From positions 384,239 to 448,238 of the forward strand of contig JAIPAM010000001.1 in NCBI GenBank assembly GCA_021740105.1: 64,000 nt of DNA, written 5' to 3'. Below are positions 1 to 64,000 of the stretch, piece after piece. The DNA is from Flavobacterium sp. (GTDB lineage Bacteria > Bacteroidota > Bacteroidia > Flavobacteriales > Flavobacteriaceae). A model generated the notes under the pieces. It was not told the DNA's origin, did no database searches, and saw nothing but the letters and a program-made list of their open reading frames with translations. Made by a program: the position numbers and the translations under genes. Each line of letters opens with the position of its first letter. The stretch's first letter is position 1.

Positions 1-566
1 ATTACTCTACCGTCATTGAGTCTCATTCTAGGACCATAAGTATTAAAAATTCTTACTATCCTAGTTTCAACGCCGTGAAAAGTATGGTACGCCATAGTGA
101 TGGATTCTTGGAAACGTTTTGCTTCGTCATAAACGCCTCTTGGCCCTATGGTATTTACGTTTCCATAGTACTCTTCCGTTTGAGGGTGTACTAAAGGATC
201 TCCATATACTTCTGAAGTGGAAGCGATTAAAATTCTAGCATTTTTAACTCGTGCTAAACCTAAAAGATTGTGTGTTCCAAGGGAACCTACTTTTAAAGTT
301 TGAATTGGAATTTTGAGATAATCTATTGGACTTGCCGGTGAAGCAAAGTGTAAAATATAATGCAACTCTCCAGGAACATGAACAAATTTTGTGATATCGT
401 GGTGGTAAAATTCAAAATGTTCGAGTTTAAAAAGATGTTCTATGTTTCTTAAATCTCCCGTTATCAGATTGTCCATTCCAATAACATGGTACCCTTCTTT
501 AATAAAACGATCACATAAATGGGAGCCTAAAAAACCTGCGCCCCCGGTAATTAAAATTCTCTTCAT
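1..566 (-). CDS. UDP-glucuronate decarboxylase-like NAD-dependent SDR (3' end outside window)
   Basis: The first 188 codons are present and the gene runs off the left edge. My translation of the minus strand starts [17 protein letters not shown], giving the Rossmann dinucleotide motif GGAGFLGS at residues 8-15. The STSEVYGDP block (about 116-124) and the catalytic YDEAK (146-150) follow, inside a [11 protein letters not shown] context typical of UDP-xylose synthase/UDP-glucuronate decarboxylases. That family turns UDP-glucuronate into UDP-xylose or its 4-keto intermediate. The ATG at 566-564 is the first start in frame. It is the last visible gene of the minus-strand polysaccharide cluster, 64 bp after a polymerase/ligase gene. 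A dTDP-glucose 4,6-dehydratase is a less likely alternative; the YDEAKR context favours the decarboxylase. Confidence 0.8.
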
Positions 567-630
567 AATTGGATGCGATTTCGTTTTCCTAATATTGTAT
601 AATAAACGTTAAAGTTATTATAATATTATA

Positions 631-1962
631 TTAGCTAACAATTGTTTTTTCAGTTTTTAATTTAGTGTTTAATATACAATACATTACGATAAAAAAAGTA
701 ATTCCTCTTTGTCTCCAAAGGAATGATTCCGTAAAAAATAGTGAAATCATTAAAACCGAAAAGGCAATATGAAAATAGTTTTTAGAAGCAATTGCATTTC
801 TAATTGTCAAGGTCAGCATAACTAGTACTATTAGAAAACCAAATACCCCTAGTTCAGCAAATACTTGAATGTACTGATTGTGGAAATTCATCTTTTGGTA
901 ACCTTCTTGATTTTCATCCCCTAAAAAAAGATGGTATTGAACTCCTTTTTCTTCAATTTTAGCATAAGAGGCGTCCAATCCAAATCCTTTCCAAAAAATA
1001 GTTTCTTCTTGAAGAAATTCAATGAAAATTCTAAACTGATACACTCTAAAAGCAGTTCCTGGGAAAAAATCATTCGGCTTAAAAGTCTCGTTGGTCCAGG
1101 CCTGTTTAATACTTACATTATATACTTTTTCGGCCCCTTTACTAATTACGTCGTTAACACTACTGTCTGTCATTATGGTTTCATATTCTTGTTTGAAACG
1201 CTCTTTTACTTTTCCAATAAAAGGAAGAGAAAAAAGAATAACAAGGATTAAAATCAAATTTCTAAGGCGTAATTTTTTTGCTGTTTTAGAAAAAAACAAA
1301 TAGTAGAATCCTAAAAGTCCGATGAAAACAACTACAATATTTTTAGACGATAATAAGAAAACCATTAAAAACAATAATGCTAAAGCCAATTTATCGAAGT
1401 TGGTTTTTATTGGTTTAACCAAAAAATAAAAAAAGGAAACGGCCATATAAACAGAAACATGAATAGCGTTTACATCTTTAGTAACTAATTCATGGTAAAA
1501 GAAAACGGATGTATCCTGAGAAATAAAAAACCGAATTGCAGCTTTTATTAGATAAAAAAGGGAAAAAGCGACCATTCCGTAACTAAATCCTTTGATGGTT
1601 TTATGTTTTTCAGGTTCTGAAAAAGAACGAAATAATAGAAAACAAATTGGAAATAATAAAAGTGGTAATTCTTTAGAAATGGCGGCAATCGTTCTTTCTT
1701 TATCAATTGACCAAGTAAAAGACAATAGCATTAAAAGGTATAACGCTATTGGGAAAATTAAATACTTATTGAAGCTGACATTCTCTTTTTTATAGTTGAT
1801 AAGTGTAATAATAATAAGTAATCCGAGAGAAACACTATTAAATGCATAACCCAATGGAATACATAATAACGCTAGTAAAACAAATAATAACGAAGGGTGG
1901 TTGTTATATTCCTGCTTTAGATTTTGAAATACATTCTTCGAAAAGTTGAAGATATTCTCCAT
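631..1962 (-). CDS. O-antigen ligase/polymerase-like membrane protein
   Basis: This 443-aa polytopic protein has about ten hydrophobic segments. A large loop at about residues 240-365, rich in charged and aromatic residues, lies between late membrane segments and contains a YHLFLGDENQ...NFHNQYIQVFAELG stretch. A conserved H-N-Q/Y block in the big periplasmic loop is what the Wzy_C (WaaL/Wzy) superfamily shows. The expected role is joining or polymerising undecaprenyl-linked glycan at the periplasmic face of the inner membrane. The ATG at 1962 overlaps the upstream glycosyltransferase by 59 bp; no later Met lies before the first membrane segment, so I keep it. It is one of two polymerase/ligase-like proteins in the locus, and I cannot tell which is the ligase. 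Confidence 0.75.
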   Translation of the reverse strand: MENIFNFSKNVFQNLKQEYNNHPSLLFVLLALLCIPLGYAFNSVSLGLLIIITLINYKKENVSFNKYLIFPIALYLLMLLSFTWSIDKERTIAAISKELPLLLFPICFLLFRSFSEPEKHKTIKGFSYGMVAFSLFYLIKAAIRFFISQDTSVFFYHELVTKDVNAIHVSVYMAVSFFYFLVKPIKTNFDKLALALLFLMVFLLSSKNIVVVFIGLLGFYYLFFSKTAKKLRLRNLILILVILFSLPFIGKVKERFKQEYETIMTDSSVNDVISKGAEKVYNVSIKQAWTNETFKPNDFFPGTAFRVYQFRIFIEFLQEETIFWKGFGLDASYAKIEEKGVQYHLFLGDENQEGYQKMNFHNQYIQVFAELGVFGFLIVLVMLTLTIRNAIASKNYFHIAFSVLMISLFFTESFLWRQRGITFFIVMYCILNTKLKTEKTIVS

Positions 1963-3010
1963 TTATTTTATCCCAATTAAATTCATTTTCAATCGCGTCA
2001 AAGTTGTTTTGAACCAATTGCAAGTTATCATTTTTTTTGATTGTATCTAAAATATTTTTGACATCGGCGGGATTTGAAAAATAATACCCGTTTTCTTTTA
2101 AAATTGCTTTATTAAAATGATTGTCATGTGCAATAATAAATGCGTTCGACGCCATGGCTTCAAGTAATGAAGGATTGGTGCCTCCAACAGAATGTCCGTG
2201 GAAGTAAAAATTAGAGAAATATCTTAAATTATTAAGTTTGTTGATGTCAAATTCAGCGCCAATAAATCGTATTTGATTGTACGGTTTGAATTTGTTTTTT
2301 AAATAATCTCCGTATTTAGTTTTATGATTTCCTAATACCAAAACGGTAGTGTCATGGTCAGATAATACAATTCCATCAAGGATAGTTTCAATATTGTTTT
2401 CCGGTTCAAAACGAGCCATAATCATATTGTAATTGTGTTTTTCCACTTTATAGTCTTTCAAGATAGCTTCGTTTGGCGAAGTAAATACCTTGGCGCCATA
2501 AGCAATATAAGTGGAGGAAACTTGGTATTTCCCATTGATGTATTTTTGAATCCCCAAGGAATCAGAAATCAAATAATCACTGCTATTTATGGCTAATCTT
2601 TCGGCAAATTTTAAAAATTGTTGAACCGGTTTGGAATATTTAGAGCGCTTCCACTCCAACCCGTCCATATTGGTAATAATAATTGGTTTTTTAGGAAGTA
2701 AGAAATACCAAATTGAATTGCTGGTATATCCCAATTGCAAAATAATATCGAAATCTCGTTTTCGAGAATCCATTATACAGTTATAATCATAAATAAACTG
2801 GCCAAAAGTTCCTAATTTATACTCAGGATCGTACTGATGAATAATGTTTACGCCATGAAAAGTTTTTTCCTGATAAATATGGTCGTGGGAATTGTAAACG
2901 TAAACATCATGACCTTTCTCCGCAAGAAACACCGAGAAAAATTCAGCAAATTGCTCAAATCCCGAGTAATGATTTGGAATTCCGCGCGTTCCTAAAATAG
3001 CTATTTTCAT
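1904..3010 (-). CDS. DUF1972-type glycosyltransferase (GT4)
   Basis: This 368-aa protein begins MKIAILGTRGIPNHYSGFEQ, the signature N-terminus of the DUF1972/rhamnosyltransferase group of GT4 glycosyltransferases. The C-terminal Rossmann domain carries the retaining-GT nucleotide-sugar motif in the form GGTNPSLLEAMASNAF (about residues 277-292). The likely role is transfer of a sugar, possibly rhamnose since rfbACD are in the same locus, to a lipid-linked intermediate at the cytoplasmic membrane face; donor and acceptor are inferred. Its 3' end overlaps the start of the next gene, so translation may be coupled. Confidence 0.8.
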   Translation of the reverse strand: MKIAILGTRGIPNHYSGFEQFAEFFSVFLAEKGHDVYVYNSHDHIYQEKTFHGVNIIHQYDPEYKLGTFGQFIYDYNCIMDSRKRDFDIILQLGYTSNSIWYFLLPKKPIIITNMDGLEWKRSKYSKPVQQFLKFAERLAINSSDYLISDSLGIQKYINGKYQVSSTYIAYGAKVFTSPNEAILKDYKVEKHNYNMIMARFEPENNIETILDGIVLSDHDTTVLVLGNHKTKYGDYLKNKFKPYNQIRFIGAEFDINKLNNLRYFSNFYFHGHSVGGTNPSLLEAMASNAFIIAHDNHFNKAILKENGYYFSNPADVKNILDTIKKNDNLQLVQNNFDAIENEFNWDKINGEYLQLFEECISKSKAGI

Positions 3011-3073
3011 TATATAATTATAATCAGATGGCTAAAATAAGAAAATTAAGGAATTTAGATGCTTTTGTGAAGA

Positions 3074-4189
3074 TTAATTATTGGTTATATTTACTATTTT
3101 TTGATAGGCTTTGTAGGTTTCTTCAGCCGTTTTTTCCCAAATGTAATTGTCCAAAATCTTTTGTTTTAGTTTTGGATTTACCGGTGAAGAAAAAGCATTG
3201 TCGATAGCTGCTTTTATTGAGTTAACGTTATCGGGCTCACAATAAAAGGCATCATCTTCAAAATAATCGTAGGTGTCCCCTTTTCTGGTAACCACAATAT
3301 TACAACCCATTGCAGCAGCCTCCAAAGAGGAAAGTCCGGGTGTTTCCATCCAACTAACCAAAGCGTGAACTTTGGCCACTTTATATAATTGTTTTAAATC
3401 TTCATGAGGAATTGCGCCTAAAAAAAACACATTATCGCCGGCTTCTTGGCGCACTTTCTCAACATACTTTTTCTGGTTTTTTGATTCTTTTCCAACTAAA
3501 ACTAGCTTATAATTGGTTCCTTTTACGGCTCTAACCAAGTTTAAAGTTTCTTTTCTTCCTTCAATTCTTGCAGCGCAAAGGATGCAATCTTGATAAGGTG
3601 AAAATGGGTTGGATGGGTTGTTTTCTTTATCAGAAAAAATAGTTTTATCTATTGCGTTTGGAATATCAGCAAAAGTGTAGTTTTTTAGTTTAAACTCCGC
3701 TGCAACTCGGTTCATTTCAGAAACAGAATTTGGCAAAAAAACAGCAGTGTTGTCTACTATTTCTTTCATTAATCCATAATACCCTTTATACAGCATTTTG
3801 AAAACCCCTTTGTGAAAACGGTTTTCATAATATTGTTTAATAACCGTTTTAATGTAGGCAATTTGGTAAGGTGAAATTACATTGGCAACTTGTTGAAACA
3901 ATCCGCCTCTAGCTTTTCTTTCAAATTCGGTATAAAGACCATAAATGGTTGATAATGCTATTTTCTTATTTTGCTTTTTGGCATTTAACATTTGTAAATA
4001 AATGTCCTGCGGTTCCATCAAATTGAATAAATGAACCAAGTCGTATTTTGATAAATCAGGCTCAAATTCTAAGGAAACGTCAACCTCAACTCCAAGTTTT
4101 TCAAGGTGTTCTTTCGTTTTTAGCAATTGTATCATATCTCCACCGGGAGCATCAAATAAATTGGTTCTTGTTTGAAAAAGCACTTTCAT
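3074..4189 (-). CDS. Glycosyltransferase family 4 protein
   Basis: The protein is 371 aa, the usual GT-B length. The N-terminal half is variable, with no signal peptide. The C-terminal half has DCILCAARIEGRKETLNLV (about 202-220), then the donor-binding GLSSLEAAAMGCNIV block (about 285-299) with the conserved Glu. It is likely a retaining glycosyltransferase extending the polysaccharide repeat unit from a nucleotide sugar in the cytoplasm. It lies 57 bp downstream of the polymerase-like gene in the same direction. Substrate specificity cannot be read from the sequence. Confidence 0.82.
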   Translation of the reverse strand: MKVLFQTRTNLFDAPGGDMIQLLKTKEHLEKLGVEVDVSLEFEPDLSKYDLVHLFNLMEPQDIYLQMLNAKKQNKKIALSTIYGLYTEFERKARGGLFQQVANVISPYQIAYIKTVIKQYYENRFHKGVFKMLYKGYYGLMKEIVDNTAVFLPNSVSEMNRVAAEFKLKNYTFADIPNAIDKTIFSDKENNPSNPFSPYQDCILCAARIEGRKETLNLVRAVKGTNYKLVLVGKESKNQKKYVEKVRQEAGDNVFFLGAIPHEDLKQLYKVAKVHALVSWMETPGLSSLEAAAMGCNIVVTRKGDTYDYFEDDAFYCEPDNVNSIKAAIDNAFSSPVNPKLKQKILDNYIWEKTAEETYKAYQKIVNITNN

Positions 4190-4246
4190 GGTTACTGGAA
4201 TAAGTGTTGCAAATATAGTTTTTTAACCCGTTAGATCATTAAATAA

Positions 4247-5491
4247 CTAATTAGACGCTTCCTTTAGTTCTTTTTCGTTTATTTCTTTAAAGGCAAAAAG
4301 CAATCCTACAATTATGGATTTGGAATCTTGTGTAAAATAATATCCCATTAAAACCCAATTAGAAACAATTAAAAAAACACTTGTGCCTACCAAGAGAAAG
4401 TTAATTTGTTGGTTGAGTGGAAGCGCTGATTTCCTTTGGTTAAAAAGTAAAAAAATGGAAAATACAAGAATGATAACTCCGATGATTCCCGATTTTAAGT
4501 AAGTGGTCATAAAGCCGTTATGAAGAACTGAAATGTATCTTAAATCCATATCGCCTAAATGGACAATTTGTTTTAAATCAACCTGTGAGCCTAATCCACT
4601 TCCAAAAATCATTGCGTTGGGGCCTCTTAATCCCACTTGTTTTAAGGTATAAATTATTTCAACCGATCGATAGTTAATGTTGAAATCTTTGTAATCAGCT
4701 ACATTGACTTTTGTTTTAAATGGCTCAGTAGGGGCGACTTTTATCTTATATAAAAATTCCTCAACGCTAGAACCGGTTCTTTTGGGATTAATTAATAAAA
4801 CTACAGAATATAAAACTAACGAAACTGCCACAACTGAGGTAACGGCAATAAAAGCCCTTCTGTTCAACACAAAATAACCCTTCACTCCAAGATACAATAC
4901 TACAAACTGTATAAAATTAGTTCGCGACAAATACATAAAAGTCGAAAACCCTATAATTGCTAAAAGTATATAATAGGTTTTTTTGGTGAAATTTAATTGG
5001 AACTCTTTATGAAATAGTACAAAAATTAATGCAAAAACTTCAAAATCACTGAAGAAACCACAAAAATCTCTAAGTAAGGCTACTGAAATATGATGGTAAA
5101 TAATATAGGTTTTTACTATAACCAATACGTGAATTATCGAAACCCCAAGCCCAGAATAAACCACCGTTTGGAGAACATTTTTCTTGAGGAATCTACATAT
5201 TTGATAACCCAATAGCAAGCCTAAAAATGGTTTTAATAGATAAGTTATGTCTCTTATAATAAAATAGGGTTTCGAATTTGAAAAATTTGTGGAGAGTACT
5301 GCAATTATAAAAACCAACACAAAACAAAGAGCGTAAGTCAAAAATTTAGAGGAATAGGAACTGCGAAAAGTGATAAAAATAGTAAATAACCACAAAGCAA
5401 AAGTTAATTCATAATTACTTAAAAAAGGAACTGCACAACACAATCCAAATAGAATCTGGTACGGTAAACTTTTATTGTATGAAATAACCAT
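4247..5491 (-). CDS. Wzy-like O-antigen polymerase (polytopic membrane protein)
   Basis: The protein is 414 aa with about ten to twelve predicted membrane spans and a larger loop at about residues 230-315 that includes NYRSVEIIYTLKQVG and GSGLGSQVD. Low sequence conservation with many spans and one periplasmic loop is typical of Wzy polymerases, which join repeat units on undecaprenyl diphosphate in the periplasm. It ends 57 bp before a GT4 gene and starts only 3 bp after the flippase stop, the usual wzx-wzy pairing. The call rests on topology and context, not on a sharp motif. Confidence 0.65.
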   Translation of the reverse strand: MVISYNKSLPYQILFGLCCAVPFLSNYELTFALWLFTIFITFRSSYSSKFLTYALCFVLVFIIAVLSTNFSNSKPYFIIRDITYLLKPFLGLLLGYQICRFLKKNVLQTVVYSGLGVSIIHVLVIVKTYIIYHHISVALLRDFCGFFSDFEVFALIFVLFHKEFQLNFTKKTYYILLAIIGFSTFMYLSRTNFIQFVVLYLGVKGYFVLNRRAFIAVTSVVAVSLVLYSVVLLINPKRTGSSVEEFLYKIKVAPTEPFKTKVNVADYKDFNINYRSVEIIYTLKQVGLRGPNAMIFGSGLGSQVDLKQIVHLGDMDLRYISVLHNGFMTTYLKSGIIGVIILVFSIFLLFNQRKSALPLNQQINFLLVGTSVFLIVSNWVLMGYYFTQDSKSIIVGLLFAFKEINEKELKEASN

Positions 5492-5494
5492 AAG

Positions 5495-6751
5495 TTACAA
5501 ATTGGTTTTTGCATTTGATAAAATGGATTTGGTCTTGATCAGCAACATAGTTGTTAATAGCACTTCTCCAATAATTACTGAAACAATACACCCTTTATAT
5601 GAAAATAAATAACATCCCGCAATCATTAAAGCAACTGTAATTAAGGTATAAATGATATTAATATTTCTAAAAACGCCCGATTTATTCAATCCGTTTAAAA
5701 AATGATACCCTAACAAATTATTAAAAATGATAAAAAAGAGCCAAAAAGAAAACAATTTAAGCCAATTCGAATAGATAACCAACTTTGGGTATAAAAAACT
5801 CAAAATGGCCTCTGAAAAAATACAGATTAACACAATAATAACTATTGAAAAAAGGAGTGCAAAGGCTCCGTGTTTAATTACTGATTTTCGCCCTTCAGAA
5901 ATTCCGATTTGGAAATTAGCCATGTTTCTTGGGTACATCGCGGTTGAATAAGGAACATAAATGGAAACTAAGATTTTAATTATTCGGTCTAGCGCTGAAA
6001 AAGCTCCGATTATTAATATGCTTTTTTCGAAAAAACTCAAGATGATGATGGTTCCATTAAATACTAATGACGTAGTGCTGATGGTGATGAAATAATCAAA
6101 TCCGTCTTTTAGAAATTGTTTAAAGGCGTTTATTGATGCAGTTATAAAAGACAATTTCTCTGAATAAATTGCAACTACGTAGGTAATTAATCCCGTCAAA
6201 ATAAAAGCAGTAGAATAGATTAGCGGAATTAAATTGATATCGGTTGCCGATTTAACCAAAACTAAAATCGCAATATTTGAAGCCAATTTTATAACTGAAT
6301 TAATTGTGGAGTACCACCCTAGTTTTTCAATCCCCTGAAAAAACCATTGTAAATTAATTGCGTTTCCCCATATCATTCCTAAAAAAAATAGTCCAAAATT
6401 AATATGGTTTTTAAAAATTGGATAATAATAAACAAAAGCAATCCACAAAATTGAAATTACGATTGCAATTAATCCTTTCAGCGTTACAATGGTAGAAAAA
6501 GCAATGTCGCGTTTTTCAATGTCTAATTTATTGATGGCAATGTATTTGGATCCTGAAAAATTAAATCCATAATCGCAAAACATAAAACAGAATAGTATTG
6601 CTGAATAGGCAAAACTATATAATCCAAACAATTCAAGCCCAAGGGTTTTTAGTAGAAACGGAAATACTAAAAGCGGGACTATTAAATTGAAAAATTGATT
6701 GATAAACAAGTACGTGAAGTTTTTAAAAACAACTGAATCTTGAATTTTCAT
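5495..6751 (-). CDS. Wzx-like polysaccharide flippase (MATE/MOP superfamily)
   Basis: This 418-aa protein has about 12 membrane segments. The N-terminal part, NFTYLFINQFFNLIVPLLVFP, followed by LFGLYSFAYSAILF, is characteristic of oligosaccharide flippases (RfbX/Wzx). The family moves undecaprenyl-diphosphate-linked repeat units from the cytoplasmic to the periplasmic face of the inner membrane. It lies directly upstream of the polymerase-like gene (3-bp gap) and 5 bp downstream of a methyltransferase gene. Its length is normal for the family and no frameshift is visible. Confidence 0.85.
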   Translation of the reverse strand: MKIQDSVVFKNFTYLFINQFFNLIVPLLVFPFLLKTLGLELFGLYSFAYSAILFCFMFCDYGFNFSGSKYIAINKLDIEKRDIAFSTIVTLKGLIAIVISILWIAFVYYYPIFKNHINFGLFFLGMIWGNAINLQWFFQGIEKLGWYSTINSVIKLASNIAILVLVKSATDINLIPLIYSTAFILTGLITYVVAIYSEKLSFITASINAFKQFLKDGFDYFITISTTSLVFNGTIIILSFFEKSILIIGAFSALDRIIKILVSIYVPYSTAMYPRNMANFQIGISEGRKSVIKHGAFALLFSIVIIVLICIFSEAILSFLYPKLVIYSNWLKLFSFWLFFIIFNNLLGYHFLNGLNKSGVFRNINIIYTLITVALMIAGCYLFSYKGCIVSVIIGEVLLTTMLLIKTKSILSNAKTNL

Positions 6752-6756
6752 TTAAT

Positions 6757-7497
6757 TTATATTGGTTTTTGAGCGATACAAACCGTAAGATAGCCTTCAA
6801 AGTGAAGAAACTGATCCAGAAATAAGAAAAAACTTCTTGTGATTTTGAATTTCGTAATCCATTGTTTAAAAAGAGTGCTGCGATCCATCGTGGTGCGGCT
6901 TATATAAACCAATCCCACCGATTCCATCTCCTCTTTTAAAGAATAAAATTTATATTCTTTTGGCCATGGCCAGATTTTTTTTCCTAAGGAACTTCCAATT
7001 AAGTAGGAAAGGCGATAAGGCAAAGTATGGTGATTTGGAAAAGCAACAATCACATAACCTCCTTTTTTGGTTATTCTAGAATAGGATTGGATGGCTTTGG
7101 TTCTTACCTCTTTTGTATAATGCTCAATAACGCCGGAATTATAGGCTAAATCATAACTTTCGTCAGTTATGGAATTCATTGAAAACATGTCTTCGCAGAT
7201 ACAATCGGTGCCTTTCAAATTTAATTCTGAAACCGCAACGGTTACTTTCTCCAGTATGGTAGGATCGTAATCTAAAAAAGTAGATTTTGATACTAATGGG
7301 TTCAGTAACATCAAACTAATTCCTGCTTCACAGCCAATTTCTATGGCAGAAGTGAGCTGATTTTTCTCAATTATTTCTTTTAATACAACATTAAATTCTG
7401 ATTGGAAACTAGTGGGATTATCAAACGAATTTTTAATATGGCTTACGCTAATTGATTTCGAATAGTTTATCCATTCTTGTTTTTGGTCTTTTCCCAT
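6757..7497 (-). CDS. Class I SAM-dependent methyltransferase
   Basis: This 246-aa soluble protein has the SAM-binding motif I as AIEIGCEAGISLML (about 52-65). An acidic motif II (TFLDYDP, about 74-80) and a motif IV/post-I region, YDLAYNSGVIEHY (about 115-127), follow, then ITKKGGYVIVAFPNHH. It presumably methylates a sugar or lipid-linked glycan because it lies within the polysaccharide operon, 5 bp upstream of the flippase; the acceptor is inferred only from context. A role as a sugar O- or C-methyltransferase cannot be separated. Confidence 0.8.
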   Translation of the reverse strand: MGKDQKQEWINYSKSISVSHIKNSFDNPTSFQSEFNVVLKEIIEKNQLTSAIEIGCEAGISLMLLNPLVSKSTFLDYDPTILEKVTVAVSELNLKGTDCICEDMFSMNSITDESYDLAYNSGVIEHYTKEVRTKAIQSYSRITKKGGYVIVAFPNHHTLPYRLSYLIGSSLGKKIWPWPKEYKFYSLKEEMESVGLVYISRTTMDRSTLFKQWITKFKITRSFFLFLDQFLHFEGYLTVCIAQKPI

Positions 7498-7566
7498 AAA
7501 TTAATTTAATGTGTGGCATAAACAGCAATAAAAGCTACTGTTGTTCTTTTAAAAACTAGAATTTAA

Positions 7567-8115
7567 TTATTTAGCTAATTTATTAATCTCTGGTAATAAA
7601 TTTGCTTCGTGTGGATATAAGGAAGGATATTGTCTAACTCCGTCTTTTACAACCGCGGTTATAACTCCAGTACTCGGATTAAAAGTACACTTATTTTCGT
7701 CGGCTCTAAAGAAATCAACTAAGTTGGCTCCAATAAATTCTCTTTTATTTCCTTTGTATTCTAAAACTACACTTTTTAAAACAATATCTTCTTGTTCTTT
7801 ATTCATCCCAAAATCAAGTCTAAATTGAGTTGGGAAAACACCGTCAGGCAATGTATAAACAACCTGCTGAACACTTTCACTGCCTTTAACTCCTTGCCAA
7901 ATTGGCTCGCCTTTAAAGTCAATTGAACCGTCTTCAGTAAAAAACAAACTTAAATTATCCTCTTTTTTTACAATTACCCCTAAAGTAACTTTAAAACTAT
8001 TATCCACTATAACTTCTGGTTGAACTACTTCTAAAGAATCAAGCGATTTTTCGTTTTTACAACTGCTAAAAATTCCTAATAAAACTAATACTGAAGTTAA
8101 AAATTTTGTTCTCAT
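7567..8115 (-). CDS. Small lipoprotein of unknown function in the polysaccharide locus
   Basis: The 182-aa product starts MRTKFLTSVLVLLGIFSSC, a type II signal peptide with the lipidated Cys at about residue 19. The rest is mostly beta-strand-like (ITAVVKDG, FRLDFGMNK) with one Trp (EPIWQGVKG) and no motif I can name. It is probably attached to the inner or outer membrane. It lies 69 bp downstream of the upstream GT2 gene and 69 bp upstream of the methyltransferase gene, so it is co-oriented with, but looser than, the rest of the operon. I do not recognise the family. Confidence 0.7.
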   Translation of the reverse strand: MRTKFLTSVLVLLGIFSSCKNEKSLDSLEVVQPEVIVDNSFKVTLGVIVKKEDNLSLFFTEDGSIDFKGEPIWQGVKGSESVQQVVYTLPDGVFPTQFRLDFGMNKEQEDIVLKSVVLEYKGNKREFIGANLVDFFRADENKCTFNPSTGVITAVVKDGVRQYPSLYPHEANLLPEINKLAK

Positions 8116-8178
8116 TTTCTACGTTTTTTTTACAAAAATAATTATTATTTTTAGTTATGGGTTAAATTAATCTCTTTT

Positions 8179-8913
8179 TTACTTCTTGGTAAAATCGCCT
8201 CTTGAAAAATATTTTTCTACAAAACAATACACTAAAATAAAGAAATAACGACTGCCCATTTCTTTGATTTTCAATTTAGAAACGCCATACTTTCTATTGG
8301 TCCACGAATTAGGAACTACCGAATAAGAATAGCCTCTAATTATTGCTTTTAAAGGCAACTCGATAGTTAAATTAAAGTGTGGAGACAAAATCGGTTTTAC
8401 CCCTTCTATAACTTCTCTTTTGTATAGCTTAAAGGCGTTTGTAGTGTCGTTATACTTTATTCGCATCACCACTCTAATGATTAAATTGGCAATTCTATTA
8501 ATTATCTTTTTTACCAATGGATAGTCTATCACTTTTCCGCCTTTCATAAAACGACTTCCAAAAACACAATCGTAATTCCCTTCGACCATCGTATTATAAA
8601 AACGAATCAAATCATAAGGAGAATCTGATAAATCAGCCATCATAACCGCTACACAATCCCCCGAATATCTCTCTAATCCATATCGAATTGCGTATCCAAA
8701 ACCATTTGGCCCTAAATTGGTTACATAGGTAACTGCCGGATATTTTTTAGATAGTTCCTCCAAAACTTGGGCCGTGTTGTCTTTAGAATTATCATTAACT
8801 ACCACTATTTCGTGATCGATTGCAACTTGTGAAAAAGCTTCTTCGATTTGATCTATTGTTTCTTTAATAGATTCTTCTTCGTTGTGCGCCGGAATTACAA
8901 TGCTTAATTTCAT
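8179..8913 (-). CDS. Glycosyltransferase family 2 (polyprenyl-phosphate sugar transferase-like)
   Basis: This 244-aa GT-A protein begins MKLSIVIPAHNEEESI. The VVVNDNSKDNT block is at 37-47 and the metal-binding acidic pair is at D94/D97 (MMADLSDSP). The overall order resembles dolichol/polyprenyl-phosphate mannosyl- or glucosyltransferases, but the C-terminal membrane segments found in many of those are missing; only one hydrophobic patch (YFFILVYCFVEKY) remains near the end. It overlaps the upstream FkbM gene by 4 bp (ATGA), implying translational coupling. It may charge a polyprenyl phosphate that serves as donor for a GT-C enzyme, possibly the 634-aa membrane protein nearby; that link is inference. 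Confidence 0.82.
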   Translation of the reverse strand: MKLSIVIPAHNEEESIKETIDQIEEAFSQVAIDHEIVVVNDNSKDNTAQVLEELSKKYPAVTYVTNLGPNGFGYAIRYGLERYSGDCVAVMMADLSDSPYDLIRFYNTMVEGNYDCVFGSRFMKGGKVIDYPLVKKIINRIANLIIRVVMRIKYNDTTNAFKLYKREVIEGVKPILSPHFNLTIELPLKAIIRGYSYSVVPNSWTNRKYGVSKLKIKEMGSRYFFILVYCFVEKYFSRGDFTKK

Positions 8914-9635
8914 TTGCTTTTATACTCGTAAATTATTTCTGCGAAATCCCCAAATCCATGTTTGATTTTGGCAATTTCAAAATACCCGTTTTTATTCAGT
9001 AATTGATTAATGTCTCCTTGCTTACTATTGCTTAAATACATATCATCGTTATGACTTTCCAATTGAATTAATCGAATGTTAAATTGATTTCCATTGGAAA
9101 AAAGCCCTTCTAATACTTGTAATTCATGGCCTTCTACATCAATCTTTAATACATCAAAAGAGATCGTTTCATTTGATTTTAAAAATTCTGATAATGTAAT
9201 TACCGACACTTTATATTGATCTACAATTATGGATTCTTTAGTAACGCCGAGTACTTTTGCCTTCTTTTCAAGATACTTTGACTCTAAATTTAAGGATTCA
9301 AATGTAGAGGTTTCGTCCAAAATATTTTCATGAAACTCTAATTCTCCATTAGTATTACTAACGCCTAAATTATTCAAATTAATATTGACATTGTTCTTGT
9401 ATTTTTCTTCTAATAAATGGAACAATTTTTTGTTAGGTTCAAACGCCGTAATCTTAGCATTTGGATTTATTCCAAGAAAAAAATCGATGGATTGTCCTTT
9501 ATTAGCGCCCACGTCAAGAATGGTAACATAAGCACTTTTTAAGTCCTGTTTATAAAACTTTTTAAGTTTTGGATAAAAGAAAATAGCTTCGTTGATATGA
9601 ATCAGACTTTGAATTATTTTAGTTCTAAGCTTCAT
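8910..9635 (-). CDS. FkbM-family methyltransferase
   Basis: This 241-aa protein has the FkbM hallmarks: the SAM motif ILDVGANKGQSIDFF (about 39-53), the acidic AFEPNKKLF (64-72) and the C-terminal block FDVLKIDVEGHELQVLEG (about 160-177). Members O-methylate sugars or natural products using SAM. It starts at an ATG directly abutting the stop of the upstream SDR gene (0-bp gap) and overlaps the downstream GT2 by 4 bp, so it is an internal operon gene. O-methylation of a glycan hydroxyl is the likely role; the target is unknown. Confidence 0.85.
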   Translation of the reverse strand: MKLRTKIIQSLIHINEAIFFYPKLKKFYKQDLKSAYVTILDVGANKGQSIDFFLGINPNAKITAFEPNKKLFHLLEEKYKNNVNINLNNLGVSNTNGELEFHENILDETSTFESLNLESKYLEKKAKVLGVTKESIIVDQYKVSVITLSEFLKSNETISFDVLKIDVEGHELQVLEGLFSNGNQFNIRLIQLESHNDDMYLSNSKQGDINQLLNKNGYFEIAKIKHGFGDFAEIIYEYKSK

Positions 9636-10700
9636 TTATTCTTGTCTTTTTATCGTGTTCTCATAGATTTGAGTTAAAATATCATTGATGTTGTATTTCC
9701 AATTCCAATCTGGATAATGAGCTTTAAATTTAGAGACATCGCTAATCCACCAAATGTGATCTCCAATTCGGTTGGCTTCAGAATATTCGTAATTCATCGG
9801 TTTTCCTGTAATGGCCTCACACATTTCGATAGCTTCGGCCATGGAACAATTAGAATGTCTTCCACCACCGGCATTGTAAACTTCTCCTTGACGCGGATTT
9901 TGATAAAAATGCCAAAACATATTTACCAAATCCCAACTGTGAATGTTGTCTCGCACTTGTTTTCCTTGGTAGCCAAAAACGATATATTTATCCCCAGTAA
10001 TGGCGCATTTCATTAAATAGGATAAAAACCCGTGCAGCTTAGTTCCTGAATGATTTGGGCCCGTTAAACACCCTCCTCTGAAAATTCCGGTATTCATTCC
10101 AAAGTACTTTCCATATTCTTGAACCAAAACATCTGCCGCTACTTTTGAAGCGCCAAATAAGGAATGTTTGGTTTGATCGATACTCATTTTTTCATCAATT
10201 CCATTTTCGAAATAAGGGTGGGTTTCATCGATTTCCCATCTTTTTTCCTTTTCAACTAAGGGTAAATAATTGGGAGTATCGCCGTAGACTTTATTGGTAG
10301 ACGTAAAAATAAAGGTGGCTTTAGGGCAATGCAATCTGGTGGCTTCAAGCAAATTTAGAGTCCCATTTGCATTGACGGTAAAATCAGTAATTGGTTCGTT
10401 GGCCGCCCAATCGTGACTTGGTTGTGCTGCGGTGTGAATCACTAATTTAATATCCGCGCCGTACTTTGAGAATATTTTTTCTAATTCATCGATGTTTCGA
10501 ATATCGGCAGAATGGTGTTCAAAATTGGGAATGGATTCGGTCAATTTTTTGGTATTCCACTCCGTTGAAGCATCAGCACCAAAAAAGACTTGGCGCATGT
10601 TGTTATCGATTCCAATAATTTTATCGAATTTTGGGGCAAAAAAAGAAACTGATTCGCTTCCAATTAATCCCGACGAACCTGTGATGATGCAAATAGCCAT
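9636..10700 (-). CDS. CDP-paratose 2-epimerase-like SDR with Phe in the catalytic Tyr position
   Basis: This 354-aa extended SDR starts [17 protein letters not shown] (dinucleotide motif 8-15). It has [12 protein letters not shown] (89-100), [10 protein letters not shown] (132-141) and [19 protein letters not shown], all typical of CDP-paratose/tyvelose 2-epimerase-like proteins. Where most SDRs have YxxxK this one reads F-G-A-S-K (F182, K186). It may act on a nucleotide-linked deoxysugar for the surface polysaccharide. The gene abuts the FkbM gene and overlaps the 634-aa membrane-protein gene by 1 bp. A second SDR of similar length, with a normal Tyr, lies two genes upstream. Substrate is not determinable here. 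Confidence 0.75.
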
Positions 10701-12604
10701 TATTGTATAATTTTATATTCTGTGATTCTAATTTTATCTTTAAACGAAGATGGGTTTAAAGGTTTAAAGTTATAATATTTTACGTCTTGATTGTCATTTT
10801 CTTGGTCAAAAGTGGCTTTAAAATTTTTTGTTTCGCCAAAATATTTATCAGAAAATATTCCTGTTTCTAATAACAATTTAGAAGTCCTGAAATCCAACAA
10901 ACTTCCTGATTTTAATTTTATTTCCAATCTAATTTCGGGCGCATGGTTGAAAAGAGAAACTATTTTTCCGGTCATAGAATTGTAAATTCCTATTTCATAA
11001 TAAATGTCTTTTTTAGGCGCTAATGGAGAATTCAATAGCATTGCGTATTCATTTATTTTTTGAAACGAAAGGGGTTTAAAGTCTTTTTCCTTTTGTAATA
11101 ACAGAACTTTTCTACCATCAAAATCAAAAAAATCGGCTACTTGATAGTTTTTCAAAAGTGCTAAATTTACTTTAGACTCGTCAAAAAGCGGATATCTCCC
11201 GTCAATAGTAATAAAATCATAAACTACAAATTCAGGAGCTGTAGCAAAATTATTATAATGATCAAAATCCAAATTTGCTAAGTAAGGAGTAAAAACGGTG
11301 TAAGATTGCAAAACGGGTCTTGGCAGATAATTTAATTTATTTTCAATTATTAGCTGAATATTCCACGGATAAATATCGACTGTTTTGTTTCCAATTTTGG
11401 TCAATACCGAAGTCGGAAATTTGCAATTATTTTCAAAAAGGAACATTCCTGAAGTTGATGTAAAAGCTTCGCATCTAGAAATATAATCCGACTTTGGAAA
11501 CTTGGATTTAATCTCGATTTGATTTTCTTGAGTAAAAAATAAAAAATAGAAAGGAAGCAAAATGGCAATTACAAAACCGGCTTTTGAATATCGGTTTTTA
11601 AGCCCTTGATGAACGTCTAAATTACAAAGCGACAATAATAGAATAAACCTGAAAAAATCGTTGATGTGACCTATGTCTGCTCTAACGAAAGCTTGCTTGT
11701 ACAAAACGAAAACTGCCGTTCCAAATAAGAATAATAGAGTAAGAATCTTAATCCAATCTTTTTTATTGCTTGAATAAATATTCGAAAGTAATATCGCGCT
11801 AAACAGCAATGAAATTATTATTACAAACGTCCAGCTAGATTTAATTTGATTGTCTAAAAACATTACGTCATTATAACCTGAAACAAATTCAAATCCTGAT
11901 TTTATATACGGGATTAAAGCGACATTTAAAAAATAAGAGGTAATTGTAATGAATAAAACTGGAGCAAGTAAATAGCCAATCAGCTTGATTTTATTGCCAT
12001 TGTTGGTAATTAAATTACAGCTTATTCCCGCAATGAATAATGGAAATGCGATGAGTCCTGTATTGAACTTAATGAAAAATACAAGCGTAATTATGGCTAT
12101 TTGAAAAATATAATAAATCGGTTTAGGATGGTCTAAACTCATTCGAATCCAGAAAATCAAAAAAGCCATTAGTACTAATGCATTTGCCGCACCAATCCAT
12201 AAAGGAAAAATAACACAAACAGCCGCAATTAAAAGAAAAGTGAAAAGTTTGTTTTTGCTCGTTTTAAACGAAAGGAAAAAAACGGCAAAATAATTTACAA
12301 ACATGAAAATATCAAAAAGCAAAAACGAAAGTCGGGTTTCTCCCCAGCCTACTCTCGTACAGAAATGGGCTAATGGTCCATAAGTAAAAGCAACATCTGT
12401 TCCCCAAGTTAAATTTTTTATTTTAACATAATTCATCGCAATTCCCCATGAGGGATCTAAAGACATCCACAGGTCGTGAGCTAATGTCAAAGGAAATACA
12501 TTGGCTTCAAAATAATTTGGAATGAGCATAAACGCCCCTATAAAAGCAATAAAAAAACTCCAAACATTTATTCTGTCTTTTAAAATGCTATTAATCAGTT
12601 TCAT
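10700..12604 (-). CDS. Large polytopic membrane protein, possible GT-C-type glycosyltransferase
   Basis: This 634-aa protein has an N-terminal half of about ten membrane spans and a C-terminal soluble region (about 380-634) rich in beta-like segments. An early loop, [16 protein letters not shown] (about 44-59) followed by TYGPLAHF, contains acidic and aromatic residues in the place where GT-C enzymes carry catalytic Asp/Glu in the first periplasmic loop. I do not recognise a named family. It lies 2 bp downstream of one SDR gene and overlaps the next by 1 bp, so it is part of the operon. Role as a periplasmic glycosyltransferase using a polyprenyl-phosphate sugar is inference; a novel assembly factor is equally possible. 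Confidence 0.55.
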
Positions 12605-12606
12605 GT

Positions 12607-13668
12607 TTATTTTAAAATTGATTCTAATTGGTTTTCATTTTCTTTGATCCAATGGAAAATATTGGTGAAAATTTGTTCCACGTTTTTGGTTGGTTTCCAA
12701 CCAATTTCTTTTTCAATAAAGCTATTGTCAGTAATATATATTCTCAAGTCGGCTGCTCTAGTCTCTACTTCTGAATCGATTTGGATTTTGTTCCCCGTAA
12801 TTTTTTCACAAATAGTAGTCATTTCTAATAAGGATGCGCTATTTTCAATTCCTCCGCCAACATTGTAAATTTTGCCTTCAAATTTTTCTATTTGGTGAAT
12901 TTGTAAATCAATTAAACTGACCACATCGTCAACGTGAAGCAGGTCGCGAACTTGCTTTCCTGTGCCGCCGTAACCAATGTATTTTAAAGATTGCTTCCAA
13001 TAGTGTTTTGCCATCCAAAGCGTGACTACCCCTTGATCGGTTTTCCCCATTTGACGAGGTCCGGCAATCACTCCAAATCTTGTAATTGCTGCTTTTAATC
13101 CATAAAAGGCGGCATATTCTTGGATAAACATTTCAGAAGAAAGTTTCGTTGTTCCGTAAAAAGATCTTGCGCCATCCAAGCTTAATTTTTCGGAAATTCC
13201 TTTATTTGAAATCCCTATTTGGGTTTGGTTTACATCAAATGAAAATCGGGTGGATTCTTCAATATAATTTGCTTTTTCGATAGTTTCAATTGGATAAACT
13301 CGGCTTGTAGACAGAAAAATTAGCTTTGCGCTATTTTTCAAACACGCGTTAAAGCAATTTATAGATCCGTAAAGATTGTTATTTATCACATAGGTTGGAT
13401 CGGAATCCAATCCTGCGGTTACTGATGGCTCTGCTGATGCTTCAATCAAAACGTCAAAGTTTCCAAGTGCAGAAAGGTCTTCATTGTTTCGAATATCGCC
13501 ATGGAAAAACGGAATTCCCTTTTTTTGAAAATCCGCTAAGTTTAATTCTGACCCTCTTCTTTTTAGATTGTCAAAAGCTACAATATCGTAGGTCGGATAT
13601 TTATGTTTAAGTTGTAAACAAAGTGTTGATCCTACAAATCCTGCGCCTCCGGTTACTACTATTTTCAT
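12607..13668 (-). CDS. NAD-dependent epimerase/dehydratase, CDP-paratose 2-epimerase-like
   Basis: This 353-aa extended SDR has VVTGGAGFVGST (4-15), FLSTSRVYP (118-126) and a canonical catalytic YGTTK (Y171, K175). The block EASAEPSVTAGLDSDPTYV resembles CDP-tyvelose/paratose epimerases, which interconvert C2 epimers of CDP-linked dideoxysugars. Here the actual nucleotide sugar is unknown, since no CDP-sugar pathway genes are in view. It overlaps rfbD by 4 bp and lies 2 bp upstream of the 634-aa membrane protein. With the Phe-containing SDR it brackets that membrane protein, so both may act on the same sugar. Confidence 0.75.
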   Translation of the reverse strand: MKIVVTGGAGFVGSTLCLQLKHKYPTYDIVAFDNLKRRGSELNLADFQKKGIPFFHGDIRNNEDLSALGNFDVLIEASAEPSVTAGLDSDPTYVINNNLYGSINCFNACLKNSAKLIFLSTSRVYPIETIEKANYIEESTRFSFDVNQTQIGISNKGISEKLSLDGARSFYGTTKLSSEMFIQEYAAFYGLKAAITRFGVIAGPRQMGKTDQGVVTLWMAKHYWKQSLKYIGYGGTGKQVRDLLHVDDVVSLIDLQIHQIEKFEGKIYNVGGGIENSASLLEMTTICEKITGNKIQIDSEVETRAADLRIYITDNSFIEKEIGWKPTKNVEQIFTNIFHWIKENENQLESILK

Positions 13669-14522
13669 ATTTTAATCGATTTTAAACTTTCTTCCCACGT
13701 TTTTATTGGTAATCCAAAAGTAGATTTTATCTTGCTTTTATCCAAAACACTGTATTTTGGTCGTTGAGCTGGAGTTGGAAATTCAGATGTTGGAATCGCT
13801 TTTAAATCAATATTTATATTATTGATTTCAAATATTTTTTTTGCAAAATCATACCACGAACACTGCCCTTCATTACTGAAATGGTAGGTTCCGAAGTGGT
13901 TGGCTGTTGGTTGTTGGTTATTGTTTAAAATAATTTGAACTAACGCTTCTGCTAAATCAACTGCATTGGTGGGCGTTCCCATTTGGTCATTTACCACGCT
14001 TAAAGAGGTTCGCTCGGAAGCCAATCGCAACATGGTTTTCATAAAATTATTTCCAAATAGTGAATAAACCCATGAAGTTCTGATGATATAATATTTTGAA
14101 AAAACAGCCTGAATTACTTTTTCGCCATCTAATTTTGTTTGTCCATAAACTCCTTTTGGATTCGGAATATCGGTTTCGGAATACGGCTTATCATTTGATC
14201 CATCAAAAACAAAATCAGTTGAAATATGAATTAATTTGGTATCAAATTCATTGCAGGTTTCGGCAAGATTTTTAGCTCCGATAACATTAATTAATTCGGC
14301 TTTATCTTGCTCCGATTCGGCTTTATCTACCGCTGTGTAAGCTGCAGCATTAATACAGAAATCAGGTTTTATTTTGTGGAAAACAGCTTGGCAATTTTCC
14401 TTATTTGAAATATCTAAATCTGTGGAGTTACAAAAAACAAAATTCAAGTTCAAGTAGCTTTTTGCAATATGCTGTATTGCCTGACCTAATTGTCCGTTCG
14501 CGCCTGTGACTAAAACTACCAT
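13665..14522 (-). CDS. rfbD: dTDP-4-dehydrorhamnose reductase
   Basis: This 285-aa SDR has the N-terminal GANGQLGQA (7-15), the catalytic YGQTK (Y126, K130) and the STDFVFDG block (101-108). The length is normal for RmlD/RfbD, which reduces dTDP-4-keto-L-rhamnose to dTDP-L-rhamnose with NAD(P)H in the cytoplasm. It overlaps rfbC by 7 bp and the next SDR by 4 bp. With rfbA and rfbC it forms three of the four steps of dTDP-rhamnose synthesis. Confidence 0.93.
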   Translation of the reverse strand: MVVLVTGANGQLGQAIQHIAKSYLNLNFVFCNSTDLDISNKENCQAVFHKIKPDFCINAAAYTAVDKAESEQDKAELINVIGAKNLAETCNEFDTKLIHISTDFVFDGSNDKPYSETDIPNPKGVYGQTKLDGEKVIQAVFSKYYIIRTSWVYSLFGNNFMKTMLRLASERTSLSVVNDQMGTPTNAVDLAEALVQIILNNNQQPTANHFGTYHFSNEGQCSWYDFAKKIFEINNINIDLKAIPTSEFPTPAQRPKYSVLDKSKIKSTFGLPIKTWEESLKSIKI

Positions 14523-15067
14523 ACTTTTTTGGCGTTTTCAATAGTGGATAAAATCGCGTCTTTTTCTGAAATGATGAGTTGTTCGTTTGGAAATTGCCAA
14601 TCGATATTTAAGGACTTGTCATTATAAATTATTCCGCCTTCACTTTCTTTATTATAAAAGTTATCGCATTTATAAAAAAAAGTTGCTGTTTCGCTTAGCA
14701 CTAAAAACCCGTGTGCAAAACCTCTAGGAATAAAAAATTGTTTTTGATTTTCGCCAGAAAGTACAACTGAAAAAGATTCGCCATACGTTTTTGAATCGGG
14801 TCTTATATCAACAACTACATCCAAAACCTCCCCTTGCAAAACACGAACCAGCTTGGCCTGAGCGTGCTCTCCAGTCTGATAATGCAATCCCCGCAAAACC
14901 CCTTTTGAAGAATAGGATTGGTTATCTTGAACAAATTGAACTCGTTTTCCAATTCCGTTTTGAAAGGTATTTTCATTAAAACTCTCCAAAAAATAACCTC
15001 TTTCGTCATTGAAAATTTTAGGTTCAATAACAAAACATCCATCTAGCTTTGTAGGTATAAAATTCAT
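14516..15067 (-). CDS. rfbC: dTDP-4-dehydrorhamnose 3,5-epimerase
   Basis: This 183-aa cupin-fold protein is of normal RmlC length. It has FNDERGYFLES (19-29), the substrate-pocket VLRGLHYQ with the catalytic His at about residue 62, the LVRVLQGEVLDVVVD strand (73-87) and FIPRGFAHGFLVLS near the middle. It epimerises C3 and C5 of dTDP-4-keto-6-deoxyglucose. The start ATG at 15067 directly abuts the rfbA stop. It overlaps rfbD by 7 bp, consistent with a coupled operon. Confidence 0.94.
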   Translation of the reverse strand: MNFIPTKLDGCFVIEPKIFNDERGYFLESFNENTFQNGIGKRVQFVQDNQSYSSKGVLRGLHYQTGEHAQAKLVRVLQGEVLDVVVDIRPDSKTYGESFSVVLSGENQKQFFIPRGFAHGFLVLSETATFFYKCDNFYNKESEGGIIYNDKSLNIDWQFPNEQLIISEKDAILSTIENAKKVW

Positions 15068-15925
15068 TTATATAATTTCTAATAAATGTTTGCCATAACC
15101 ACTTTTTAATAATGGTTGGGCCAATTCTTTTAATTGTTCCTTATTGATGAAACCCATTTTAAACGCTGCTTCTTCAATCGAACCAATTTTAAGACCTTGT
15201 CTTTCTTCAATTACTTGAACAAATTGAGAGGCTTGCATTAAAGAATTGAATGTTCCAGTATCAAACCAAGCGGTTCCTCTGTCTAAAATGCTCACTTTTA
15301 ATTTTCCTCTTCTAAGGTATTCTTTATTCACATCGGTAATTTCTATTTCGCCTCGGTGGCTCGGTTTAATATTTGCGGCAATTTCTACCACATCATTATC
15401 ATAAAAATAAATCCCAGGAACAGCAAAATTTGACTTAGGATTGGCTGGTTTTTCTTCAATCGAAAGTACGTTTCCATTGGCATCAAAATCAACTACTCCA
15501 TATCTTTCTGGGTCATTGACGTGATAGGCATAAATAATACCACCGTCAGGATTGTTATTGGATTGTAATAACTCTGATAATCCAGTACCATAAAAAATAT
15601 TATCTCCTAAAACTAACGCAACTTTATCGTTCCCAATAAACTCTTTTCCAATAATAAAGGCTTCTGCCAACCCATTTGGGTGTTCTTGAACGGCATATTC
15701 AAATCGGCATCCTAATCGAGATCCGTCACCTAATAATTGTCTAAATAAAGGCAGATCGTGTGGGGTGGAAATAATTAATATTTCTCTGATTCCAGACCAA
15801 ATTAACGATGATAGCGGATAATAAATCATCGGTTTGTCATAAATTGGCATTAATTGTTTACTTACCGCAATTGTAAGTGGGTGCAATCTTGTGCCTGATC
15901 CACCGGCTAAAATAATTCCTTTCAT
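15068..15925 (-). CDS. rfbA: Glucose-1-phosphate thymidylyltransferase
   Basis: This 285-aa protein begins [18 protein letters not shown], the nucleotidyltransferase signature (GGSGTRL, 8-14). It has [18 protein letters not shown] (23-40) and [10 protein letters not shown] (about 104-113), which contains the metal-binding Asp. It makes dTDP-glucose from glucose-1-phosphate and dTTP, the first step of dTDP-rhamnose synthesis. It overlaps the Wzz-like gene by 1 bp and abuts rfbC. The second enzyme, rfbB (4,6-dehydratase), is not in the window and must be encoded elsewhere. Confidence 0.94.
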
Positions 15926-16932
15926 TATGCTTTATTTTGTTGGGCTTTTAAAGCTTGTTTTTTATAAAATTTTGAAAATAATCGAATAAATACAAACCCA
16001 AAAATAAACAAAAGCGGCAATACCAATTTTAATTTACCGTTAACGCTTTCGGTATTTTTTATGTTAAGAATGCTGCTATTGCTTTTAATGATGTTATCAT
16101 AGTCTACTAATTGTTCTTTTTGTGTGCCAATTCCGTATACTAATGCTTGTTTGGTTTTAAGCACTTCGTTTAGTTCGGTATTCTCATTATAAAAAACTAA
16201 TTTGTCGGATTTTTGTCCTGAAGCAGTCGAGAATTTATCTAATAGTGTATTAATTTGAAGAATCATTTCTTCGTCTTTTTTAATATTTACTTTGATATTT
16301 TCAATATTTATTTTCTTAATTTTTTCAAAATAACTGTTGTTATTTAAAAAATCTAAAATAGGTTTTACTGTTCTTTCTTCAGTTGCAAATCCTCTAGTAA
16401 CGAAGTTAATCGTGTGCCAATAATAATTTTTACTGGTGGCTTTGTCTTTTATCACCTTATTAATATCCCCGTCTTCGGCTAATAATTTTACCAATTCGAA
16501 ATTTTGAGTATTCGTTATAGCGGTTGCGTTTTTTTGATTGTAATTAACCAAGTTATAAATGTCAACTATTGGATTAATTTCAATTTTAATTATGTTTTTT
16601 GGATTTTCAATCCCAATTGATTTTAAAAATAAAGTATCTCTATTTTTAATTTTAGAATCTAATAAATCGATTTTAGTATACAAGTAATCGGTGCTGCCAA
16701 AATTCGGTTTTACTGTAATTTTAGAGTCGTAGGTTTCGTTATTGGTATCCAGATAAGTTCCTAGTCCCCCTCCTGAAATTAGTAGAATTGCTGTAATTAA
16801 TAAATTTCGTTTAAAAAATTCAATACTTCTATAAATTGACGATCCTATTCCGCTGAAAAAACCATTAATTTTATTTGAAATCATGGTTAAATCAATTTCT
16901 TGATGGTCTGAATTGGTTGAGTTTTGACTCAT
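15925..16932 (-). CDS. Wzz-like chain-length determinant protein
   Basis: This 335-aa protein has one membrane span near the N-terminus (about 48-66, [18 protein letters not shown]) and one near the C-terminus (about 304-322, [19 protein letters not shown]), with a mostly periplasmic region between. That two-span layout is the polysaccharide co-polymerase arrangement, which sets O-antigen or capsule chain length by acting with Wzy. No Walker motif or tyrosine-kinase tail is present. It lies 8 bp after the 559-aa phosphorylase-like gene and overlaps rfbA by 1 bp. Sequence similarity to classical Wzz is weak; topology and context drive the call. Confidence 0.65.
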
Positions 16933-16940
16933 GATAAAAA

Positions 16941-18620
16941 CTATTTTATGTTAAAAATTTGTTCTAAAATTTTAATTGTAATTAAATACGTTGGCTTTAC
17001 TCCTGTTGTCCCTAATCCGCCTGATGCCAATGTGCTTCCCGTTTCTAATGGGTTGTCTGATGCATAATAAGCATACCTAACTTTCACATCAGGGTTGATA
17101 CTTTTTCTAATTTTTGAGGCCGACTGAATTGCTTTTTGATAATAAGCGCCTTCCATCTCCAATCCAATTACTCCCCAAGTTGACTCATGGAAAAACTTCA
17201 ATAAATCTTTATTTTGCAATGACGTTCCTAAAACTGTGATCATTGGTCCCGAAAATACCGTTATATCGTTTCCTTCCAGCATCTCGGCCGTCAATTCATT
17301 ATGAAAGAAATAGTTGTCTCCCGTTCCTTCATTTATATGTGCCGACGGAATCATAATATCTCCTTTTCCTCCTTGAAGAATTCCTGCTTTTCCCATTATC
17401 GAAACCGATTCTACATTTAAAAAAATGTCTTTTTGGAATGGTTTTAATAACTCATCAATTGTTTCGTAGGCTTGCTCTCCAAAAGCGTAGTCCATAACGA
17501 TGATTACTGGGTTTTTATTGTGCATTTTTGCGTTTGGAAATGCCGTTTTTTTCCAATCTATTTTTGCTGTATCAAAAATCTGAACATCTATATTGGTTCC
17601 AGAGGTATCTGGCAAAGAAATCATACCGTTTAATTTGGCAAAATCTTCCACTTTATTTCTAACCCCATCGGCACCCGATTTACTCAATTCCTCATAAATA
17701 AAGAAATCGGATTTGTCTTTGAATTTGGTTTTTAAAACGGGTGTTGCAAATATAGAATTCATCACCGAGTGCATGTTGGCGCTGATAATGTGAATTGATC
17801 GATCCAATAAATCATTTGCTTTAAGCACCTCTTTTATGTTGGTGGCCCAAATTTCCCCATGGATATGGTGGCCCAATCTTTCTCTTAAAATAGGACTAAA
17901 AGTGATGGTTCTTTTATTGTTTTCTACGACTTCTTCAATAGCTAGTTTTCCCAACCAATAAATTACGTGTAAAAAGCGATCTGGTTTTTCTATAGTTCCA
18001 AAAGCGTCATAAATATCTAAAATCTCAACAAATGTTCTTCCTAAGATATTTGCGGTATGCGAAATTGTTTTCTCTTTATCGGCTAATGTTAGTTTTTTAT
18101 TGGATAAAACCGCTTGTTCTAATTTTTGCCAATCTCTAGAAACCTCAGCATTTTCATCAAGTAAAACGCGGTTTTTTATTTTATGAGATTCAATAAAAAT
18201 AAAAGTCAAATGCGTCAAAATATCATAAATATCGGATCTTCCTCGGGTGATTTCAACATTCATTTGCTCGTCATCTATTCGATAACAATTTCTTCTTCTT
18301 TTGGGTGGAATTATCGCTTGAAAATGTGATTTTGAGTAACCCTCGTCCGAAGTTAAATTGATAAAACGGCATTCTTCAATCCCTATTGGAAGTCTCTCAA
18401 TTACATATAAAAGTCCGCTTAATTCTACTTTATCTTCTGCGATAGTGCCATATATTTCGGGGCGTAAAGACAGTAATGCTTCGCGCAATGTTTCTCCAGA
18501 AACCCCCATTGGTTTATAGAATCCTCTATTGAACAAATGGCGCATAGTAATATATAATTTCTCAACCGCGCTAGATGATTCTTGCGCTCTTGATCGGACA
18601 ATATTCTTGATTTCTTTCAT
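16941..18620 (-). CDS. Conserved protein with nucleoside-phosphorylase-like C-terminal domain
   Basis: The 559-aa soluble protein has two parts. Residues 1 to about 350 are mostly helical, with no motif I can name. Residues about 360-559 read like the PNP/UDP phosphorylase (nucleosidase) fold: an IIVMDYAFGEQAYETIDELL strand-helix, SIMGKAGILQGGKGD, a GPMITVLGTSLQ segment, then a VIGLEMEGAYYQKAI block matching the MExxA substrate-binding motif, and an ASDNPLE acidic motif. This resembles AMP nucleosidase-type enzymes, with hydrolysis or phosphorolysis of a nucleoside as the inferred reaction; it may be a family known only as a DUF. It is the first gene of the polysaccharide run, 8 bp upstream of the Wzz-like gene, with a -7 box at 18643-18650. 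Confidence 0.6.
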   Translation of the reverse strand: MKEIKNIVRSRAQESSSAVEKLYITMRHLFNRGFYKPMGVSGETLREALLSLRPEIYGTIAEDKVELSGLLYVIERLPIGIEECRFINLTSDEGYSKSHFQAIIPPKRRRNCYRIDDEQMNVEITRGRSDIYDILTHLTFIFIESHKIKNRVLLDENAEVSRDWQKLEQAVLSNKKLTLADKEKTISHTANILGRTFVEILDIYDAFGTIEKPDRFLHVIYWLGKLAIEEVVENNKRTITFSPILRERLGHHIHGEIWATNIKEVLKANDLLDRSIHIISANMHSVMNSIFATPVLKTKFKDKSDFFIYEELSKSGADGVRNKVEDFAKLNGMISLPDTSGTNIDVQIFDTAKIDWKKTAFPNAKMHNKNPVIIVMDYAFGEQAYETIDELLKPFQKDIFLNVESVSIMGKAGILQGGKGDIMIPSAHINEGTGDNYFFHNELTAEMLEGNDITVFSGPMITVLGTSLQNKDLLKFFHESTWGVIGLEMEGAYYQKAIQSASKIRKSINPDVKVRYAYYASDNPLETGSTLASGGLGTTGVKPTYLITIKILEQIFNIK

Positions 18621-18642
18621 TTGGATTTTATATATTGACCCA

Positions 18643-18650
18643 CAAATGTA
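18643..18650 (-). promoter_or_regulatory. Candidate -7 box for the polysaccharide operon
   Basis: The minus strand reads TACATTTG, a perfect TAnnTTTG, 22 nt before the ATG at 18620. It lies in the 43-bp gap after the exported-protein gene at 18664. No clear -33 TTG is visible at the expected spacing. Confidence 0.5.
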
Positions 18651-18663
18651 TGGTTTTTATGTT

Positions 18664-19533
18664 TTAGTTGGTTAAAACCAAATTTATTGCGGGTTCATAA
18701 ACCTTAATTTTGCCGGAAGCACCTTGGCTTTTATCATTCGTTTGTCGGTTCCATTTGCCTCCCGAAAAAGTAAATAAATAGTCGCGATCTAAATAATTAT
18801 ACAAAACCAACGGGTAGTAAATTACTTGAATACTTGTTTTTTGTGTATTGGAATTCACAATTGTTTTTTCGAATTTGTTTTTTGAAATCAACAATTTTTC
18901 AAAACCAATAAAAAGTCCCGATTTTGGCATTTTCAAATTCAATTCCGTCAAGTCAAAACCATTTCGAACCACGCCTTTTTGGATGTTTACAATATAATCT
19001 TTAGTGAGTAATTCCTCGCCGGGAAAACCATTGGCATCAGCCTTGTAAAAATGGATTTTAACGGTGGCGTTGTCAATTCTGCTGTCGGTTAAAATACTCA
19101 CTTTCTTAATGAATTTGGTTTTTTTATAAGCGGCTTCGTAGGGGAAAAACTTCACGTCAATTCGCGGTCCGTTATCGAAGGCTTCTAAAACGGAATTATT
19201 GATGGTTCCGATTTCTATTTTTTTAGTTTCAAAATGTCGGGCAATTACTACTTCGTCCAATTGAAATGAAACCGCTTTCATAATTACATTGGAAACCTCA
19301 GAGGCTTTTATAATTCTTTTTTCAAATCCTAAAATAGAAAATATCAGATTCTTATTTGCGGAAGCGGCAATCGAAAACTCACCATTTTCTTCTGAAGTCG
19401 TTCCTATGTTTTCATTTTCAACCCAAATATTCACATACGGAATGGGCTTCCCTGATTCGTCTACCACAACGCCTCTAGTTTGAGCGGAAAAGGAAATTGA
19501 AAATAATATGAAGAATAAATATTTCAATATCAA
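18664..19533 (-). CDS. Exported carboxypeptidase-regulatory-like domain protein (paralog 2)
   Basis: This 289-aa protein has a short signal peptide (MILKYLFFILFSISFSAQ). It then has a CarboxypepD_reg-like beta-sandwich (about 19-100) with GVVVDESGKPIPYVNIWVE and GTTSEENGEFSI. The usual TonB-receptor plug and barrel do not follow; a unique 190-residue C-terminal domain does, containing VKIHFYKADANGFPGEELL. It is a close paralog of the adjacent upstream gene and overlaps it by 4 bp. A likely place is the periplasm or outer membrane surface; function is unknown. Confidence 0.75.
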   Translation of the reverse strand: MILKYLFFILFSISFSAQTRGVVVDESGKPIPYVNIWVENENIGTTSEENGEFSIAASANKNLIFSILGFEKRIIKASEVSNVIMKAVSFQLDEVVIARHFETKKIEIGTINNSVLEAFDNGPRIDVKFFPYEAAYKKTKFIKKVSILTDSRIDNATVKIHFYKADANGFPGEELLTKDYIVNIQKGVVRNGFDLTELNLKMPKSGLFIGFEKLLISKNKFEKTIVNSNTQKTSIQVIYYPLVLYNYLDRDYLFTFSGGKWNRQTNDKSQGASGKIKVYEPAINLVLTN

Positions 19534-20468
19534 TTTGAAAGGGTTATTTTAATGGCTAATTCACCAAACTTATTGTCGTATTTATCCTGTAATTTTAAAC
19601 TATCTGATTTTTTATGAACAATTCTAGAAAACCATTTTCCCGCACCATATTGCCAGGTAGTGCTTAAATCCGAAGGGGTAGTGCCAATTGAAGGGTCGTA
19701 TTGTATTCCGTTTTTGTGAACTTTTTTCTTTAAATCTAGAATTCCGCCCAGTGATTGAGTGTTTTCTTCGTCGATTGTATATTCGTAAGTATATTTATTT
19801 TCCTCTATAATCATCCATTCAAAAGCTATAAATAAACCGGAATCTGGAATTTTTATATTTTTATCTTTCAAATCAATAGTGTTGTTTTGTTTGCCGTTCT
19901 TAACCGAAACAATAATGATATCATCTGAATAATCCGATCCAGGACTTCCGTCCTTCGCCACTTCATAAAACCGAACTTTTATCTTCGAACTATTAATCAT
20001 TGAAAACGATAAAAAAGTGATTCTATCAATAAAAGGGTGTGCTTTTAAATCTTGGGTCGGTGCTATAAATTTAGCTATTATTGTCGGTTGGGTTGCTGTT
20101 CCGTAATATAAATTAATGTTTTTCTTTTTATACTTTCCAATTTCTATTTGGTCTTTTCCAATTCGTTTTTGAATCACCACCTCGTCTAATTGATAGGCGA
20201 TTGCTTTTAAAACTACTTTTCCAGATTCGTTTAATTTGGCTTTCAATGTTTCAAATCCAACAGCTGAAAAAACAAGGGTTTTGTTTTCAGCGCCAATAAT
20301 CGAAAACGCTCCATTTTCTTCCGAAGTGGTTCCAACATTTTCGTCTTCAACCCAAATATTCACATACGGAATGGGTTTGCCTGATTCGTCAACCACAACG
20401 CCTTTGGTTTGAGCAGAAACATAAAAACTTAATAAAAGCAATAATAACCAAAGTCTTTTTGTTTGCAT
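19530..20468 (-). CDS. Exported carboxypeptidase-regulatory-like domain protein (paralog 1)
   Basis: This 312-aa protein has the signal peptide MQTKRLWLLLLLLSFYVSAQ, then the same beta-sandwich as its neighbour (GVVVDESGKPIPYVNIWVE, GTTSEENGAFSI). The link KAIAYQLDEVVIQKRI is the one usually seen just before a TonB plug. The C-terminal domain shares IKVRFYEVAKDGSPGSDY and the IKIPDSGLFIAFEW pattern with the paralog, so the whole genes, not only the N-termini, are duplicated. It lies 7 bp after the GH3 gene. Function is unknown. Confidence 0.75.
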   Translation of the reverse strand: MQTKRLWLLLLLLSFYVSAQTKGVVVDESGKPIPYVNIWVEDENVGTTSEENGAFSIIGAENKTLVFSAVGFETLKAKLNESGKVVLKAIAYQLDEVVIQKRIGKDQIEIGKYKKKNINLYYGTATQPTIIAKFIAPTQDLKAHPFIDRITFLSFSMINSSKIKVRFYEVAKDGSPGSDYSDDIIIVSVKNGKQNNTIDLKDKNIKIPDSGLFIAFEWMIIEENKYTYEYTIDEENTQSLGGILDLKKKVHKNGIQYDPSIGTTPSDLSTTWQYGAGKWFSRIVHKKSDSLKLQDKYDNKFGELAIKITLSN

Positions 20469-20475
20469 CTTTTCT

Positions 20476-21975
20476 CTATTTTGTTTTTAAAAAATCAGCA
20501 ATCGTCCTGTCATTACTCAACCTCGGAATTTTGTTTTGTCCACCTAACTTCCCAATCGATTTCATATAGTCTTGGAAGCCATTTTTAGGCACTTTGGTAA
20601 CCACCAATTTTCGCAGAACTTTCCCCGCGATCAAATCGTCATAATACGAATTTTGGGTTCTCATTGCGTTATCTATCGCTTCCGCAAAGGCGTCTTCGTT
20701 TTCAGGTTCGCTTTCAAATTCTATAAACCATTCATGATACGGCAAACCATCAGTTGGTGTAATTTGTGGTGCGACGGTAAATTCGTTAATTTGAATTGAC
20801 GTGTTTTCCATCGCTTGTTTTAATGCGTGTTCAACTTCTTTTCCGATTACGTGTTCTCCAAAAGCGGAAATAAAATGTTTAACTCGGCCCGAGACAATCA
20901 CACGATACGGTTTTAAAGAGGTAAATTGAATGGTATCGCCAATATTATAACCCCAAAGTCCCGCGTTGGTTGAAATGATCAAAACATAATTGATGTTTAA
21001 TTCGACTTCGCCAATGGTATATCGCCTTGGTCCCGAAGTTTCGGGATCAGTAAAAAATTCTTCCGATTTTATAAATTCGTAGAAAATTCCGGAGTTTAAA
21101 AGCAATAACATTCCCTTTTCTTTTTGTGAATCTTGGTAAGCAAAAAAGCCTTCCGAGGCGGGAAACAATTCTATAGAATCGACTTTTCGGCCAATTAAAT
21201 TTTCAAATTTTGCTCGATAAGGTTCAAAATTTACTCCGCCGTAAATAAATAAATTGAAGTTTTTGAATAGCTCACCAACAGGTTTTTTAGCTTTTTGCTG
21301 TAATTTTTCAAAATACATTTGAACCCAAGATGGAATTCCAGAAATCACAGACATGTCTTCGTGAAATGTTTCTTCAACAATGGCGTCGACTTTGGTTTCC
21401 CAATCTTCAATACAATTGGTTTCAAATGTGGGCATTCGGTTTTTTTGCAAATATTTCGGCACAAAATGAGCTACAATTCCTGACAATCTTCCCAATTGAA
21501 TTCCATTTTTTTCTTCTAAAATAGGACTTCCTTGAAGAAAGATCATTTTTCCATTTACAAAATCAGCCTTTCCAGTTTCATGAATATAATGTAGAATGGC
21601 ATTTCGAGCGGCTTCAATATGAAATGGCATCGATTCCTTGGTTAGTGGAATGTATTTTGCGCCGGAGGTAGTTCCTGAAGTTTTAGCAAAATACAATGGT
21701 TTGCCTTTCCAAAGAACGTTTTCTTCACCTTGTACCACGCGATCAACATAGGTTTTTAGGGCTTCATAATCGCGAATGGGCACCTTATTAGAAAAATCTT
21801 GAAAGGAATTTATAGAATCAAAATGATGATCAATACCGAATTGCGTGTTTTTCGCTTGACGAATAATCTCTTTAAAAACGGTTTGTTGCGTTTGAACGGG
21901 ATTATCCGACCACAATTTAGTTTTTTTATAAATAGATTTGGCAAATTGTTTGGCCAAGAACGATTTTAAAGACAT
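20476..21975 (-). CDS. GH3-family acyl-acid-amido synthetase-like protein
   Basis: This 499-aa protein belongs to the GH3/ANL adenylating superfamily. The AMP/phosphate-binding TSGTTSGAKYIP is at 99-110, with FPASEGFFAYQ (about 268-278) and YNIGDTIQFTSL (about 324-335) following, and IVSGRVKHFISAFGEHV as the hinge to the C-terminal domain. Plant GH3 enzymes conjugate amino acids to hormones; bacterial members are widespread in Bacteroidota and their substrates are mostly unknown. It is the second gene of a four-gene minus operon starting near 22503, 30 bp after the coiled-coil membrane protein. Confidence 0.88.
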   Translation of the reverse strand: MSLKSFLAKQFAKSIYKKTKLWSDNPVQTQQTVFKEIIRQAKNTQFGIDHHFDSINSFQDFSNKVPIRDYEALKTYVDRVVQGEENVLWKGKPLYFAKTSGTTSGAKYIPLTKESMPFHIEAARNAILHYIHETGKADFVNGKMIFLQGSPILEEKNGIQLGRLSGIVAHFVPKYLQKNRMPTFETNCIEDWETKVDAIVEETFHEDMSVISGIPSWVQMYFEKLQQKAKKPVGELFKNFNLFIYGGVNFEPYRAKFENLIGRKVDSIELFPASEGFFAYQDSQKEKGMLLLLNSGIFYEFIKSEEFFTDPETSGPRRYTIGEVELNINYVLIISTNAGLWGYNIGDTIQFTSLKPYRVIVSGRVKHFISAFGEHVIGKEVEHALKQAMENTSIQINEFTVAPQITPTDGLPYHEWFIEFESEPENEDAFAEAIDNAMRTQNSYYDDLIAGKVLRKLVVTKVPKNGFQDYMKSIGKLGGQNKIPRLSNDRTIADFLKTK

Positions 21976-22005
21976 TTAGATGCTGTATTTGTTGCTAATT
22001 TCAAG

Positions 22006-22503
22006 CTATTTTTTTCCTTTCTTTTCTTTCGAAAGTAGTTTTTCTTCTTGTAAAATTTGTTCTCTCAATTGTAATTCCGCTTTGGAAGGCGCATCATTTT
22101 CAATAGTAGTACTAATGTTATCCGAAGACATTATGGAATCTTTATTTATTTGCTCGTATTCTAAATCGCCATTTAAAACCTTAACTACAGATTTTAAATA
22201 GGCGTCATTTTTCTTCAAAGCCAATGCTAACGAATCTGATTTTAAAGCCAATTCGGCGGCTTCTTTTCTTAATTTGGTGGAAGCATAACCCGGAATATAT
22301 TCTCGTAAAGGGGTGAAAGCAATGATGTAAGTGGTAAAAGTAATGATTAATATTGCTGCAATGGAGGCGACAACAAAGACGTTCATTAAGGTCAAACGCA
22401 AGGAAAAAATTTCTTCAAAAGTGTCTTCGTTTAAAATCACCAAACGGTTTTTGGTAAATAATTTTCTTTTTAATAATTTTCTTTTATTTTTTTTCTCTGA
22501 CAT
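22006..22503 (-). CDS. Membrane-anchored coiled-coil protein resembling the N-terminus of M23 peptidases
   Basis: I place the start at the ATG 22503 (MSEKKNKRKLLKRKL), giving 165 aa. The longer frame would start at a GTG that coincides with the -7 box at 22524-22531. The layout is a Lys/Arg-rich cytoplasmic head, one membrane span (about 42-62, VFVVASIAAILIITFTTYII), FTPLREYIPGY, then a charged coiled coil to the end. That head-span-coil order resembles the N-terminal region of Bacteroidota M23 metallopeptidases, but the catalytic domain is absent. It is the first gene of the operon with GH3. It might be a cell-envelope or division accessory protein; that is inference. Confidence 0.7.
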   Translation of the reverse strand: MSEKKNKRKLLKRKLFTKNRLVILNEDTFEEIFSLRLTLMNVFVVASIAAILIITFTTYIIAFTPLREYIPGYASTKLRKEAAELALKSDSLALALKKNDAYLKSVVKVLNGDLEYEQINKDSIMSSDNISTTIENDAPSKAELQLREQILQEEKLLSKEKKGKK

Positions 22504-22508
22504 CGTTC

Positions 22509-22531
22509 GTGATATTATTATCACAAATATA
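22509..22531 (-). promoter_or_regulatory. -7 box with adjacent inverted repeat upstream of the GH3 operon
   Basis: The minus strand has TATATTTG at 22531-22524 (perfect TAnnTTTG). GTGATA and TATCAC arms with a 4-nt spacer occupy 22509-22524, directly at the predicted transcription start, 5 bp upstream of the ATG. The inverted repeat could be an operator or a 5' hairpin. Confidence 0.45.
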
Positions 22532-22643
22532 ATGATAAAACTATCATTTATAAATTAAGATTTTAGTGGGTTAATTTTATTGATAAATAGTGTAAATCAT
22601 AAATATTTATTAATAAGGGAAATGAAATACCAATATTTCTATT

Positions 22644-22651
22644 TACCTTTG
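22644..22651 (+). promoter_or_regulatory. Candidate -7 box for tatA
   Basis: The plus strand reads TACCTTTG, a perfect TAnnTTTG, 45 nt before the tatA ATG at 22697. It supports the short tatA start, because the longer frame starts upstream of the box. Confidence 0.5.
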
Positions 22652-22696
22652 TTCAAGAAATTAATTTTAATTTGCGAAAGCGTAAAGTATAGTGTT

Positions 22697-22870
22697 ATGG
22701 GAAGATTCGGACCAACTGAAATAATTTTAATCATTGCTGTAATTTTGTTAATGTTTGGAGGTAAAAAAATTCCAGAATTAATGAAAGGATTAGGAAGTGG
22801 AATTAAAGAATTTAAAAATGCAGCAAAAGAAGACCCAACTGCTGACAAGAAGGAAGAAGAAAAAAAATAA
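22697..22870 (+). CDS. tatA: Sec-independent twin-arginine translocase subunit TatA/E
   Basis: This 57-aa protein ([20 protein letters not shown]) has one membrane helix, the FGGKKIPEL turn and an amphipathic helix, then a Lys/Glu-rich tail: the standard TatA layout. TatA multimers form the pore through which folded, cofactor-loaded proteins cross the inner membrane. I chose the ATG at 22697 over the 39-codon longer frame because family members start at or near this Met and a -7 box lies inside the longer frame. tatC is not in the window. Transcription converges on rpiB, with a shared hairpin at 22871-22902. Confidence 0.93.
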
Positions 22871-22902
22871 AAAAAAGGCTTTTCAATTGAAAAGCCTTTT
22901 TT
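22871..22902. terminator. Bidirectional rho-independent terminator between tatA and rpiB
   Basis: A perfect 32-bp palindrome begins directly after the tatA stop: an A-run, GGCTTTTC, AATT, GAAAAGCC, a T-run. The hairpin with flanking A/T tracts would end both tatA (plus) and rpiB (minus). Confidence 0.9.
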
Positions 22903-22913
22903 AATTTATAATA

Positions 22914-23342
22914 TCAACAGCTAATTTTATTAACTCTATTTTGGTGTCTTCCTCCTTCAAAATCGGTGCTAAGGAAAGTTTGAACCATTTCTAAAGCTTG
23001 AGGAATTGAAGTAAATCTAGCGGGAATACTTATTATATTAGCATCATTGTGTTGACGTGCTAAAACCGCAATTTCTTTGGTCCAGCACAACGCCGCTCGA
23101 ATTCCTTGGTGTTTATTGGCCGACATTGCAATTCCATTTCCGCTTCCACAAATAATGATTCCAAAATCGGACACTTTATTTTCAACATCTAATGCTACTG
23201 GATGCGCAAAATCAGGATAATCTACACTGTCTGCAGAATCTGTTCCGTAATTTATAACTTGATAACCATTTGCTTTAAGCATTTCAACAATGGCTTTTTT
23301 GTATTCTGGTCCTGCGTGGTCGTTTCCAATAGAAATTTTCAT
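22914..23342 (-). CDS. rpiB: Ribose-5-phosphate isomerase B
   Basis: This 142-aa protein starts MKISIGNDHAGPEYKKAIVE, with the RpiB/LacAB signature GNDHAG (6-11). It continues with DYPDFAHPVA (42-51), IICGSGNGIAMSANKHQGIRA (split around residues 63-83; Cys at 65) and HNDANIISI. It interconverts ribose-5-phosphate and ribulose-5-phosphate in the non-oxidative pentose phosphate pathway. It is the last minus-strand gene before the 770-bp gene-free region and is divergent from rnr. A -7 box lies at 23370-23377. Confidence 0.93.
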   Translation of the reverse strand: MKISIGNDHAGPEYKKAIVEMLKANGYQVINYGTDSADSVDYPDFAHPVALDVENKVSDFGIIICGSGNGIAMSANKHQGIRAALCWTKEIAVLARQHNDANIISIPARFTSIPQALEMVQTFLSTDFEGGRHQNRVNKISC

Positions 23343-24112
23343 AAGTGTAATTTGTTGTAATTTGTTTTACAAATTTACCAAAACTAAACTGTGAATTTAT
23401 TTAGAATTTGAATTTTAATCAATAAATTATAAACACTTAATAATCAATACTAATTCTAATTTAACGATTCATTTTATTTAATAAATATGTTAATTTTTTA
23501 GAATGTTAATATCAGTTTATAACTAATTGATAATCAGTTAACCTTAATTTAACATGGAATGTTCATAACTTTAGATAGAAAATTATAAGTTTTTTTAGGT
23601 GGTGTGATAAAAATTTGTAATCAAAAATTGGATTGAATAAAACAATAAAACTTTCGAGAATTTTTAGAAAAGTTATTACTAACTATTTCTTCTTTATCAA
23701 CAAATTTTGAGTTTTGAATTATCTACAAAATAGTGTGTTTTTTAATTATTAACCGTTGTTAATTAAAAAATGAAATTAATTAATTTTAAAAGGTTTTATA
23801 TAAAATTAAGCTGTTTATAACTTGTGGTAAATAATTATAACTTAGAAATTACTCTAAAAAAAATAAACTTATTGTAACTATTAACAAACTATAATAACCA
23901 TCAAAAAATAATTGTAAATTAAATTTTCTTTTTATTATTTTTAATAGATGTTGATAACATTTAACTTAGTTGGCTCTATTTTTATAAAGGTAATTCTATT
24001 ATTCAACTTAAAGAATTAGTGTTATTAAAAAGTTTTATTTATTTAAAACTAAAGTTTATCAACCTTCAACTGCAAAGTATTTTGTAAATTTCAACCTTAT
24101 AAGTAAAGAACT
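23343..24112. other. 770-bp AT-rich gene-free region, candidate chromosomal origin (oriC)
   Basis: No open frame of note is present. I counted 113 G+C in the 660 bases 23401-24060, about 17%, far below the flanking genes. DnaA-box-like 9-mers (one mismatch to TTATCCACA) are TTATCAACA at 23694-23702 (+), TTATCTACA at 23719-23727 (+) and TTATCAACA at 23949-23957 (-). Weaker two-mismatch copies are at 23427-23435 (+), 23812-23820 (-) and 24056-24064 (+). All genes to the left except tatA are minus and the first genes to the right are plus, as expected for replication forks leaving this point. Three parS sites lie 13-15 kb to the right. dnaA is not adjacent; in Bacteroidota the origin often lies away from dnaA. 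Confidence 0.5.
23370..23377 (-). promoter_or_regulatory. Candidate -7 box for rpiB
   Basis: The minus strand reads TAAATTTG, a perfect TAnnTTTG, 27 nt before the rpiB ATG. Confidence 0.5.
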
Positions 24113-26290
24113 ATGAGTAAAAGAATAAGAAAACCAATTAAAAAACAATTGGATTTTGCAGATAAAATAATAAAAATACTAACTCAAAATAGTAATAAAG
24201 AATTCAACTACAAACAGATAGCTGCTAAATTTGAGTTAGATGATACACAAAGTAGGAATCAAATTATTAAAGATTTAAAACTACTAGCTGCTCAAAAAAA
24301 AATTACTGAATCAGAACCTGGAAAATACTTAATTGTGGAGGCAAGTAAAGATTATCATGAAGGTCAGATAGACATGACTGGAAGGAAAACAGCTTATTTT
24401 GTTTGTCCAGATTTTACAGAAGATGTGTTTATTCCTACCAATAATTTGAATCATGCTTTAGATGGTGATACTGTAAAAGTGTATGTTTATAATCGTAGAA
24501 AAGGAAAACGGGCTGAAGGAGAAGTTATTGAAGTTATTGAAAGAAAGAAAACCGACTTTGTAGGTGTGATTGATATTCAGAAAAACTTTGCCTTTGTAGC
24601 GACTGCAAATCCAAAAATGTATACTGATATTTTTATTTCTAAAGATAAATTAGGTGAAGCTGAAAATGGTGATGTTGTTTTAGTTCATATAGAAGATTGG
24701 CCATCAAGAGCAGACAGTCCGTTTGGAAAAGTAATAAAAGTTCTTGGAAAACCAGGAGAACACAACACTGAAATTCACGCTATTTTAGCTGAATATGGTT
24801 TACCCTCTGAATTTCCATTAGAAGTAGAATTATTTGCCCAACAAATAGATACTTCTATTCAAGAAAGTGAAGTTGCGAAACGCCGAGACCTTCGTGATAC
24901 ATTAACTTTCACTATTGATCCAAAAGATGCTAAAGATTTTGATGATGCTTTATCATTTAAAATAATAGAAAATGGAAATTACGAAATTGGAATTCATATT
25001 GCAGACGTTTCTCATTATTTACAAGAAGGAACAATTCTAGATAACGAAGCTTATAATCGAGCAACATCTGTATATTTAGTAGATAGAGTAGTTCCGATGT
25101 TACCAGAAGTTTTATCAAATTTTGCGTGTTCATTACGTCCAAACGAAGAGAAATATACCTTTTCCGCTATTTTTGAATTGGATAAAAAGGCGAATATTAA
25201 AAAGAGTTGGTTTGGTAGAACAGTGATAAATTCTAATCAACGATTTGCGTATGAAGAAGCGCAACACATCATTGAAACCAAAGAAAATACTATTCCCATA
25301 GAAACATCAATCACTGGAAGTGCTTATAAAGTCTCAGATGAAATTGTTTTTGCTACATTAAAATTAGATGAATTAGCAAAAATTATGCGTGAAAATAGAA
25401 TGAATAACGGAGCAATTTCTTTTGATAAAGTAGAAGTGAAATTTAACCTTTCAGAAACAGGAAATCCTGAAGGTGTTTATTTTAAAACATCTCGAGATTC
25501 TAATCATTTAATAGAAGAATTTATGCTGTTGGCAAATAAAAAAGTTTCAGAATTCATTGGACGTCAAAAAAAGACTTTTGTTTACAGAATTCATGACGAA
25601 CCAAATGAAGAAAAACTTTTAGCGATGCAAGAACTAATTAAAAAGTTTGGTTATGAAGTTGATTTTAACTCAGGTTCGGTAGCCCAAGCTTTGAATAATT
25701 TAATGAAAGAAGTTAACGGTAAAAAAGAACAAAATTTAATAGATACTTTAGCCATTCGTTCTATGAGTAAAGCCAAATATTCTACTGATAATATTGGACA
25801 TTACGGTTTAGCGTTTGATTATTATTCCCATTTTACTTCACCAATTCGTCGTTATCCTGATGTGATGGTTCACCGATTACTTCAGTTTTATTTAGATGGT
25901 GGAAAGTCAGTAGATACAGAATTATACGAATCAAAATCTATTCATTGTTCTCAAATGGAAGGTTTAGCAACAAAAGCGGAACGCGATTCTATTAAATACA
26001 TGCAAGTAAAATACATGCAAGATCATAAAGATCAAGAGTTTTTAGGAGTTATATCAGGCGTTACAGAATTTGGAATTTTCGTAGAAATTATAGAAAACAA
26101 ATGTGAGGGAATGGTAAGAATACGAGAAATAAAAGATGATTATTATATTTTTGATGAAAAACAATATGCACTTGTAGGTCAAAGTACTAAAAATGTATTG
26201 CAACTTGGGGATGAAATTTATGTAAAAGTAAAAACTGCTGATTTAGTTAAAAAACAGTTGGATTTTAATTTTATAAGAGAAAAGGAATAA
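24113..26290 (+). CDS. rnr: Ribonuclease R
   Basis: The 725-aa product has an N-terminal winged-helix-like region (about 10-75) and cold-shock OB domains (about 85-240). The RNB catalytic core contains DPKDAKDFDDAL (269-280), with the Asp cluster that binds Mg2+, and HYGLAFDYYSHFTSPIRRYPD in the middle-to-late part. A C-terminal S1 domain (about 640-720) and a basic tail follow. It degrades structured RNA 3' to 5' and supports rRNA/tmRNA quality control. It is the first plus-strand gene after the AT-rich region. The ATG at 24113 gives a normal family length. Confidence 0.95.
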   Translation: MSKRIRKPIKKQLDFADKIIKILTQNSNKEFNYKQIAAKFELDDTQSRNQIIKDLKLLAAQKKITESEPGKYLIVEASKDYHEGQIDMTGRKTAYFVCPDFTEDVFIPTNNLNHALDGDTVKVYVYNRRKGKRAEGEVIEVIERKKTDFVGVIDIQKNFAFVATANPKMYTDIFISKDKLGEAENGDVVLVHIEDWPSRADSPFGKVIKVLGKPGEHNTEIHAILAEYGLPSEFPLEVELFAQQIDTSIQESEVAKRRDLRDTLTFTIDPKDAKDFDDALSFKIIENGNYEIGIHIADVSHYLQEGTILDNEAYNRATSVYLVDRVVPMLPEVLSNFACSLRPNEEKYTFSAIFELDKKANIKKSWFGRTVINSNQRFAYEEAQHIIETKENTIPIETSITGSAYKVSDEIVFATLKLDELAKIMRENRMNNGAISFDKVEVKFNLSETGNPEGVYFKTSRDSNHLIEEFMLLANKKVSEFIGRQKKTFVYRIHDEPNEEKLLAMQELIKKFGYEVDFNSGSVAQALNNLMKEVNGKKEQNLIDTLAIRSMSKAKYSTDNIGHYGLAFDYYSHFTSPIRRYPDVMVHRLLQFYLDGGKSVDTELYESKSIHCSQMEGLATKAERDSIKYMQVKYMQDHKDQEFLGVISGVTEFGIFVEIIENKCEGMVRIREIKDDYYIFDEKQYALVGQSTKNVLQLGDEIYVKVKTADLVKKQLDFNFIREKE

Positions 26291-26311
26291 TTAAAAATTC
26301 ATTTTTTTAAT

Positions 26312-26319
26312 TATATTTG
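26312..26319 (+). promoter_or_regulatory. Candidate -7 box for the LysE-family gene
   Basis: TATATTTG, a perfect TAnnTTTG, lies in the 53-bp gap after rnr, 24 nt before the ATG at 26344, so this gene may be transcribed separately from rnr. Confidence 0.45.
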
Positions 26320-26343
26320 AAGTTAAAAAATCAATAAAAACCT

Positions 26344-27021
26344 ATGATTCAAGATATTTTGACAGCCATTCCGCTTGGAATATTTTTAAGTTTTTTAATT
26401 GGACCGGTTTTCTTTGTGTTGTTAGAAACAAGTGCGGTTAAAGGATTTAGAGCTGCTTTAGTATTTGATTTAGGAGTTGTTTTTGCTGATATTGTTTTTA
26501 TAGTAATTGCTTATTTCAGTAGTTATAAATTAATTCAGAGTTTAAAAAACGACCCAGCGATATTTATTTTTGGTGGAATTTTAATGCTTACTTACGGGAT
26601 AATTTCTTTTGTAAAGCTTAAGAAATTAAAAAACGAAGTTTCCGAAGAGAAGATAGAATTGGTATTTCAAAAGAAAAATTACCGAGCGCTATTCATTAAA
26701 GGATTTTTATTGAATTTTATAAATGTTGGTGTTTTACTTTTTTGGTTTTTAATATTAATCACGGTCGGACCAAAATTAGAATTAGATATGTCAAGAATGC
26801 TTACTTTTTTCACTTCTGTGATTTTGACGTATTTAATTGTAGATATGGGTAAAATTTTATTAGCCAAACAACTAAAACATAAAATGACTCCTAAAAATAC
26901 ACTTACTATAAAGAAAATAATAAGTATTTTATTAATTGTTTTTGGAATAGCCATTATGCTCCAAGGTTGGTTTCCTAGTGACCAAAAGATAGTTAAAAAG
27001 GCGTTGGAGAAAATGGAGTAG
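26344..27021 (+). CDS. LysE/RhtB-family amino-acid exporter-like membrane protein
   Basis: This 225-aa protein has about six membrane spans. Near the N-terminus it carries GIFLSFLIGPVFFVLLETSAVKGFRAAL, here spanning residues 12-39, the LysE/RhtB signature region with the conserved G-P. A charged cytoplasmic loop (about 85-115) follows. The family exports amino acids or related small molecules using the proton gradient; substrate unknown. The length is normal for the family. Confidence 0.85.
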   Translation: MIQDILTAIPLGIFLSFLIGPVFFVLLETSAVKGFRAALVFDLGVVFADIVFIVIAYFSSYKLIQSLKNDPAIFIFGGILMLTYGIISFVKLKKLKNEVSEEKIELVFQKKNYRALFIKGFLLNFINVGVLLFWFLILITVGPKLELDMSRMLTFFTSVILTYLIVDMGKILLAKQLKHKMTPKNTLTIKKIISILLIVFGIAIMLQGWFPSDQKIVKKALEKME

Positions 27022-27139
27022 AATTTTTTTTTAATTAGTTATAATTGGAATGAATTAGCAAGTGTCACCAATATACAAGTTGGCTGTAACTATATAAAAA
27101 TACTTAAAGATCACTAATTTAAATTAAATAAACTGAAAT

Positions 27140-27688
27140 ATGAATAGCTTAAAAAACATTATTCTTTTATTCTTTTTAACATCTTACATTCAAATATCGT
27201 TTTCACAAGAAAAAGTGAATTATAAAGATTTTATTAAAAAAAAAGAAAATTTAATTTTAAACAAGGATTTTGTAACTTTTAAAATAGATACATTAAGCAA
27301 TAGTGATTTTTTAAATAAAGTAACTATTATTAATTTTTGGTTTGAATCTTGCGCGCCTTGTATTGCAGAAATGGAAGGTTTAAATAAACTTTATGAGAAA
27401 AACAAAAACAATAAAAATTTTCAATTTATTTCCTTTTGTACGGACAATTTAGAAACAATTAATAAGAATTTAAAAAAGTATACAATTGAATATTCTGTAA
27501 CTGCAATAGAAAAATTAAAAGCATACGAATTAAACTATAACAGCGGCTTTCCGTCTACATTCATTATCAATAGCGAAGGAAAAGTAATATACTTTTCATT
27601 AGGTGGACCTGTAGAGGTTAAAAAAGCTACTGAAAAAGTTATGTCAATTTATGACCAAAAAATTAATGAAGAATTAATAAAAAGCTGA
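27140..27688 (+). CDS. Exported thioredoxin-like (TlpA/ResA-type) protein
   Basis: This 182-aa protein has an N-terminal signal peptide (MNSLKNIILLFFLTSYIQ..., ending about residue 22). A thioredoxin fold follows with active site CAPC at 71-74, in the context NFWFESCAPCIAEM, and the cis-Pro in SGFPSTFII (Pro about 138). It probably acts in the periplasm to reduce or isomerise disulfides, as in cytochrome maturation or stress repair; partners are unknown. It lies 118 bp after the LysE-family gene and ends 32 bp before a REP element. Confidence 0.85.
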   Translation: MNSLKNIILLFFLTSYIQISFSQEKVNYKDFIKKKENLILNKDFVTFKIDTLSNSDFLNKVTIINFWFESCAPCIAEMEGLNKLYEKNKNNKNFQFISFCTDNLETINKNLKKYTIEYSVTAIEKLKAYELNYNSGFPSTFIINSEGKVIYFSLGGPVEVKKATEKVMSIYDQKINEELIKS

Positions 27689-27720
27689 CAGCCAAAAGCC
27701 GTTTCTCGCAATTACTTCCC

Positions 27721-27754
27721 CCGCTAGCGCGAGCGTCACGCTCGTGCCCACAAT
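27721..27754. repeat. REP-like palindrome upstream of the RAYT gene
   Basis: This GC-rich 34-bp element has GAGCG/CGCTC hairpin arms in an otherwise AT-rich context. It is the reverse complement, with one change in the hairpin loop plus end differences, of the element at 28365-28398, so inverted copies flank the transposase gene. Confidence 0.75.
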
Positions 27755-27815
27755 GAAATTTAAAAAACCTCAATAAATAATTAGTAGTTAGAAATTAAAA
27801 ACAGTATACGCCAAA

Positions 27816-28364
27816 ATGAGTAGAAAATACAAGTTTGCAGAAAAAGACGGGGCTTATTTTGTTTCTTTTGCCACGATAAATTGGATTGATGTATTTACAA
27901 GAGACCTCTATTTTTCAACAATAACGGAATCATTAGCGTATTGTAGAAAAGAAAAAGGAATGGAATTATATGGTTACTGCATTATGCCTAGTCATGTACA
28001 TTTAATTTTTCGTTCATCATTTAGTGATCCTTCAGGATTAATAAGAGATTTTAAAGGTTTTACTTCTCGTAAATTAATGAAATTGATAGAAGATAATCCC
28101 CAAGAAAGCAGACGAGAATGGTTGATATGGATGTTTGAAAGAGCAGGGAAAAAGAACAGTAATATAGAAGTCAGTCAATTTTGGCAACAGCACAATAACC
28201 CAATTGAAATTTGGACATTAAAGGTTTTTGAGCAAAAGTTAAATTACATTCACAACAACCCTTTAGAATCCGGCTTTGTAACCGACCCAATTGATTGGAA
28301 ATACAGCAGTGCTAGAAATTATGGAAATAATGATAATACCGTATTAGAAATTGATTTGAATTAA
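27816..28364 (+). CDS. REP-associated tyrosine transposase (RAYT, Y1 family)
   Basis: This 182-aa protein starts MSRKYKFAEKDGAYFVSFAT. It has the Y1 transposase HxH motif in MPSHVHLIF (about 56-64) and the late helix ending in YIHNNPLESGFV (about 144-155), which contains the catalytic-tyrosine region. RAYTs are IS200/IS605-related single-domain nucleases that bind and cut REP hairpins. Inverted REP copies lie on both sides, and the 3' end of the gene is part of a 76-bp tandem duplication. The reading frame is intact; current mobility is unknown. Confidence 0.9.
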   Translation: MSRKYKFAEKDGAYFVSFATINWIDVFTRDLYFSTITESLAYCRKEKGMELYGYCIMPSHVHLIFRSSFSDPSGLIRDFKGFTSRKLMKLIEDNPQESRREWLIWMFERAGKKNSNIEVSQFWQQHNNPIEIWTLKVFEQKLNYIHNNPLESGFVTDPIDWKYSSARNYGNNDNTVLEIDLN

Positions 28365-28480
28365 ATTGTGGGCACGAGCGCGACGCTCGCGCTAGCAGAA
28401 GAATAATGACCATACTGTATTAGAAATTGATTTGAATTAGATTGCGGGCACGAGCGCGACGCTCGCGCTAGCAGAGGAAT
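28325..28480. repeat. 76-bp-period tandem duplication with two REP hairpins
   Basis: The last codons of the RAYT gene plus the downstream REP palindrome (28325-28404) are repeated with a 76-bp period (28401-28480), with only scattered differences. REP cores are at 28365-28398 and 28441-28474, each with CGAGCG and CGCTCG arms around a 3-nt loop. The second copy therefore carries a non-coding remnant of the gene's 3' end. Confidence 0.85.
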
Positions 28481-28488
28481 TCTAACTT

Positions 28489-28502
28489 TCCGGATTCGAA
28501 CC
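28489..28502 (-). pseudogene. Isolated tRNA T-arm fragment
   Basis: A 14-bp segment identical to the T-arm region of the adjacent tRNA-Cys (28575-28588) lies 86 bp away, in the same orientation and directly after the REP duplication. The rest of a tRNA cannot be folded here. It looks like a remnant of a tRNA 3' end or an old attachment site. Confidence 0.5.
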
Positions 28503-28532
28503 TTACTTTAATTAATTTTTCCTAAAAATTAA

Positions 28533-28564
28533 AAAAAAAAGAGACACATTACTGTATCTCTTTT
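28533..28564 (-). terminator. Rho-independent terminator after tRNA-Cys
   Basis: On the minus strand an approximately 12-bp stem (AAAAGAGATACA with TGTGTCTCTTTT, one G-U) with a GTAA loop is followed by a run of T. It starts 3 nt after the tRNA 3' end. Confidence 0.8.
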
Positions 28565-28566
28565 AG

Positions 28567-28637
28567 AGGCATCGTCCGGATTCGAACCGGAGTAGGAGCT
28601 TTTGCAGAGCCCAGCCTAGCCGCTCGGCCACGACGCC
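28567..28637 (-). tRNA. tRNA-Cys (anticodon GCA)
   Basis: The 71-nt minus-strand sequence folds as a cloverleaf: acceptor arms GGCGTCG and CGATGCC (one G-U), anticodon loop CTGCAAA with anticodon GCA, T-arm CCGG-TTCGAAT-CCGG, and a U discriminator base as usual for cysteine tRNA. CCA is not encoded. It supplies Cys for UGC/UGU codons. Its own -7 box (28654-28661) and terminator (28533-28564) suggest monocistronic expression. Confidence 0.95.
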
Positions 28638-28653
28638 ATTATTTAACGGATTG

Positions 28654-28661
28654 CAAATATA
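28654..28661 (-). promoter_or_regulatory. Candidate -7 box for tRNA-Cys
   Basis: The minus strand reads TATATTTG, a perfect TAnnTTTG, 16 nt upstream of the mature tRNA 5' end. Confidence 0.55.
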
Positions 28662-28718
28662 GAAATTATTTTGAATTTTAAATTTTATATCTTCAATTAT
28701 TTCAATCGGTAGTAAAAC

Positions 28719-29078
28719 CTAATTTCTATATTCTTCCAACTCAATGGTAACTGCCTCAACATCACCACCAATTGGGGGATTTAATTTAGAAACCCGCAAT
28801 AGAATTCTCGATACCGAAGGGATTTCCGCAAAAACCCTCACAATTATTCGGTGTCCCACATGCTCTAATAAATTTGACCGGATTGCCATTTCCTCCACTA
28901 CAATTCGGTTCAATAACACATAATCTACCGTGTCTTCCAAATCATCCGAAAGGCACGATTTTCGTAAATCAGTTTTAATTTCTAAATCCACCGAGTAATT
29001 GGAACCTATTTTACTTTCTTCAACCAAACAACCGTGAAAGGAGAACGTTCTTATATTTTGTAATTTTATTGTACCCAT
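28719..29078 (-). CDS. folB: Dihydroneopterin aldolase
   Basis: This 119-aa protein is of normal FolB length. It starts MGTIKLQNIRTFSFHGCLVEE, with the His-Gly of the fold at 15-16. It then has the DLEDTVDYVLL block (about 46-56), NLLEHVGHRII with the substrate-binding Glu-His (about 69-79), and the C-terminal KLNPPIGGDVEAV with the catalytic Lys. It converts 7,8-dihydroneopterin to 6-hydroxymethyl-dihydropterin in folate synthesis. It is divergent from glnS across 150 bp that carry 7-nt tandem repeats. Confidence 0.92.
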   Translation of the reverse strand: MGTIKLQNIRTFSFHGCLVEESKIGSNYSVDLEIKTDLRKSCLSDDLEDTVDYVLLNRIVVEEMAIRSNLLEHVGHRIIVRVFAEIPSVSRILLRVSKLNPPIGGDVEAVTIELEEYRN

Positions 29079-29088
29079 TTTGTTTTTT

Positions 29089-29198
29089 GTTTAAATGTTT
29101 AAGGTTTAAAGTTAAGTGTTTAAGAATTGAAGTTCTTTTACATTCCTTTGTTTTTTTATCGGTTTATTGATAAACATTAAACATTAAACCTTAAACTT
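29089..29198. repeat. Oppositely oriented heptamer tandem repeats between folB and glnS
   Basis: Five units of GTTTAAN type (GTTTAAAT, GTTTAAG, GTTTAAA, GTTAAGT, GTTTAAG) lie at 29089-29124. Four 7-nt units of the complementary sense (TAAACAT, TAAACAT, TAAACCT, TAAACTT) lie at 29171-29198. The second set ends directly before the glnS -7 box. Confidence 0.7.
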
Positions 29199-29201
29199 TT
29201 T

Positions 29202-29209
29202 TACCTTTG
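29202..29209 (+). promoter_or_regulatory. Candidate -7 box for glnS
   Basis: TACCTTTG, a perfect TAnnTTTG, lies 19 nt before the glnS ATG at 29229, abutting the heptamer repeats. Confidence 0.6.
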
Positions 29210-29228
29210 CTAAAATTAAATAAAAATT

Positions 29229-31340
29229 ATGTCAACCGAAGATAAATCGCTTCATTTTATTGAACAAATTATAGAAGACAGCTTATCTAGCGGTTTTCCT
29301 CAAGATAAATTACGCTTTCGTTTCCCGCCTGAACCCAACGGTTATCTGCATATTGGCCACGCCAAATCCATTTGTTTGAATTTCGGATTAGGATTGCGTT
29401 ACAACGCGCCAGTAAATCTGCGTTTTGACGACACCAATCCTGCGAAAGAAGAACAAGAATATGTTGACGCCATAAAAGAAGACTTGCAATGGCTTGGTTT
29501 TCAATGGGCTGAAGAAAGATATGCGTCGGATTATTTCCAACAATTGTACGATTGGGCCGTTGAAATGATTAAAAAAGGCAAAGCTTATGTGGACAGTCAA
29601 TCTTCTGAAGAAATGGCAGCACAAAAGGGAACTCCTACACAACCAGGAGTTGACGGACCCTACAGAAATCGTTCGATTGAAGAAAATTTATCTTTATTTG
29701 AAGCGATGAAAAATGGCGATTTCCCTGAAGGAAGTCATGTTTTAAGAGCTAAAATTGACATGAAATCGACGAATATGTTGATGCGAGATCCTTTGATGTA
29801 TCGTATTTTACACCGCCATCACCATAGAACCGGAAACGATTGGAAAATCTATCCAATGTACGATTATGCGCACGGCGAAAGCGATTATATCGAGCAAATT
29901 TCACATTCTATTTGTACGCTCGAATTTGTAATGCACCGCGAATTGTACAATTGGTTTTTAGATCAGATTTACACTGAACTTGATTCAGCGTCTAACACAA
30001 TTAAAGTAAGACCAAACCAATACGAATTTGCACGATTGAACTTGAATTATACTGTAATGAGCAAACGTAAACTCCTTCAATTAGTTCAAGAAAATAGTGT
30101 TAACGGCTGGGACGATCCTAGAATGCCAACTATTTCAGGATTGAGAAGACGTGGCTATACCCCTAATTCTATTCGTAAATTTTGCGAAACTATTGGAGTT
30201 GCAAAACGCGAAAATGTGATTGATGTTTCGCTTTTAGAATTTTGCTTGCGCGAAGATTTAAACAAAACAGCGCCTCGGGTTATGGCGGTTTTAGACCCGG
30301 TGAAAGTGGTTATTACCAATTATCCTGAGGGCAAAGAAGAATTATTAGATGCCGAAAACAACCAAGAAGACGAAAGTGCGGGTTACAGAAAAGTGCCATT
30401 TTCTAGAGAAATTTACATTGAAAGAGAAGACTTTTTAGAAGAAGCACCCGCTAAATTTTTCCGTTTGTCGTTAGGTAGAGAAGTGCGTTTAAAAAATGCG
30501 TATATCATTAAAGGAGAGGGTGTTGTAAAAGATGCAGTCGGGAATATCACTGAAATTCATGTCACATACGATAGCGATAGCCGAAGTGGAAGTGGAAGCG
30601 AAGCCAGTCAGAGAAAAGTGGCCGGAACGTTACATTGGGTTTCCATTTCATATGCTATTCCAGCGGAGGTGAGAATGTACGATCGTTTGTTTATTGACGA
30701 AGCACCAGACAGCCATAAAGAGAAAAACTTCTTAGATTTTATGAATCCGAATTCTTTACAAATCGTAAAAGGTTTTGTAGAACCGAGTTTGGCAACGGTA
30801 AAATCAGGTGATAAATTCCAATTTCAACGCATGGGTTATTTCAATGTAGATAAGGATTCAACTCCTGAAAAACTAGTTTTTAACAGAACGGTTGGATTGA
30901 AAGATGCTTGGGAAGAAAAAGGCAAAAAAGAAGAAAATTTATTGATGTCGATGCAAAAAGAGATCAATAAATATGTAAAAGAAAAAGACGATGCTGCTGC
31001 AAATGTGACTCTTAACACCATCATTGAAACCATAAAAAGCATCGATAATTTCAGTTTGATTTGTCAAACGATAATTAAAAACGTGAAAAACGATAACAAT
31101 GCGTTGTTGTTTTCAAATTTGATTTTACATTTTTCTGATAAAGTTAATTTTAAAGATATCGATTCTGAGGTTTTGACAAAATTATATTCCATGTCGTTAA
31201 AAAGTCAAATGCCGGCGGTGCGAATTTTTGCAATTCGTAATTTGAAACACGATGTCGATAATTCAAGCGATTTTAATTCGCAACTTTCGGAATTAAGACT
31301 AGCTGAAAAAAATGAAAAAGTTTTAGACGAATTGAAATAA
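29229..31340 (+). CDS. glnS: Glutaminyl-tRNA synthetase with C-terminal extension
   Basis: This 703-aa class I synthetase has the HIGH motif at 41-44 (PPEPNGYLHIGHAKS) and MSKR at 277-280. LRFDDTNPAKEEQEYV (about 63-78) and MYDYAHGESDYIE mark GlnRS as distinct from GluRS. It charges tRNA-Gln directly, so the amidotransferase route is not needed for Gln. The anticodon-binding barrels end near residue 555. A further 145-residue helical extension (DAWEEKGKKEENLLMS to the end) exceeds the roughly 550-aa bacterial length and includes an AVRIFAIRNLKHD HEAT-like stretch. It is convergent with gltX, separated by a terminator. Confidence 0.95.
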   Translation: MSTEDKSLHFIEQIIEDSLSSGFPQDKLRFRFPPEPNGYLHIGHAKSICLNFGLGLRYNAPVNLRFDDTNPAKEEQEYVDAIKEDLQWLGFQWAEERYASDYFQQLYDWAVEMIKKGKAYVDSQSSEEMAAQKGTPTQPGVDGPYRNRSIEENLSLFEAMKNGDFPEGSHVLRAKIDMKSTNMLMRDPLMYRILHRHHHRTGNDWKIYPMYDYAHGESDYIEQISHSICTLEFVMHRELYNWFLDQIYTELDSASNTIKVRPNQYEFARLNLNYTVMSKRKLLQLVQENSVNGWDDPRMPTISGLRRRGYTPNSIRKFCETIGVAKRENVIDVSLLEFCLREDLNKTAPRVMAVLDPVKVVITNYPEGKEELLDAENNQEDESAGYRKVPFSREIYIEREDFLEEAPAKFFRLSLGREVRLKNAYIIKGEGVVKDAVGNITEIHVTYDSDSRSGSGSEASQRKVAGTLHWVSISYAIPAEVRMYDRLFIDEAPDSHKEKNFLDFMNPNSLQIVKGFVEPSLATVKSGDKFQFQRMGYFNVDKDSTPEKLVFNRTVGLKDAWEEKGKKEENLLMSMQKEINKYVKEKDDAAANVTLNTIIETIKSIDNFSLICQTIIKNVKNDNNALLFSNLILHFSDKVNFKDIDSEVLTKLYSMSLKSQMPAVRIFAIRNLKHDVDNSSDFNSQLSELRLAEKNEKVLDELK

Positions 31341-31357
31341 TAATTTTCATTTCAAAT

Positions 31358-31387
31358 AAAAAAGCGCCCATTCGAGGCGCTTTTTTT
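31358..31387 (+). terminator. Rho-independent terminator of glnS
   Basis: AAAAAAGCGCC, a 7-nt loop, then GGCGCTTTTTT followed by more T. It lies 17 bp after the glnS stop; its symmetrical A/T flanks could also stop transcription from gltX. The rest of the 235-bp convergent gap shows nothing I can name. Confidence 0.9.
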
Positions 31388-31575
31388 AATATTGATTTTA
31401 ACTATCGAACGAAGTTGAGTTATCAATTTGAACGATTAAAAACGGCTTTTATATCTTGCTTTTAAAGCAGTTTTTTAATTTTTAGGAAAAACACTTCCTC
31501 TTTTTAAAAACGATTAAACCGGTGCTTTTATTTTAAGTTTCAACTAAAATTTCCTTTAGTTTTAAAAAAACAAAT

Positions 31576-33081
31576 CTATAAAACCGAAATTGCTTTTTGA
31601 ATCCGATTGATTGTTTCTTCTTTTCCGATAAAATCGGCAATATCAAAAAGATGCGGTCCTTTTAGTGCGCCAACCAAACTCAAACGAAACGGTTGCATAA
31701 TTTTCCCCATTCCAATTTCATTTTCGGTCATCCAGTCTTTTACGATGGTTTCCATTTTCTCTGAAGAAAAAACATCAATACCTTCCAAAATCACAATTAA
31801 TTGTTCCATTAAATCGCTCGTGTCTTCTTTCCAATTTTTCGTTGCTTTTTCATCATAGGATGTTGGCGCCTCGAAAAAATAATCAGAAAGCGACCAAAAT
31901 TCAGAAACGAAATTAGCGCGTTCTTTTATTAAGGAAACCAATTTTGTCAATCGCTCTTCCGAAATATAAATTCCTCTTGATACCAATATTGGTGTATATG
32001 ATTTTGCTAAATCGGAATCGCTTTGCATTTGTAAATAATGATGATTGAACCATTTGTTTTTTTCTGGGTCGAATTTTGCTCCCGCTTTATGAACTCGGTT
32101 CAAATCGAATTTATTCACTAATTCTTCCAATGAAAACAATTCTTGTTCGGTTCCGTCATTCCAACCTAATAATGCTAAAAAGTTGATTACTGCCTCAGGA
32201 TAAAACCCCGATTCTCTGTACCCAGATGAAATTCCCTCGTCTGTTTTCCATTCCAAAGGAAATACCGGAAACCCTAATTTGTCCCCATCGCGCTTGGATA
32301 ATTTTCCGTTTCCAACAGGTTTTAAAATAAGTGGCAAGTGAGCAAATTCAGGCGCTTCCCAACCCAAAGCACGGTACAATAAAACGTGTAACGGCATTGA
32401 TGGCAACCATTCTTCCCCACGAATTACGTGTGAAGTTTCCATTAAATGATCGTCCACAATATTCGCCAAATGGTAAGTTGGCATCCCATCGCTTTTAAAT
32501 AAAACTTTATCGTCTAATAGATTCGTTTCAAATTTTACTTCACCACGAATGATGTCGTGCAAGTGTAAAGTTTCCTCAATTGGAGTTTTAAAACGGATTA
32601 CATATTCCTCGCCATTTGCAATTCTCATGGCCGTTTCTTCCTTTGAGATTACTAAAGAAGTGTCTAATTTTTCTCGATTATGGTGATTGTAAATAAACGT
32701 TTTTCCTTGTTCTTCGTGTTGTTTTCTATGTGAATCTAAAGCTTCGGCGGTATCAAATGCATAATAAGCCCAACCTGAATTTATCAATTGATCGGCATAT
32801 TGTTGGTACAACTGTTTTCTCTCACTTTGACGATAAGGTCCAAATTTTTCGTTTTTTCCAATCGTTTCATCCGGTGAAATTCCCAACCATTCTAACGCTT
32901 CTAAAATGTAATTTTCTGCACCTGGAACAAATCGATTTTGATCGGTGTCTTCAATTCGTAAAAAGAAAACACCTCCGTTTTTTTTGGCAAATAAATAATT
33001 AAACAACGCGGTGCGAACTCCACCAATATGTAATGGTCCTGTAGGGCTTGGCGCAAAACGAACACGAACTTGCTTTGACAT
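31576..33081 (-). CDS. gltX: Glutamyl-tRNA synthetase
   Basis: This 501-aa class I synthetase has RFAPSPTGPLHIGGVRTALF (8-27) with the HIGG signature at 18-21. A KLSKRDGDKLG block (about 263-273) is the KMSKS motif, and the all-helical C-terminal anticodon domain follows (about 330-501). The length is typical for non-discriminating or discriminating bacterial GluRS; as glnS is present next door, discriminating action on tRNA-Glu is expected. It also feeds tetrapyrrole synthesis through Glu-tRNA. A -7 box is at 33098-33105. Confidence 0.95.
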   Translation of the reverse strand: MSKQVRVRFAPSPTGPLHIGGVRTALFNYLFAKKNGGVFFLRIEDTDQNRFVPGAENYILEALEWLGISPDETIGKNEKFGPYRQSERKQLYQQYADQLINSGWAYYAFDTAEALDSHRKQHEEQGKTFIYNHHNREKLDTSLVISKEETAMRIANGEEYVIRFKTPIEETLHLHDIIRGEVKFETNLLDDKVLFKSDGMPTYHLANIVDDHLMETSHVIRGEEWLPSMPLHVLLYRALGWEAPEFAHLPLILKPVGNGKLSKRDGDKLGFPVFPLEWKTDEGISSGYRESGFYPEAVINFLALLGWNDGTEQELFSLEELVNKFDLNRVHKAGAKFDPEKNKWFNHHYLQMQSDSDLAKSYTPILVSRGIYISEERLTKLVSLIKERANFVSEFWSLSDYFFEAPTSYDEKATKNWKEDTSDLMEQLIVILEGIDVFSSEKMETIVKDWMTENEIGMGKIMQPFRLSLVGALKGPHLFDIADFIGKEETINRIQKAISVL

Positions 33082-33097
33082 TTTTATAAATTTTTAG

Positions 33098-33105
33098 CAA
33101 AGATA
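33098..33105 (-). promoter_or_regulatory. Candidate -7 box for gltX
   Basis: The minus strand reads TATCTTTG, a perfect TAnnTTTG, 16 nt upstream of the gltX ATG. Confidence 0.6.
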
Positions 33106-33146
33106 CAATTTCAATTTATGTCTGTAAAATTTACTTTTTTAATAGA

Positions 33147-33166
33147 GATAAAATCGTAATTTTATC
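33147..33166. promoter_or_regulatory. Short inverted repeat in the gltX/DUF4175 divergent region
   Basis: 8-bp arms GATAAAAT and ATTTTATC surround a CGTA spacer, 22 bp before the start of the DUF4175 gene. No T-tract follows on either strand, so it is more likely an operator or chance AT-rich symmetry than a terminator. Confidence 0.3.
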
Positions 33167-33188
33167 GGTTAATAAATCGTGATTGTAG

Positions 33189-36100
33189 TTGGAAGATTCA
33201 AAATCTATTTTTCTAAAATTAGAAGCTTTTATAAAGAAGTATTATACGAATGAACTCATTCGAGGCGCGCTATTTTTTATTGGCTTAGGGTTAATTTATT
33301 TCTTATTTACTCTTTTTATTGAATACTTTCTTTGGTTGAAACCAATAGGCAGAACGACATTGTTTGTGTTATTTGTTGTCGTTGAAACGTTTTTACTTAT
33401 TCGATTTGTTGCGTTTCCAATATTTAAATTATTCAAACTTCAAAAAGGGATTAATTTCGAAGAGGCATCGGCAATCATTGGTACTCATTTTACAGAAGTG
33501 AGCGATAAATTAATCAACTTTCTTCAGCTTTCTGATTTGAACAATCAGGAGAAATCCGAATTATTATTAGCTTCAATCGAACAAAAAGCCAAATTACTAA
33601 GTCCGATACCGTTTAGTAATGCAATCAATTTTAATGTCAATAGAAGGTATTTGCCGTTAGCAATTCTACCTATTTTGTTTTTCTTGTTTTTCTATGTTTC
33701 AGGAAATAGTTATGTAATTTCTCAAAGCTTTGAAAGAGTGGTTAATTTTAAAAAGCAATTTTTACCTCCAGCGCCGTTTAAATTGGTTTTGTTAAATAAG
33801 GATTTGGAAACCGAACAGAACAAAGATTTTGTTGTCAAAGTTAAATCAGAAGGGAAAATAATCCCCGAAACGGTGATGATCAATATTGGTTCCGAGAGTT
33901 ACTTCATGGAGAGTAATGGAAGGGGCGAATTCCAATATAAAATTGAAAAGCCCAATTCCAATGTTTCCTTTTTTATGGAAGCCAATGAAGTTTTCTCGTT
34001 GGATTATGAATTAAATGTGATTAACGTTCCTGCAATCACTAATTTAGAAATGACTTTAAACTTTCCCTCCTATTTGAATAAGAAGTCGGAAACCATTAAA
34101 GGAACTGGAAACGCTATCATTCCAGAAGGCACGACTGTAACTTGGAAAATGACTACGGTAGCTACCCAAAGTGTCAGTTGGAACGATTTAAAGAGCAGCA
34201 CTTCGTTTTTAAAACAAGAAAATCTATTTAGATTATCTAAAAACATTTCTCAAAACACAGAATACAACATTATTACTTCAAATAATAAGGTTAAAGATTA
34301 TGAACGGTTAAGCTATCAGATTTCGGTTATTAAAGATCAATTCCCGACCATTAATGTCAACAACGCTCCCGACAGTTTAAAGGTTGCTAAAAATTACGTT
34401 TTGGGCCAAGTCTCCGATGATTATGGGCTTAGCAAACTGCAAATCGTATACTACGAAAAGGACAAGCCACAATCTCAAAAAAAAGCTTTAATAACTGTTA
34501 AAAAAGACATTTACGACCAATTTGTTTTTGCCTTTCCTAGTAATCTTCCAGTGGAGCAAGGAATTGCTTATGAATATTATTTTGAGGTTTTCGATAATGA
34601 TGCCATTCATAATTATAAAAGTTCAAAATCGGCTGTTTTTTATAATAGAATCGCAACCGATCAAGAAAAAGAAGAGCAAATTTTACAGGAGCAAAACAAA
34701 AACATTAACAGCTTAGAAAAGTCATTAAAAAACCAAGACAAGCAAATTTCAGAAATTGAAAAGCTGCAAAAAAACGGCAAAGAAAAAGAGAGCTTAGAGT
34801 ATAAAGACCAACAAAAAATAAATGATTTTATAAAACGTCAAAAGCAACAAGACGAAATCATGAAAGAGTATTCCAAAAAAATGGAAGAGAATTTAGATAA
34901 ATTCAAAACGGAGAAAAAAGACGAATTTAAAGAAGAGCTTCAAAAAAGATTAGCCAACGCCGATAAAGAATTAGAAAAAAACAAGAAACTATTAGACGAA
35001 CTTAAAGAGCTAAATGATAAATTAAAAAACGAAGAGCTCTTTGAAAAGCTCGAAAAATTTAAACAAATAACCAAGAATCAAACAAAAACCTTAGAGCAAT
35101 TAGTAGAATTGACTAAGAAATATTACGTTGAAAAAAAGGCAGAACAAATTGCCGATCAATTGGACAAACTAGCCGATAAGCAAGATAAATTAGCGGAAAA
35201 CGAAAAAGAAAACCAAGTCGATAAGCAAGAAGCAATCAACAAACAGTTTGATAAAATCCAAGAGGATTTAAAAGAGCTACAGAAAGAAAATAAAGAGTTA
35301 AAGTCACCGATAGACCTTCCTAAAGATACTGAAAAAGAAAACAGCATTAACGAAGATTTGAAAAAAGCAACCGACGAATTGCAGAAACAAAATCAGTCCA
35401 AGGCCAAACCAAAACAGAAGAGCGCCTCAAAGAAAATGAAAGAAATGAGCGGCGACATGACGGAAGGAATGGCGGGATCCGAAATGGATCAGCTAGAGGA
35501 AGACGTAAAAATGCTGCGTCAAATCTTAGATAATTTACTTGCCTATTCCTTTTCTCAAGAGGATTTAATGAAGCAATTTAAAGGTTTAAAACGAGGGTCG
35601 CCTTCGTTTAATAAAGATTTAAAAATCCAGCAGAATTTAAAACAGCAATTTAAACATGTTGACGACAGCTTGTTTGCAATGTCATTAAGAAACCCAAAAA
35701 TCGCGGAGAATGTTACCCAAGAAATAGGAAACGTGCATTATAATATCGATAAAGCGCTAGATAGTTTTGTAGATTCTCAAATTTCAAAAGGTCTTTCAAG
35801 TCAGCAATATGCAATTTCAGCCTCAAATAAACTGGCAGATTTTCTAAGCGCTACACTAAGCAACATGCAATCAGAAATGAAAATGTCCGGTTCTGGTAAA
35901 GGCGGGAAACCGAAACCAGGAAAGGGGCAGGGATCTGGAATGCAGCTTCCCGATATTATCAAAAAGCAAGAAGGCCTCGGGGAAAAGATGAAAGAAGGAA
36001 TGAAAAAAGGCAATAAACCAGGCGAAGGTACCAAGCCCGGACAAGGCGAAAAAGGCAAATCAAAAGGCGACGGGAAAACAGGAAATGGCGACACCCCAAA

Positions 36101-36536
36101 TGGAGAAAGTGGCGACGATGGCGAGGGCAATGCAGGCGAAATTATGAAAATATACCAAGAGCAAAAACAACTTCGCGAGGCGCTAGAAAACGCCCTAAAC
36201 AAAGAGGGGTTTGGTGGAAATGGCCAAAATGCGATGGAGCAAATGAAGCAAATAGAAAAGCAATTATTAAACAAGGGTTTCAATAACGAGACACTTCAGA
36301 AAATATTGAATTTGCAATACGAACTCTTAAAATTAGAAAAAGCGGCCCAGCAGCAAGGCGAAGAAAAGAAGCGCCAATCACAAACCAATCTAAAGCAATT
36401 CAACAACCAAAGCAAGCCGCTTCCTGCAAATTTGCAAGAATATTTCAACAGCATTGAAATTTTAAACCGACAAACCTTACCTTTGCGTTCCAATTTTAAC
36501 CAAAAGGTTCAAGAATATTTTAAAAACAATGATTAG
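33189..36536 (+). CDS. DUF4175-like large membrane/coiled-coil protein
   Basis: The 1115-aa protein starts at a TTG (33189); an in-frame TAG sits at 33186-33188 and no nearby ATG exists. Two membrane spans lie near the N-terminus (about 24-45 and 54-75) and a third at about 155-172. A beta-rich periplasmic part (about 190-490) follows, then a long Lys/Glu/Gln-rich coiled coil (about 500-760). A Gly/Lys/Pro low-complexity region (about 895-985) comes before the C-terminal helices. This order fits the Bacteroidota DUF4175 family, whose function is not known to me. It overlaps ybeY by 8 bp, so the two are co-transcribed. Confidence 0.8.
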   Translation: MEDSKSIFLKLEAFIKKYYTNELIRGALFFIGLGLIYFLFTLFIEYFLWLKPIGRTTLFVLFVVVETFLLIRFVAFPIFKLFKLQKGINFEEASAIIGTHFTEVSDKLINFLQLSDLNNQEKSELLLASIEQKAKLLSPIPFSNAINFNVNRRYLPLAILPILFFLFFYVSGNSYVISQSFERVVNFKKQFLPPAPFKLVLLNKDLETEQNKDFVVKVKSEGKIIPETVMINIGSESYFMESNGRGEFQYKIEKPNSNVSFFMEANEVFSLDYELNVINVPAITNLEMTLNFPSYLNKKSETIKGTGNAIIPEGTTVTWKMTTVATQSVSWNDLKSSTSFLKQENLFRLSKNISQNTEYNIITSNNKVKDYERLSYQISVIKDQFPTINVNNAPDSLKVAKNYVLGQVSDDYGLSKLQIVYYEKDKPQSQKKALITVKKDIYDQFVFAFPSNLPVEQGIAYEYYFEVFDNDAIHNYKSSKSAVFYNRIATDQEKEEQILQEQNKNINSLEKSLKNQDKQISEIEKLQKNGKEKESLEYKDQQKINDFIKRQKQQDEIMKEYSKKMEENLDKFKTEKKDEFKEELQKRLANADKELEKNKKLLDELKELNDKLKNEELFEKLEKFKQITKNQTKTLEQLVELTKKYYVEKKAEQIADQLDKLADKQDKLAENEKENQVDKQEAINKQFDKIQEDLKELQKENKELKSPIDLPKDTEKENSINEDLKKATDELQKQNQSKAKPKQKSASKKMKEMSGDMTEGMAGSEMDQLEEDVKMLRQILDNLLAYSFSQEDLMKQFKGLKRGSPSFNKDLKIQQNLKQQFKHVDDSLFAMSLRNPKIAENVTQEIGNVHYNIDKALDSFVDSQISKGLSSQQYAISASNKLADFLSATLSNMQSEMKMSGSGKGGKPKPGKGQGSGMQLPDIIKKQEGLGEKMKEGMKKGNKPGEGTKPGQGEKGKSKGDGKTGNGDTPNGESGDDGEGNAGEIMKIYQEQKQLREALENALNKEGFGGNGQNAMEQMKQIEKQLLNKGFNNETLQKILNLQYELLKLEKAAQQQGEEKKRQSQTNLKQFNNQSKPLPANLQEYFNSIEILNRQTLPLRSNFNQKVQEYFKNND

Positions 36537-36948
36537 TTTTAATTACGAAACCGAATTTGAATTGCACAACGAAGCCGATTTTTCTCGGTGGCTTTCGGAG
36601 GTAATTCTCTCTGAAAACAAAAAAGAAGGGGAGATCAATTACATTTTTTGTGACGACGACTATTTGTTGGAAATCAACCAGCAATATTTGGAGCATGACA
36701 CCTTAACCGACATTATAAGTTTCGACTATTCTGTTGGAAATGAGATAAATGGAGATATTTTTGTGTCGGTTGAACGAGTTAAAGAAAACGCGTCCGACTA
36801 TAAAGTAACTTTCGACGAAGAAATTCAACGCGTTTTGGTTCATGGCATTTTGCATTATTGCGGATATAAAGACAAAACTGAAGCTGACGAGTTGGTCATG
36901 AGGGCTAAAGAAGAAGAGAAAATGAAAATGTTTCACGTGGAACAATAA
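36529..36948 (+). CDS. ybeY: Endoribonuclease YbeY (16S rRNA maturation)
   Basis: This 139-aa protein belongs to the UPF0054 family. It has ISFDYSVGNEINGDIFVSVE (63-82) and the metal site HGILHYCGYKD (105-115). The usual H-x3-H-x5-H would give a third His at 115; here it is Asp (D115), a plausible metal ligand. It processes 16S rRNA 3' ends and takes part in ribosome quality control. It overlaps the DUF4175 gene by 8 bp. Its last five residues (FHVEQ) are encoded within a near-perfect parS site (36929-36944), so this gene end may be constrained by ParB binding. Confidence 0.93.
   Translation: MISFNYETEFELHNEADFSRWLSEVILSENKKEGEINYIFCDDDYLLEINQQYLEHDTLTDIISFDYSVGNEINGDIFVSVERVKENASDYKVTFDEEIQRVLVHGILHYCGYKDKTEADELVMRAKEEEKMKMFHVEQ
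36929..36944. promoter_or_regulatory. parS site 1 (ParB-binding), inside the ybeY 3' end
   Basis: TGTTTCACGTGGAACA is the reverse complement of TGTTCCACGTGAAACA, a form of the widely conserved parS consensus TGTTNCACGTGAAACA. It codes for the last residues of YbeY and ends 4 bp before the end of the stop codon. Confidence 0.9.
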
Positions 36949-37060
36949 CAATTTGAAGCGAAATTTTTGGCTTCTAGGGAATATATTTTCCCGCTTTCAT
37001 TCCAAATCTCTCGAATAAATTCTTGAGGATTTTCCCTTCAATCGGGGCTAATTTTTTTTG

Positions 37061-37068
37061 TATTTTTG
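37061..37068 (+). promoter_or_regulatory. Candidate -7 box for mnmG
   Basis: TATTTTTG, a perfect TAnnTTTG, lies 68 nt before the TTG start. The parS site at 37091-37106 would lie in the 5' untranslated leader, just downstream of the predicted transcription start. Confidence 0.45.
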
Positions 37069-37090
37069 CATTTGAATTGTCAGAAGAAAA

Positions 37091-37106
37091 TGTTTCACGT
37101 GGAACA
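37091..37106. promoter_or_regulatory. parS site 2 (ParB-binding), upstream of mnmG
   Basis: It is the identical 16-mer TGTTTCACGTGGAACA in the same orientation as site 1, 162 bp to its right, in the 188-bp gap before mnmG. ParB bound here might also affect mnmG transcription. Confidence 0.92.
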
Positions 37107-37136
37107 CAGTTATAACGATTATTAAATAATAAGAAT

Positions 37137-39008
37137 TTGTTTCAAGATACTTACGATGTTATTGTTGTTGGCGCTGGCCATGCCGGTTCAGAAGCCGCTG
37201 CAGCCGCTGCTAATTTAGGAGCCAAAACACTATTGGTCACCATGAGCTTGCAAAACATTGCCCAAATGTCTTGTAATCCTGCTATGGGAGGAATTGCCAA
37301 GGGGCAAATTGTAAGAGAAATTGATGCGTTGGGAGGCTATTCAGGAATTGTGTCTGACAATACCGCCATCCAATTCAAGATGTTGAATAAATCAAAAGGT
37401 CCTGCAATGTGGTCGCCGAGAGTACAAAGCGACCGAATGCGATTTGCTGAAGAATGGAGGTTGATGTTGGAGCAAACGCCCAATCTTGACTTTTATCAAG
37501 AAATGGTTTCAGGGCTAATCATCGAAAACGGACAAATAAAAGGGATTAAAACCTCTTTGGGAATTCAAATAAAAGCGAAAACGGTAGTGCTTACCAACGG
37601 AACTTTTCTAAACGGTTTAATCCATATTGGTGAAAAGCAATTTGGAGGAGGAAGAGCTGGAGAAAGCGCTTCTCACGGAGTTACTGAAGATTTAGTAAAA
37701 GCAGGTTTTGAATCTGGAAGAATGAAAACCGGAACCCCACCAAGAGTGGATGGAAGGTCGTTGGATTATTCCAAAATGAATGAGGAGAAAGGCGATTTAA
37801 AACCTGATAAATTCTCTTATTCAGACATTACCAAACCACTTACCCTTCAAAAATCATGTTACATGACGTATACTTCTTTGGACGTTCATGACATTTTAAG
37901 AGAAGGATTTGATCGGTCTCCGATGTTTAACGGAAGAATAAAAAGCTTAGGACCACGATATTGCCCTTCCATTGAAGATAAAATAAATCGCTTTGCTGAC
38001 AAGGAGAGACACCAGTTATTTGTGGAGCCAGAAGGATGGAATACCGTTGAAGTTTATGTAAATGGTTTTTCTACTTCTTTGCCAGAAGATATCCAATTTA
38101 AAGCATTAAGTTCAGTTGTGGGTTTTGAAAAAGTCAAGTTTTTTAGACCAGGCTACGCTATCGAATACGACTATTTCCCACCCACACAATTAAAACATAC
38201 GCTGGAAACGAAGTTAGTTGAAGGACTTTACTTTGCCGGACAAATTAATGGAACTACAGGTTATGAAGAAGCAGCGTCACAAGGATTAATGGCAGGAATC
38301 AATGCGGCATTAAAAGTTCAAGAACGAGCTCCTTTAATTTTGAAAAGAGACGAGGCTTACATTGGGGTTTTAATAGATGATTTGATAACAAAAGGAACAG
38401 AAGAGCCGTATAGAATGTTTACGTCTAGAGCGGAATTCAGAACGTTATTGCGTCAAGACAATGCCGATTTTAGATTGACACCTCTTTCTCATGAAATAGG
38501 GTTAGCATCAGAAAAGCGTCTTCGAAGAATGGAACACAAGCTTAATGAATCGGAGAAAATGGTTGCTTTTTTCAAAGAAACTAGCATCTCTCCTGTAGAG
38601 GCCAACCCGATTTTAGAAGCTAAAGAAACGGCCATTATCGATCAATCGGACAAGATGTTTAAAATGTTTTCTCGCCCTCAAATTGAGTTAGAAGACATGA
38701 TGAAATTAGACAAAGTAAAGGAGTACATTTCTGTTAATGAGATCGATTTAGAGATATTAGAACAAGCTGAAATTCAAGTTAAATATTCAGGTTATATTGA
38801 AAAGGAGAGAAACAACGCCAATAAATTATTGCGTTTGGAAGATTTAAAAATACCAGAAGATTTTGATTACAATAACATCAAATCGATGTCGATAGAAGCC
38901 AAGCAAAAGCTATCAAAAATTAGACCTGTAACCATTTCACAAGCCTCTAGAATTAGCGGTGTTTCCCCAAGTGATATTTCAGTTTTGTTAATTTATATGG
39001 GACGTTAA
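37137..39008 (+). CDS. mnmG: tRNA uridine-5-carboxymethylaminomethyl modification enzyme MnmG (GidA)
   Basis: This 623-aa flavoprotein starts at a TTG (MFQDTYDVIVVGAGHAGSEA). The FAD-binding GAGHAG is at 12-17, followed by SCNPAMGGIAKGQIVREIDAL (split at about 44-64, with the conserved Cys) and GTPPRVDGRS. The conserved FAGQINGTTGYEEAASQG segment (about 366-383) and the C-terminal tRNA-binding domain with RPVTISQASRISGVSP complete it. With MnmE it modifies U34 of certain tRNAs. The TTG start is preferred because the family begins almost exactly here. parS sites lie on both sides. Confidence 0.96.
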   Translation: MFQDTYDVIVVGAGHAGSEAAAAAANLGAKTLLVTMSLQNIAQMSCNPAMGGIAKGQIVREIDALGGYSGIVSDNTAIQFKMLNKSKGPAMWSPRVQSDRMRFAEEWRLMLEQTPNLDFYQEMVSGLIIENGQIKGIKTSLGIQIKAKTVVLTNGTFLNGLIHIGEKQFGGGRAGESASHGVTEDLVKAGFESGRMKTGTPPRVDGRSLDYSKMNEEKGDLKPDKFSYSDITKPLTLQKSCYMTYTSLDVHDILREGFDRSPMFNGRIKSLGPRYCPSIEDKINRFADKERHQLFVEPEGWNTVEVYVNGFSTSLPEDIQFKALSSVVGFEKVKFFRPGYAIEYDYFPPTQLKHTLETKLVEGLYFAGQINGTTGYEEAASQGLMAGINAALKVQERAPLILKRDEAYIGVLIDDLITKGTEEPYRMFTSRAEFRTLLRQDNADFRLTPLSHEIGLASEKRLRRMEHKLNESEKMVAFFKETSISPVEANPILEAKETAIIDQSDKMFKMFSRPQIELEDMMKLDKVKEYISVNEIDLEILEQAEIQVKYSGYIEKERNNANKLLRLEDLKIPEDFDYNNIKSMSIEAKQKLSKIRPVTISQASRISGVSPSDISVLLIYMGR

Positions 39009-39029
39009 TGATTTTTGATTTCTGATTTC
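39009..39029. repeat. Three heptamer tandem repeats after mnmG
   Basis: TGATTTT, TGATTTC, TGATTTC follow the mnmG stop directly, 10 bp before parS site 3. The 7-nt period matches that seen between folB and glnS. Confidence 0.6.
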
Positions 39030-39039
39030 AGAATGCTAA

Positions 39040-39055
39040 TGTTCCACGTGAAACT
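39040..39055. promoter_or_regulatory. parS site 3 (ParB-binding), downstream of mnmG
   Basis: TGTTCCACGTGAAACT has one mismatch (last base) to TGTTCCACGTGAAACA. Its orientation is opposite to sites 1 and 2. It lies 31 bp after the mnmG stop. Confidence 0.85.
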
Positions 39056-39120
39056 ACTTTGTTAAATCACACCGTTGTTGAGCTCTTCCGATTTTGAGTT
39101 TAAAATTACAATATTAAAAT

Positions 39121-39981
39121 ATGGATATTTCTAATAAAAAACACTTTCTTAACGTAATTGATCATTCTGTCTCAAAAGAGACTTTCGACTTGTATTATGA
39201 TCAAGATTTAGACATGTTAATCACTTCGCCACAACCTTCTCCTGAAAATCTAGGGAAGTATTATGAAAGTACCGACTATATTTCTCACACGGATTCAAAA
39301 CGTTCCTTATTTGAAAAAGCCTATCATTTTGTAAAAGGAATCGCATTAAAAAATAAGTTAAATCTAATTAATAATAGCAGTACTTCAAAAGGCAATTTAT
39401 TAGATATCGGAGCCGGAACCGGAGATTTTTTATTAACTGCTAAACAAAATGGTTGGAATACTATTGGAGTTGAACCAAGCGAAAAAGCAAAAGGGATTGC
39501 AATTAATAAAGGAATCCAGTTTTCAGATTCTACTCAAGAATTAGAAAGCCACTCTTTTGACGTAATTACCATGTGGCACGTTTTAGAGCACGTTCCTAAT
39601 TTGGAAATTCAAATCAAAGAATTAAAAAGATTGGTTAAACCAAATGGAACCATAATCATTGCGGTTCCCAATTATAAATCTTACGATGCCAATTATTATG
39701 GTAAATTTTGGGCAGCATTTGACGTGCCAATTCACTTCTGGCATTTTTCCAAAAAAGCGATCCAGTTACTTTTTGAAAAAGAAAATTTAAAATTAGAAAA
39801 AGTCCTACCTATGAAGTTTGATTCTTTTTATGTGAGTTTGCTTTCGGAAAAATACAAAAATGGGAAAATGAATTATTTAAAAGCAATTTGGATTGGGTTA
39901 GTTTCCAATTGGAAAGCAAAAAGAAGTTTAGAGTATTCCTCACACATTTATGTCTTAAAAAATAGCCACAAAACGATATAA
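39121..39981 (+). CDS. Class I SAM-dependent methyltransferase
   Basis: This 286-aa protein has motif I as LLDIGAGTGDFLLTA (about 91-105), the acidic GVEPSEKAKGIA (about 116-127), and FDVITMWHVLEHVPN (about 145-159). LVKPNGTIIIAVPNYKSYD then precedes a C-terminal FGKFWAAFDVPIHFWHF-like block (Y-G-K-F-W). The N-terminal part has LYYDQDLDMLITSPQPSPENLGKYY-type sequence (about 20-44), as in UbiG-like or sugar/lipid methyltransferases. Substrate unknown. It starts 65 bp after parS site 3 and is not tightly linked to its neighbours. Confidence 0.82.
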   Translation: MDISNKKHFLNVIDHSVSKETFDLYYDQDLDMLITSPQPSPENLGKYYESTDYISHTDSKRSLFEKAYHFVKGIALKNKLNLINNSSTSKGNLLDIGAGTGDFLLTAKQNGWNTIGVEPSEKAKGIAINKGIQFSDSTQELESHSFDVITMWHVLEHVPNLEIQIKELKRLVKPNGTIIIAVPNYKSYDANYYGKFWAAFDVPIHFWHFSKKAIQLLFEKENLKLEKVLPMKFDSFYVSLLSEKYKNGKMNYLKAIWIGLVSNWKAKRSLEYSSHIYVLKNSHKTI

Positions 39982-40210
39982 AGCGATTTAAAAGGCGTTT
40001 TTCTGGTTTAACAGATATTTTGCTGCCTTTTTTATAAATGCTGCGGAAACAAGCTTAAATAAATCCGATTTTTATAGCTTATAATTATAGCAAACCGAAA
40101 AGCAATTACAAAAACTTATAGTTTCCGATAAGTACCATTTCCAAACATTTTAGTTATTAAATTAAAATTTATACTTTTACCAACAATTAAAAAATCAATA
40201 TCAAAAAAGG

Positions 40211-40786
40211 ATGAAAAAATCATTAGTAATTATTGCAATCGCATTTTCAATTATCTCTTGCAATAAAAAAGCAGAAGTTGCCTCAACAAAAACCGCTTAC
40301 GTAGATACCTCAAAATTAATGATGGAGTGTACAGAAGCAAAAGACATTGAAGCTAAATACAAAGCCAAATCGCAAGAAATGGGGAAAGAGCTGGAAATTG
40401 AAATTGCAAAATTTAAAGCAGAAGCAGGAAGTTTTCAAAAGAATGCTCAAATGAATGGCCAAGCTTGGGCGCAACAAAAAGGAGCTGAGTTACAAAAAAG
40501 AGAGCAACAACTTCAATATGCGGAACAATCTATAGCGCAACAATTGCAACAAGAAAGTGGTGTTGAAATTGATTCAGTGGTGAGCAGCGTTAAAAAGTTT
40601 ATCAAATCTTACGGTAAAGAAAAAGGATACGCCTATATTTATGGAACTGGAGACGCCGCTTCGATATTATACGCTGAAGACAAATACGATATCACAAATG
40701 AAATCATAAAGCTTTTAAACGACAAGTACAAAGCTTCAAAATCAGAAGTTAAAACAGACGTAAAAGCAACAGAAAAAAAGAAATAA
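40211..40786 (+). CDS. OmpH/Skp-like periplasmic chaperone lipoprotein
   Basis: This 191-aa protein has a lipoprotein signal (MKKSLVIIAIAFSIISC, Cys at about 17). The OmpH/Skp-like fold follows: AYVDTSKLMMEC (about 31-42), a long Gln/Glu/Lys-rich coiled coil (about 45-115), then YIYGTGDAASILYAEDKYDIT near the end. Skp-like proteins hold unfolded outer-membrane proteins in the periplasm; lipid anchoring differs from E. coli Skp and is common in Bacteroidota. A TACTTTTA near-match to the -7 box sits at 40172-40179. A terminator follows. Confidence 0.85.
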   Translation: MKKSLVIIAIAFSIISCNKKAEVASTKTAYVDTSKLMMECTEAKDIEAKYKAKSQEMGKELEIEIAKFKAEAGSFQKNAQMNGQAWAQQKGAELQKREQQLQYAEQSIAQQLQQESGVEIDSVVSSVKKFIKSYGKEKGYAYIYGTGDAASILYAEDKYDITNEIIKLLNDKYKASKSEVKTDVKATEKKK

Positions 40787-40804
40787 AATTTCTTTCAAAA
40801 TTGT

Positions 40805-40833
40805 AAAATGCCTTCCATCGAAGGCATTTTTTT
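40805..40833 (+). terminator. Rho-independent terminator after the OmpH-like gene
   Basis: AAAATGCCTTC, CATC loop, GAAGGCATTTT with a T-run. It lies 19 bp after the stop codon. Confidence 0.92.
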
Positions 40834-40884
40834 ATTGTCAGTAATTAAAATATAAATTGTAATTTCATATTCTAATTTATAACA

Positions 40885-43158
40885 ATGCAAACGATATCCG
40901 AAGCCGCTCAATTTACTTTAAAATTTATCAATCAAACCAACCGCTCCCTATTTTTAACAGGAAAAGCGGGAACGGGTAAAACCACACTTTTAAAGGAAAT
41001 AATTAAAACCACTCACAAAAATACCGTGGTGGTTGCGCCAACAGGAATTGCAGCGTTAAATGCCGGAGGAGTCACCATTCACTCCATGTTCCAATTGCCT
41101 TTCGGAGGCTTTATCCCCGACAATTCTGCACCACACTTTTCAGATAGCGTCAAATTTGAAACCAAGAGCACGTTAGTTAGACACTTCAAAATGAGCGGTT
41201 TAAAAAAAGCGGTCATTCGAAATATGGAATTGATGATCATTGACGAGGTGAGTATGTTGCGTGCTGATTTATTAGACGCCATTGATTTTATGATGCAATC
41301 GGTACGGAAAAAGAAAGCCCCTTTTGGAGGCGTCCAAGTTCTTTTTATAGGTGACTTATTGCAATTACCACCCGTAATTCGAGACGAAGAGTGGAGCACA
41401 CTGAGAAAATATTACAACGGAAAATTCTTTTTTCATTCCCACGTGATTCAGCAAAATCCGCCACTTTATATAGAATTATCTAAGATATTTAGACAATCTG
41501 ACGATGCGTTTATTTCGATATTAAACAACCTTAGAAACAACCAAATTTCAAACGATGACATTGCCGTTTTAAATCAATATGTAAAACCCAATTTTGATTT
41601 GAATAACCATAAGGGCTATATCATCCTTACCACGCACAACGCTAAAGCTGACGCCACTAATGCTAAAGCTCTGGAAGATTTAGAGGGAAAATTAACGACT
41701 TTCAACCCAGAAATTGTAGACGATTTTCCTGATAAAATTTATCCGATAGAATACAATTTACAATTGAAAGTTGGCGCTCAAATTATGTTTGTCAAAAACG
41801 ATCCTTCTTTCGAGAAAAAGTACTTTAATGGTAAAATGGGATTCATAAAATCACTTTCAAGTAATGAAATTTTGGTTCATTTTCCGGATGAAAATTTAAC
41901 GATAGAAGTTGAAAAATTTGAGTGGCAAAACATCCGATACAAAATCAATGAAACCACTAAGGAAATCGAGGAAGAAATATTGGGAACTTTTGTACATTAT
42001 CCGATAAAATTAGCTTGGGCTATTACCGTTCATAAAAGCCAAGGGCTTACTTTTGATAAAGCCGCATTGGATGTATCGCAGGTTTTTGTACCCGGCCAAG
42101 CTTACGTTGCTTTATCCAGACTTCGGGCTTTAAATGGTTTAATTTTACTTTCTTCCTTGCAAATGAATGGTATTTCAAACGACCAAGATGTGATGGACTA
42201 TTCCTTGAACAAAGCGTCGGAAGAAGCACTAGCGGTATCGTTACAACAGGACACCAAAAACTACCTTCATAATTATTTAAAAACCACCTTTGATTGGGCT
42301 GATTTGGTTCAAGAATGGAGAAATCATCAGTTCAGTTATAACGAAAAATCAGAAGTTTCTGAGAAGTCGAAACACGCTGTTTGGGCTAAAAAGCAAGCGG
42401 AAAGTATCGGAGAAATATTGGATCCGTCTAGAAAATTTTTATCTCAATTGGACAAATTATTTGCTGCTGAAAAATTCGATATCAACCAAATAGCAGACCG
42501 AATTCAGGCGGCATATAATTATTTTTATGCAACAATGGATCGCGTTGTTTACGATATTTTATGGAAAATGGAAGAGGTGAAACGTGCTAAAAAAGCAAAA
42601 GGCTATTTCGATGAACTAGTGCTTTTGGAAGAAATGCAAATTAAAGCTGTTTTCCAATTAATGAAAGCTAAATTACTAATCAACACCGTCGCTGCTGGGT
42701 TAGAAATTTCTAAAGAAAATTTGACTTCCAACGAAATTAAATCCTATAGAAATAATAAAATTTCTGAAATTCAAACGAAGTTCAAAGAGCTAAATATTAC
42801 AATTGTAGAAGACGATGTCGATGTAAATCGTTACACCAAAAAGAAAAGTTCAAAAACAGCAATACCTAAAAAATCCACCACGCAGGAAACCTATGAATTG
42901 TGGCTTCAAAGTAATTCTATAAATGAAATTGCGGCCATTAGAAAATTAACGCCACAAACCATCTACGGCCATTTTGGCAAGTTAATAGAAGCAGGGCAAG
43001 TCCAACTTCAAGACGTAATGCCAGAAGATAAAATAGAAGCTTTAACCCTAATTTTCAAAGGATTTAAAGGAGAATCGTTGAACGAATTAATGGAAGTCCA
43101 CGGCGATAAATTCACGTGGAACGACATGCGATTGTTCAAAGCGGCAATAGGGAAATAG
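40885..43158 (+). CDS. PIF1-type ATP-dependent DNA helicase with C-terminal helix-turn-helix
   Basis: This 757-aa superfamily 1B helicase has Walker A GKAGTGKT (26-33), motif Ia APTGIAALNAGG (51-62), motif II IIDEVSM (118-124) and a late motif VI region VFVPGQAYVALSRLRAL (about 400-416). The C-terminal third is Lys-rich and helical (about 480-660). An HTH-like domain follows (about 672-757) with LWLQSNSINEIAAIRKLTP. Family members resolve G-quadruplexes or act in replication and repair; the exact role is unknown. It converges on doxX with a 2-bp gap. Confidence 0.88.
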   Translation: MQTISEAAQFTLKFINQTNRSLFLTGKAGTGKTTLLKEIIKTTHKNTVVVAPTGIAALNAGGVTIHSMFQLPFGGFIPDNSAPHFSDSVKFETKSTLVRHFKMSGLKKAVIRNMELMIIDEVSMLRADLLDAIDFMMQSVRKKKAPFGGVQVLFIGDLLQLPPVIRDEEWSTLRKYYNGKFFFHSHVIQQNPPLYIELSKIFRQSDDAFISILNNLRNNQISNDDIAVLNQYVKPNFDLNNHKGYIILTTHNAKADATNAKALEDLEGKLTTFNPEIVDDFPDKIYPIEYNLQLKVGAQIMFVKNDPSFEKKYFNGKMGFIKSLSSNEILVHFPDENLTIEVEKFEWQNIRYKINETTKEIEEEILGTFVHYPIKLAWAITVHKSQGLTFDKAALDVSQVFVPGQAYVALSRLRALNGLILLSSLQMNGISNDQDVMDYSLNKASEEALAVSLQQDTKNYLHNYLKTTFDWADLVQEWRNHQFSYNEKSEVSEKSKHAVWAKKQAESIGEILDPSRKFLSQLDKLFAAEKFDINQIADRIQAAYNYFYATMDRVVYDILWKMEEVKRAKKAKGYFDELVLLEEMQIKAVFQLMKAKLLINTVAAGLEISKENLTSNEIKSYRNNKISEIQTKFKELNITIVEDDVDVNRYTKKKSSKTAIPKKSTTQETYELWLQSNSINEIAAIRKLTPQTIYGHFGKLIEAGQVQLQDVMPEDKIEALTLIFKGFKGESLNELMEVHGDKFTWNDMRLFKAAIGK

Positions 43159-43160
43159 GG

Positions 43161-43544
43161 TTAGTTCAGCCAATAAACCACCATTACGGCAGGAATAAAA
43201 TAGATTACAATGGTACGAGCGCCATCATAATCTTTCGCTAATCGTTGTCCAAAAAGCAACATTAAAAGCGTTACACACGAGAATATTCCTGCATAAAAAC
43301 CAAAAGTTCGGCCCTCATTTACATACAATTCAATTGCGCCAACAATGCTTAAAATACCGGATATTAATTCTAAAACTAGCACGTGAAACAAAGCAAAGGG
43401 AACTGCTTTTTTCAAAATGGTATTGGCAAAATGACCGGTTAACCATCCTACATTGTCTTTCCAATGGAACATTTTATCGTAACCAGATTGTAAAAAAGTG
43501 ATTGCTAAAAAAATCAAAACTAAAATAGAAGCTACATTATTCAT
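43161..43544 (-). CDS. DoxX-family membrane protein
   Basis: This 127-aa protein has four hydrophobic segments and the early motif FLQSGYDKMFHWKDN (about 18-32), typical of DoxX/DoxD-like proteins. Members are linked to respiratory or thiol chemistry at the inner membrane; the role here is unknown. It lies 6 bp downstream of holB in the same direction, so it is probably co-transcribed from the holB promoter. Confidence 0.75.
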   Translation of the reverse strand: MNNVASILVLIFLAITFLQSGYDKMFHWKDNVGWLTGHFANTILKKAVPFALFHVLVLELISGILSIVGAIELYVNEGRTFGFYAGIFSCVTLLMLLFGQRLAKDYDGARTIVIYFIPAVMVVYWLN

Positions 43545-43550
43545 AATTGG

Positions 43551-44699
43551 TTATTTTTTGTGAATTAAACGAGTTAGTTTTATGGATAAATCTGTTAAAA
43601 TTATTTTCGCATTTCCATTGCGTTCAATATGATACATCGCGTCGGAAAGTTCTTTAAAAATTTCATTTATATTGTTTCCGTTTACAAATGGCGCAAAATT
43701 TTCCAGTTGGAATTTAGGCACTTTCATTTCCATGTAAACTAGTTTTTTTGTTTCGTAATTCAGCATTAAAGCCTGGCGAAACATATCGATGCAAAAGTTC
43801 AAAAATTTCTTTTGCGTTTCTCTTCCCAAGCCTGCAATTTGTTCGCTCCAAAGAATCAAATCCTGAATTGCTTCAGCATTTCCTTTAGCTCTAAAAGCCG
43901 CACGAACCCAAGAAACAAACCATTCTTCAAAAGGGAGTTCTTCACTTTCTTCGTCTAGTAAAAGTAACGCTTTGTTGTAATTTCCTTGTGATTGGTGAGC
44001 AATTTTGTCGGCCAAACTCGCTTCAATATTTTCTTTAAGAATCAAGCTATCGGCGATTACTTTTTCGCTCAAACCACCAAAATGCAATACTTGGCAGCGC
44101 GATAAAATAGTTTGAATTATATCTTCTTCATTTTCGGCAATCAAAATGAAAACTGTTTTTTCTGGCGGTTCTTCTAGTAATTTTAAAAGCTTATTGGACG
44201 CGGTTATATTCATTTTTTCGGCCATCCAAACAATCACAATTTTGTGTCCGCCTTCATAGGATTTTAAAGAAAGTAATTTTAATATTTCTTGTGCATCGTC
44301 AACACGAATTTCCCCTTGCTTGTTTTGAACGCCTAAAATTTTGTACCAATCGAACAGTCCGCCGTAAGGATTTTCAGCAACAAATTGCCGCCAATCGGCC
44401 ATAAAATCGACACTTTTTGGTTTTGTTTTTACGTCTTCGGTAGTAACCGTTGGAAAAATAAAATGCAAATCGGGGTGAGAAATCGACTTGAATTTTAGGT
44501 TACAGGATTCGTTTCCGTTGGTGTTTTCGCCGTCGGTATTGTGACATAAAATAGATTGAGCATACGCAATTGCCATCGCCAATGTCCCGCAACCTTCCGG
44601 TCCAACAAACAATTGCGCATGAGGAATCCTGCCCGATGACGCACTTTTTGTCAAATGATTTTTAAGGTGTTCTTGTCCTAAGATTTGGGAAAACAGCAT
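43551..44699 (-). CDS. holB: DNA polymerase III delta prime subunit
   Basis: This 382-aa AAA+ protein starts MLFSQILGQEHLKNHL, followed by GRIPHAQLFVGPEGCGT (23-39). Its P-loop lacks the Lys of a working Walker A, as expected for the non-ATP-binding delta-prime subunit. The sensor and SRC region shows ILSRCQVLHFGGLSE. In the clamp loader it helps place the sliding clamp on primed DNA. A -7 box ends only 4 bp upstream of the ATG. It is followed by doxX. Confidence 0.9.
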   Translation of the reverse strand: MLFSQILGQEHLKNHLTKSASSGRIPHAQLFVGPEGCGTLAMAIAYAQSILCHNTDGENTNGNESCNLKFKSISHPDLHFIFPTVTTEDVKTKPKSVDFMADWRQFVAENPYGGLFDWYKILGVQNKQGEIRVDDAQEILKLLSLKSYEGGHKIVIVWMAEKMNITASNKLLKLLEEPPEKTVFILIAENEEDIIQTILSRCQVLHFGGLSEKVIADSLILKENIEASLADKIAHQSQGNYNKALLLLDEESEELPFEEWFVSWVRAAFRAKGNAEAIQDLILWSEQIAGLGRETQKKFLNFCIDMFRQALMLNYETKKLVYMEMKVPKFQLENFAPFVNGNNINEIFKELSDAMYHIERNGNAKIILTDLSIKLTRLIHKK

Positions 44700-44703
44700 A
44701 AAG

Positions 44704-44711
44704 CAAAGATA
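44704..44711 (-). promoter_or_regulatory. Candidate -7 box directly at the holB start
   Basis: The minus strand reads TATCTTTG, a perfect TAnnTTTG, with only 4 nt between it and the ATG. If used, the transcript would begin at or very near the start codon (leaderless mRNA). Confidence 0.5.
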
Positions 44712-44756
44712 ATGGAAAGTTCTTAGAAAAGTATATTTGAGGGTTTGGTTATTAGG

Positions 44757-45170
44757 TTATTTGCTAAAATGTTTAATGGTCACTTTACAAATCGTTTCTA
44801 AAGCGCCTAGGTTTAAATCGGATAATTTTTTAAAGTAGATACACGCCTTACCCATTTTATATTTTCCTAGTTGTTTCAGAAGTTCATCGTAGTCTTTGTC
44901 TGGAGCTACTGCATAAAGGGAGAATTCATTTTTCCGTGGGGAAAACCCAATTATCAAAGAGTCGCCTGCATGGCCGCTGGCATATTTGTAATGGTAGCTT
45001 CCAAATCCAATTATGGTTGGCCCCCACATTTTAGGCTCAAAACCGGACCACTTTTTCATTAATTCAATTAATTCAAAGCTGTCTTTTTTCTTTTGTTCGT
45101 TGTCCACAAAAGAATTAAAAAAGTCGATTACGGCTACTTCGGTTTCGGTAGTTTTATTTTTTGTTGCCAC
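44757..45170 (-). CDS. DUF1801-domain protein
   Basis: This 137-aa soluble protein has the DUF1801/YdhG core: MWGPTIIGFGSYHYKYASG (about 48-66), then LIIGFSPRKNEFSLY and GKYKMGKACIYFKKLSDLN (about 101-119). The function of the family is not established to my knowledge. The start ATG at 45170 is 10 bp after the stop of the outer-membrane barrel gene, so the two may be co-transcribed despite unrelated roles. Confidence 0.85.
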   Translation of the reverse strand: MATKNKTTETEVAVIDFFNSFVDNEQKKKDSFELIELMKKWSGFEPKMWGPTIIGFGSYHYKYASGHAGDSLIIGFSPRKNEFSLYAVAPDKDYDELLKQLGKYKMGKACIYFKKLSDLNLGALETICKVTIKHFSK

Positions 45171-45180
45171 TTTATTTTAT

Positions 45181-46254
45181 TTAAAATTTGATTGTCATAT
45201 TTGTAGTTAGCGAATAATTTTGATTTTCATTGGTAAATATTTTATCAGTAGAATGATACATTTTTCCTTCAATTCTGAATTTAATTTTGCTGCTGATATC
45301 ATAGTCAAGGTTGGAAGAAAGGCCAAATGTTTGAAAACCATTTTCAGTACCTGTTGAAATAATTATTTGTTTTGGATCGCTATAATATTCTCCTCTCACA
45401 GCAATTTTCGTTTTTTCGTTTAGGTTTTGTTTGACAATTAAAACAGGGGAATACCAAGTTCCGTAACTTGTAGGATCAAATTTATCCGTTCCAATATCAA
45501 ATCCCGCAATGATTCCAAATGTATTTGAGGCTTCATATATTGCATATAAATTATGAAATAATCGCCACGATTCAATCCCATCGGTCCTATCGTTTCCTAA
45601 AAAATTACTATAATTCAACACTAATTTGCTATTTGGTTTGTAATTAAGTTGCAAACCAAAGGAGGGTTGTTTGAAGTTACCAGGAATATTAATTCGTTGC
45701 CAGCCGTTTAATAGATACAAAGACGAATTAAATTTTTCTGATTTATTGGTATACGAAAGTTTCACTCCGGTTTCATAATAAGGAGAATTTTCAGCAAGCA
45801 TGCTTCTTGATAAAGTCCAACAATCGGCGCTAATAGCACTTTCAAAACCAATATGAGACGGCATAATTCCGGTGTCCAACCAAATGTTTTGCTTTTTTGA
45901 AACCTTAAAACCGACATTGGCCTCAAAAATAAATTGCGCCCAATTTGGCTCTGCCGAGAGGTTGTATTGGCTATAATTCCCAAGCATTAAAGCGGCATTT
46001 GCCCGAAACTTTTTTTGTTTAAATGAGGCTTTTACAAAAGCTAAATTTATGTTGATTTCGTTGTTTCGTTTATGATTGTAAAGGAAATTGGACTTTTCAT
46101 TATTTTTAGAGTTAGACGAATCATAACCATAATATACCTCACCATATCCTTGAAAAGATAATGGTTGAATGGAGTCTTTAGTCGCTTCTGTTGCATTCTG
46201 AGAAAACACAAAGCAGCTAACCAATAACAGCATAGATAAGATGTTTTTTTTCAT
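45181..46254 (-). CDS. Outer-membrane beta-barrel protein (porin-like)
   Basis: I take the ATG at 46254 (MKKNILSMLLLVSCFVFSQN) because it starts a clean signal peptide; the longer frame adds five residues. The 357-aa mature region is made of alternating aromatic beta-strands ending ...SLTTNMTIKF, a C-terminal Phe barrel signal. It contains AQFIFEANVGFKVSKKQNIWL and IGFESAISADCWTLSRSM (about 120-175), as in the OmpL-like porin family of Bacteroidota. It probably sits in the outer membrane as a transporter or porin; specificity is unknown. A -7 box lies at 46287-46294. Confidence 0.75.
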   Translation of the reverse strand: MKKNILSMLLLVSCFVFSQNATEATKDSIQPLSFQGYGEVYYGYDSSNSKNNEKSNFLYNHKRNNEININLAFVKASFKQKKFRANAALMLGNYSQYNLSAEPNWAQFIFEANVGFKVSKKQNIWLDTGIMPSHIGFESAISADCWTLSRSMLAENSPYYETGVKLSYTNKSEKFNSSLYLLNGWQRINIPGNFKQPSFGLQLNYKPNSKLVLNYSNFLGNDRTDGIESWRLFHNLYAIYEASNTFGIIAGFDIGTDKFDPTSYGTWYSPVLIVKQNLNEKTKIAVRGEYYSDPKQIIISTGTENGFQTFGLSSNLDYDISSKIKFRIEGKMYHSTDKIFTNENQNYSLTTNMTIKF

Positions 46255-46278
46255 AAATCTCGGCGGCATTTCTTGCTT

Positions 46279-46926
46279 TTAAGGGGCAAATTTAAACAAA
46301 TTTGGAATAGTTAATTCCAAATTAGCTTCTTCAATAGCTTTAAGCACATGTATTTTTAAGCCATTTTTATTAATGCAATTTGTTACTAATCCTGCGCCAT
46401 TATAATTTAACTCTGTAATATATTCGAATGGATGTAAACAGAGAAATCGAAACAACGGAAATAAATTGACCTCCGACTTTATAATTTTTAACTCTAAACT
46501 ATTCGAAAGCTTTGTTTTAGCTTTGTTTTTATAAGAATTTAACTTTACCGTTTCCACACCATCATTATTGGACTCGCTCACAAAATCAAAATAAATACCT
46601 CTCGCCATAGTTCTTGCAAATTTATGTTTAACGGTTTTGATATAGGTGAATTTAATATTTTTCAAATCATTTTCAATAATTGATTCAGTGATTGAAAACT
46701 CGTGTGATTTTAATCCTTTTAAATCAGCAACATAAGCTATTTTTTGACCGTCAGCGTAACTTACAATTTTTAAAATATAATTGTCGTTTGAAGACATTGC
46801 ATAGGCGCTTTTGTCATAATTTGAATTTTCATAAGTGGTTGTATATTCAACCATTATATCAAAGTTCAGTTTTTGACCAAATACGGTTGTTAAAGAAGCC
46901 AGAAAAAAGGTTAGAAATAGTTTCAT
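46279..46926 (-). CDS. Exported protein of unknown function
   Basis: This 215-aa protein has a signal peptide (MKLFLTFFLASLTTVFGQ), then a mixed alpha/beta mature part with several Asn- and Lys-rich segments. It has Cys residues in the LFRFLCLHPFEY region and one in LVTNCINKNG. I see no family motif. A periplasmic or cell-surface location is likely. It is co-oriented with the barrel gene 24 bp downstream, which also has its own -7 box. The reading frame is intact and the signal peptide makes it a credible gene. Confidence 0.65.
   Translation of the reverse strand: MKLFLTFFLASLTTVFGQKLNFDIMVEYTTTYENSNYDKSAYAMSSNDNYILKIVSYADGQKIAYVADLKGLKSHEFSITESIIENDLKNIKFTYIKTVKHKFARTMARGIYFDFVSESNNDGVETVKLNSYKNKAKTKLSNSLELKIIKSEVNLFPLFRFLCLHPFEYITELNYNGAGLVTNCINKNGLKIHVLKAIEEANLELTIPNLFKFAP
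46287..46294 (-). promoter_or_regulatory. Candidate -7 box for the outer-membrane barrel gene
   Basis: The minus strand reads TAAATTTG, a perfect TAnnTTTG, 32 nt upstream of the chosen ATG and inside the last codons of the preceding gene. Confidence 0.45.
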
Positions 46927-47095
46927 TAATTGGGATGGGTAAAATTACAGTTAAAGTTACATTGTTAGAGCTTGTGTCGGCTAAGGAAACGATTATTTCT
47001 TGCTAATATAGGTTTTACTACCGAAAAGCTAACGCGTTAATAGTTGTAAAAAGAAGCTAATGTGCTAAACCCTTTTTTTAAATGGGTATTTTCAA

Positions 47096-47500
47096 TTATT
47101 TAGTCATTCCAAATTGATCAATCGCTTGTCTGCCATTCTCTTGAAGTGAAAAACTTAATTCTTTCCAAGCCGTTCCCTCGATGCCCGTTAGGGAAATTCC
47201 TTCTTTTGTATGGGTAATTGTAAATAAGTAATCCGCGAATTTTAGATCTCTTTTAGTTGGCAATTCCCCTAACTGTGTCATTCCATTTTCATCAATTGCT
47301 TGTGATTTATCATTGGAAAGATTAAAACTCAAATCGACCCAAGCGCTTCCCTTATCACTTTGCATTTTAAGGCCGTTGTCCATTTTTTCAATTGTGATTT
47401 TAAATTCTTTCAAATCAGTTGAGATTTTTTCTTGTGCCATTGATTTTGAGCCAACTGTTATTACAAATAAGCCAATTAATAATTTCGATATTGTTTTCAT
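47096..47500 (-). CDS. Small exported protein with an internal repeat
   Basis: I use the ATG at 47500 (MKTISKLLIGLFVITVG...); the longer frame begins with a GTG nine bases upstream. The signal peptide ends near AQEK. The mature part has two copies of an approximately 45-residue unit: copy one ends WVDLSFNLSNDKSQAIDENGMT, here spanning about residues 55-76, and copy two ends WKELSFSLQENGRQAIDQFGMT at about 111-132. Each has a Trp and a conserved AID-x-x-GM ending. I do not recognise the family. A periplasmic binding role is possible but unproven. Confidence 0.7.
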   Translation of the reverse strand: MKTISKLLIGLFVITVGSKSMAQEKISTDLKEFKITIEKMDNGLKMQSDKGSAWVDLSFNLSNDKSQAIDENGMTQLGELPTKRDLKFADYLFTITHTKEGISLTGIEGTAWKELSFSLQENGRQAIDQFGMTK

Positions 47501-47592
47501 TTTTTTCACTTTTATTGATTTTAAATTAAAATTGCTTTTTTAAAACACACACAAAACTCGCAATTGCGAAAAATGTATTTTGCATAACGTAA

Positions 47593-48222
47593 TTATTTAT
47601 TCATAATTTGAATTGCTTCCCACACCTGTTCTTTTCCAAATTCTCCAAAGTAACTTATGTAATTGCCATCTTTAGAAAGTACTACATAACTACTACAAGG
47701 ATAATGATGTTCAAAAAACAGTCTCTCAATTGTTTGTTCGGGGTCTTTGTACCAAGTTATCACGCCATCATATTTTTCCAAACCTTCCTTTTCCTTGTAA
47801 ATATAAATGGGTTTAGTTTTAGCAATTTTGTTTATTCCCTCTTCTAATTGCCCATGCCAAAATTGTATTGCTTCTTTTGTAGTTGAAGTACTTGAATTAC
47901 AGGGATCTTTTCCAGGATAGTAAATGATTACTATTGGTTTGGTAGAATCTATTTCTTGATTTATTTCTTTTTCAAGTAGTGATTCTAACAAAGGTCTATT
48001 AGTTATTTTTCCAAGTTTTTCTCTTAAAATTAATTTTTTATGATTAGCAGAATCTCCGCGAATATCTAATAATTTATTTGTTGAACGAATTCGAGCGAAC
48101 GTTGATTTATTTATTTCTAAATTGTTTTCGTCGAAGTATTTAGTAGTATCATTTCCAATCTTTGAAGAGGAACAAGAGCAAATTAAAATTCCAAAAGTTA
48201 ATGGTAGTAGTATTTTTCTCAT
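47593..48222 (-). CDS. Lipoprotein of unknown function with two late Cys-Pro/Cys-Ser sites
   Basis: I place the start at the ATG 48222 (MRKILLPLTFGILICSCSSS), 13 codons inside the longer frame, because it begins a lipoprotein signal with the lipidated Cys at about residue 15-17. The 209-aa protein then has VIIYYPGKDPCNSS (about 107-120) and HHYPCSSYVVLSKDGNYISYFG near the end, which recalls the strand-loop-strand of redoxin-like folds but lacks a CxxC. Function is unknown. It is divergent from pgk. Confidence 0.65.
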   Translation of the reverse strand: MRKILLPLTFGILICSCSSSKIGNDTTKYFDENNLEINKSTFARIRSTNKLLDIRGDSANHKKLILREKLGKITNRPLLESLLEKEINQEIDSTKPIVIIYYPGKDPCNSSTSTTKEAIQFWHGQLEEGINKIAKTKPIYIYKEKEGLEKYDGVITWYKDPEQTIERLFFEHHYPCSSYVVLSKDGNYISYFGEFGKEQVWEAIQIMNK

Positions 48223-48356
48223 ATAGTTTAAAACGTTGTAGAACATAAGCCCTACAAACATTCGATTACCACCCTAAATTAAGGCAGATTGAAGCAGCTT
48301 GATATTGCTTTATTTATTTCAAATGTAATAATTATTTGTTTTCCATTATTAAAAAT

Positions 48357-48392
48357 CTAAAATCATAACCCTAAAATCAGAAATCTAAAATT
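48357..48392. repeat. 14-nt-period repeat (CTAAAATC) upstream of pgk
   Basis: CTAAAATC at 48357 and 48371, then CTAAAATT at 48385, are spaced exactly 14 nt (two heptamers) apart. They end 2 bp before the pgk -7 box. Confidence 0.6.
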
Positions 48393-48394
48393 AC

Positions 48395-48402
48395 TATCTT
48401 TG
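48395..48402 (+). promoter_or_regulatory. Candidate -7 box for pgk
   Basis: TATCTTTG, a perfect TAnnTTTG, lies 34 nt before the pgk ATG. Confidence 0.6.
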
Positions 48403-48436
48403 GCCCGAATTTAATTTCTAATAAAAACACATTTCA

Positions 48437-49624
48437 ATGAAAACGCTTCAAGACTTCAATTTTAAAAACCAAAAAGCCATAATTAGAGTCGATTTTAATG
48501 TTCCTCTAGACGAAAATTTTCACGTTACCGATACCACCAGAATTGAAGCCGCAAAACCGACCATAGACAAAATTCTTGCCGATGGCGGAAGCGTAATTTT
48601 AATGTCCCACCTTGGTAGACCAAAGGGCGTTGAAGATAAATATTCATTGAAACACATCGTGAAAACAGCCACACAAATCTTAGGGACCGAAGTGCTTTTT
48701 GCCTCAGATTGTGTGGGTGAAATTGCAGAAACTGCTGCGAAAAATTTACAACCAAGCCAAGTTTTATTACTTGAAAACCTTCGTTTTTATGCTGAAGAAG
48801 AAGCTGGCGACGTGGCATTTGCAAAACAATTAGCGTCTTTAGGCGATATTTATGTGAACGATGCTTTTGGTACGGCTCATAGAGCGCACGCTTCAACAAC
48901 CATAATTGCTCAATTTTTTGAAGACAAAAAATGTTTTGGCGCCCTTCTTACAAAAGAAATCGAGAGTTTGAATCGAGTTTTGAAAAACAGTGAAAAACCA
49001 GTAACCGCAGTTCTTGGAGGTTCAAAAGTGTCTTCAAAAATTACCGTTATAGAGAATATTTTAGATAAAATTGATCACATGATTATTGGCGGTGGAATGA
49101 CTTTCACCTTCGTGAAAGCATTGGACGGGAAAATCGGAAATTCAATTTGCGAGGACGACAAAATGGAATTGGCTTTAGAGATTTTGAAAATCGCTAAAGA
49201 GAAAGGCGTGCAAATTCATATTCCTGTGGATGTGGTTGCTGCAGATGCTTTTTCAAACGACGCGAAAACTCAAATTGTGGATGTGAGAGAAATTCCTGAC
49301 GGATGGCAAGGACTTGACGCGGGACCAAAATCGCTAGAAGCTTTTAAGGAAGTAATTATGGAGTCGAAAACGATTCTTTGGAACGGTCCTTTGGGCGTTT
49401 TTGAATTACCCGCTTTCGCCAATGGAACGATTACATTAGGAAATTATATTGCAGAAGCTACTGCAAACGGCGCTTTTTCATTAGTTGGTGGTGGCGATTC
49501 AGTTTCGGCAGTGAAGCAATTTGGTTTGGAAGATAAAATGAGCTACGTTTCTACTGGAGGTGGCGCCATGCTTGAAATGTTGGAAGGAAGAACTTTACCT
49601 GGAGTTGCGGCAATATTGGAATAA
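48437..49624 (+). CDS. pgk: Phosphoglycerate kinase
   Basis: This 395-aa protein of normal length starts [20 protein letters not shown], with VDFNVPLD (18-25) and SHLGRPKG (about 58-65). [16 protein letters not shown] and [11 protein letters not shown] follow, and the ADP-site [13 protein letters not shown] appears near the end. It makes ATP and 3-phosphoglycerate from 1,3-bisphosphoglycerate and ADP in glycolysis. No operon partner is evident; a -7 box precedes it and 100 bp separate it from the next gene. Confidence 0.96.
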
Positions 49625-49670
49625 ATAGTAGTTTTAACACTAATTTCAGATAAATTACGTTTATTACTAT

Positions 49671-49678
49671 TAAATTTG
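49671..49678 (+). promoter_or_regulatory. Candidate -7 box for the LysM transglycosylase gene
   Basis: TAAATTTG, a perfect TAnnTTTG, lies 46 nt before the chosen ATG at 49725 and 16 nt before the upstream alternative start at 49695. Confidence 0.45.
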
Positions 49679-49724
49679 CACAATATCTAATGAATTGATA
49701 TGTAGCATTTTGACATTAATATTT

Positions 49725-52022
49725 ATGAATATACAAAAAATAACCCTCGGCTTTTTTCTACTTTTATCCCTAAATACCTTCGCTCAAGATCCCACTGGAG
49801 CAATAAAAAAGGAAACGAAAAATGCCTTCCTCGATTCTATAAAATCCTGCTTTGTTCAAGATAATATCGCTTCCTGCGTGGACAGTTTATGGATGAAAGA
49901 ATTGTCAAATTTGGACTTGTACAACGACCTATCTGTTGATATTAAAAACATCAATATCGACAAAAAAGTAGATTTTGAATTGCCTACCGAAGTATTAAAA
50001 TCTAGGTTGGCTTTAATGGATGCGAAGTCGCCCTTTAATATTGAATACAATCAAGGGCTTGAAAACATTATCAAATCATTTTTGAAAAACAGAAAGAAAT
50101 CATTTGAAAGATTAATGGCTATTTCTGAGTTTTATTTCCCCATGTTTGAAGAAGCCATGGCGAGACAAAACGTGCCTTTGGAGATTAAATATTTGGCGGT
50201 GGTAGAATCGGCGTTGAACCCTAAAGCGGTTTCAAGAGTAGGCGCGACAGGATTATGGCAATTTATGTTTCAAACGGGAAAACAATACGGGTTAAACATA
50301 AATACGTATGTTGACGACCGAAGTGATCCTTTAAAAGCCAGTGATGCCGCTGCCTTGTACATGTCAAACATGTATAAAATTTTCGGCGATTGGGACTTGG
50401 TTTTGGCGTCTTATAATTCGGGCCCTGGAAATGTGGCGAAAGCCATTCGTAGATCGGGAGGCCAGCAAAACTTTTGGAATATAAGAAAGCATTTACCAAA
50501 AGAAACGCAAGGATATGTTCCCGCATTTTTAGCGACAATGTACATTTATGAATACCATAAAGAGCACGGAATTGTTCCTAATAGAGCGGTTATTAAGCAC
50601 TTTGCCACTGATACCATAATGGTAAAAAGAGAAATTACCTTCAAGCAAATTTCTGATTTAATTGACATTCCCGTATCGCAATTGCAATTATTGAATCCTG
50701 CATATAAAAGAGATGTAGTTCCTTTTATTGAGGGCGAAAATCACTATTTGCGCATGCCAAATGATAAAGTGGCGATTTATACTTCTAATGAAGATAAAAT
50801 ATATGCCTATGTGAATTATGAAACTAGCAAAAGAGAACGTCCTTACGAAAGCCGATATGCCTCGAAAGTTAACGAAGCAGAAGACGGTCATGTAGTTACT
50901 AAAACAAGATTCTATAAAATTAAACGGGGAGATAGCTTAAGCGAAATTGCCAATAAATATGGTGTCTCCGTATCTGAACTTAAAAAATGGAATCGCATTA
51001 AAGGAACCTACGCTCCACGAGGCAAAATGTTGAAAATATACAGTTACGATAATGTGGCCGTAAACCCGAAAGACGTGGAATCGAAAGAGGTTGCTGAGGT
51101 CAAAAAAGAGCCAACAGCTGAGGCCGAAAAACCAGTTGTTGTCGAAACTAAATTTAAGGAAGAGGTGGTTGTGACTCTGGTAACAAACACCAAAAAATAT
51201 AAGGTTAAACGAGGCGACAATTTAAGTTCAATAGCAAATAAATACGGCGTTACCATTGCAGAAATTAAAGAGTGGAACGATCTAAAAAAGAACAGTGTAG
51301 CTTCAGGAAAAGTATTGAAAATCAAAATAAATGAAAAGGTTGCTTCTAAGGTGAAGAGAGAAATAAGAACTGATAATAAAGCTACTGATAATCAAAATGA
51401 AGTGCTTGCCGCAAATGAAAAAGCGACAAAAACGGAAAAGGAAACTCCCTTTACCGAGACAAAAGAGCCGGAATTTTATGTAGTTCAAAAAGGAGATAAC
51501 CTGAGCAATATCGCTAAGAAATATGCGGTTTCGATAGATGACCTTAAAAAGTGGAATAATTTAACCAATGGAAACATCGCTTTGGGATTGAAGTTGAAAT
51601 TAGCATTGGAAAAAGAAAACGGCACTCTTAATTCCGATGCCGATGTAGCTGCAAAAACAGAATATAAAACTCAGGAATATGTGGTTGTTAAAGGCGACAA
51701 TCTTGGAAACATTGCAAAAAAGTACAAGGTTTCTACCGACGATCTTAAACTGTGGAACAACCTTACTGATAATAATATCCAATTGGGAAGTACTTTAATA
51801 GTGGGAAAAACGGAAGTGGTGGTAGCTGAGAAAACTGCTAAAAAAGACAAATCAGCGACCAAAGCTAAAGTTTCCGAGGAACATTATTATGTTCAAAAAG
51901 GAGATTCGCTTTATAAAATTGCCAAAAAATATCCTGGAATAACTATTTCAGATATTAAAAAATGGAACGGCATTAGCAATGAAAATCTTAAACCGGGAAT
52001 GAAATTAAAAATTAGCGGTTAA
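49725..52022 (+). CDS. LysM-repeat lytic transglycosylase (MltD-like)
   Basis: The start at 49725 (MNIQKITLGFFLLLSLNTFAQ) gives a clean signal peptide; the longer frame adds ten residues before it. The 765-aa protein has an SLT (GH23) domain at about 140-290, with VVESALNPKAVSRVGATGLW (catalytic Glu) and YNSGPGNV. A degenerate LysM follows at about 310-350, then five clear LysM repeats of the YxVxKGDNL...IAKKY...LKxWN type, separated by Lys/Glu/Thr linkers, up to the C-terminus. It cleaves peptidoglycan between MurNAc and GlcNAc in the periplasm. It precedes DUF4837 by 46 bp. Confidence 0.92.
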   Translation: MNIQKITLGFFLLLSLNTFAQDPTGAIKKETKNAFLDSIKSCFVQDNIASCVDSLWMKELSNLDLYNDLSVDIKNINIDKKVDFELPTEVLKSRLALMDAKSPFNIEYNQGLENIIKSFLKNRKKSFERLMAISEFYFPMFEEAMARQNVPLEIKYLAVVESALNPKAVSRVGATGLWQFMFQTGKQYGLNINTYVDDRSDPLKASDAAALYMSNMYKIFGDWDLVLASYNSGPGNVAKAIRRSGGQQNFWNIRKHLPKETQGYVPAFLATMYIYEYHKEHGIVPNRAVIKHFATDTIMVKREITFKQISDLIDIPVSQLQLLNPAYKRDVVPFIEGENHYLRMPNDKVAIYTSNEDKIYAYVNYETSKRERPYESRYASKVNEAEDGHVVTKTRFYKIKRGDSLSEIANKYGVSVSELKKWNRIKGTYAPRGKMLKIYSYDNVAVNPKDVESKEVAEVKKEPTAEAEKPVVVETKFKEEVVVTLVTNTKKYKVKRGDNLSSIANKYGVTIAEIKEWNDLKKNSVASGKVLKIKINEKVASKVKREIRTDNKATDNQNEVLAANEKATKTEKETPFTETKEPEFYVVQKGDNLSNIAKKYAVSIDDLKKWNNLTNGNIALGLKLKLALEKENGTLNSDADVAAKTEYKTQEYVVVKGDNLGNIAKKYKVSTDDLKLWNNLTDNNIQLGSTLIVGKTEVVVAEKTAKKDKSATKAKVSEEHYYVQKGDSLYKIAKKYPGITISDIKKWNGISNENLKPGMKLKISG

Positions 52023-52037
52023 TACAATATCTTTACT

Positions 52038-52045
52038 TAAATTTG
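52038..52045 (+). promoter_or_regulatory. Candidate -7 box for the DUF4837 gene
   Basis: TAAATTTG, a perfect TAnnTTTG, lies 23 nt before the ATG at 52069, in the 46-bp gap after the transglycosylase gene. Confidence 0.5.
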
Positions 52046-52068
52046 GACTTTAATTCATTAATAACAAC

Positions 52069-53052
52069 ATGAATAAAGTCCATTTTTTTTTGCTGCTAAC
52101 GGCTTTGTTTTTCTTCTCTTGTAAAAACAAAAATGACGACGCCAATGAAAAAACTACTGGCGACATCAATACGATTTCTGTTTTAATAGACGACCAACTT
52201 TGGAAAGGCGAGATTGGCGATACCATTAGAAATAAATTTGCCTCCTCGGTAATTGGACTTCCACAAGAAGAACCGCAGTTCACCATCAATCAGTATCCGA
52301 TTAAGTTTTTAGAGGGGTATGTGGTAAATAGCCGAAACAGTATTGTAATAAAAAAAGGGGCATCTAGCGAATTTGAAATTAAGAAAAATGAATTTGCTAC
52401 TCCACAAAACATTTTCTACATCTCTGGAAGAAACACTCACGAAATTTTAAGCGTTATTGACCAACATACTGCCGAGATAATTCAACTGATGCGGGAAACG
52501 GAAATTGTAGAAAACCAAAGAGTTATTGATACTGCGATAATCAAAACCGACCGAATAAAAAAGAAATTTAAAATAGACATCAATATTCCAAAGGGCTACC
52601 ACAGCGTTTTATCTAGAAAAAAATTCATGTGGTATAAAAAAGAAATCACCGGCGGAAGTACGAGTATTTTGATTTACCAAATACCAATAAAGAACATTGA
52701 GGCCAGTTATAAATCCAGCTTAATTAAGAACATTGTTAAAACCAGAGATTCTATTGGCAGGCTTTATATTCATGGAACTGAAAGGTATTCAAAAATGATT
52801 ACTGAACAGGCATATTCCCCGTATTTTCTGAAAACTAAATTGGCAAAAAGAACCGCTTTTGAAACCAAAGGAACCTGGGAAATGAAAAATGATTTCATGT
52901 CGGGGCCCTTTATAAATTATTGTATTAAAGATTATAGAAACCGTCGAATTGTAGTTTTAGAAGGTTTTTGTTATGCACCTTCGATGAAAAAAAGAGACTT
53001 AATGTTTGAATTGGAAGCGATAATAAAATCGGTTAAATTCATTAAAAAATAA
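52069..53052 (+). CDS. DUF4837-family lipoprotein
   Basis: This 327-aa protein has the lipoprotein signal MNKVHFFLLLTALFFFSC (Cys at about 18). It has the DUF4837-like order: VLIDDQLWKGEIGDTIRNKF (about 42-61), PQEEPQFTINQYP (about 68-80), IDINIPKGYHSVLSRKKFMWY in the middle, and ETKGTWEMKNDFMSGPFINY (about 264-283) near the C-terminus. The family is common in Bacteroidota and its function is not known to me. It lies 10 bp upstream of the acetyltransferase gene. Confidence 0.82.
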   Translation: MNKVHFFLLLTALFFFSCKNKNDDANEKTTGDINTISVLIDDQLWKGEIGDTIRNKFASSVIGLPQEEPQFTINQYPIKFLEGYVVNSRNSIVIKKGASSEFEIKKNEFATPQNIFYISGRNTHEILSVIDQHTAEIIQLMRETEIVENQRVIDTAIIKTDRIKKKFKIDINIPKGYHSVLSRKKFMWYKKEITGGSTSILIYQIPIKNIEASYKSSLIKNIVKTRDSIGRLYIHGTERYSKMITEQAYSPYFLKTKLAKRTAFETKGTWEMKNDFMSGPFINYCIKDYRNRRIVVLEGFCYAPSMKKRDLMFELEAIIKSVKFIKK

Positions 53053-53062
53053 ATAGATTAAG

Positions 53063-53512
53063 ATGCCAATTATCTGGAAAACAAAAACTTTCGAAGAGCT
53101 TTCAACCCAAGAATTATATCAAATATTAAGATTAAGATCGGAAGTATTTGTAGTAGAACAAAATTGTGTTTACCAAGATATCGATAACAAAGACCAAAAG
53201 GCGTTGCATTTATTTGGAACAGTTGATGGAGAAATAGTAGCACATTCTCGATTGTTTAAACCGGGAGATTATTTTGAGTTTTCTTCCATTGGCAGAGTTG
53301 TCGTTGCTGAAAAAGATCGAGACAAAAATTTCGGACACGCCTTGATAGACCAATCTATTTTAGAAATTAAAAATCGGTTTAAGGTCGAGAAAATCACGAT
53401 TTCGGCGCAATTGTATTTGAAGAAATTCTATGAATCGCATGGATTTAAAGCCACCTCAGCAATGTATTTAGAAGACGATATTCCTCACATTGAAATGAAA
53501 ATTATCAAGTAG
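53063..53512 (+). CDS. ElaA-type GNAT acetyltransferase
   Basis: This 149-aa protein starts MPIIWKTKTFEELSTQELYQ. It has LRSEVFVVEQNCVYQDID (about 23-40), the ElaA/GNAT signature, then SSIGRVVVAEKDRDKNFGHAL (about 73-93) as the acetyl-CoA pyrophosphate-binding block, and KFYESHGFKAT near the end. It presumably transfers acetyl from acetyl-CoA to an unknown amine. It ends one base before the S41 protease stop, so the two genes converge without space for a separate terminator. Confidence 0.88.
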   Translation: MPIIWKTKTFEELSTQELYQILRLRSEVFVVEQNCVYQDIDNKDQKALHLFGTVDGEIVAHSRLFKPGDYFEFSSIGRVVVAEKDRDKNFGHALIDQSILEIKNRFKVEKITISAQLYLKKFYESHGFKATSAMYLEDDIPHIEMKIIK

Positions 53513-53513
53513 T

Positions 53514-55148
53514 TTAGTTAAGAATCTTGTCGTATTCGATTGGATTATTCAAAATCCCAACTGCTTTTTTAATCTCAGAATTGTTTTTGGTATAATACAA
53601 ATAAAGCCCTTCTTTGTATTGATAACGCTTGATTATTTCATCGAGAATTAGATTTTTGATTTCCTTCTGATTTTGATTCAATAGATTTTCTTCGCTTTTT
53701 TGCAATGCCGACAGCAATTGTTGGTACTCATTAGCAATTGATGCGTCTAATTTTTCCTTTTTTGCGGCTGCTAAAGTCTTTTTAAGCGCCAACTCGGTTT
53801 CGGTATCAAACGAGAACTTTTCGCGCTTCAAAAACGCTTTAAAATTAGCAAAGTCCAAATCGGAAATTACAGGAATTGTCGTTCCCAAATTTGGATTTTT
53901 ATAATAATACTCAGTTACAAAATTGAATATCCCGTCGTTTTTAATCAAGGCCTCTGAAATATTGCTGAGTTTTGTTTCGTCTAAAATAATATCTGGCAAA
54001 ATTCCACCGCCATCGTAAACCGTTCGCCCTTTTCTAGTTTTAAACGCATTATAATTAGTGGCCGCGGTACGAATTGCTTTTCCGTCTTTGTCTTTATTGG
54101 AATAATCCAATGCCTGAATGCATCTTCCGGAAGGGGTATAATATCTTGAAATGGTAATTTTAATTTGAGTCCCATAACACAAATCAATTGGACGTTGAAC
54201 CAATCCTTTTCCAAAACTACGACTGCCAATAATCACAGCTCGATCTAAATCTTGCAATGCCCCAGCCACAATTTCAGATGCCGACGCGCTTTTTCCGTCA
54301 ACAATAACTACTAGTGGAATTTCAGTATCTATAGGCTCTCTCGTTGTTTTAAAAGTAATATTGTGTTTCTCTGTTTTGGATTTTGTAGTAACAATCACCT
54401 CATTTTTTGGAACAAATAAATTACAAATGCTTACGGCTTCATTTAATAAACCGCCCGGGTTGCCTCTTAAATCCAGAATAATTTTTTCCGCGCCTTCTCT
54501 TTTTAATTGTTCCAGCGCCTCTTTAACTTGCGCCGACGCCTTAACAGTAAATTGATTGAGAACAATATAACCCGTTTTATCGTCTATTTTGCTAAAGTAA
54601 GGTACTGCTTTTATATCTACTTCTTCCAAAACTAACTGGGCCGAAAGGGTTTTCCCTTGGCGAATGTATTTTAGTTCCACTTTTGCATTTTTTCCTCCTC
54701 TCAACAACTGGCTCGCGTCTTCTTTGTAATCGGCTAAACTAATGTCTCCAATTGAAATAATTTCATCACCGCCTTTTAGTCCCGCCTTGTCTGCTGGGTA
54801 ATTTTTGTAGATTTCTTTTATTATTAATTTGGCTTCTTTACGAGTAATCACAGCGCCTATTCCGGTATATTCGCCGGTATTATTAATTTTGTATTTTACT
54901 ACATCTTGCTCGTTGAAATAATTGGTGTAAGGATCCAATTCGGCCAACATGCTTTTGATGGCTTTATCCATTAAATCGCCTGGATTTACTTTATCTACAT
55001 AATTACTATTTACTGCTTTGAATAAGGTGGTGAAAATCTCTATTTGCTTGGCAATTTCAAAAAAATCATCTTTAAAGCTTGCGCCAATAAATAGCATTCC
55101 GCTTGCCAATACCGGAATTATAAATCGTTTTTTAAGGTGTTTATACAT
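53514..55148 (-). CDS. S41-family C-terminal processing protease (CtpA-like)
   Basis: This 544-aa protein has a signal/anchor helix (about 9-24). A PDZ domain at about 90-170 includes YTGIGAV and GLKGGDEIISIGD. The S41 catalytic core then shows ILDLRGNPGGLL (224-235), KSASASEIVAGALQD with the nucleophile Ser289, and SRSFGKGLVQ with the general-base Lys314, the same 25-residue spacing as E. coli Prc. A C-terminal helical region extends past 400. It cleaves periplasmic proteins from their C-terminal ends. It is downstream of rnpA in the same direction, separated by an inverted repeat. Confidence 0.92.
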   Translation of the reverse strand: MYKHLKKRFIIPVLASGMLFIGASFKDDFFEIAKQIEIFTTLFKAVNSNYVDKVNPGDLMDKAIKSMLAELDPYTNYFNEQDVVKYKINNTGEYTGIGAVITRKEAKLIIKEIYKNYPADKAGLKGGDEIISIGDISLADYKEDASQLLRGGKNAKVELKYIRQGKTLSAQLVLEEVDIKAVPYFSKIDDKTGYIVLNQFTVKASAQVKEALEQLKREGAEKIILDLRGNPGGLLNEAVSICNLFVPKNEVIVTTKSKTEKHNITFKTTREPIDTEIPLVVIVDGKSASASEIVAGALQDLDRAVIIGSRSFGKGLVQRPIDLCYGTQIKITISRYYTPSGRCIQALDYSNKDKDGKAIRTAATNYNAFKTRKGRTVYDGGGILPDIILDETKLSNISEALIKNDGIFNFVTEYYYKNPNLGTTIPVISDLDFANFKAFLKREKFSFDTETELALKKTLAAAKKEKLDASIANEYQQLLSALQKSEENLLNQNQKEIKNLILDEIIKRYQYKEGLYLYYTKNNSEIKKAVGILNNPIEYDKILN

Positions 55149-55170
55149 AGAATTTATTTATTTTATTTCT

Positions 55171-55288
55171 TTTTGCCACGAATTTTCGAATATCTAAGAA
55201 AAAATGGCGCAAAAATTAGTTCATCTTTGATGAAAATTCGAATGAAATCGAAAAGTTAAATCGAAAAATTCGAAAATTCGCGGCAAAA
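55171..55288. repeat. Long inverted repeat between rnpA and the S41 protease gene
   Basis: 21-bp arms at 55171-55191 and 55268-55288 (TTTTGCC-A/G-CGAATTTTCGAAT, one mismatch) are separated by 76 bp that contain further TCGAAAA-like segments. No T-tract suggests a simple terminator. It could be a dispersed palindromic (MITE/REP-like) element. Confidence 0.65.
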
Positions 55289-55317
55289 TTATTTTTTATT
55301 TAATTACATCCAACGGG

Positions 55318-55701
55318 TTATTTTATTTCTGTTTTTTGAGCTTCCAAAAATTTTTCAAACAGCTGAATTGTCTTTTTATTGATTTCCTCAAATGACAGTC
55401 GATCTTTGCTTTGATAAAGCAACATAAATGAAAAAGGAGTGGATAAATTATCCAACAATAAATGTTTGTTGAGACGATAGGTTTCGCGAAGTACCCGTTT
55501 AAAATAGTTCCGGTCAACCGCTTTTTTAAAATGCTTTTTTGAAACAGAAACCCCAATTCTTATTGGAAATTCTTCACCAAAATTACCTTCTATATAAACC
55601 AATCGCAACGGATATTTCGATACCGATTTTCCTTTTGAAAAAAGTAAATCAATAGTCGTTTTGCTTTTTAGTTTTTCGGCTTTTGAATAGGTGAAGTTCA
55701 T
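55318..55701 (-). CDS. rnpA: Ribonuclease P protein component
   Basis: This 127-aa basic protein has the RnpA fold: FTYSKAEKLKSKTTIDLLFSKG (3-24), RIGVSVSKKHFKKAVDRN (about 48-65) and the RNR-like region DRNYFKRVLRETYRLNKH (about 63-80). It binds the RNase P RNA and helps process tRNA 5' leaders. rpmH, its usual partner, is not adjacent. A -7 box is at 55725-55732 and the S9 peptidase terminator lies just upstream. Confidence 0.92.
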   Translation of the reverse strand: MNFTYSKAEKLKSKTTIDLLFSKGKSVSKYPLRLVYIEGNFGEEFPIRIGVSVSKKHFKKAVDRNYFKRVLRETYRLNKHLLLDNLSTPFSFMLLYQSKDRLSFEEINKKTIQLFEKFLEAQKTEIK

Positions 55702-55724
55702 TTTTAATTTCTAAATCTAATTTA

Positions 55725-55732
55725 CAAAGGTA
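55725..55732 (-). promoter_or_regulatory. Candidate -7 box for rnpA
   Basis: The minus strand reads TACCTTTG, a perfect TAnnTTTG, 23 nt before the rnpA ATG. Confidence 0.55.
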
Positions 55733-55744
55733 CGAATGCATTTG

Positions 55745-55777
55745 AAATAAAAAACCACGGAACGAATCCCGTGGTTT
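55745..55777 (-). terminator. Rho-independent terminator of the S9 peptidase gene
   Basis: On the minus strand AAACCACGG, an 8-nt loop, then CCGTGGTTT followed by a T-run. It lies 20 bp after the stop and before the rnpA promoter. Confidence 0.88.
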
Positions 55778-55797
55778 AGGTATTTAATTTGAAATTA

Positions 55798-57702
55798 TTA
55801 AAGTGTTTCTTTCAACCATTTGTAAAATTCCTTTTGCCAAACTTGTGCATTTTGAGGTTTTAATACCCAGTGATTTTCTTCTGGGAAATACAAGAACCTA
55901 CTTTTTATTCCGCGCAATTGGGCTGCTTGAAATGCCTCTTGCGATTGTCCAATTGGAACTCTAAAATCAATTCCACCTTGAATAATTAATATTGGCGCAT
56001 TCCATTTGTCTACGTGGCTTGCGGGATTAAATTCAGTATAGGTTTTTTGAGCCGCTTTGTTGTCTTTTTCCCAATAAGCACCACCAAAATCCCAGTTGTT
56101 AAAGAACACTTCTTCTGTAGTTCCAAACATGCTCGTGGTGTTAAAAACCCCATCGTGAGCTATAAAAGTTTTGAATCTGTTGTTGTGAATTCCAGCCAAA
56201 TAAAACGCCGAATATCCACCATAACTCGCTCCAACACATCCTAATCTTGCTTTGTCAACATAGTTTTCTTTGGCCACATCATCAATCGCCGAAAGGTAAT
56301 CTCTCATCACTTGTCCGCCCCAATCTTTACTAATTTGCTCGTTCCATTCTACTCCATGACCTTGCATTCCTCGTCGGTTTGGCGCCACCACAATGTATCC
56401 GTTAGCGGCCATTAATTGGAAATTCCAACGGAAAGAGTAAAATTGAGTTAAAGGAGATTGTGGTCCGCCTTGGCAATACAATAGCGTTGGGTATTTTTTT
56501 GAAGCATCAAAATTTGGAGGTAAAATTACCCATACCAACATTTTTTTGCCGTCGGTGGTGGTTACATATCTTCTTTCTGTTTTGCTTAACGCCAATTTTG
56601 AAAAGGTTGCTGTATTCACATTCGACAATTGATTCCAAACTTTTTTCTTCAAATCATACGAATACAATTCGGCAGCGTGGTTCATATCCGATCTGGTAAC
56701 GAAGATTTTATCGCCTACAATTCCTACTAATCCCGAAACGTCAAAATCGCCATTGGTAACCTGAACTACTTGAGGCAATTTTTTTGTTAAACCTGGAAAA
56801 TCAACTACAAATAATTGAAGAGTTCCATCAACAGGAGCTTGAAAATAAACTTTCTTCCCGTCTTTACTCCAAATAAAACTCTCGACACTTCCATCCCAAT
56901 TCGCCGTTAGGTTAATAGAAGTTCCTTTAAAGCTAACTACAATGTCGTTTTTATCGGCTTCATAACCGTCGCGTTTCATTTGCAACCAAGTTAAATTTCC
57001 CGTTGGAGAAAATGTTGGAGCGGTGTCATATCCTAAATTGCCTTCCGTTCTATTTTCGGTAATTCCAGTTTCAAGATGGTATTCGTAAATATCAGTATTG
57101 GTAGAAATAGCATAAGCTGTTCCCGCTTTTTTCTTGCAAACGTACAAAATGCTTTTGCTGTCTGGCGACCAAATGTAGTCTTCGTCACCGCCAAATGGTT
57201 TTTGTGGAGCATCGAAATTTTCGCCTTTCATAATGTCAATTCCAACCGATTTTTCTCCGTTTGATTTATAAAAAACATGATTGAATTTACCTTCGTTCCA
57301 AGTGTCCCAATGACGATAATCCAATCCATTATAGATTTGAGCATTGGATTTATCCAAATTAGGATAAAAATCTATCCCATGAACTTTATCGATTTTTACC
57401 TCTTCATTGTAAACGGTATATTTCCCATCTGGAGAAACATTTTTATCTGCTAAAAGCAATTTATAATCCGTGATTTCTGATGCATTTCCACCATTTATTG
57501 GCATAGAATAATACTTCGAGTTCGATTTATTTTCCTCTACAGTAGGCGTTGAAACTTTATAAATAATATTTTTCTCGTCTTTAGAAATTCCTAATGGAGA
57601 AATTCTACCCAATTTCCAAAGTAATTCGGGCGACATAATATTTTGAGCTACAACCGCATTTACACTCATAGTAATTAATGTTAAAATCAGTAATTTTTTC
57701 AT
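55798..57702 (-). CDS. S9-family prolyl-oligopeptidase-type peptidase, exported
   Basis: This 634-aa protein has a signal peptide (MKKLLILTLITMSVNAVVAQ). An N-terminal beta-propeller region (about 30-370) with repeated WSPDSKSILY-like strands follows. The alpha/beta-hydrolase domain (about 380-634) has the nucleophile GASYGGYSAFY (Ser493), with the Asp and His expected in GGIDFRVP and PEENHWV. It cleaves peptides in the periplasm; it resembles acylaminoacyl or dipeptidyl peptidases. A TACATTTA box (one mismatch to TAnnTTTG) lies at 57725-57732. Confidence 0.92.
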   Translation of the reverse strand: MKKLLILTLITMSVNAVVAQNIMSPELLWKLGRISPLGISKDEKNIIYKVSTPTVEENKSNSKYYSMPINGGNASEITDYKLLLADKNVSPDGKYTVYNEEVKIDKVHGIDFYPNLDKSNAQIYNGLDYRHWDTWNEGKFNHVFYKSNGEKSVGIDIMKGENFDAPQKPFGGDEDYIWSPDSKSILYVCKKKAGTAYAISTNTDIYEYHLETGITENRTEGNLGYDTAPTFSPTGNLTWLQMKRDGYEADKNDIVVSFKGTSINLTANWDGSVESFIWSKDGKKVYFQAPVDGTLQLFVVDFPGLTKKLPQVVQVTNGDFDVSGLVGIVGDKIFVTRSDMNHAAELYSYDLKKKVWNQLSNVNTATFSKLALSKTERRYVTTTDGKKMLVWVILPPNFDASKKYPTLLYCQGGPQSPLTQFYSFRWNFQLMAANGYIVVAPNRRGMQGHGVEWNEQISKDWGGQVMRDYLSAIDDVAKENYVDKARLGCVGASYGGYSAFYLAGIHNNRFKTFIAHDGVFNTTSMFGTTEEVFFNNWDFGGAYWEKDNKAAQKTYTEFNPASHVDKWNAPILIIQGGIDFRVPIGQSQEAFQAAQLRGIKSRFLYFPEENHWVLKPQNAQVWQKEFYKWLKETL

Positions 57703-57816
57703 AGTTTTAATTTTTTTAAAGGTTTAAATGTACTCAATTTTTCTAATATGTTTATTTTCTATAGATCAAATAGCAGTGATTGGCGATCAAAATTATTATA
57801 ATATCCCAAGATTAAT

Positions 57817-57824
57817 TACATTTG
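57817..57824 (+). promoter_or_regulatory. Candidate -7 box for the FAD oxidoreductase gene
   Basis: TACATTTG, a perfect TAnnTTTG, lies only 12 nt before the ATG at 57837, implying a very short leader. Confidence 0.5.
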
Positions 57825-57836
57825 AAATAAAAAAAG

Positions 57837-58949
57837 ATGCAGCTCAGTTATTGGGAAATAAAAAATTGGTTTACCAATATTGATTACACCGTTGTAGGAA
57901 GTGGTATTGTTGGCCTTCACGCCGCATTACGACTTCGCGAACGATTTCCAAATAGTAAAATAATTGTGCTTGAAAAAGGCGTTTTACCTCAAGGCGCAAG
58001 TACAAAAAATGCTGGGTTTGCCTGTTTTGGAAGCTTGTCTGAAATTATTGACGATCTGAAATTCCATTCCGAAGAAGAAGTGATTCAACTCATTCAAAAA
58101 CGTTGGGAAGGACTTAAGTTATTACGAAAACGAATAGGCGATGACAACCTAGACTTCAAACCGTTTGGCGGATACGAGTTGTTTTTAAAAGAACACGAGA
58201 CGGATTATTTGGAATGCACCAATAAACTTCCTTTCATCAACGAAATTTTGAAGCCTTTATTTAAAGCCGATGTTTATTCTAAAGAAATAGATCGCTTTGG
58301 ATTTAATGGAGTATTTGAAAGTGTCATTTTTAATCCTTTTGAGGGCCAAATTGACACAGGAAACATGATGCAAGAAGTATTGAAACAAGCTGTTGCAAAT
58401 GATATCTTGATTTTGAACCAACAAAAAGTAACGGCATTTAATGACAATGGAACCAATGTTGAAGTGGCACTTGGCGATTTTACTTTCAAAACTAAAAAAC
58501 TATTATTTGCTACCAATGGTTTTGCTTCAGAACTAACCAAAGGCGAAGTTAAACCAGCACGCGCGCAAGTTTTAATTACACAACCAATACCGAACTTACA
58601 CCTAAAAGGAACCTTTCATTTTGACAAAGGCTATTATTATTTTAGAAATATTGGAGATAGAATCCTTTTTGGCGGAGGTCGAAATTTAGATTTTGAAGGC
58701 GAAGCCACCGATGAATTTGGCGAAACGCAAATCATCCAAAACCGTTTGGAAATGCTATTAAAAGAAGTAATTTTACCCAATCAAGAGTTTACTATCGATC
58801 ATCGTTGGAGTGGAATTATGGGACTTGGAGGATCAAAAAATCCAATAGTAAAGCCACTATCGAATAATGTATTTTGTGGCGTTCGACTGGGCGGAATGGG
58901 AGTTGCAATTGGTAGTTTAATAGGCACAGAATTGGCCGATTTAATATAA
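57837..58949 (+). CDS. DAO-family FAD-dependent oxidoreductase
   Basis: This 370-aa protein has the FAD-binding VVGSGIVGLHAALRLRERF (19-37) and the ADP-ribose end VLEKG (45-49), with QGASTKNAGFACFG (about 52-65) after it. The C-terminal IDHRWSGIMGLGGSKNPIV (about 321-339) is the DAO-family late block. Relatives oxidise amino acids or glycine-type amines using FAD; the substrate is unknown. It is followed by mtgA after 5 bp, so the two form a small operon. Confidence 0.87.
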   Translation: MQLSYWEIKNWFTNIDYTVVGSGIVGLHAALRLRERFPNSKIIVLEKGVLPQGASTKNAGFACFGSLSEIIDDLKFHSEEEVIQLIQKRWEGLKLLRKRIGDDNLDFKPFGGYELFLKEHETDYLECTNKLPFINEILKPLFKADVYSKEIDRFGFNGVFESVIFNPFEGQIDTGNMMQEVLKQAVANDILILNQQKVTAFNDNGTNVEVALGDFTFKTKKLLFATNGFASELTKGEVKPARAQVLITQPIPNLHLKGTFHFDKGYYYFRNIGDRILFGGGRNLDFEGEATDEFGETQIIQNRLEMLLKEVILPNQEFTIDHRWSGIMGLGGSKNPIVKPLSNNVFCGVRLGGMGVAIGSLIGTELADLI

Positions 58950-58954
58950 TATTT

Positions 58955-59635
58955 ATGTGGAAAAAATTTACCAGATTAGCATTCAGAGTTTTTCTTTGGT
59001 TTTTAGGAATATCAATTGGAATGGTTATTATTTTCAAATTTGTACCCGTTCCTTTTACCCCTTTAATGGTTACTAGAGCTATTGAAATGAAATTGGATGG
59101 CAAAGAAATGGTTTGTAACCACGACTGGGTTCCTATTGAAGCGATTTCCAAAAATCTACAAAAAGCAGTAATTGCAAGTGAAGATGGAACTTTTTTAAAA
59201 CATTATGGTTTTGATTTTATTGCAATGAAAATGGCACTTAAAAACAATCAAAAAGGGAAAAAGATTAAAGGAGGAAGTACCATTTCACAACAAACCGCTA
59301 AAAACGTTTTTCTATGGCAAGGAAGGAGTTATATCCGCAAAGGATTTGAAGCTTATTTTACCGTTTTAATAGAAATAATTTGGGGCAAAGAAAGAATCAT
59401 GGAAGTTTATTTAAACTCTATTGAAATGGGCGACGGAATTTATGGAGCTCAAGCCGCAACAGAGTATTGGTACCGAAAAGGCGCTTCTAGCCTAACTCCA
59501 AGACAAGCTGCAGGAATAGCCGCCATTTTGCCCAACCCAAGAAAATACAAAGCCACCAATTCAACGGAATATATCAACAAAAGAAAAGGCAGAATTGTTA
59601 AGGTAATGCGACATTTAGGAAAAATAGAATATTAA
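58955..59635 (+). CDS. mtgA: Monofunctional biosynthetic peptidoglycan transglycosylase
   Basis: This 226-aa protein has an N-terminal membrane anchor (about 8-30). GT51 motifs follow: ASEDGTFLKHYGFD (about 70-83, catalytic Glu), KIKGGSTISQQTAKNVFLW (about 99-117), and KERIMEVYLNSIEMGDGIYG (about 145-164). It polymerises lipid II into glycan strands at the outer face of the inner membrane. No transpeptidase domain is present. It is the second gene of an operon with the FAD oxidoreductase, and ends at a bidirectional terminator. Confidence 0.93.
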   Translation: MWKKFTRLAFRVFLWFLGISIGMVIIFKFVPVPFTPLMVTRAIEMKLDGKEMVCNHDWVPIEAISKNLQKAVIASEDGTFLKHYGFDFIAMKMALKNNQKGKKIKGGSTISQQTAKNVFLWQGRSYIRKGFEAYFTVLIEIIWGKERIMEVYLNSIEMGDGIYGAQAATEYWYRKGASSLTPRQAAGIAAILPNPRKYKATNSTEYINKRKGRIVKVMRHLGKIEY

Positions 59636-59674
59636 AAAAAAAGCAGACTAATCAAAAACTAGTCTGCCTTTTTT
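59634..59674. terminator. Bidirectional terminator between mtgA and the prolyl oligopeptidase gene
   Basis: An A-run, GCAGACTA (59643-59650), 9-nt loop, TAGTCTGC (59660-59667), then a T-run. The flanking tracts suit both converging genes. Confidence 0.88.
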
Positions 59675-59691
59675 AAGAACTTGATTTTCAA

Positions 59692-61806
59692 TTAGGGCAA
59701 GCTATTAAATCCCATGTTAAATAGCGTAAACGCCTGAATATCGGAAGCTTCTTCTATTGTTTTTGAAACCGGTTTTCCAGCGCCGTGACCCGCATTGGTT
59801 TCTATTCGTATTAAAACAGGATTAGGTCCTACATGTTTTGCTTGTAATTCAGCGGCAAATTTAAAACTATGAGCTGGTACCACACGATCATCATGATCTC
59901 CAGTTGTTACTAAAGTGGCAGGGTATTTTGTACCCATTTTTACATTTTGAACAGGAGAATAACCTTTGATGTACTCAAACATTTCTTTTGAATCTTCAGC
60001 AGTTCCATAATCATAAGCCCATCCCGCTCCCGCAGTAAAGGTGTGATATCGCAACATATCCATAACTCCTACAGCTGGAAGAGCAACTTTCATTAATTCT
60101 GGTTTTTGTGTCATTACTGCGCCAACTAATAATCCACCGTTGGAACCTCCTTTTATTGCTAAAAAGTCAGAAGAGGTGTATTTTTCGGCAATTAAATATT
60201 GAGCTGCAGCTATAAAATCATCAAATACATTTTGCTTTTGAAGTTTGGTTCCTGCATCGTGCCATTTCTTGCCGTATTCTCCACCACCGCGAAGGTTGGC
60301 AACAGCATAAATGCCTCCCATTTCAAGCCAAACTGCATTGGCTATACTAAAACTTGGAGTTAAGCTAATATTGAAACCGCCATAACCATAAAGAATAGTA
60401 GGGTTTTTTCCTTCTAATTTTAATCCTTTTTTGTGGGTAATAATCATAGGAATTTTAGTCCCATCCTTTGAAGTATAAAAGACTTGCGTAGAAATATAAT
60501 TTTCGCTTTTGAAGTCTACCACTGGTTTTTTATAAACAGTAGCTTTTCCTTCTTTTGGATTATAGCTATAAATAGTTGCCGGAGTTGTATAATTTGTAAA
60601 AGAAAAATACAATTCGGAATCTTTTGCTTTTCCACCAAAACCAGAAGCAGTTCCAATGCCTGGAAGGGTTACTTCTCTAATTAATGTTCCTTTAAAATCG
60701 TATTGTTTTACTAGCGAAATAGCATCTTTCATGTAAGTTGCAAAAATATAACCTGCTCCTGTACTTGGCGATAATACATTATCGGTTTCAGGGATAAAAT
60801 CTACCCAGTTTTCAGTACCTGGATTGCTTGCTTCGACACTTACAATTCTTTTGTTAGGCGCGTTTATATTAGTAAGGATATACAATTTTGAACCTAAATT
60901 GTCTAATACGTCAACATCAAAATCAAAATTACTTACAATAGGAATAATTGCAGAATTAGGCTTGCTTAAATCTTTTAAATACAGTTCGTTACCAGAGGTA
61001 GAATTAGCTGCCGAGATAAACAAATAACGATCATCTTCAGAAACACTTCCGCCCACATAACGACGTTTTTCTTTGTCTCCAAAGATAACTAAGTCCGTTT
61101 TTTGAGCGGTTCCTAATTGGTGAAAATACAATTTATGTTGGTCCGTTTTAGCCGAAAGTTCACTTCCTTTTGGTTTTTCATAACTAGAATAAAAAATCCC
61201 CTCGTTTCCTTTCCAAGAAAGTCCGCTAAATTTAACATCCACAAGCGGAGTGTCAATTTCTTTTTTGGTTTTGGCATCTATAAAAATGACCGTTCTCCAG
61301 TCACTTCCTGCTTTAGAAACGGAATAGGCAACCTTAGATCCATCTTTAGAAAAACTCACCCCGTCAAGAGAAGTCGTAGCATCTTTTGAAAAAGTATTAG
61401 GATCTAAAAAAACTTCTTCTTTTCCAGATTTATCAGTTCTGTACAATACAGATTGGTTTTGAAGGCCATTGTTTTTGTAGAAATAAGTATAACCGCCTTC
61501 TTTGAATGGAGCAGAAATTTTTTCATAATTCCATAATTTTTCCATTCTTTCTTTGATCTTATTTCTAAAAGGAATTTTAGATAAATAATCAAATGTTACT
61601 TTGTTTTCTTCTTTAACCCAAGCGGCTGTTTCTGCAGATTTGTCGTCTTCTAACCATCGATAAGGATCATTAACTTCAGTACCAAAATAAGTATCAACGG
61701 TTGCTGTTTTCTTAGTTTCTGGGTAGGTTAATGGTTCCATTTTTTGATTTTGACTAAAAGATGCAATGGAAGTAGTTACCGCCATTACTAAAATTATTTT
61801 TTTCAT
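59692..61806 (-). CDS. Prolyl oligopeptidase (S9A), exported
   Basis: This 704-aa protein has a short signal peptide ([20 protein letters not shown]). The prolyl-oligopeptidase N-terminal segment shows [18 protein letters not shown] (47-64), then a seven-bladed propeller (about 100-430). The hydrolase domain has [14 protein letters not shown] (about 473-486), [13 protein letters not shown], and the nucleophile [10 protein letters not shown] (Ser about 555); the late Asp/His are in [13 protein letters not shown] and AGHGAG. It cleaves after proline in short peptides, here exported. A -7 box lies at 61824-61831. Confidence 0.94.
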
Positions 61807-61823
61807 ATGAGATTAGTTTTACA

Positions 61824-61831
61824 CAAAAATA
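61824..61831 (-). promoter_or_regulatory. Candidate -7 box for the prolyl oligopeptidase gene
   Basis: The minus strand reads TATTTTTG, a perfect TAnnTTTG, 17 nt upstream of the ATG. Confidence 0.5.
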
Positions 61832-61876
61832 GGGAGTTTATTTTTAAAATAAATGCATTAATTGCAATGTTATATT

Positions 61877-64000
61877 TCATAAATTAAAATTGAATCCCAA
61901 AACGATATTCCTTCCAATATTTGGAATTCCGTCATTTTTTAATCTTGATAAATGGGCAATATAGCTTTTGTTCAGTAGATTGTTTCCATTAATAGTAAAG
62001 TTAAAATGGGTTTTCCCAATATTAATTTGCCCTCCAATTCCCAAATTAACTAAAGTATAGCCGTCGGTATAGGTTTCAAAACCGCTAACTTTCCTTTGAT
62101 CGAAAGTATTGGAAACGTTCAATGTTGCATATCCATCTTTCATCCAATTTTTAATTTTGAATTCAGCTCGCAAGCTGTTATTCCAATTGTTAGCAGGAAT
62201 AAAAGGTAAAAAATCACTCCCGAGATTTCGGGATTGTTTTTCCCCTGTTACCGTTTCAAAACTACTTTCAAAATGAAGCCAATCTAACGGATGTGGATGA
62301 AAATGAAGCCCAAATTCACCACCATATAATTTGGCATCGGTTTGAAAATAATTAAAAACATTATATCCCGCTATGGTATTTACCGAAGGATTTAAAAAAA
62401 TATAATTATTTATTTTATTGTAGAAACCGTTAGCAAAAAACTCAAAATGGCTGTTTTGATATTCTAAATTTATATCCGTTTGCATGTTTTGCTCAGTAGA
62501 CAAATTGCTATTTCCTATTTCGTATCGATTAGCACCTTCATGAACACCATTTGAAGTTAATTCTGCTAAATTCGGAGCTCGAAAACCGGAAGCCACATTA
62601 ACTCTCAACGTAAATTCTTTAGACAAATCAGTTTTGTAACCCAAGGACCCGTTGAAGCTGTTGTAGTTTTTAGCCACTGCTTCAAAGGAACCTTCATCTC
62701 CTAAAACACCATAACTTTCACTATTTATATTTCTATTATCGAAACGAATTCCTGCCTGTAAAACGTTTGAACTCCATTCATAATTTGCCGTTCCAAATAT
62801 CCCAAAATCATTCGTTTTAGCATTAGGAATTAGGTATTCAGTTCCAGAATTTATATTGGTTTGAGCCATACCCTGAATTCCAAAAATAGACTCTAATTTA
62901 CCTGCTTTTGGCAAATGGTATTTCAAATTATAATTTAAAGTATTCAATTTCATTTTCAAATTTGCGACCTCACTATCCTCAAATTCGCTTCGGTTATTAG
63001 AGATAAATCCCAAGTCAATATCTAGTTTAGAGGTATTGAAAAACAAGGTAGAATTTAAACTTAAAAGATGATTGATGACCGCTTGTTTTGGATATTCGGG
63101 AGTTGTGCTCGAAGTTTGTTCGGCTATTCCATTTTCAGGAATTCCTAAATCTAATTTGTTAAAATTATATCGAAAAACGGTTGATAATATCGAGTTGCTA
63201 TAACCAATTCCAGTTTTTAAATCCTGTTCATTAAATCGGGTATTGGTCACTCGATTTCCATTAGCAATTTTATAATCAGAATGGATAGTATTGCTTCCTC
63301 GAACTAAATATTTCCAATTTTCGGATGACTTTTTTACCCCCAAGGAAGAATTGCTTCCCAGTGTATTTGAAAATATTTTTTGACTAAAATCGCCTTCAAA
63401 GGTATTTGATTTTGCAAACTTTTCAGGGTTAAAATAGAGCACACCTCCCAAAGCATCCGATCCATAAAGTAAGGATGCAGGGCCTTTAATAATCTCCACA
63501 CTTTCCACCCCAGCATCGTTTAATCCCAATCCATGCTCGTCTCCAAATTGCTGATTTTCAAGCCGAACACCTTGAGAATAGACTAGAACTCGATTACCGC
63601 TTAAACCTCGAATAACAGGTTTTCCTATGGAAGCTCCTGTTGATATTTGAGAAATACCAGGAAGCGTTTCAAGCCCCTCGATTAAGGTAACCGCTCCTTT
63701 TTGTTGTAACGATTTAATACTTTCATGGTCTACTTTCATTACATTTTGTGATTGTAATTTGTGAAAGGAAGTGGCTACAATTACTTCGTCCATTTGAAAC
63801 AAAGTGGATTCTAAAACGAGATCCAATTTATTATCTCCATTTTGGACAAGCATTGTTTTATTTTGGGATGTAAAACCGAGTAATGTAAAGGTAATTTTTA
63901 TAGTTCCATTAGGAACATTGTTAATTAAGTAGATCCCATTTTCATCTGTCTCTGAGCTTTTATGCAGTTCCGAAACGAATATATTTACCCCTTTTACCGG
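61877..64000 (-). CDS. TonB-dependent outer-membrane receptor (5' end outside window)
   Basis: The frame stays open through the right edge: I translate 49 codons beyond the first internal Met at 63853, starting PVKGVNIFVSELHKSSETD, so the gene starts outside the window and the internal Met is not its start. The visible part has a carboxypeptidase-regulatory-like beta-sandwich and the plug with LPGISQISTGASIGKPVIRG, RVLVYSQGVRLENQQFGDEH and IIKGPASLLYGSDALGGVLYF (spread over about residues 97-165). The 22-strand barrel follows, ending NIVLGFNFNL. The QQFGDEHGLG block recalls zinc-type (ZnuD-like) receptors; the substrate is inferred only weakly. Confidence 0.92.
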   Translation of the reverse strand, partial: PVKGVNIFVSELHKSSETDENGIYLINNVPNGTIKITFTLLGFTSQNKTMLVQNGDNKLDLVLESTLFQMDEVIVATSFHKLQSQNVMKVDHESIKSLQQKGAVTLIEGLETLPGISQISTGASIGKPVIRGLSGNRVLVYSQGVRLENQQFGDEHGLGLNDAGVESVEIIKGPASLLYGSDALGGVLYFNPEKFAKSNTFEGDFSQKIFSNTLGSNSSLGVKKSSENWKYLVRGSNTIHSDYKIANGNRVTNTRFNEQDLKTGIGYSNSILSTVFRYNFNKLDLGIPENGIAEQTSSTTPEYPKQAVINHLLSLNSTLFFNTSKLDIDLGFISNNRSEFEDSEVANLKMKLNTLNYNLKYHLPKAGKLESIFGIQGMAQTNINSGTEYLIPNAKTNDFGIFGTANYEWSSNVLQAGIRFDNRNINSESYGVLGDEGSFEAVAKNYNSFNGSLGYKTDLSKEFTLRVNVASGFRAPNLAELTSNGVHEGANRYEIGNSNLSTEQNMQTDINLEYQNSHFEFFANGFYNKINNYIFLNPSVNTIAGYNVFNYFQTDAKLYGGEFGLHFHPHPLDWLHFESSFETVTGEKQSRNLGSDFLPFIPANNWNNSLRAEFKIKNWMKDGYATLNVSNTFDQRKVSGFETYTDGYTLVNLGIGGQINIGKTHFNFTINGNNLLNKSYIAHLSRLKNDGIPNIGRNIVLGFNFNL

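What the first reader, a model, noticed from the sequence alone, without database searches (positions are those of the whole stretch)
36929..39055. Three near-perfect parS sites bracketing mnmG
16-mers at 36929-36944 and 37091-37106 are identical (TGTTTCACGTGGAACA) and the one at 39040-39055 differs by one base from the reverse complement of these. The match to the parS consensus recognised by chromosomal ParB is far above chance for 64 kb. parS sites mark the origin-proximal domain, so they independently support the oriC candidate. The cluster is a likely ParB loading and SMC recruitment centre.
Basis: partly seen in the sequence, partly recalled or inferred. Interest (0 to 1): 0.75.

Follow-up and report, generated by a model that had tools for sequence, protein, structure and literature searches.

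The report
Chromosome centromere sites hugging mnmG gene
Three short DNA sites matching the bacterial centromere motif parS flank the gene mnmG here, and the same placement recurs in most sampled families of the phylum although neighbouring genes differ and the usual partner protein ScpB was found in none of 118 genomes of this order; the sites therefore likely seed ParA/ParB chromosome segregation without that partner.

Summary
Three parS-like 16-mers flank mnmG and are the only matches at up to one mismatch in the 2.19 Mb genome. parA/parB are on another contig.

Two changes to the reading. (1) The tie is to mnmG itself and is phylum-wide. A site (up to one mismatch) lies within 500 bp of mnmG in 75 of 80 related loci, on both sides in 67. 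In a phylum sample it lies within 150 bp in 26 of 31 genomes and 14 of 18 families, beside different neighbours. Of 41 exact sites in a cut genome-wide listing, 38 are within 2 kb of mnmG. (2) SMC recruitment is not supported: ScpB is absent from 118 of 118 genomes of this order but present in 26 of 26 sampled outside it, and no Smc over the cut-off was found here.

Site 1 is written into the end of ybeY. In relatives those tail codons are fixed (CAC 38/38, GTG 36/36), so DNA shapes the protein tail.

Origin proximity fits sampled GC skew in two single-contig relatives; this genome's contig is ambiguous. Most likely an old origin-region centromere, anchored at mnmG, used here by ParABS without SMC-ScpAB. 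ParB binding is untested.

The parts
36929..36944 (+). parS site 1, exact, inside the last codons of ybeY (codes M-F-H-V-E-Q)
   Evidence: a site (up to 2 mismatches) overlaps the ybeY 3' end in 41 of 76 relatives with ybeY
37091..37106 (+). parS site 2, exact, 30 bp upstream of the mnmG start codon; shares 21 identical bases with site 1
39040..39055 (-). parS site 3, one mismatch, 31 bp downstream of the mnmG stop codon
37137..39008 (+). mnmG (gidA), tRNA-modification enzyme, the gene that parS stays beside
   Evidence: PF01134 E=2.2e-159; relatives
36529..36948 (+). ybeY, endoribonuclease; its C-terminal tail is coded by parS site 1
   Evidence: PF02130 E=3.6e-30
39121..39981 (+). SAM methyltransferase gene downstream of site 3 (neighbour; a relative is found downstream in most of the 80 loci)
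   Evidence: PF13489
23343..24112 (.). AT-rich gap between divergent rpiB and rnr, a possible oriC about 13 kb from site 1; weak evidence only
   Evidence: local skew minimum at 21573; three 1-mismatch DnaA-box-like 9-mers, no window-wide excess; rnr and rpiB both within 10 kb of mnmG in 16 of 80 loci

Best explanation
The three 16-mers match parS and are likely the chromosome's ParB-loading centromere, from which ParA is predicted to move the newly copied origin region in a genome where neither ScpB nor an Smc protein over the family cut-off was found. Shown by calls: the sites, their rarity, parA and parB elsewhere in the genome, the parS-type recognition residues of ParB, and the phylum-wide placement at the ends of mnmG with changing neighbours. 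Also shown: fixed codons of the site in the tail of ybeY, absence of ScpB from all 118 sampled genomes of the order, and the fit of parS to the sampled GC-skew switch in two single-contig relatives. Inferred: ParB dimers load as CTP clamps at the three sites and slide over mnmG and its flanks, and the clamp-coated region becomes ParA's cargo. Also inferred: mnmG is where the centromere settled because both are old residents of the origin region (the classic gidA-gidB-parAB block, recalled), and sites tens of bases from a gene are rarely parted from it by rearrangement. parAB later moved away while parS stayed.
For: Sites and rarity. ParB 171 bits over the cut-off, with ParA as the adjacent gene. 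An ungapped alignment through the recognition helices keeps residues named as parS contacts in PMC7383237 (passages): R173, N178, G201, R204, also Q162, G170, K171; S172 is K here (register set by motif, the Caulobacter protein itself was not aligned). 80 loci: a site at up to 1 mismatch within 500 bp of mnmG in 75, both sides in 67; 114 of 119 exact sites fall in that stretch; nearest site a median of 16 bp upstream and 8 bp downstream. One shuffle of each locus gave 1 hit in all. Phylum sample: within 150 bp in 26 of 31 genomes, own genome included; 91 sites against 15 for the reversed-pattern control (summed by hand); 38 of 41 listed exact sites within 2 kb of mnmG. Different neighbours (15 of 30 loci). 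YbeY tail codons and skew in G029 and G005. ScpB 0 of 118 in the order, 26 of 26 outside it.
Against: No binding or segregation data. Own-contig skew is ambiguous, and in G029 the skew maximum is not opposite the minimum. Two of 31 phylum genomes (G002, G013) have no site at up to 1 mismatch within 1.5 kb of mnmG, and in G030, G022 and G001 the nearest is 305 bp, 501 bp and 1.6 kb away. Five of 80 loci lack a site at up to 1 mismatch within 500 bp; three of these (L059, L060, L087) have 2-mismatch sites there, L071 and L085 none. Absence of Smc rests on a 97.9% complete genome and four other genomes of the order; ScpA and MukB were not searched.
Confidence: 0.82

Rival explanations
1. A classical SMC-loading centre: ParB at parS recruits Smc-ScpAB, which aligns the chromosome arms.
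For: This is the known role of origin-proximal parS (PMC7333895, passages). Smc and ScpB are present in the sampled phylum outside this order.
Against: No ScpB in this genome or in 118 of 118 genomes of the order. Best Smc match is 24.8 bits against a cut-off of 567.35. PF11855, an MksF/JetA-type family (link recalled), is absent in 5 of 5, but that test is weak: its control rings in 1 of 14 genomes.
Confidence: 0.05
2. The bracket is regulatory: ParB clamps loaded at the ends of mnmG would control its transcription and so tie tRNA modification to origin copying. This is compatible with a centromere role.
For: Sites abut the start and stop of mnmG (median gaps 16 and 8 bp), on both sides in 67 of 80 loci and 12 of 30 phylum loci, beside different neighbours. 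ParB regulates genes in a few species, though not necessarily near parS (PMC7022226, passages).
Against: The number of sites varies widely (1 to about 10 upstream). 13 of 30 phylum loci have sites within 150 bp on one side only. No expression data.
Confidence: 0.13
3. Passive anchoring: the sites have no function tied to mnmG and stay beside it only because breakpoints rarely fall in gaps of tens of bases. This is the null for why mnmG, and it is built into the best explanation.
For: Short gaps. An mnmE-mnmG-gidB order with parS is still seen in G004, G009 and G019.
Against: Both ends are kept in many lineages, and extra sites arise in the same gaps (L009, L010, L011). In G007 a CAP-type gene lies between ybeY and mnmG and there is an exact site on either side of it.
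Confidence: 0.55
4. RNA-level hairpins (leader and terminator) selected in the mnmG transcript that only look like parS.
For: The palindromes could form a 6-bp stem (by inspection, not folded) and lie next to the start and stop codons.
Against: On the mnmG strand, variants that break the RNA stem (C5/A12) are not rarer than those that keep it as a wobble (T5/G12): 20 against 14 upstream, 24 against 5 downstream. Site 1 lies inside a coding region.
Confidence: 0.02
5. Binding sites of a Noc-type paralogue or another CACGTG-binding factor, not ParB.
For: CACGTG cores are used by other factors (recalled).
Against: Only one protein over the parB cut-off in the genome, with parS-type R173/G201 rather than Noc-type Q173/R201. 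The second match (29.4 bits) is a ParB-like domain in front of a DNA-methyltransferase-like part (by inspection).
Confidence: 0.03

Closest known systems
Chromosomal parS of B. subtilis / Caulobacter / P. aeruginosa ParABS
   Same: Same 16-bp palindrome (P. aeruginosa parS2/3 TGTTCCACGTGGAACA; PMC4368675, passage), ParA/ParB in the genome, few clustered sites.
   Different: parAB lies about 0.3 Mb or more from mnmG in 7 of 7 phylum genomes with both on one contig (299.5 kb in G002), whereas Caulobacter parS is adjacent to parAB (PMC4368675, passage). No ScpB found in this order. Sites flank mnmG.
Classic gidA-gidB-parA-parB block beside oriC (recalled for Proteobacteria, Firmicutes)
   Same: parS next to gidA (= mnmG); an mnmE-mnmG-gidB order survives in G004, G009 and G019.
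   Different: parAB is not beside mnmG; in the Flavobacteriales loci seen here ybeY and, in most, a SAM methyltransferase flank mnmG instead.
Bacteroidetes with parS but no known condensin (PMC10197239, section 20 read)
   Same: parS clusters without a recognisable Smc complex (B. caecimuris, M. intestinale).
   Different: Those two belong to another order (recalled). Here absence of ScpB is shown across 118 genomes of this order, while 26 of 26 other sampled members of the phylum have it.

Membership tests
chromosomal parS | 16-bp palindrome close to the parS consensus | tested here: met
   two sites with 0 and one with 1 mismatch to TGTTNCACGTGNAACA; within the 2 mismatches to TGTTTCACGTGAAACA allowed in PMC10197239
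chromosomal parS | few sites per genome, clustered | tested here: met
   three sites in 2.13 kb; nothing else at up to 1 mismatch in 2.19 Mb
chromosomal parS | located in the origin region | tested here: inconclusive
   own contig ambiguous; fits sampled skew in two single-contig relatives, G029 and G005
chromosomal parS | bound by ParB in cells or in vitro | not testable with these tools
   needs ChIP-seq or a binding assay
ParABS system | parA and parB genes in the genome | tested here: met
   ParB_N, HTH_ParB, ParB_C domains; adjacent ParA
ParABS system | ParB carries parS-type specificity residues R173 and G201 | tested here: met
   against PMC7383237 passages; register by motif
SMC-ScpAB loading centre | Smc protein in the genome | tested here: not met
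   best 24.8 bits, cut-off 567.35
SMC-ScpAB loading centre | ScpB in the genome | tested here: not met
   none; 0 of 118 in the order
SMC-ScpAB loading centre | ScpA in the genome | not tested
gidAB-parAB origin block | parAB within a few kb of gidA | tested here: not met
   mnmG on contig C1, parB on contig C4
Noc/NBS | Noc-type residues Q173 and R201 | tested here: not met
   R and G at these positions

The most novel reading that the evidence does not exclude
mnmG is held between ParB-loading sites for a reason: ParB clamps threaded on at its two ends gate or read out transcription of this tRNA-modification gene, making mnmG a conserved part of the Bacteroidota centromere. In Flavobacteriales this ParB-mnmG-ParA unit segregates the origin with no condensin at all.
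Probability: 0.15. Interest if true: 0.8.

Novelty: new variant of a known kind. Interest (0 to 1): 0.55.

Why it matters
It gives one rule for finding the centromere, and likely the origin, in most of a phylum: look at the two ends of mnmG. It marks an order that keeps parS and (in the five genomes checked) ParB while ScpB is missing from every genome sampled, a natural setting to ask what ParB-parS does without SMC. It also gives a clean case where a DNA site dictates the end of a conserved protein, which matters for anyone reading the YbeY tail as functional.

Tried and rejected
SMC recruitment: rejected. RNA hairpin reading: not supported by the variant counts. DnaA boxes as support for oriC: no excess in the window; the rnr-rpiB gaps of 16 relatives showed no consistent box. 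Own-contig GC skew: inconclusive. Sites with a CACATG centre (L036, L057) and those of L059-L062 were looked at by eye but the matching ParB proteins were not compared. PF11855 as a test for Mks-type condensins is weak. An early idea that ybeY is flipped relative to mnmG in G012 was a misreading of an unturned locus; one search shows ybeY upstream on the same strand, and the idea is dropped. Searches ended in script errors and treated minus-strand loci as if turned; their phylum-locus output was discarded and redone (the gene-distance part ran). Searches for earlier reports in the held library; I read the listings, plus passages of seven papers and one section and a search of an eighth that held no hit, not every listed paper. 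None of what I saw named parS beside mnmG or loss of ScpB in Flavobacteriales. The key survey (Livny 2007, PMC2168934) is not held and most subscription papers are absent, so priority is not established.
Full report
What is there. The window belongs to a 2.19 Mb, 15-contig, 97.9% complete genome. The nearest mnmG locus found is in a bin titled Chitinophaga pinensis (98%), probably misnamed; the next are Flavobacterium records. I treat the genome as Flavobacterium by inference. The two exact 16-mers and the one-mismatch 16-mer are at the stated places. Site 1 is the 3' end of ybeY: ATG TTT CAC GTG GAA CAA TAA reads M-F-H-V-E-Q-stop. Site 2 is 30 bp before the TTG start of mnmG and site 3 is 31 bp after its stop. 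Sites 1 and 2 share 21 bases, which hints at copying. At up to one mismatch no other site exists in the genome. One two-mismatch site at C1:72469 lies in an unrelated ORF.

The trans factors. One protein passes the ParB cut-off (171 bits, contig C4). It has ParB_N, HTH_ParB and ParB_C domains; ParA is the gene before it. In reading direction the order is parA, parB, an unnamed gene, a dapB-like gene (the last by inspection). Its recognition region aligns without gaps to solved B. subtilis Spo0J and to another solved ParB. It keeps R and G at the positions that PMC7383237 names as parS determinants (R173, G201; passages). The sites are thus likely bound by this ParB. All 31 phylum genomes have a protein over the ParB cut-off. 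parB and mnmG are on different contigs here, and about 0.3 Mb or more apart in all 7 of the 31 phylum genomes that have both on one contig (G002 299.5 kb; also G003, G005, G007, G008, G029, G030).

The placement is conserved and belongs to mnmG. The 80 loci are the best 80 of a cut list found by MnmG similarity. A site at up to one mismatch lies within 500 bp of mnmG in 75, upstream in 74, downstream in 68, on both sides in 67. Exact sites lie there in 62 of 80, and 114 of 119 exact sites in 1.59 Mb fall in that stretch (mnmG included), which is 14% of the bases. The nearest site is a median of 16 bp upstream and 8 bp downstream. One shuffle of each locus gave 1 hit in all.

A sample of 31 genomes, own included, drawn evenly from the phylum lowers the bias of starting from close relatives. 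Genome-wide there are 91 sites at up to one mismatch against 15 for the reversed pattern (summed by hand). Of 30 fetched loci, 25 have a site within 150 bp of mnmG: 12 on both sides, 7 downstream only, 6 upstream only. The 31st genome, G027, has one 14 bp away. That makes 26 of 31 genomes and 14 of 18 families. Exceptions: G002 and G013 (none within 1.5 kb), G030, G022 and G001 (305 bp, 501 bp, 1.6 kb). Of 41 exact sites in the cut listing, 38 are within 2 kb of mnmG; the listing leaves out G003, G008 and G013 and one site of G030. G003 and G008 each have three exact sites within 160 bp of mnmG. Of the other three, G025 C1:545 is at the ybeY end on a broken contig, and the two in G030 are 7 and 13 kb away. 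The 16 far one-mismatch sites are about as many as the control finds. G017 has one exact site inside mnmG.

Neighbours change while parS stays. The largest ORF in each fetched 1.5 kb flank, not always the next gene, was named by Pfam for 15 of the 30 phylum loci. Upstream: MnmE (G006, G004, G009, G014, G019), ClpC-type AAA, SoxZ, SpoIIE, PAS, arginase, CAP, AlgH. Downstream: GidB (G004, G009, G019), DNA polymerase B, WYL regulator, BadF-type ATPase, MqnC-type radical SAM, TRCF, SIS domain, SAM methyltransferase. Five flank ORFs matched no family. ybeY was found by similarity in 5 of 30 loci (four of the order and G007), upstream on the strand of mnmG. In G007 a CAP-type gene sits between ybeY and mnmG with an exact site on either side. 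Drag of a whole gene block therefore does not explain the pattern; a short tie to mnmG itself does.

DNA dictates the YbeY tail. ybeY was found upstream in 76 of 80 loci, and in 41 a site at up to two mismatches overlaps its 3' end. Choosing tails by protein pattern (F-H-x-E/K) rather than by DNA gives 38 tails. His is CAC in 38 of 38, against 129 of 337 in the rest of ybeY. Val is GTG in 36 of 36 (two more tails have Met), against 89 of 553. Three more tails read the site in another frame (V-S/P-R-E-T). In 35 of 76 no site overlaps ybeY and the tail differs. Shared ancestry means these counts are not independent. In L063, L064 and L067 a site begins within the mnmG stop codon.

No SMC partner seen in this order. 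Smc: best 24.8 bits against a cut-off of 567.35 in this genome. ScpB: none. Across the 31 phylum genomes ScpB is present in 26 and missing in exactly the five of this order. Smc passes the cut-off in 24; the other seven are those five plus G024 (partial, at a contig start) and G030 (two pieces). In 118 genomes of the order, own included, ScpB is absent from all 118. Among the named control genomes, Bacteroides ihuae is not in the list that rings for ScpB. This fits the report of no known condensin in two Bacteroidetes (PMC10197239, section 20 read). That paper also saw an arm-alignment signal in B. caecimuris, so another loader may exist. ScpA and MukB were not searched, and the PF11855 test is weak.

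Origin proximity. Contig C1 of this genome has a local skew minimum at window 21.6 kb, 15 kb from the sites, but a deeper one about 190 kb beyond them, so skew does not place oriC here. Two single-contig relatives were sampled by 20 kb stretches, 39 stretches every 65 kb for G029 and 20 about every 170 kb for G005. In G029 the cumulative minimum is at the 845 kb sample and the next sample, 910 kb, is positive; mnmG is at 876 kb. Its maximum is near 1.7 Mb and flat after, so its terminus is unclear. In G005 the minimum is at the 850 kb sample and the first positive sample, 1.02 Mb, holds mnmG (1.025 Mb); the opposite switch, after 2.55 Mb, is about half a chromosome away. The AT-rich rpiB-rnr gap at 23343-24112 remains a candidate only.

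Mechanism. Shown: sites, proteins, conservation, missing partner. Inferred from the known ParABS mechanism (PMC7333895, passages): ParB nucleates at parS, spreads, and is moved by ParA, carrying the origin region; clamp loading with CTP is recalled knowledge of ParB. Here that would have to work without SMC-ScpAB. Why mnmG: most likely the old gidA-gidB-parAB origin block (recalled) lost parAB but kept parS at gidA/mnmG. A regulatory tie between ParB and mnmG is not excluded and is the most novel reading.

Limits. Library searches for earlier reports found none in what I saw (listings, and passages of seven papers). The central survey of parS sites by Livny and colleagues (2007) is not held. 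I therefore claim a new variant only, with priority unproven. On re-checking I dropped one supporting point (a supposed ybeY flip in G012) and corrected the parB distance; neither changes the odds.

Noticed in passing
L036 upstream of mnmG; L057 upstream of mnmG: In two loci (L036 is a Kordia record) the upstream sites have a CACATG centre (TGTTCCACATGGAACA), while downstream a CACGTG site with changed ends remains; a possible shift in ParB/parS recognition.
   Followed up: partly
L009 (Flavobacterium sp. MC2016-06), upstream of mnmG: Ten sites at up to one mismatch in the 1.17 kb from the ybeY end to mnmG, four of them identical CACATG versions spaced about 117 bp; looks like recent tandem growth of a centromere array.
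   Followed up: no
L194 1-560 and L126 (genome G025): The assembly seems to break inside the ybeY-mnmG gap, which is rich in parS-like and other short repeats; such breaks could hide centromeres in draft genomes.
   Followed up: partly
L130 339-1501 (genome G007): A CAP-family gene between ybeY and mnmG, with an exact parS just after the ybeY stop and another before mnmG.
   Followed up: partly
L008, L018: Records titled Chitinophaga pinensis and Limnohabitans carry mnmG loci 98% and 81% identical to this genome's, with ybeY upstream and a SAM methyltransferase downstream; probably mis-named bins.
   Followed up: no
L132 (genome G017), about 370 bp into mnmG: An exact parS inside the mnmG coding region in addition to three upstream sites.
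   Followed up: no
L006 370-1818: A ParB-like N-terminal domain fused to a DNA-methyltransferase-like part near the end of contig C11; below the ParB cut-off.
   Followed up: no
window 27816-28364: ORF that looks like a REP-associated (Y1) transposase, by inspection only.
   Followed up: no
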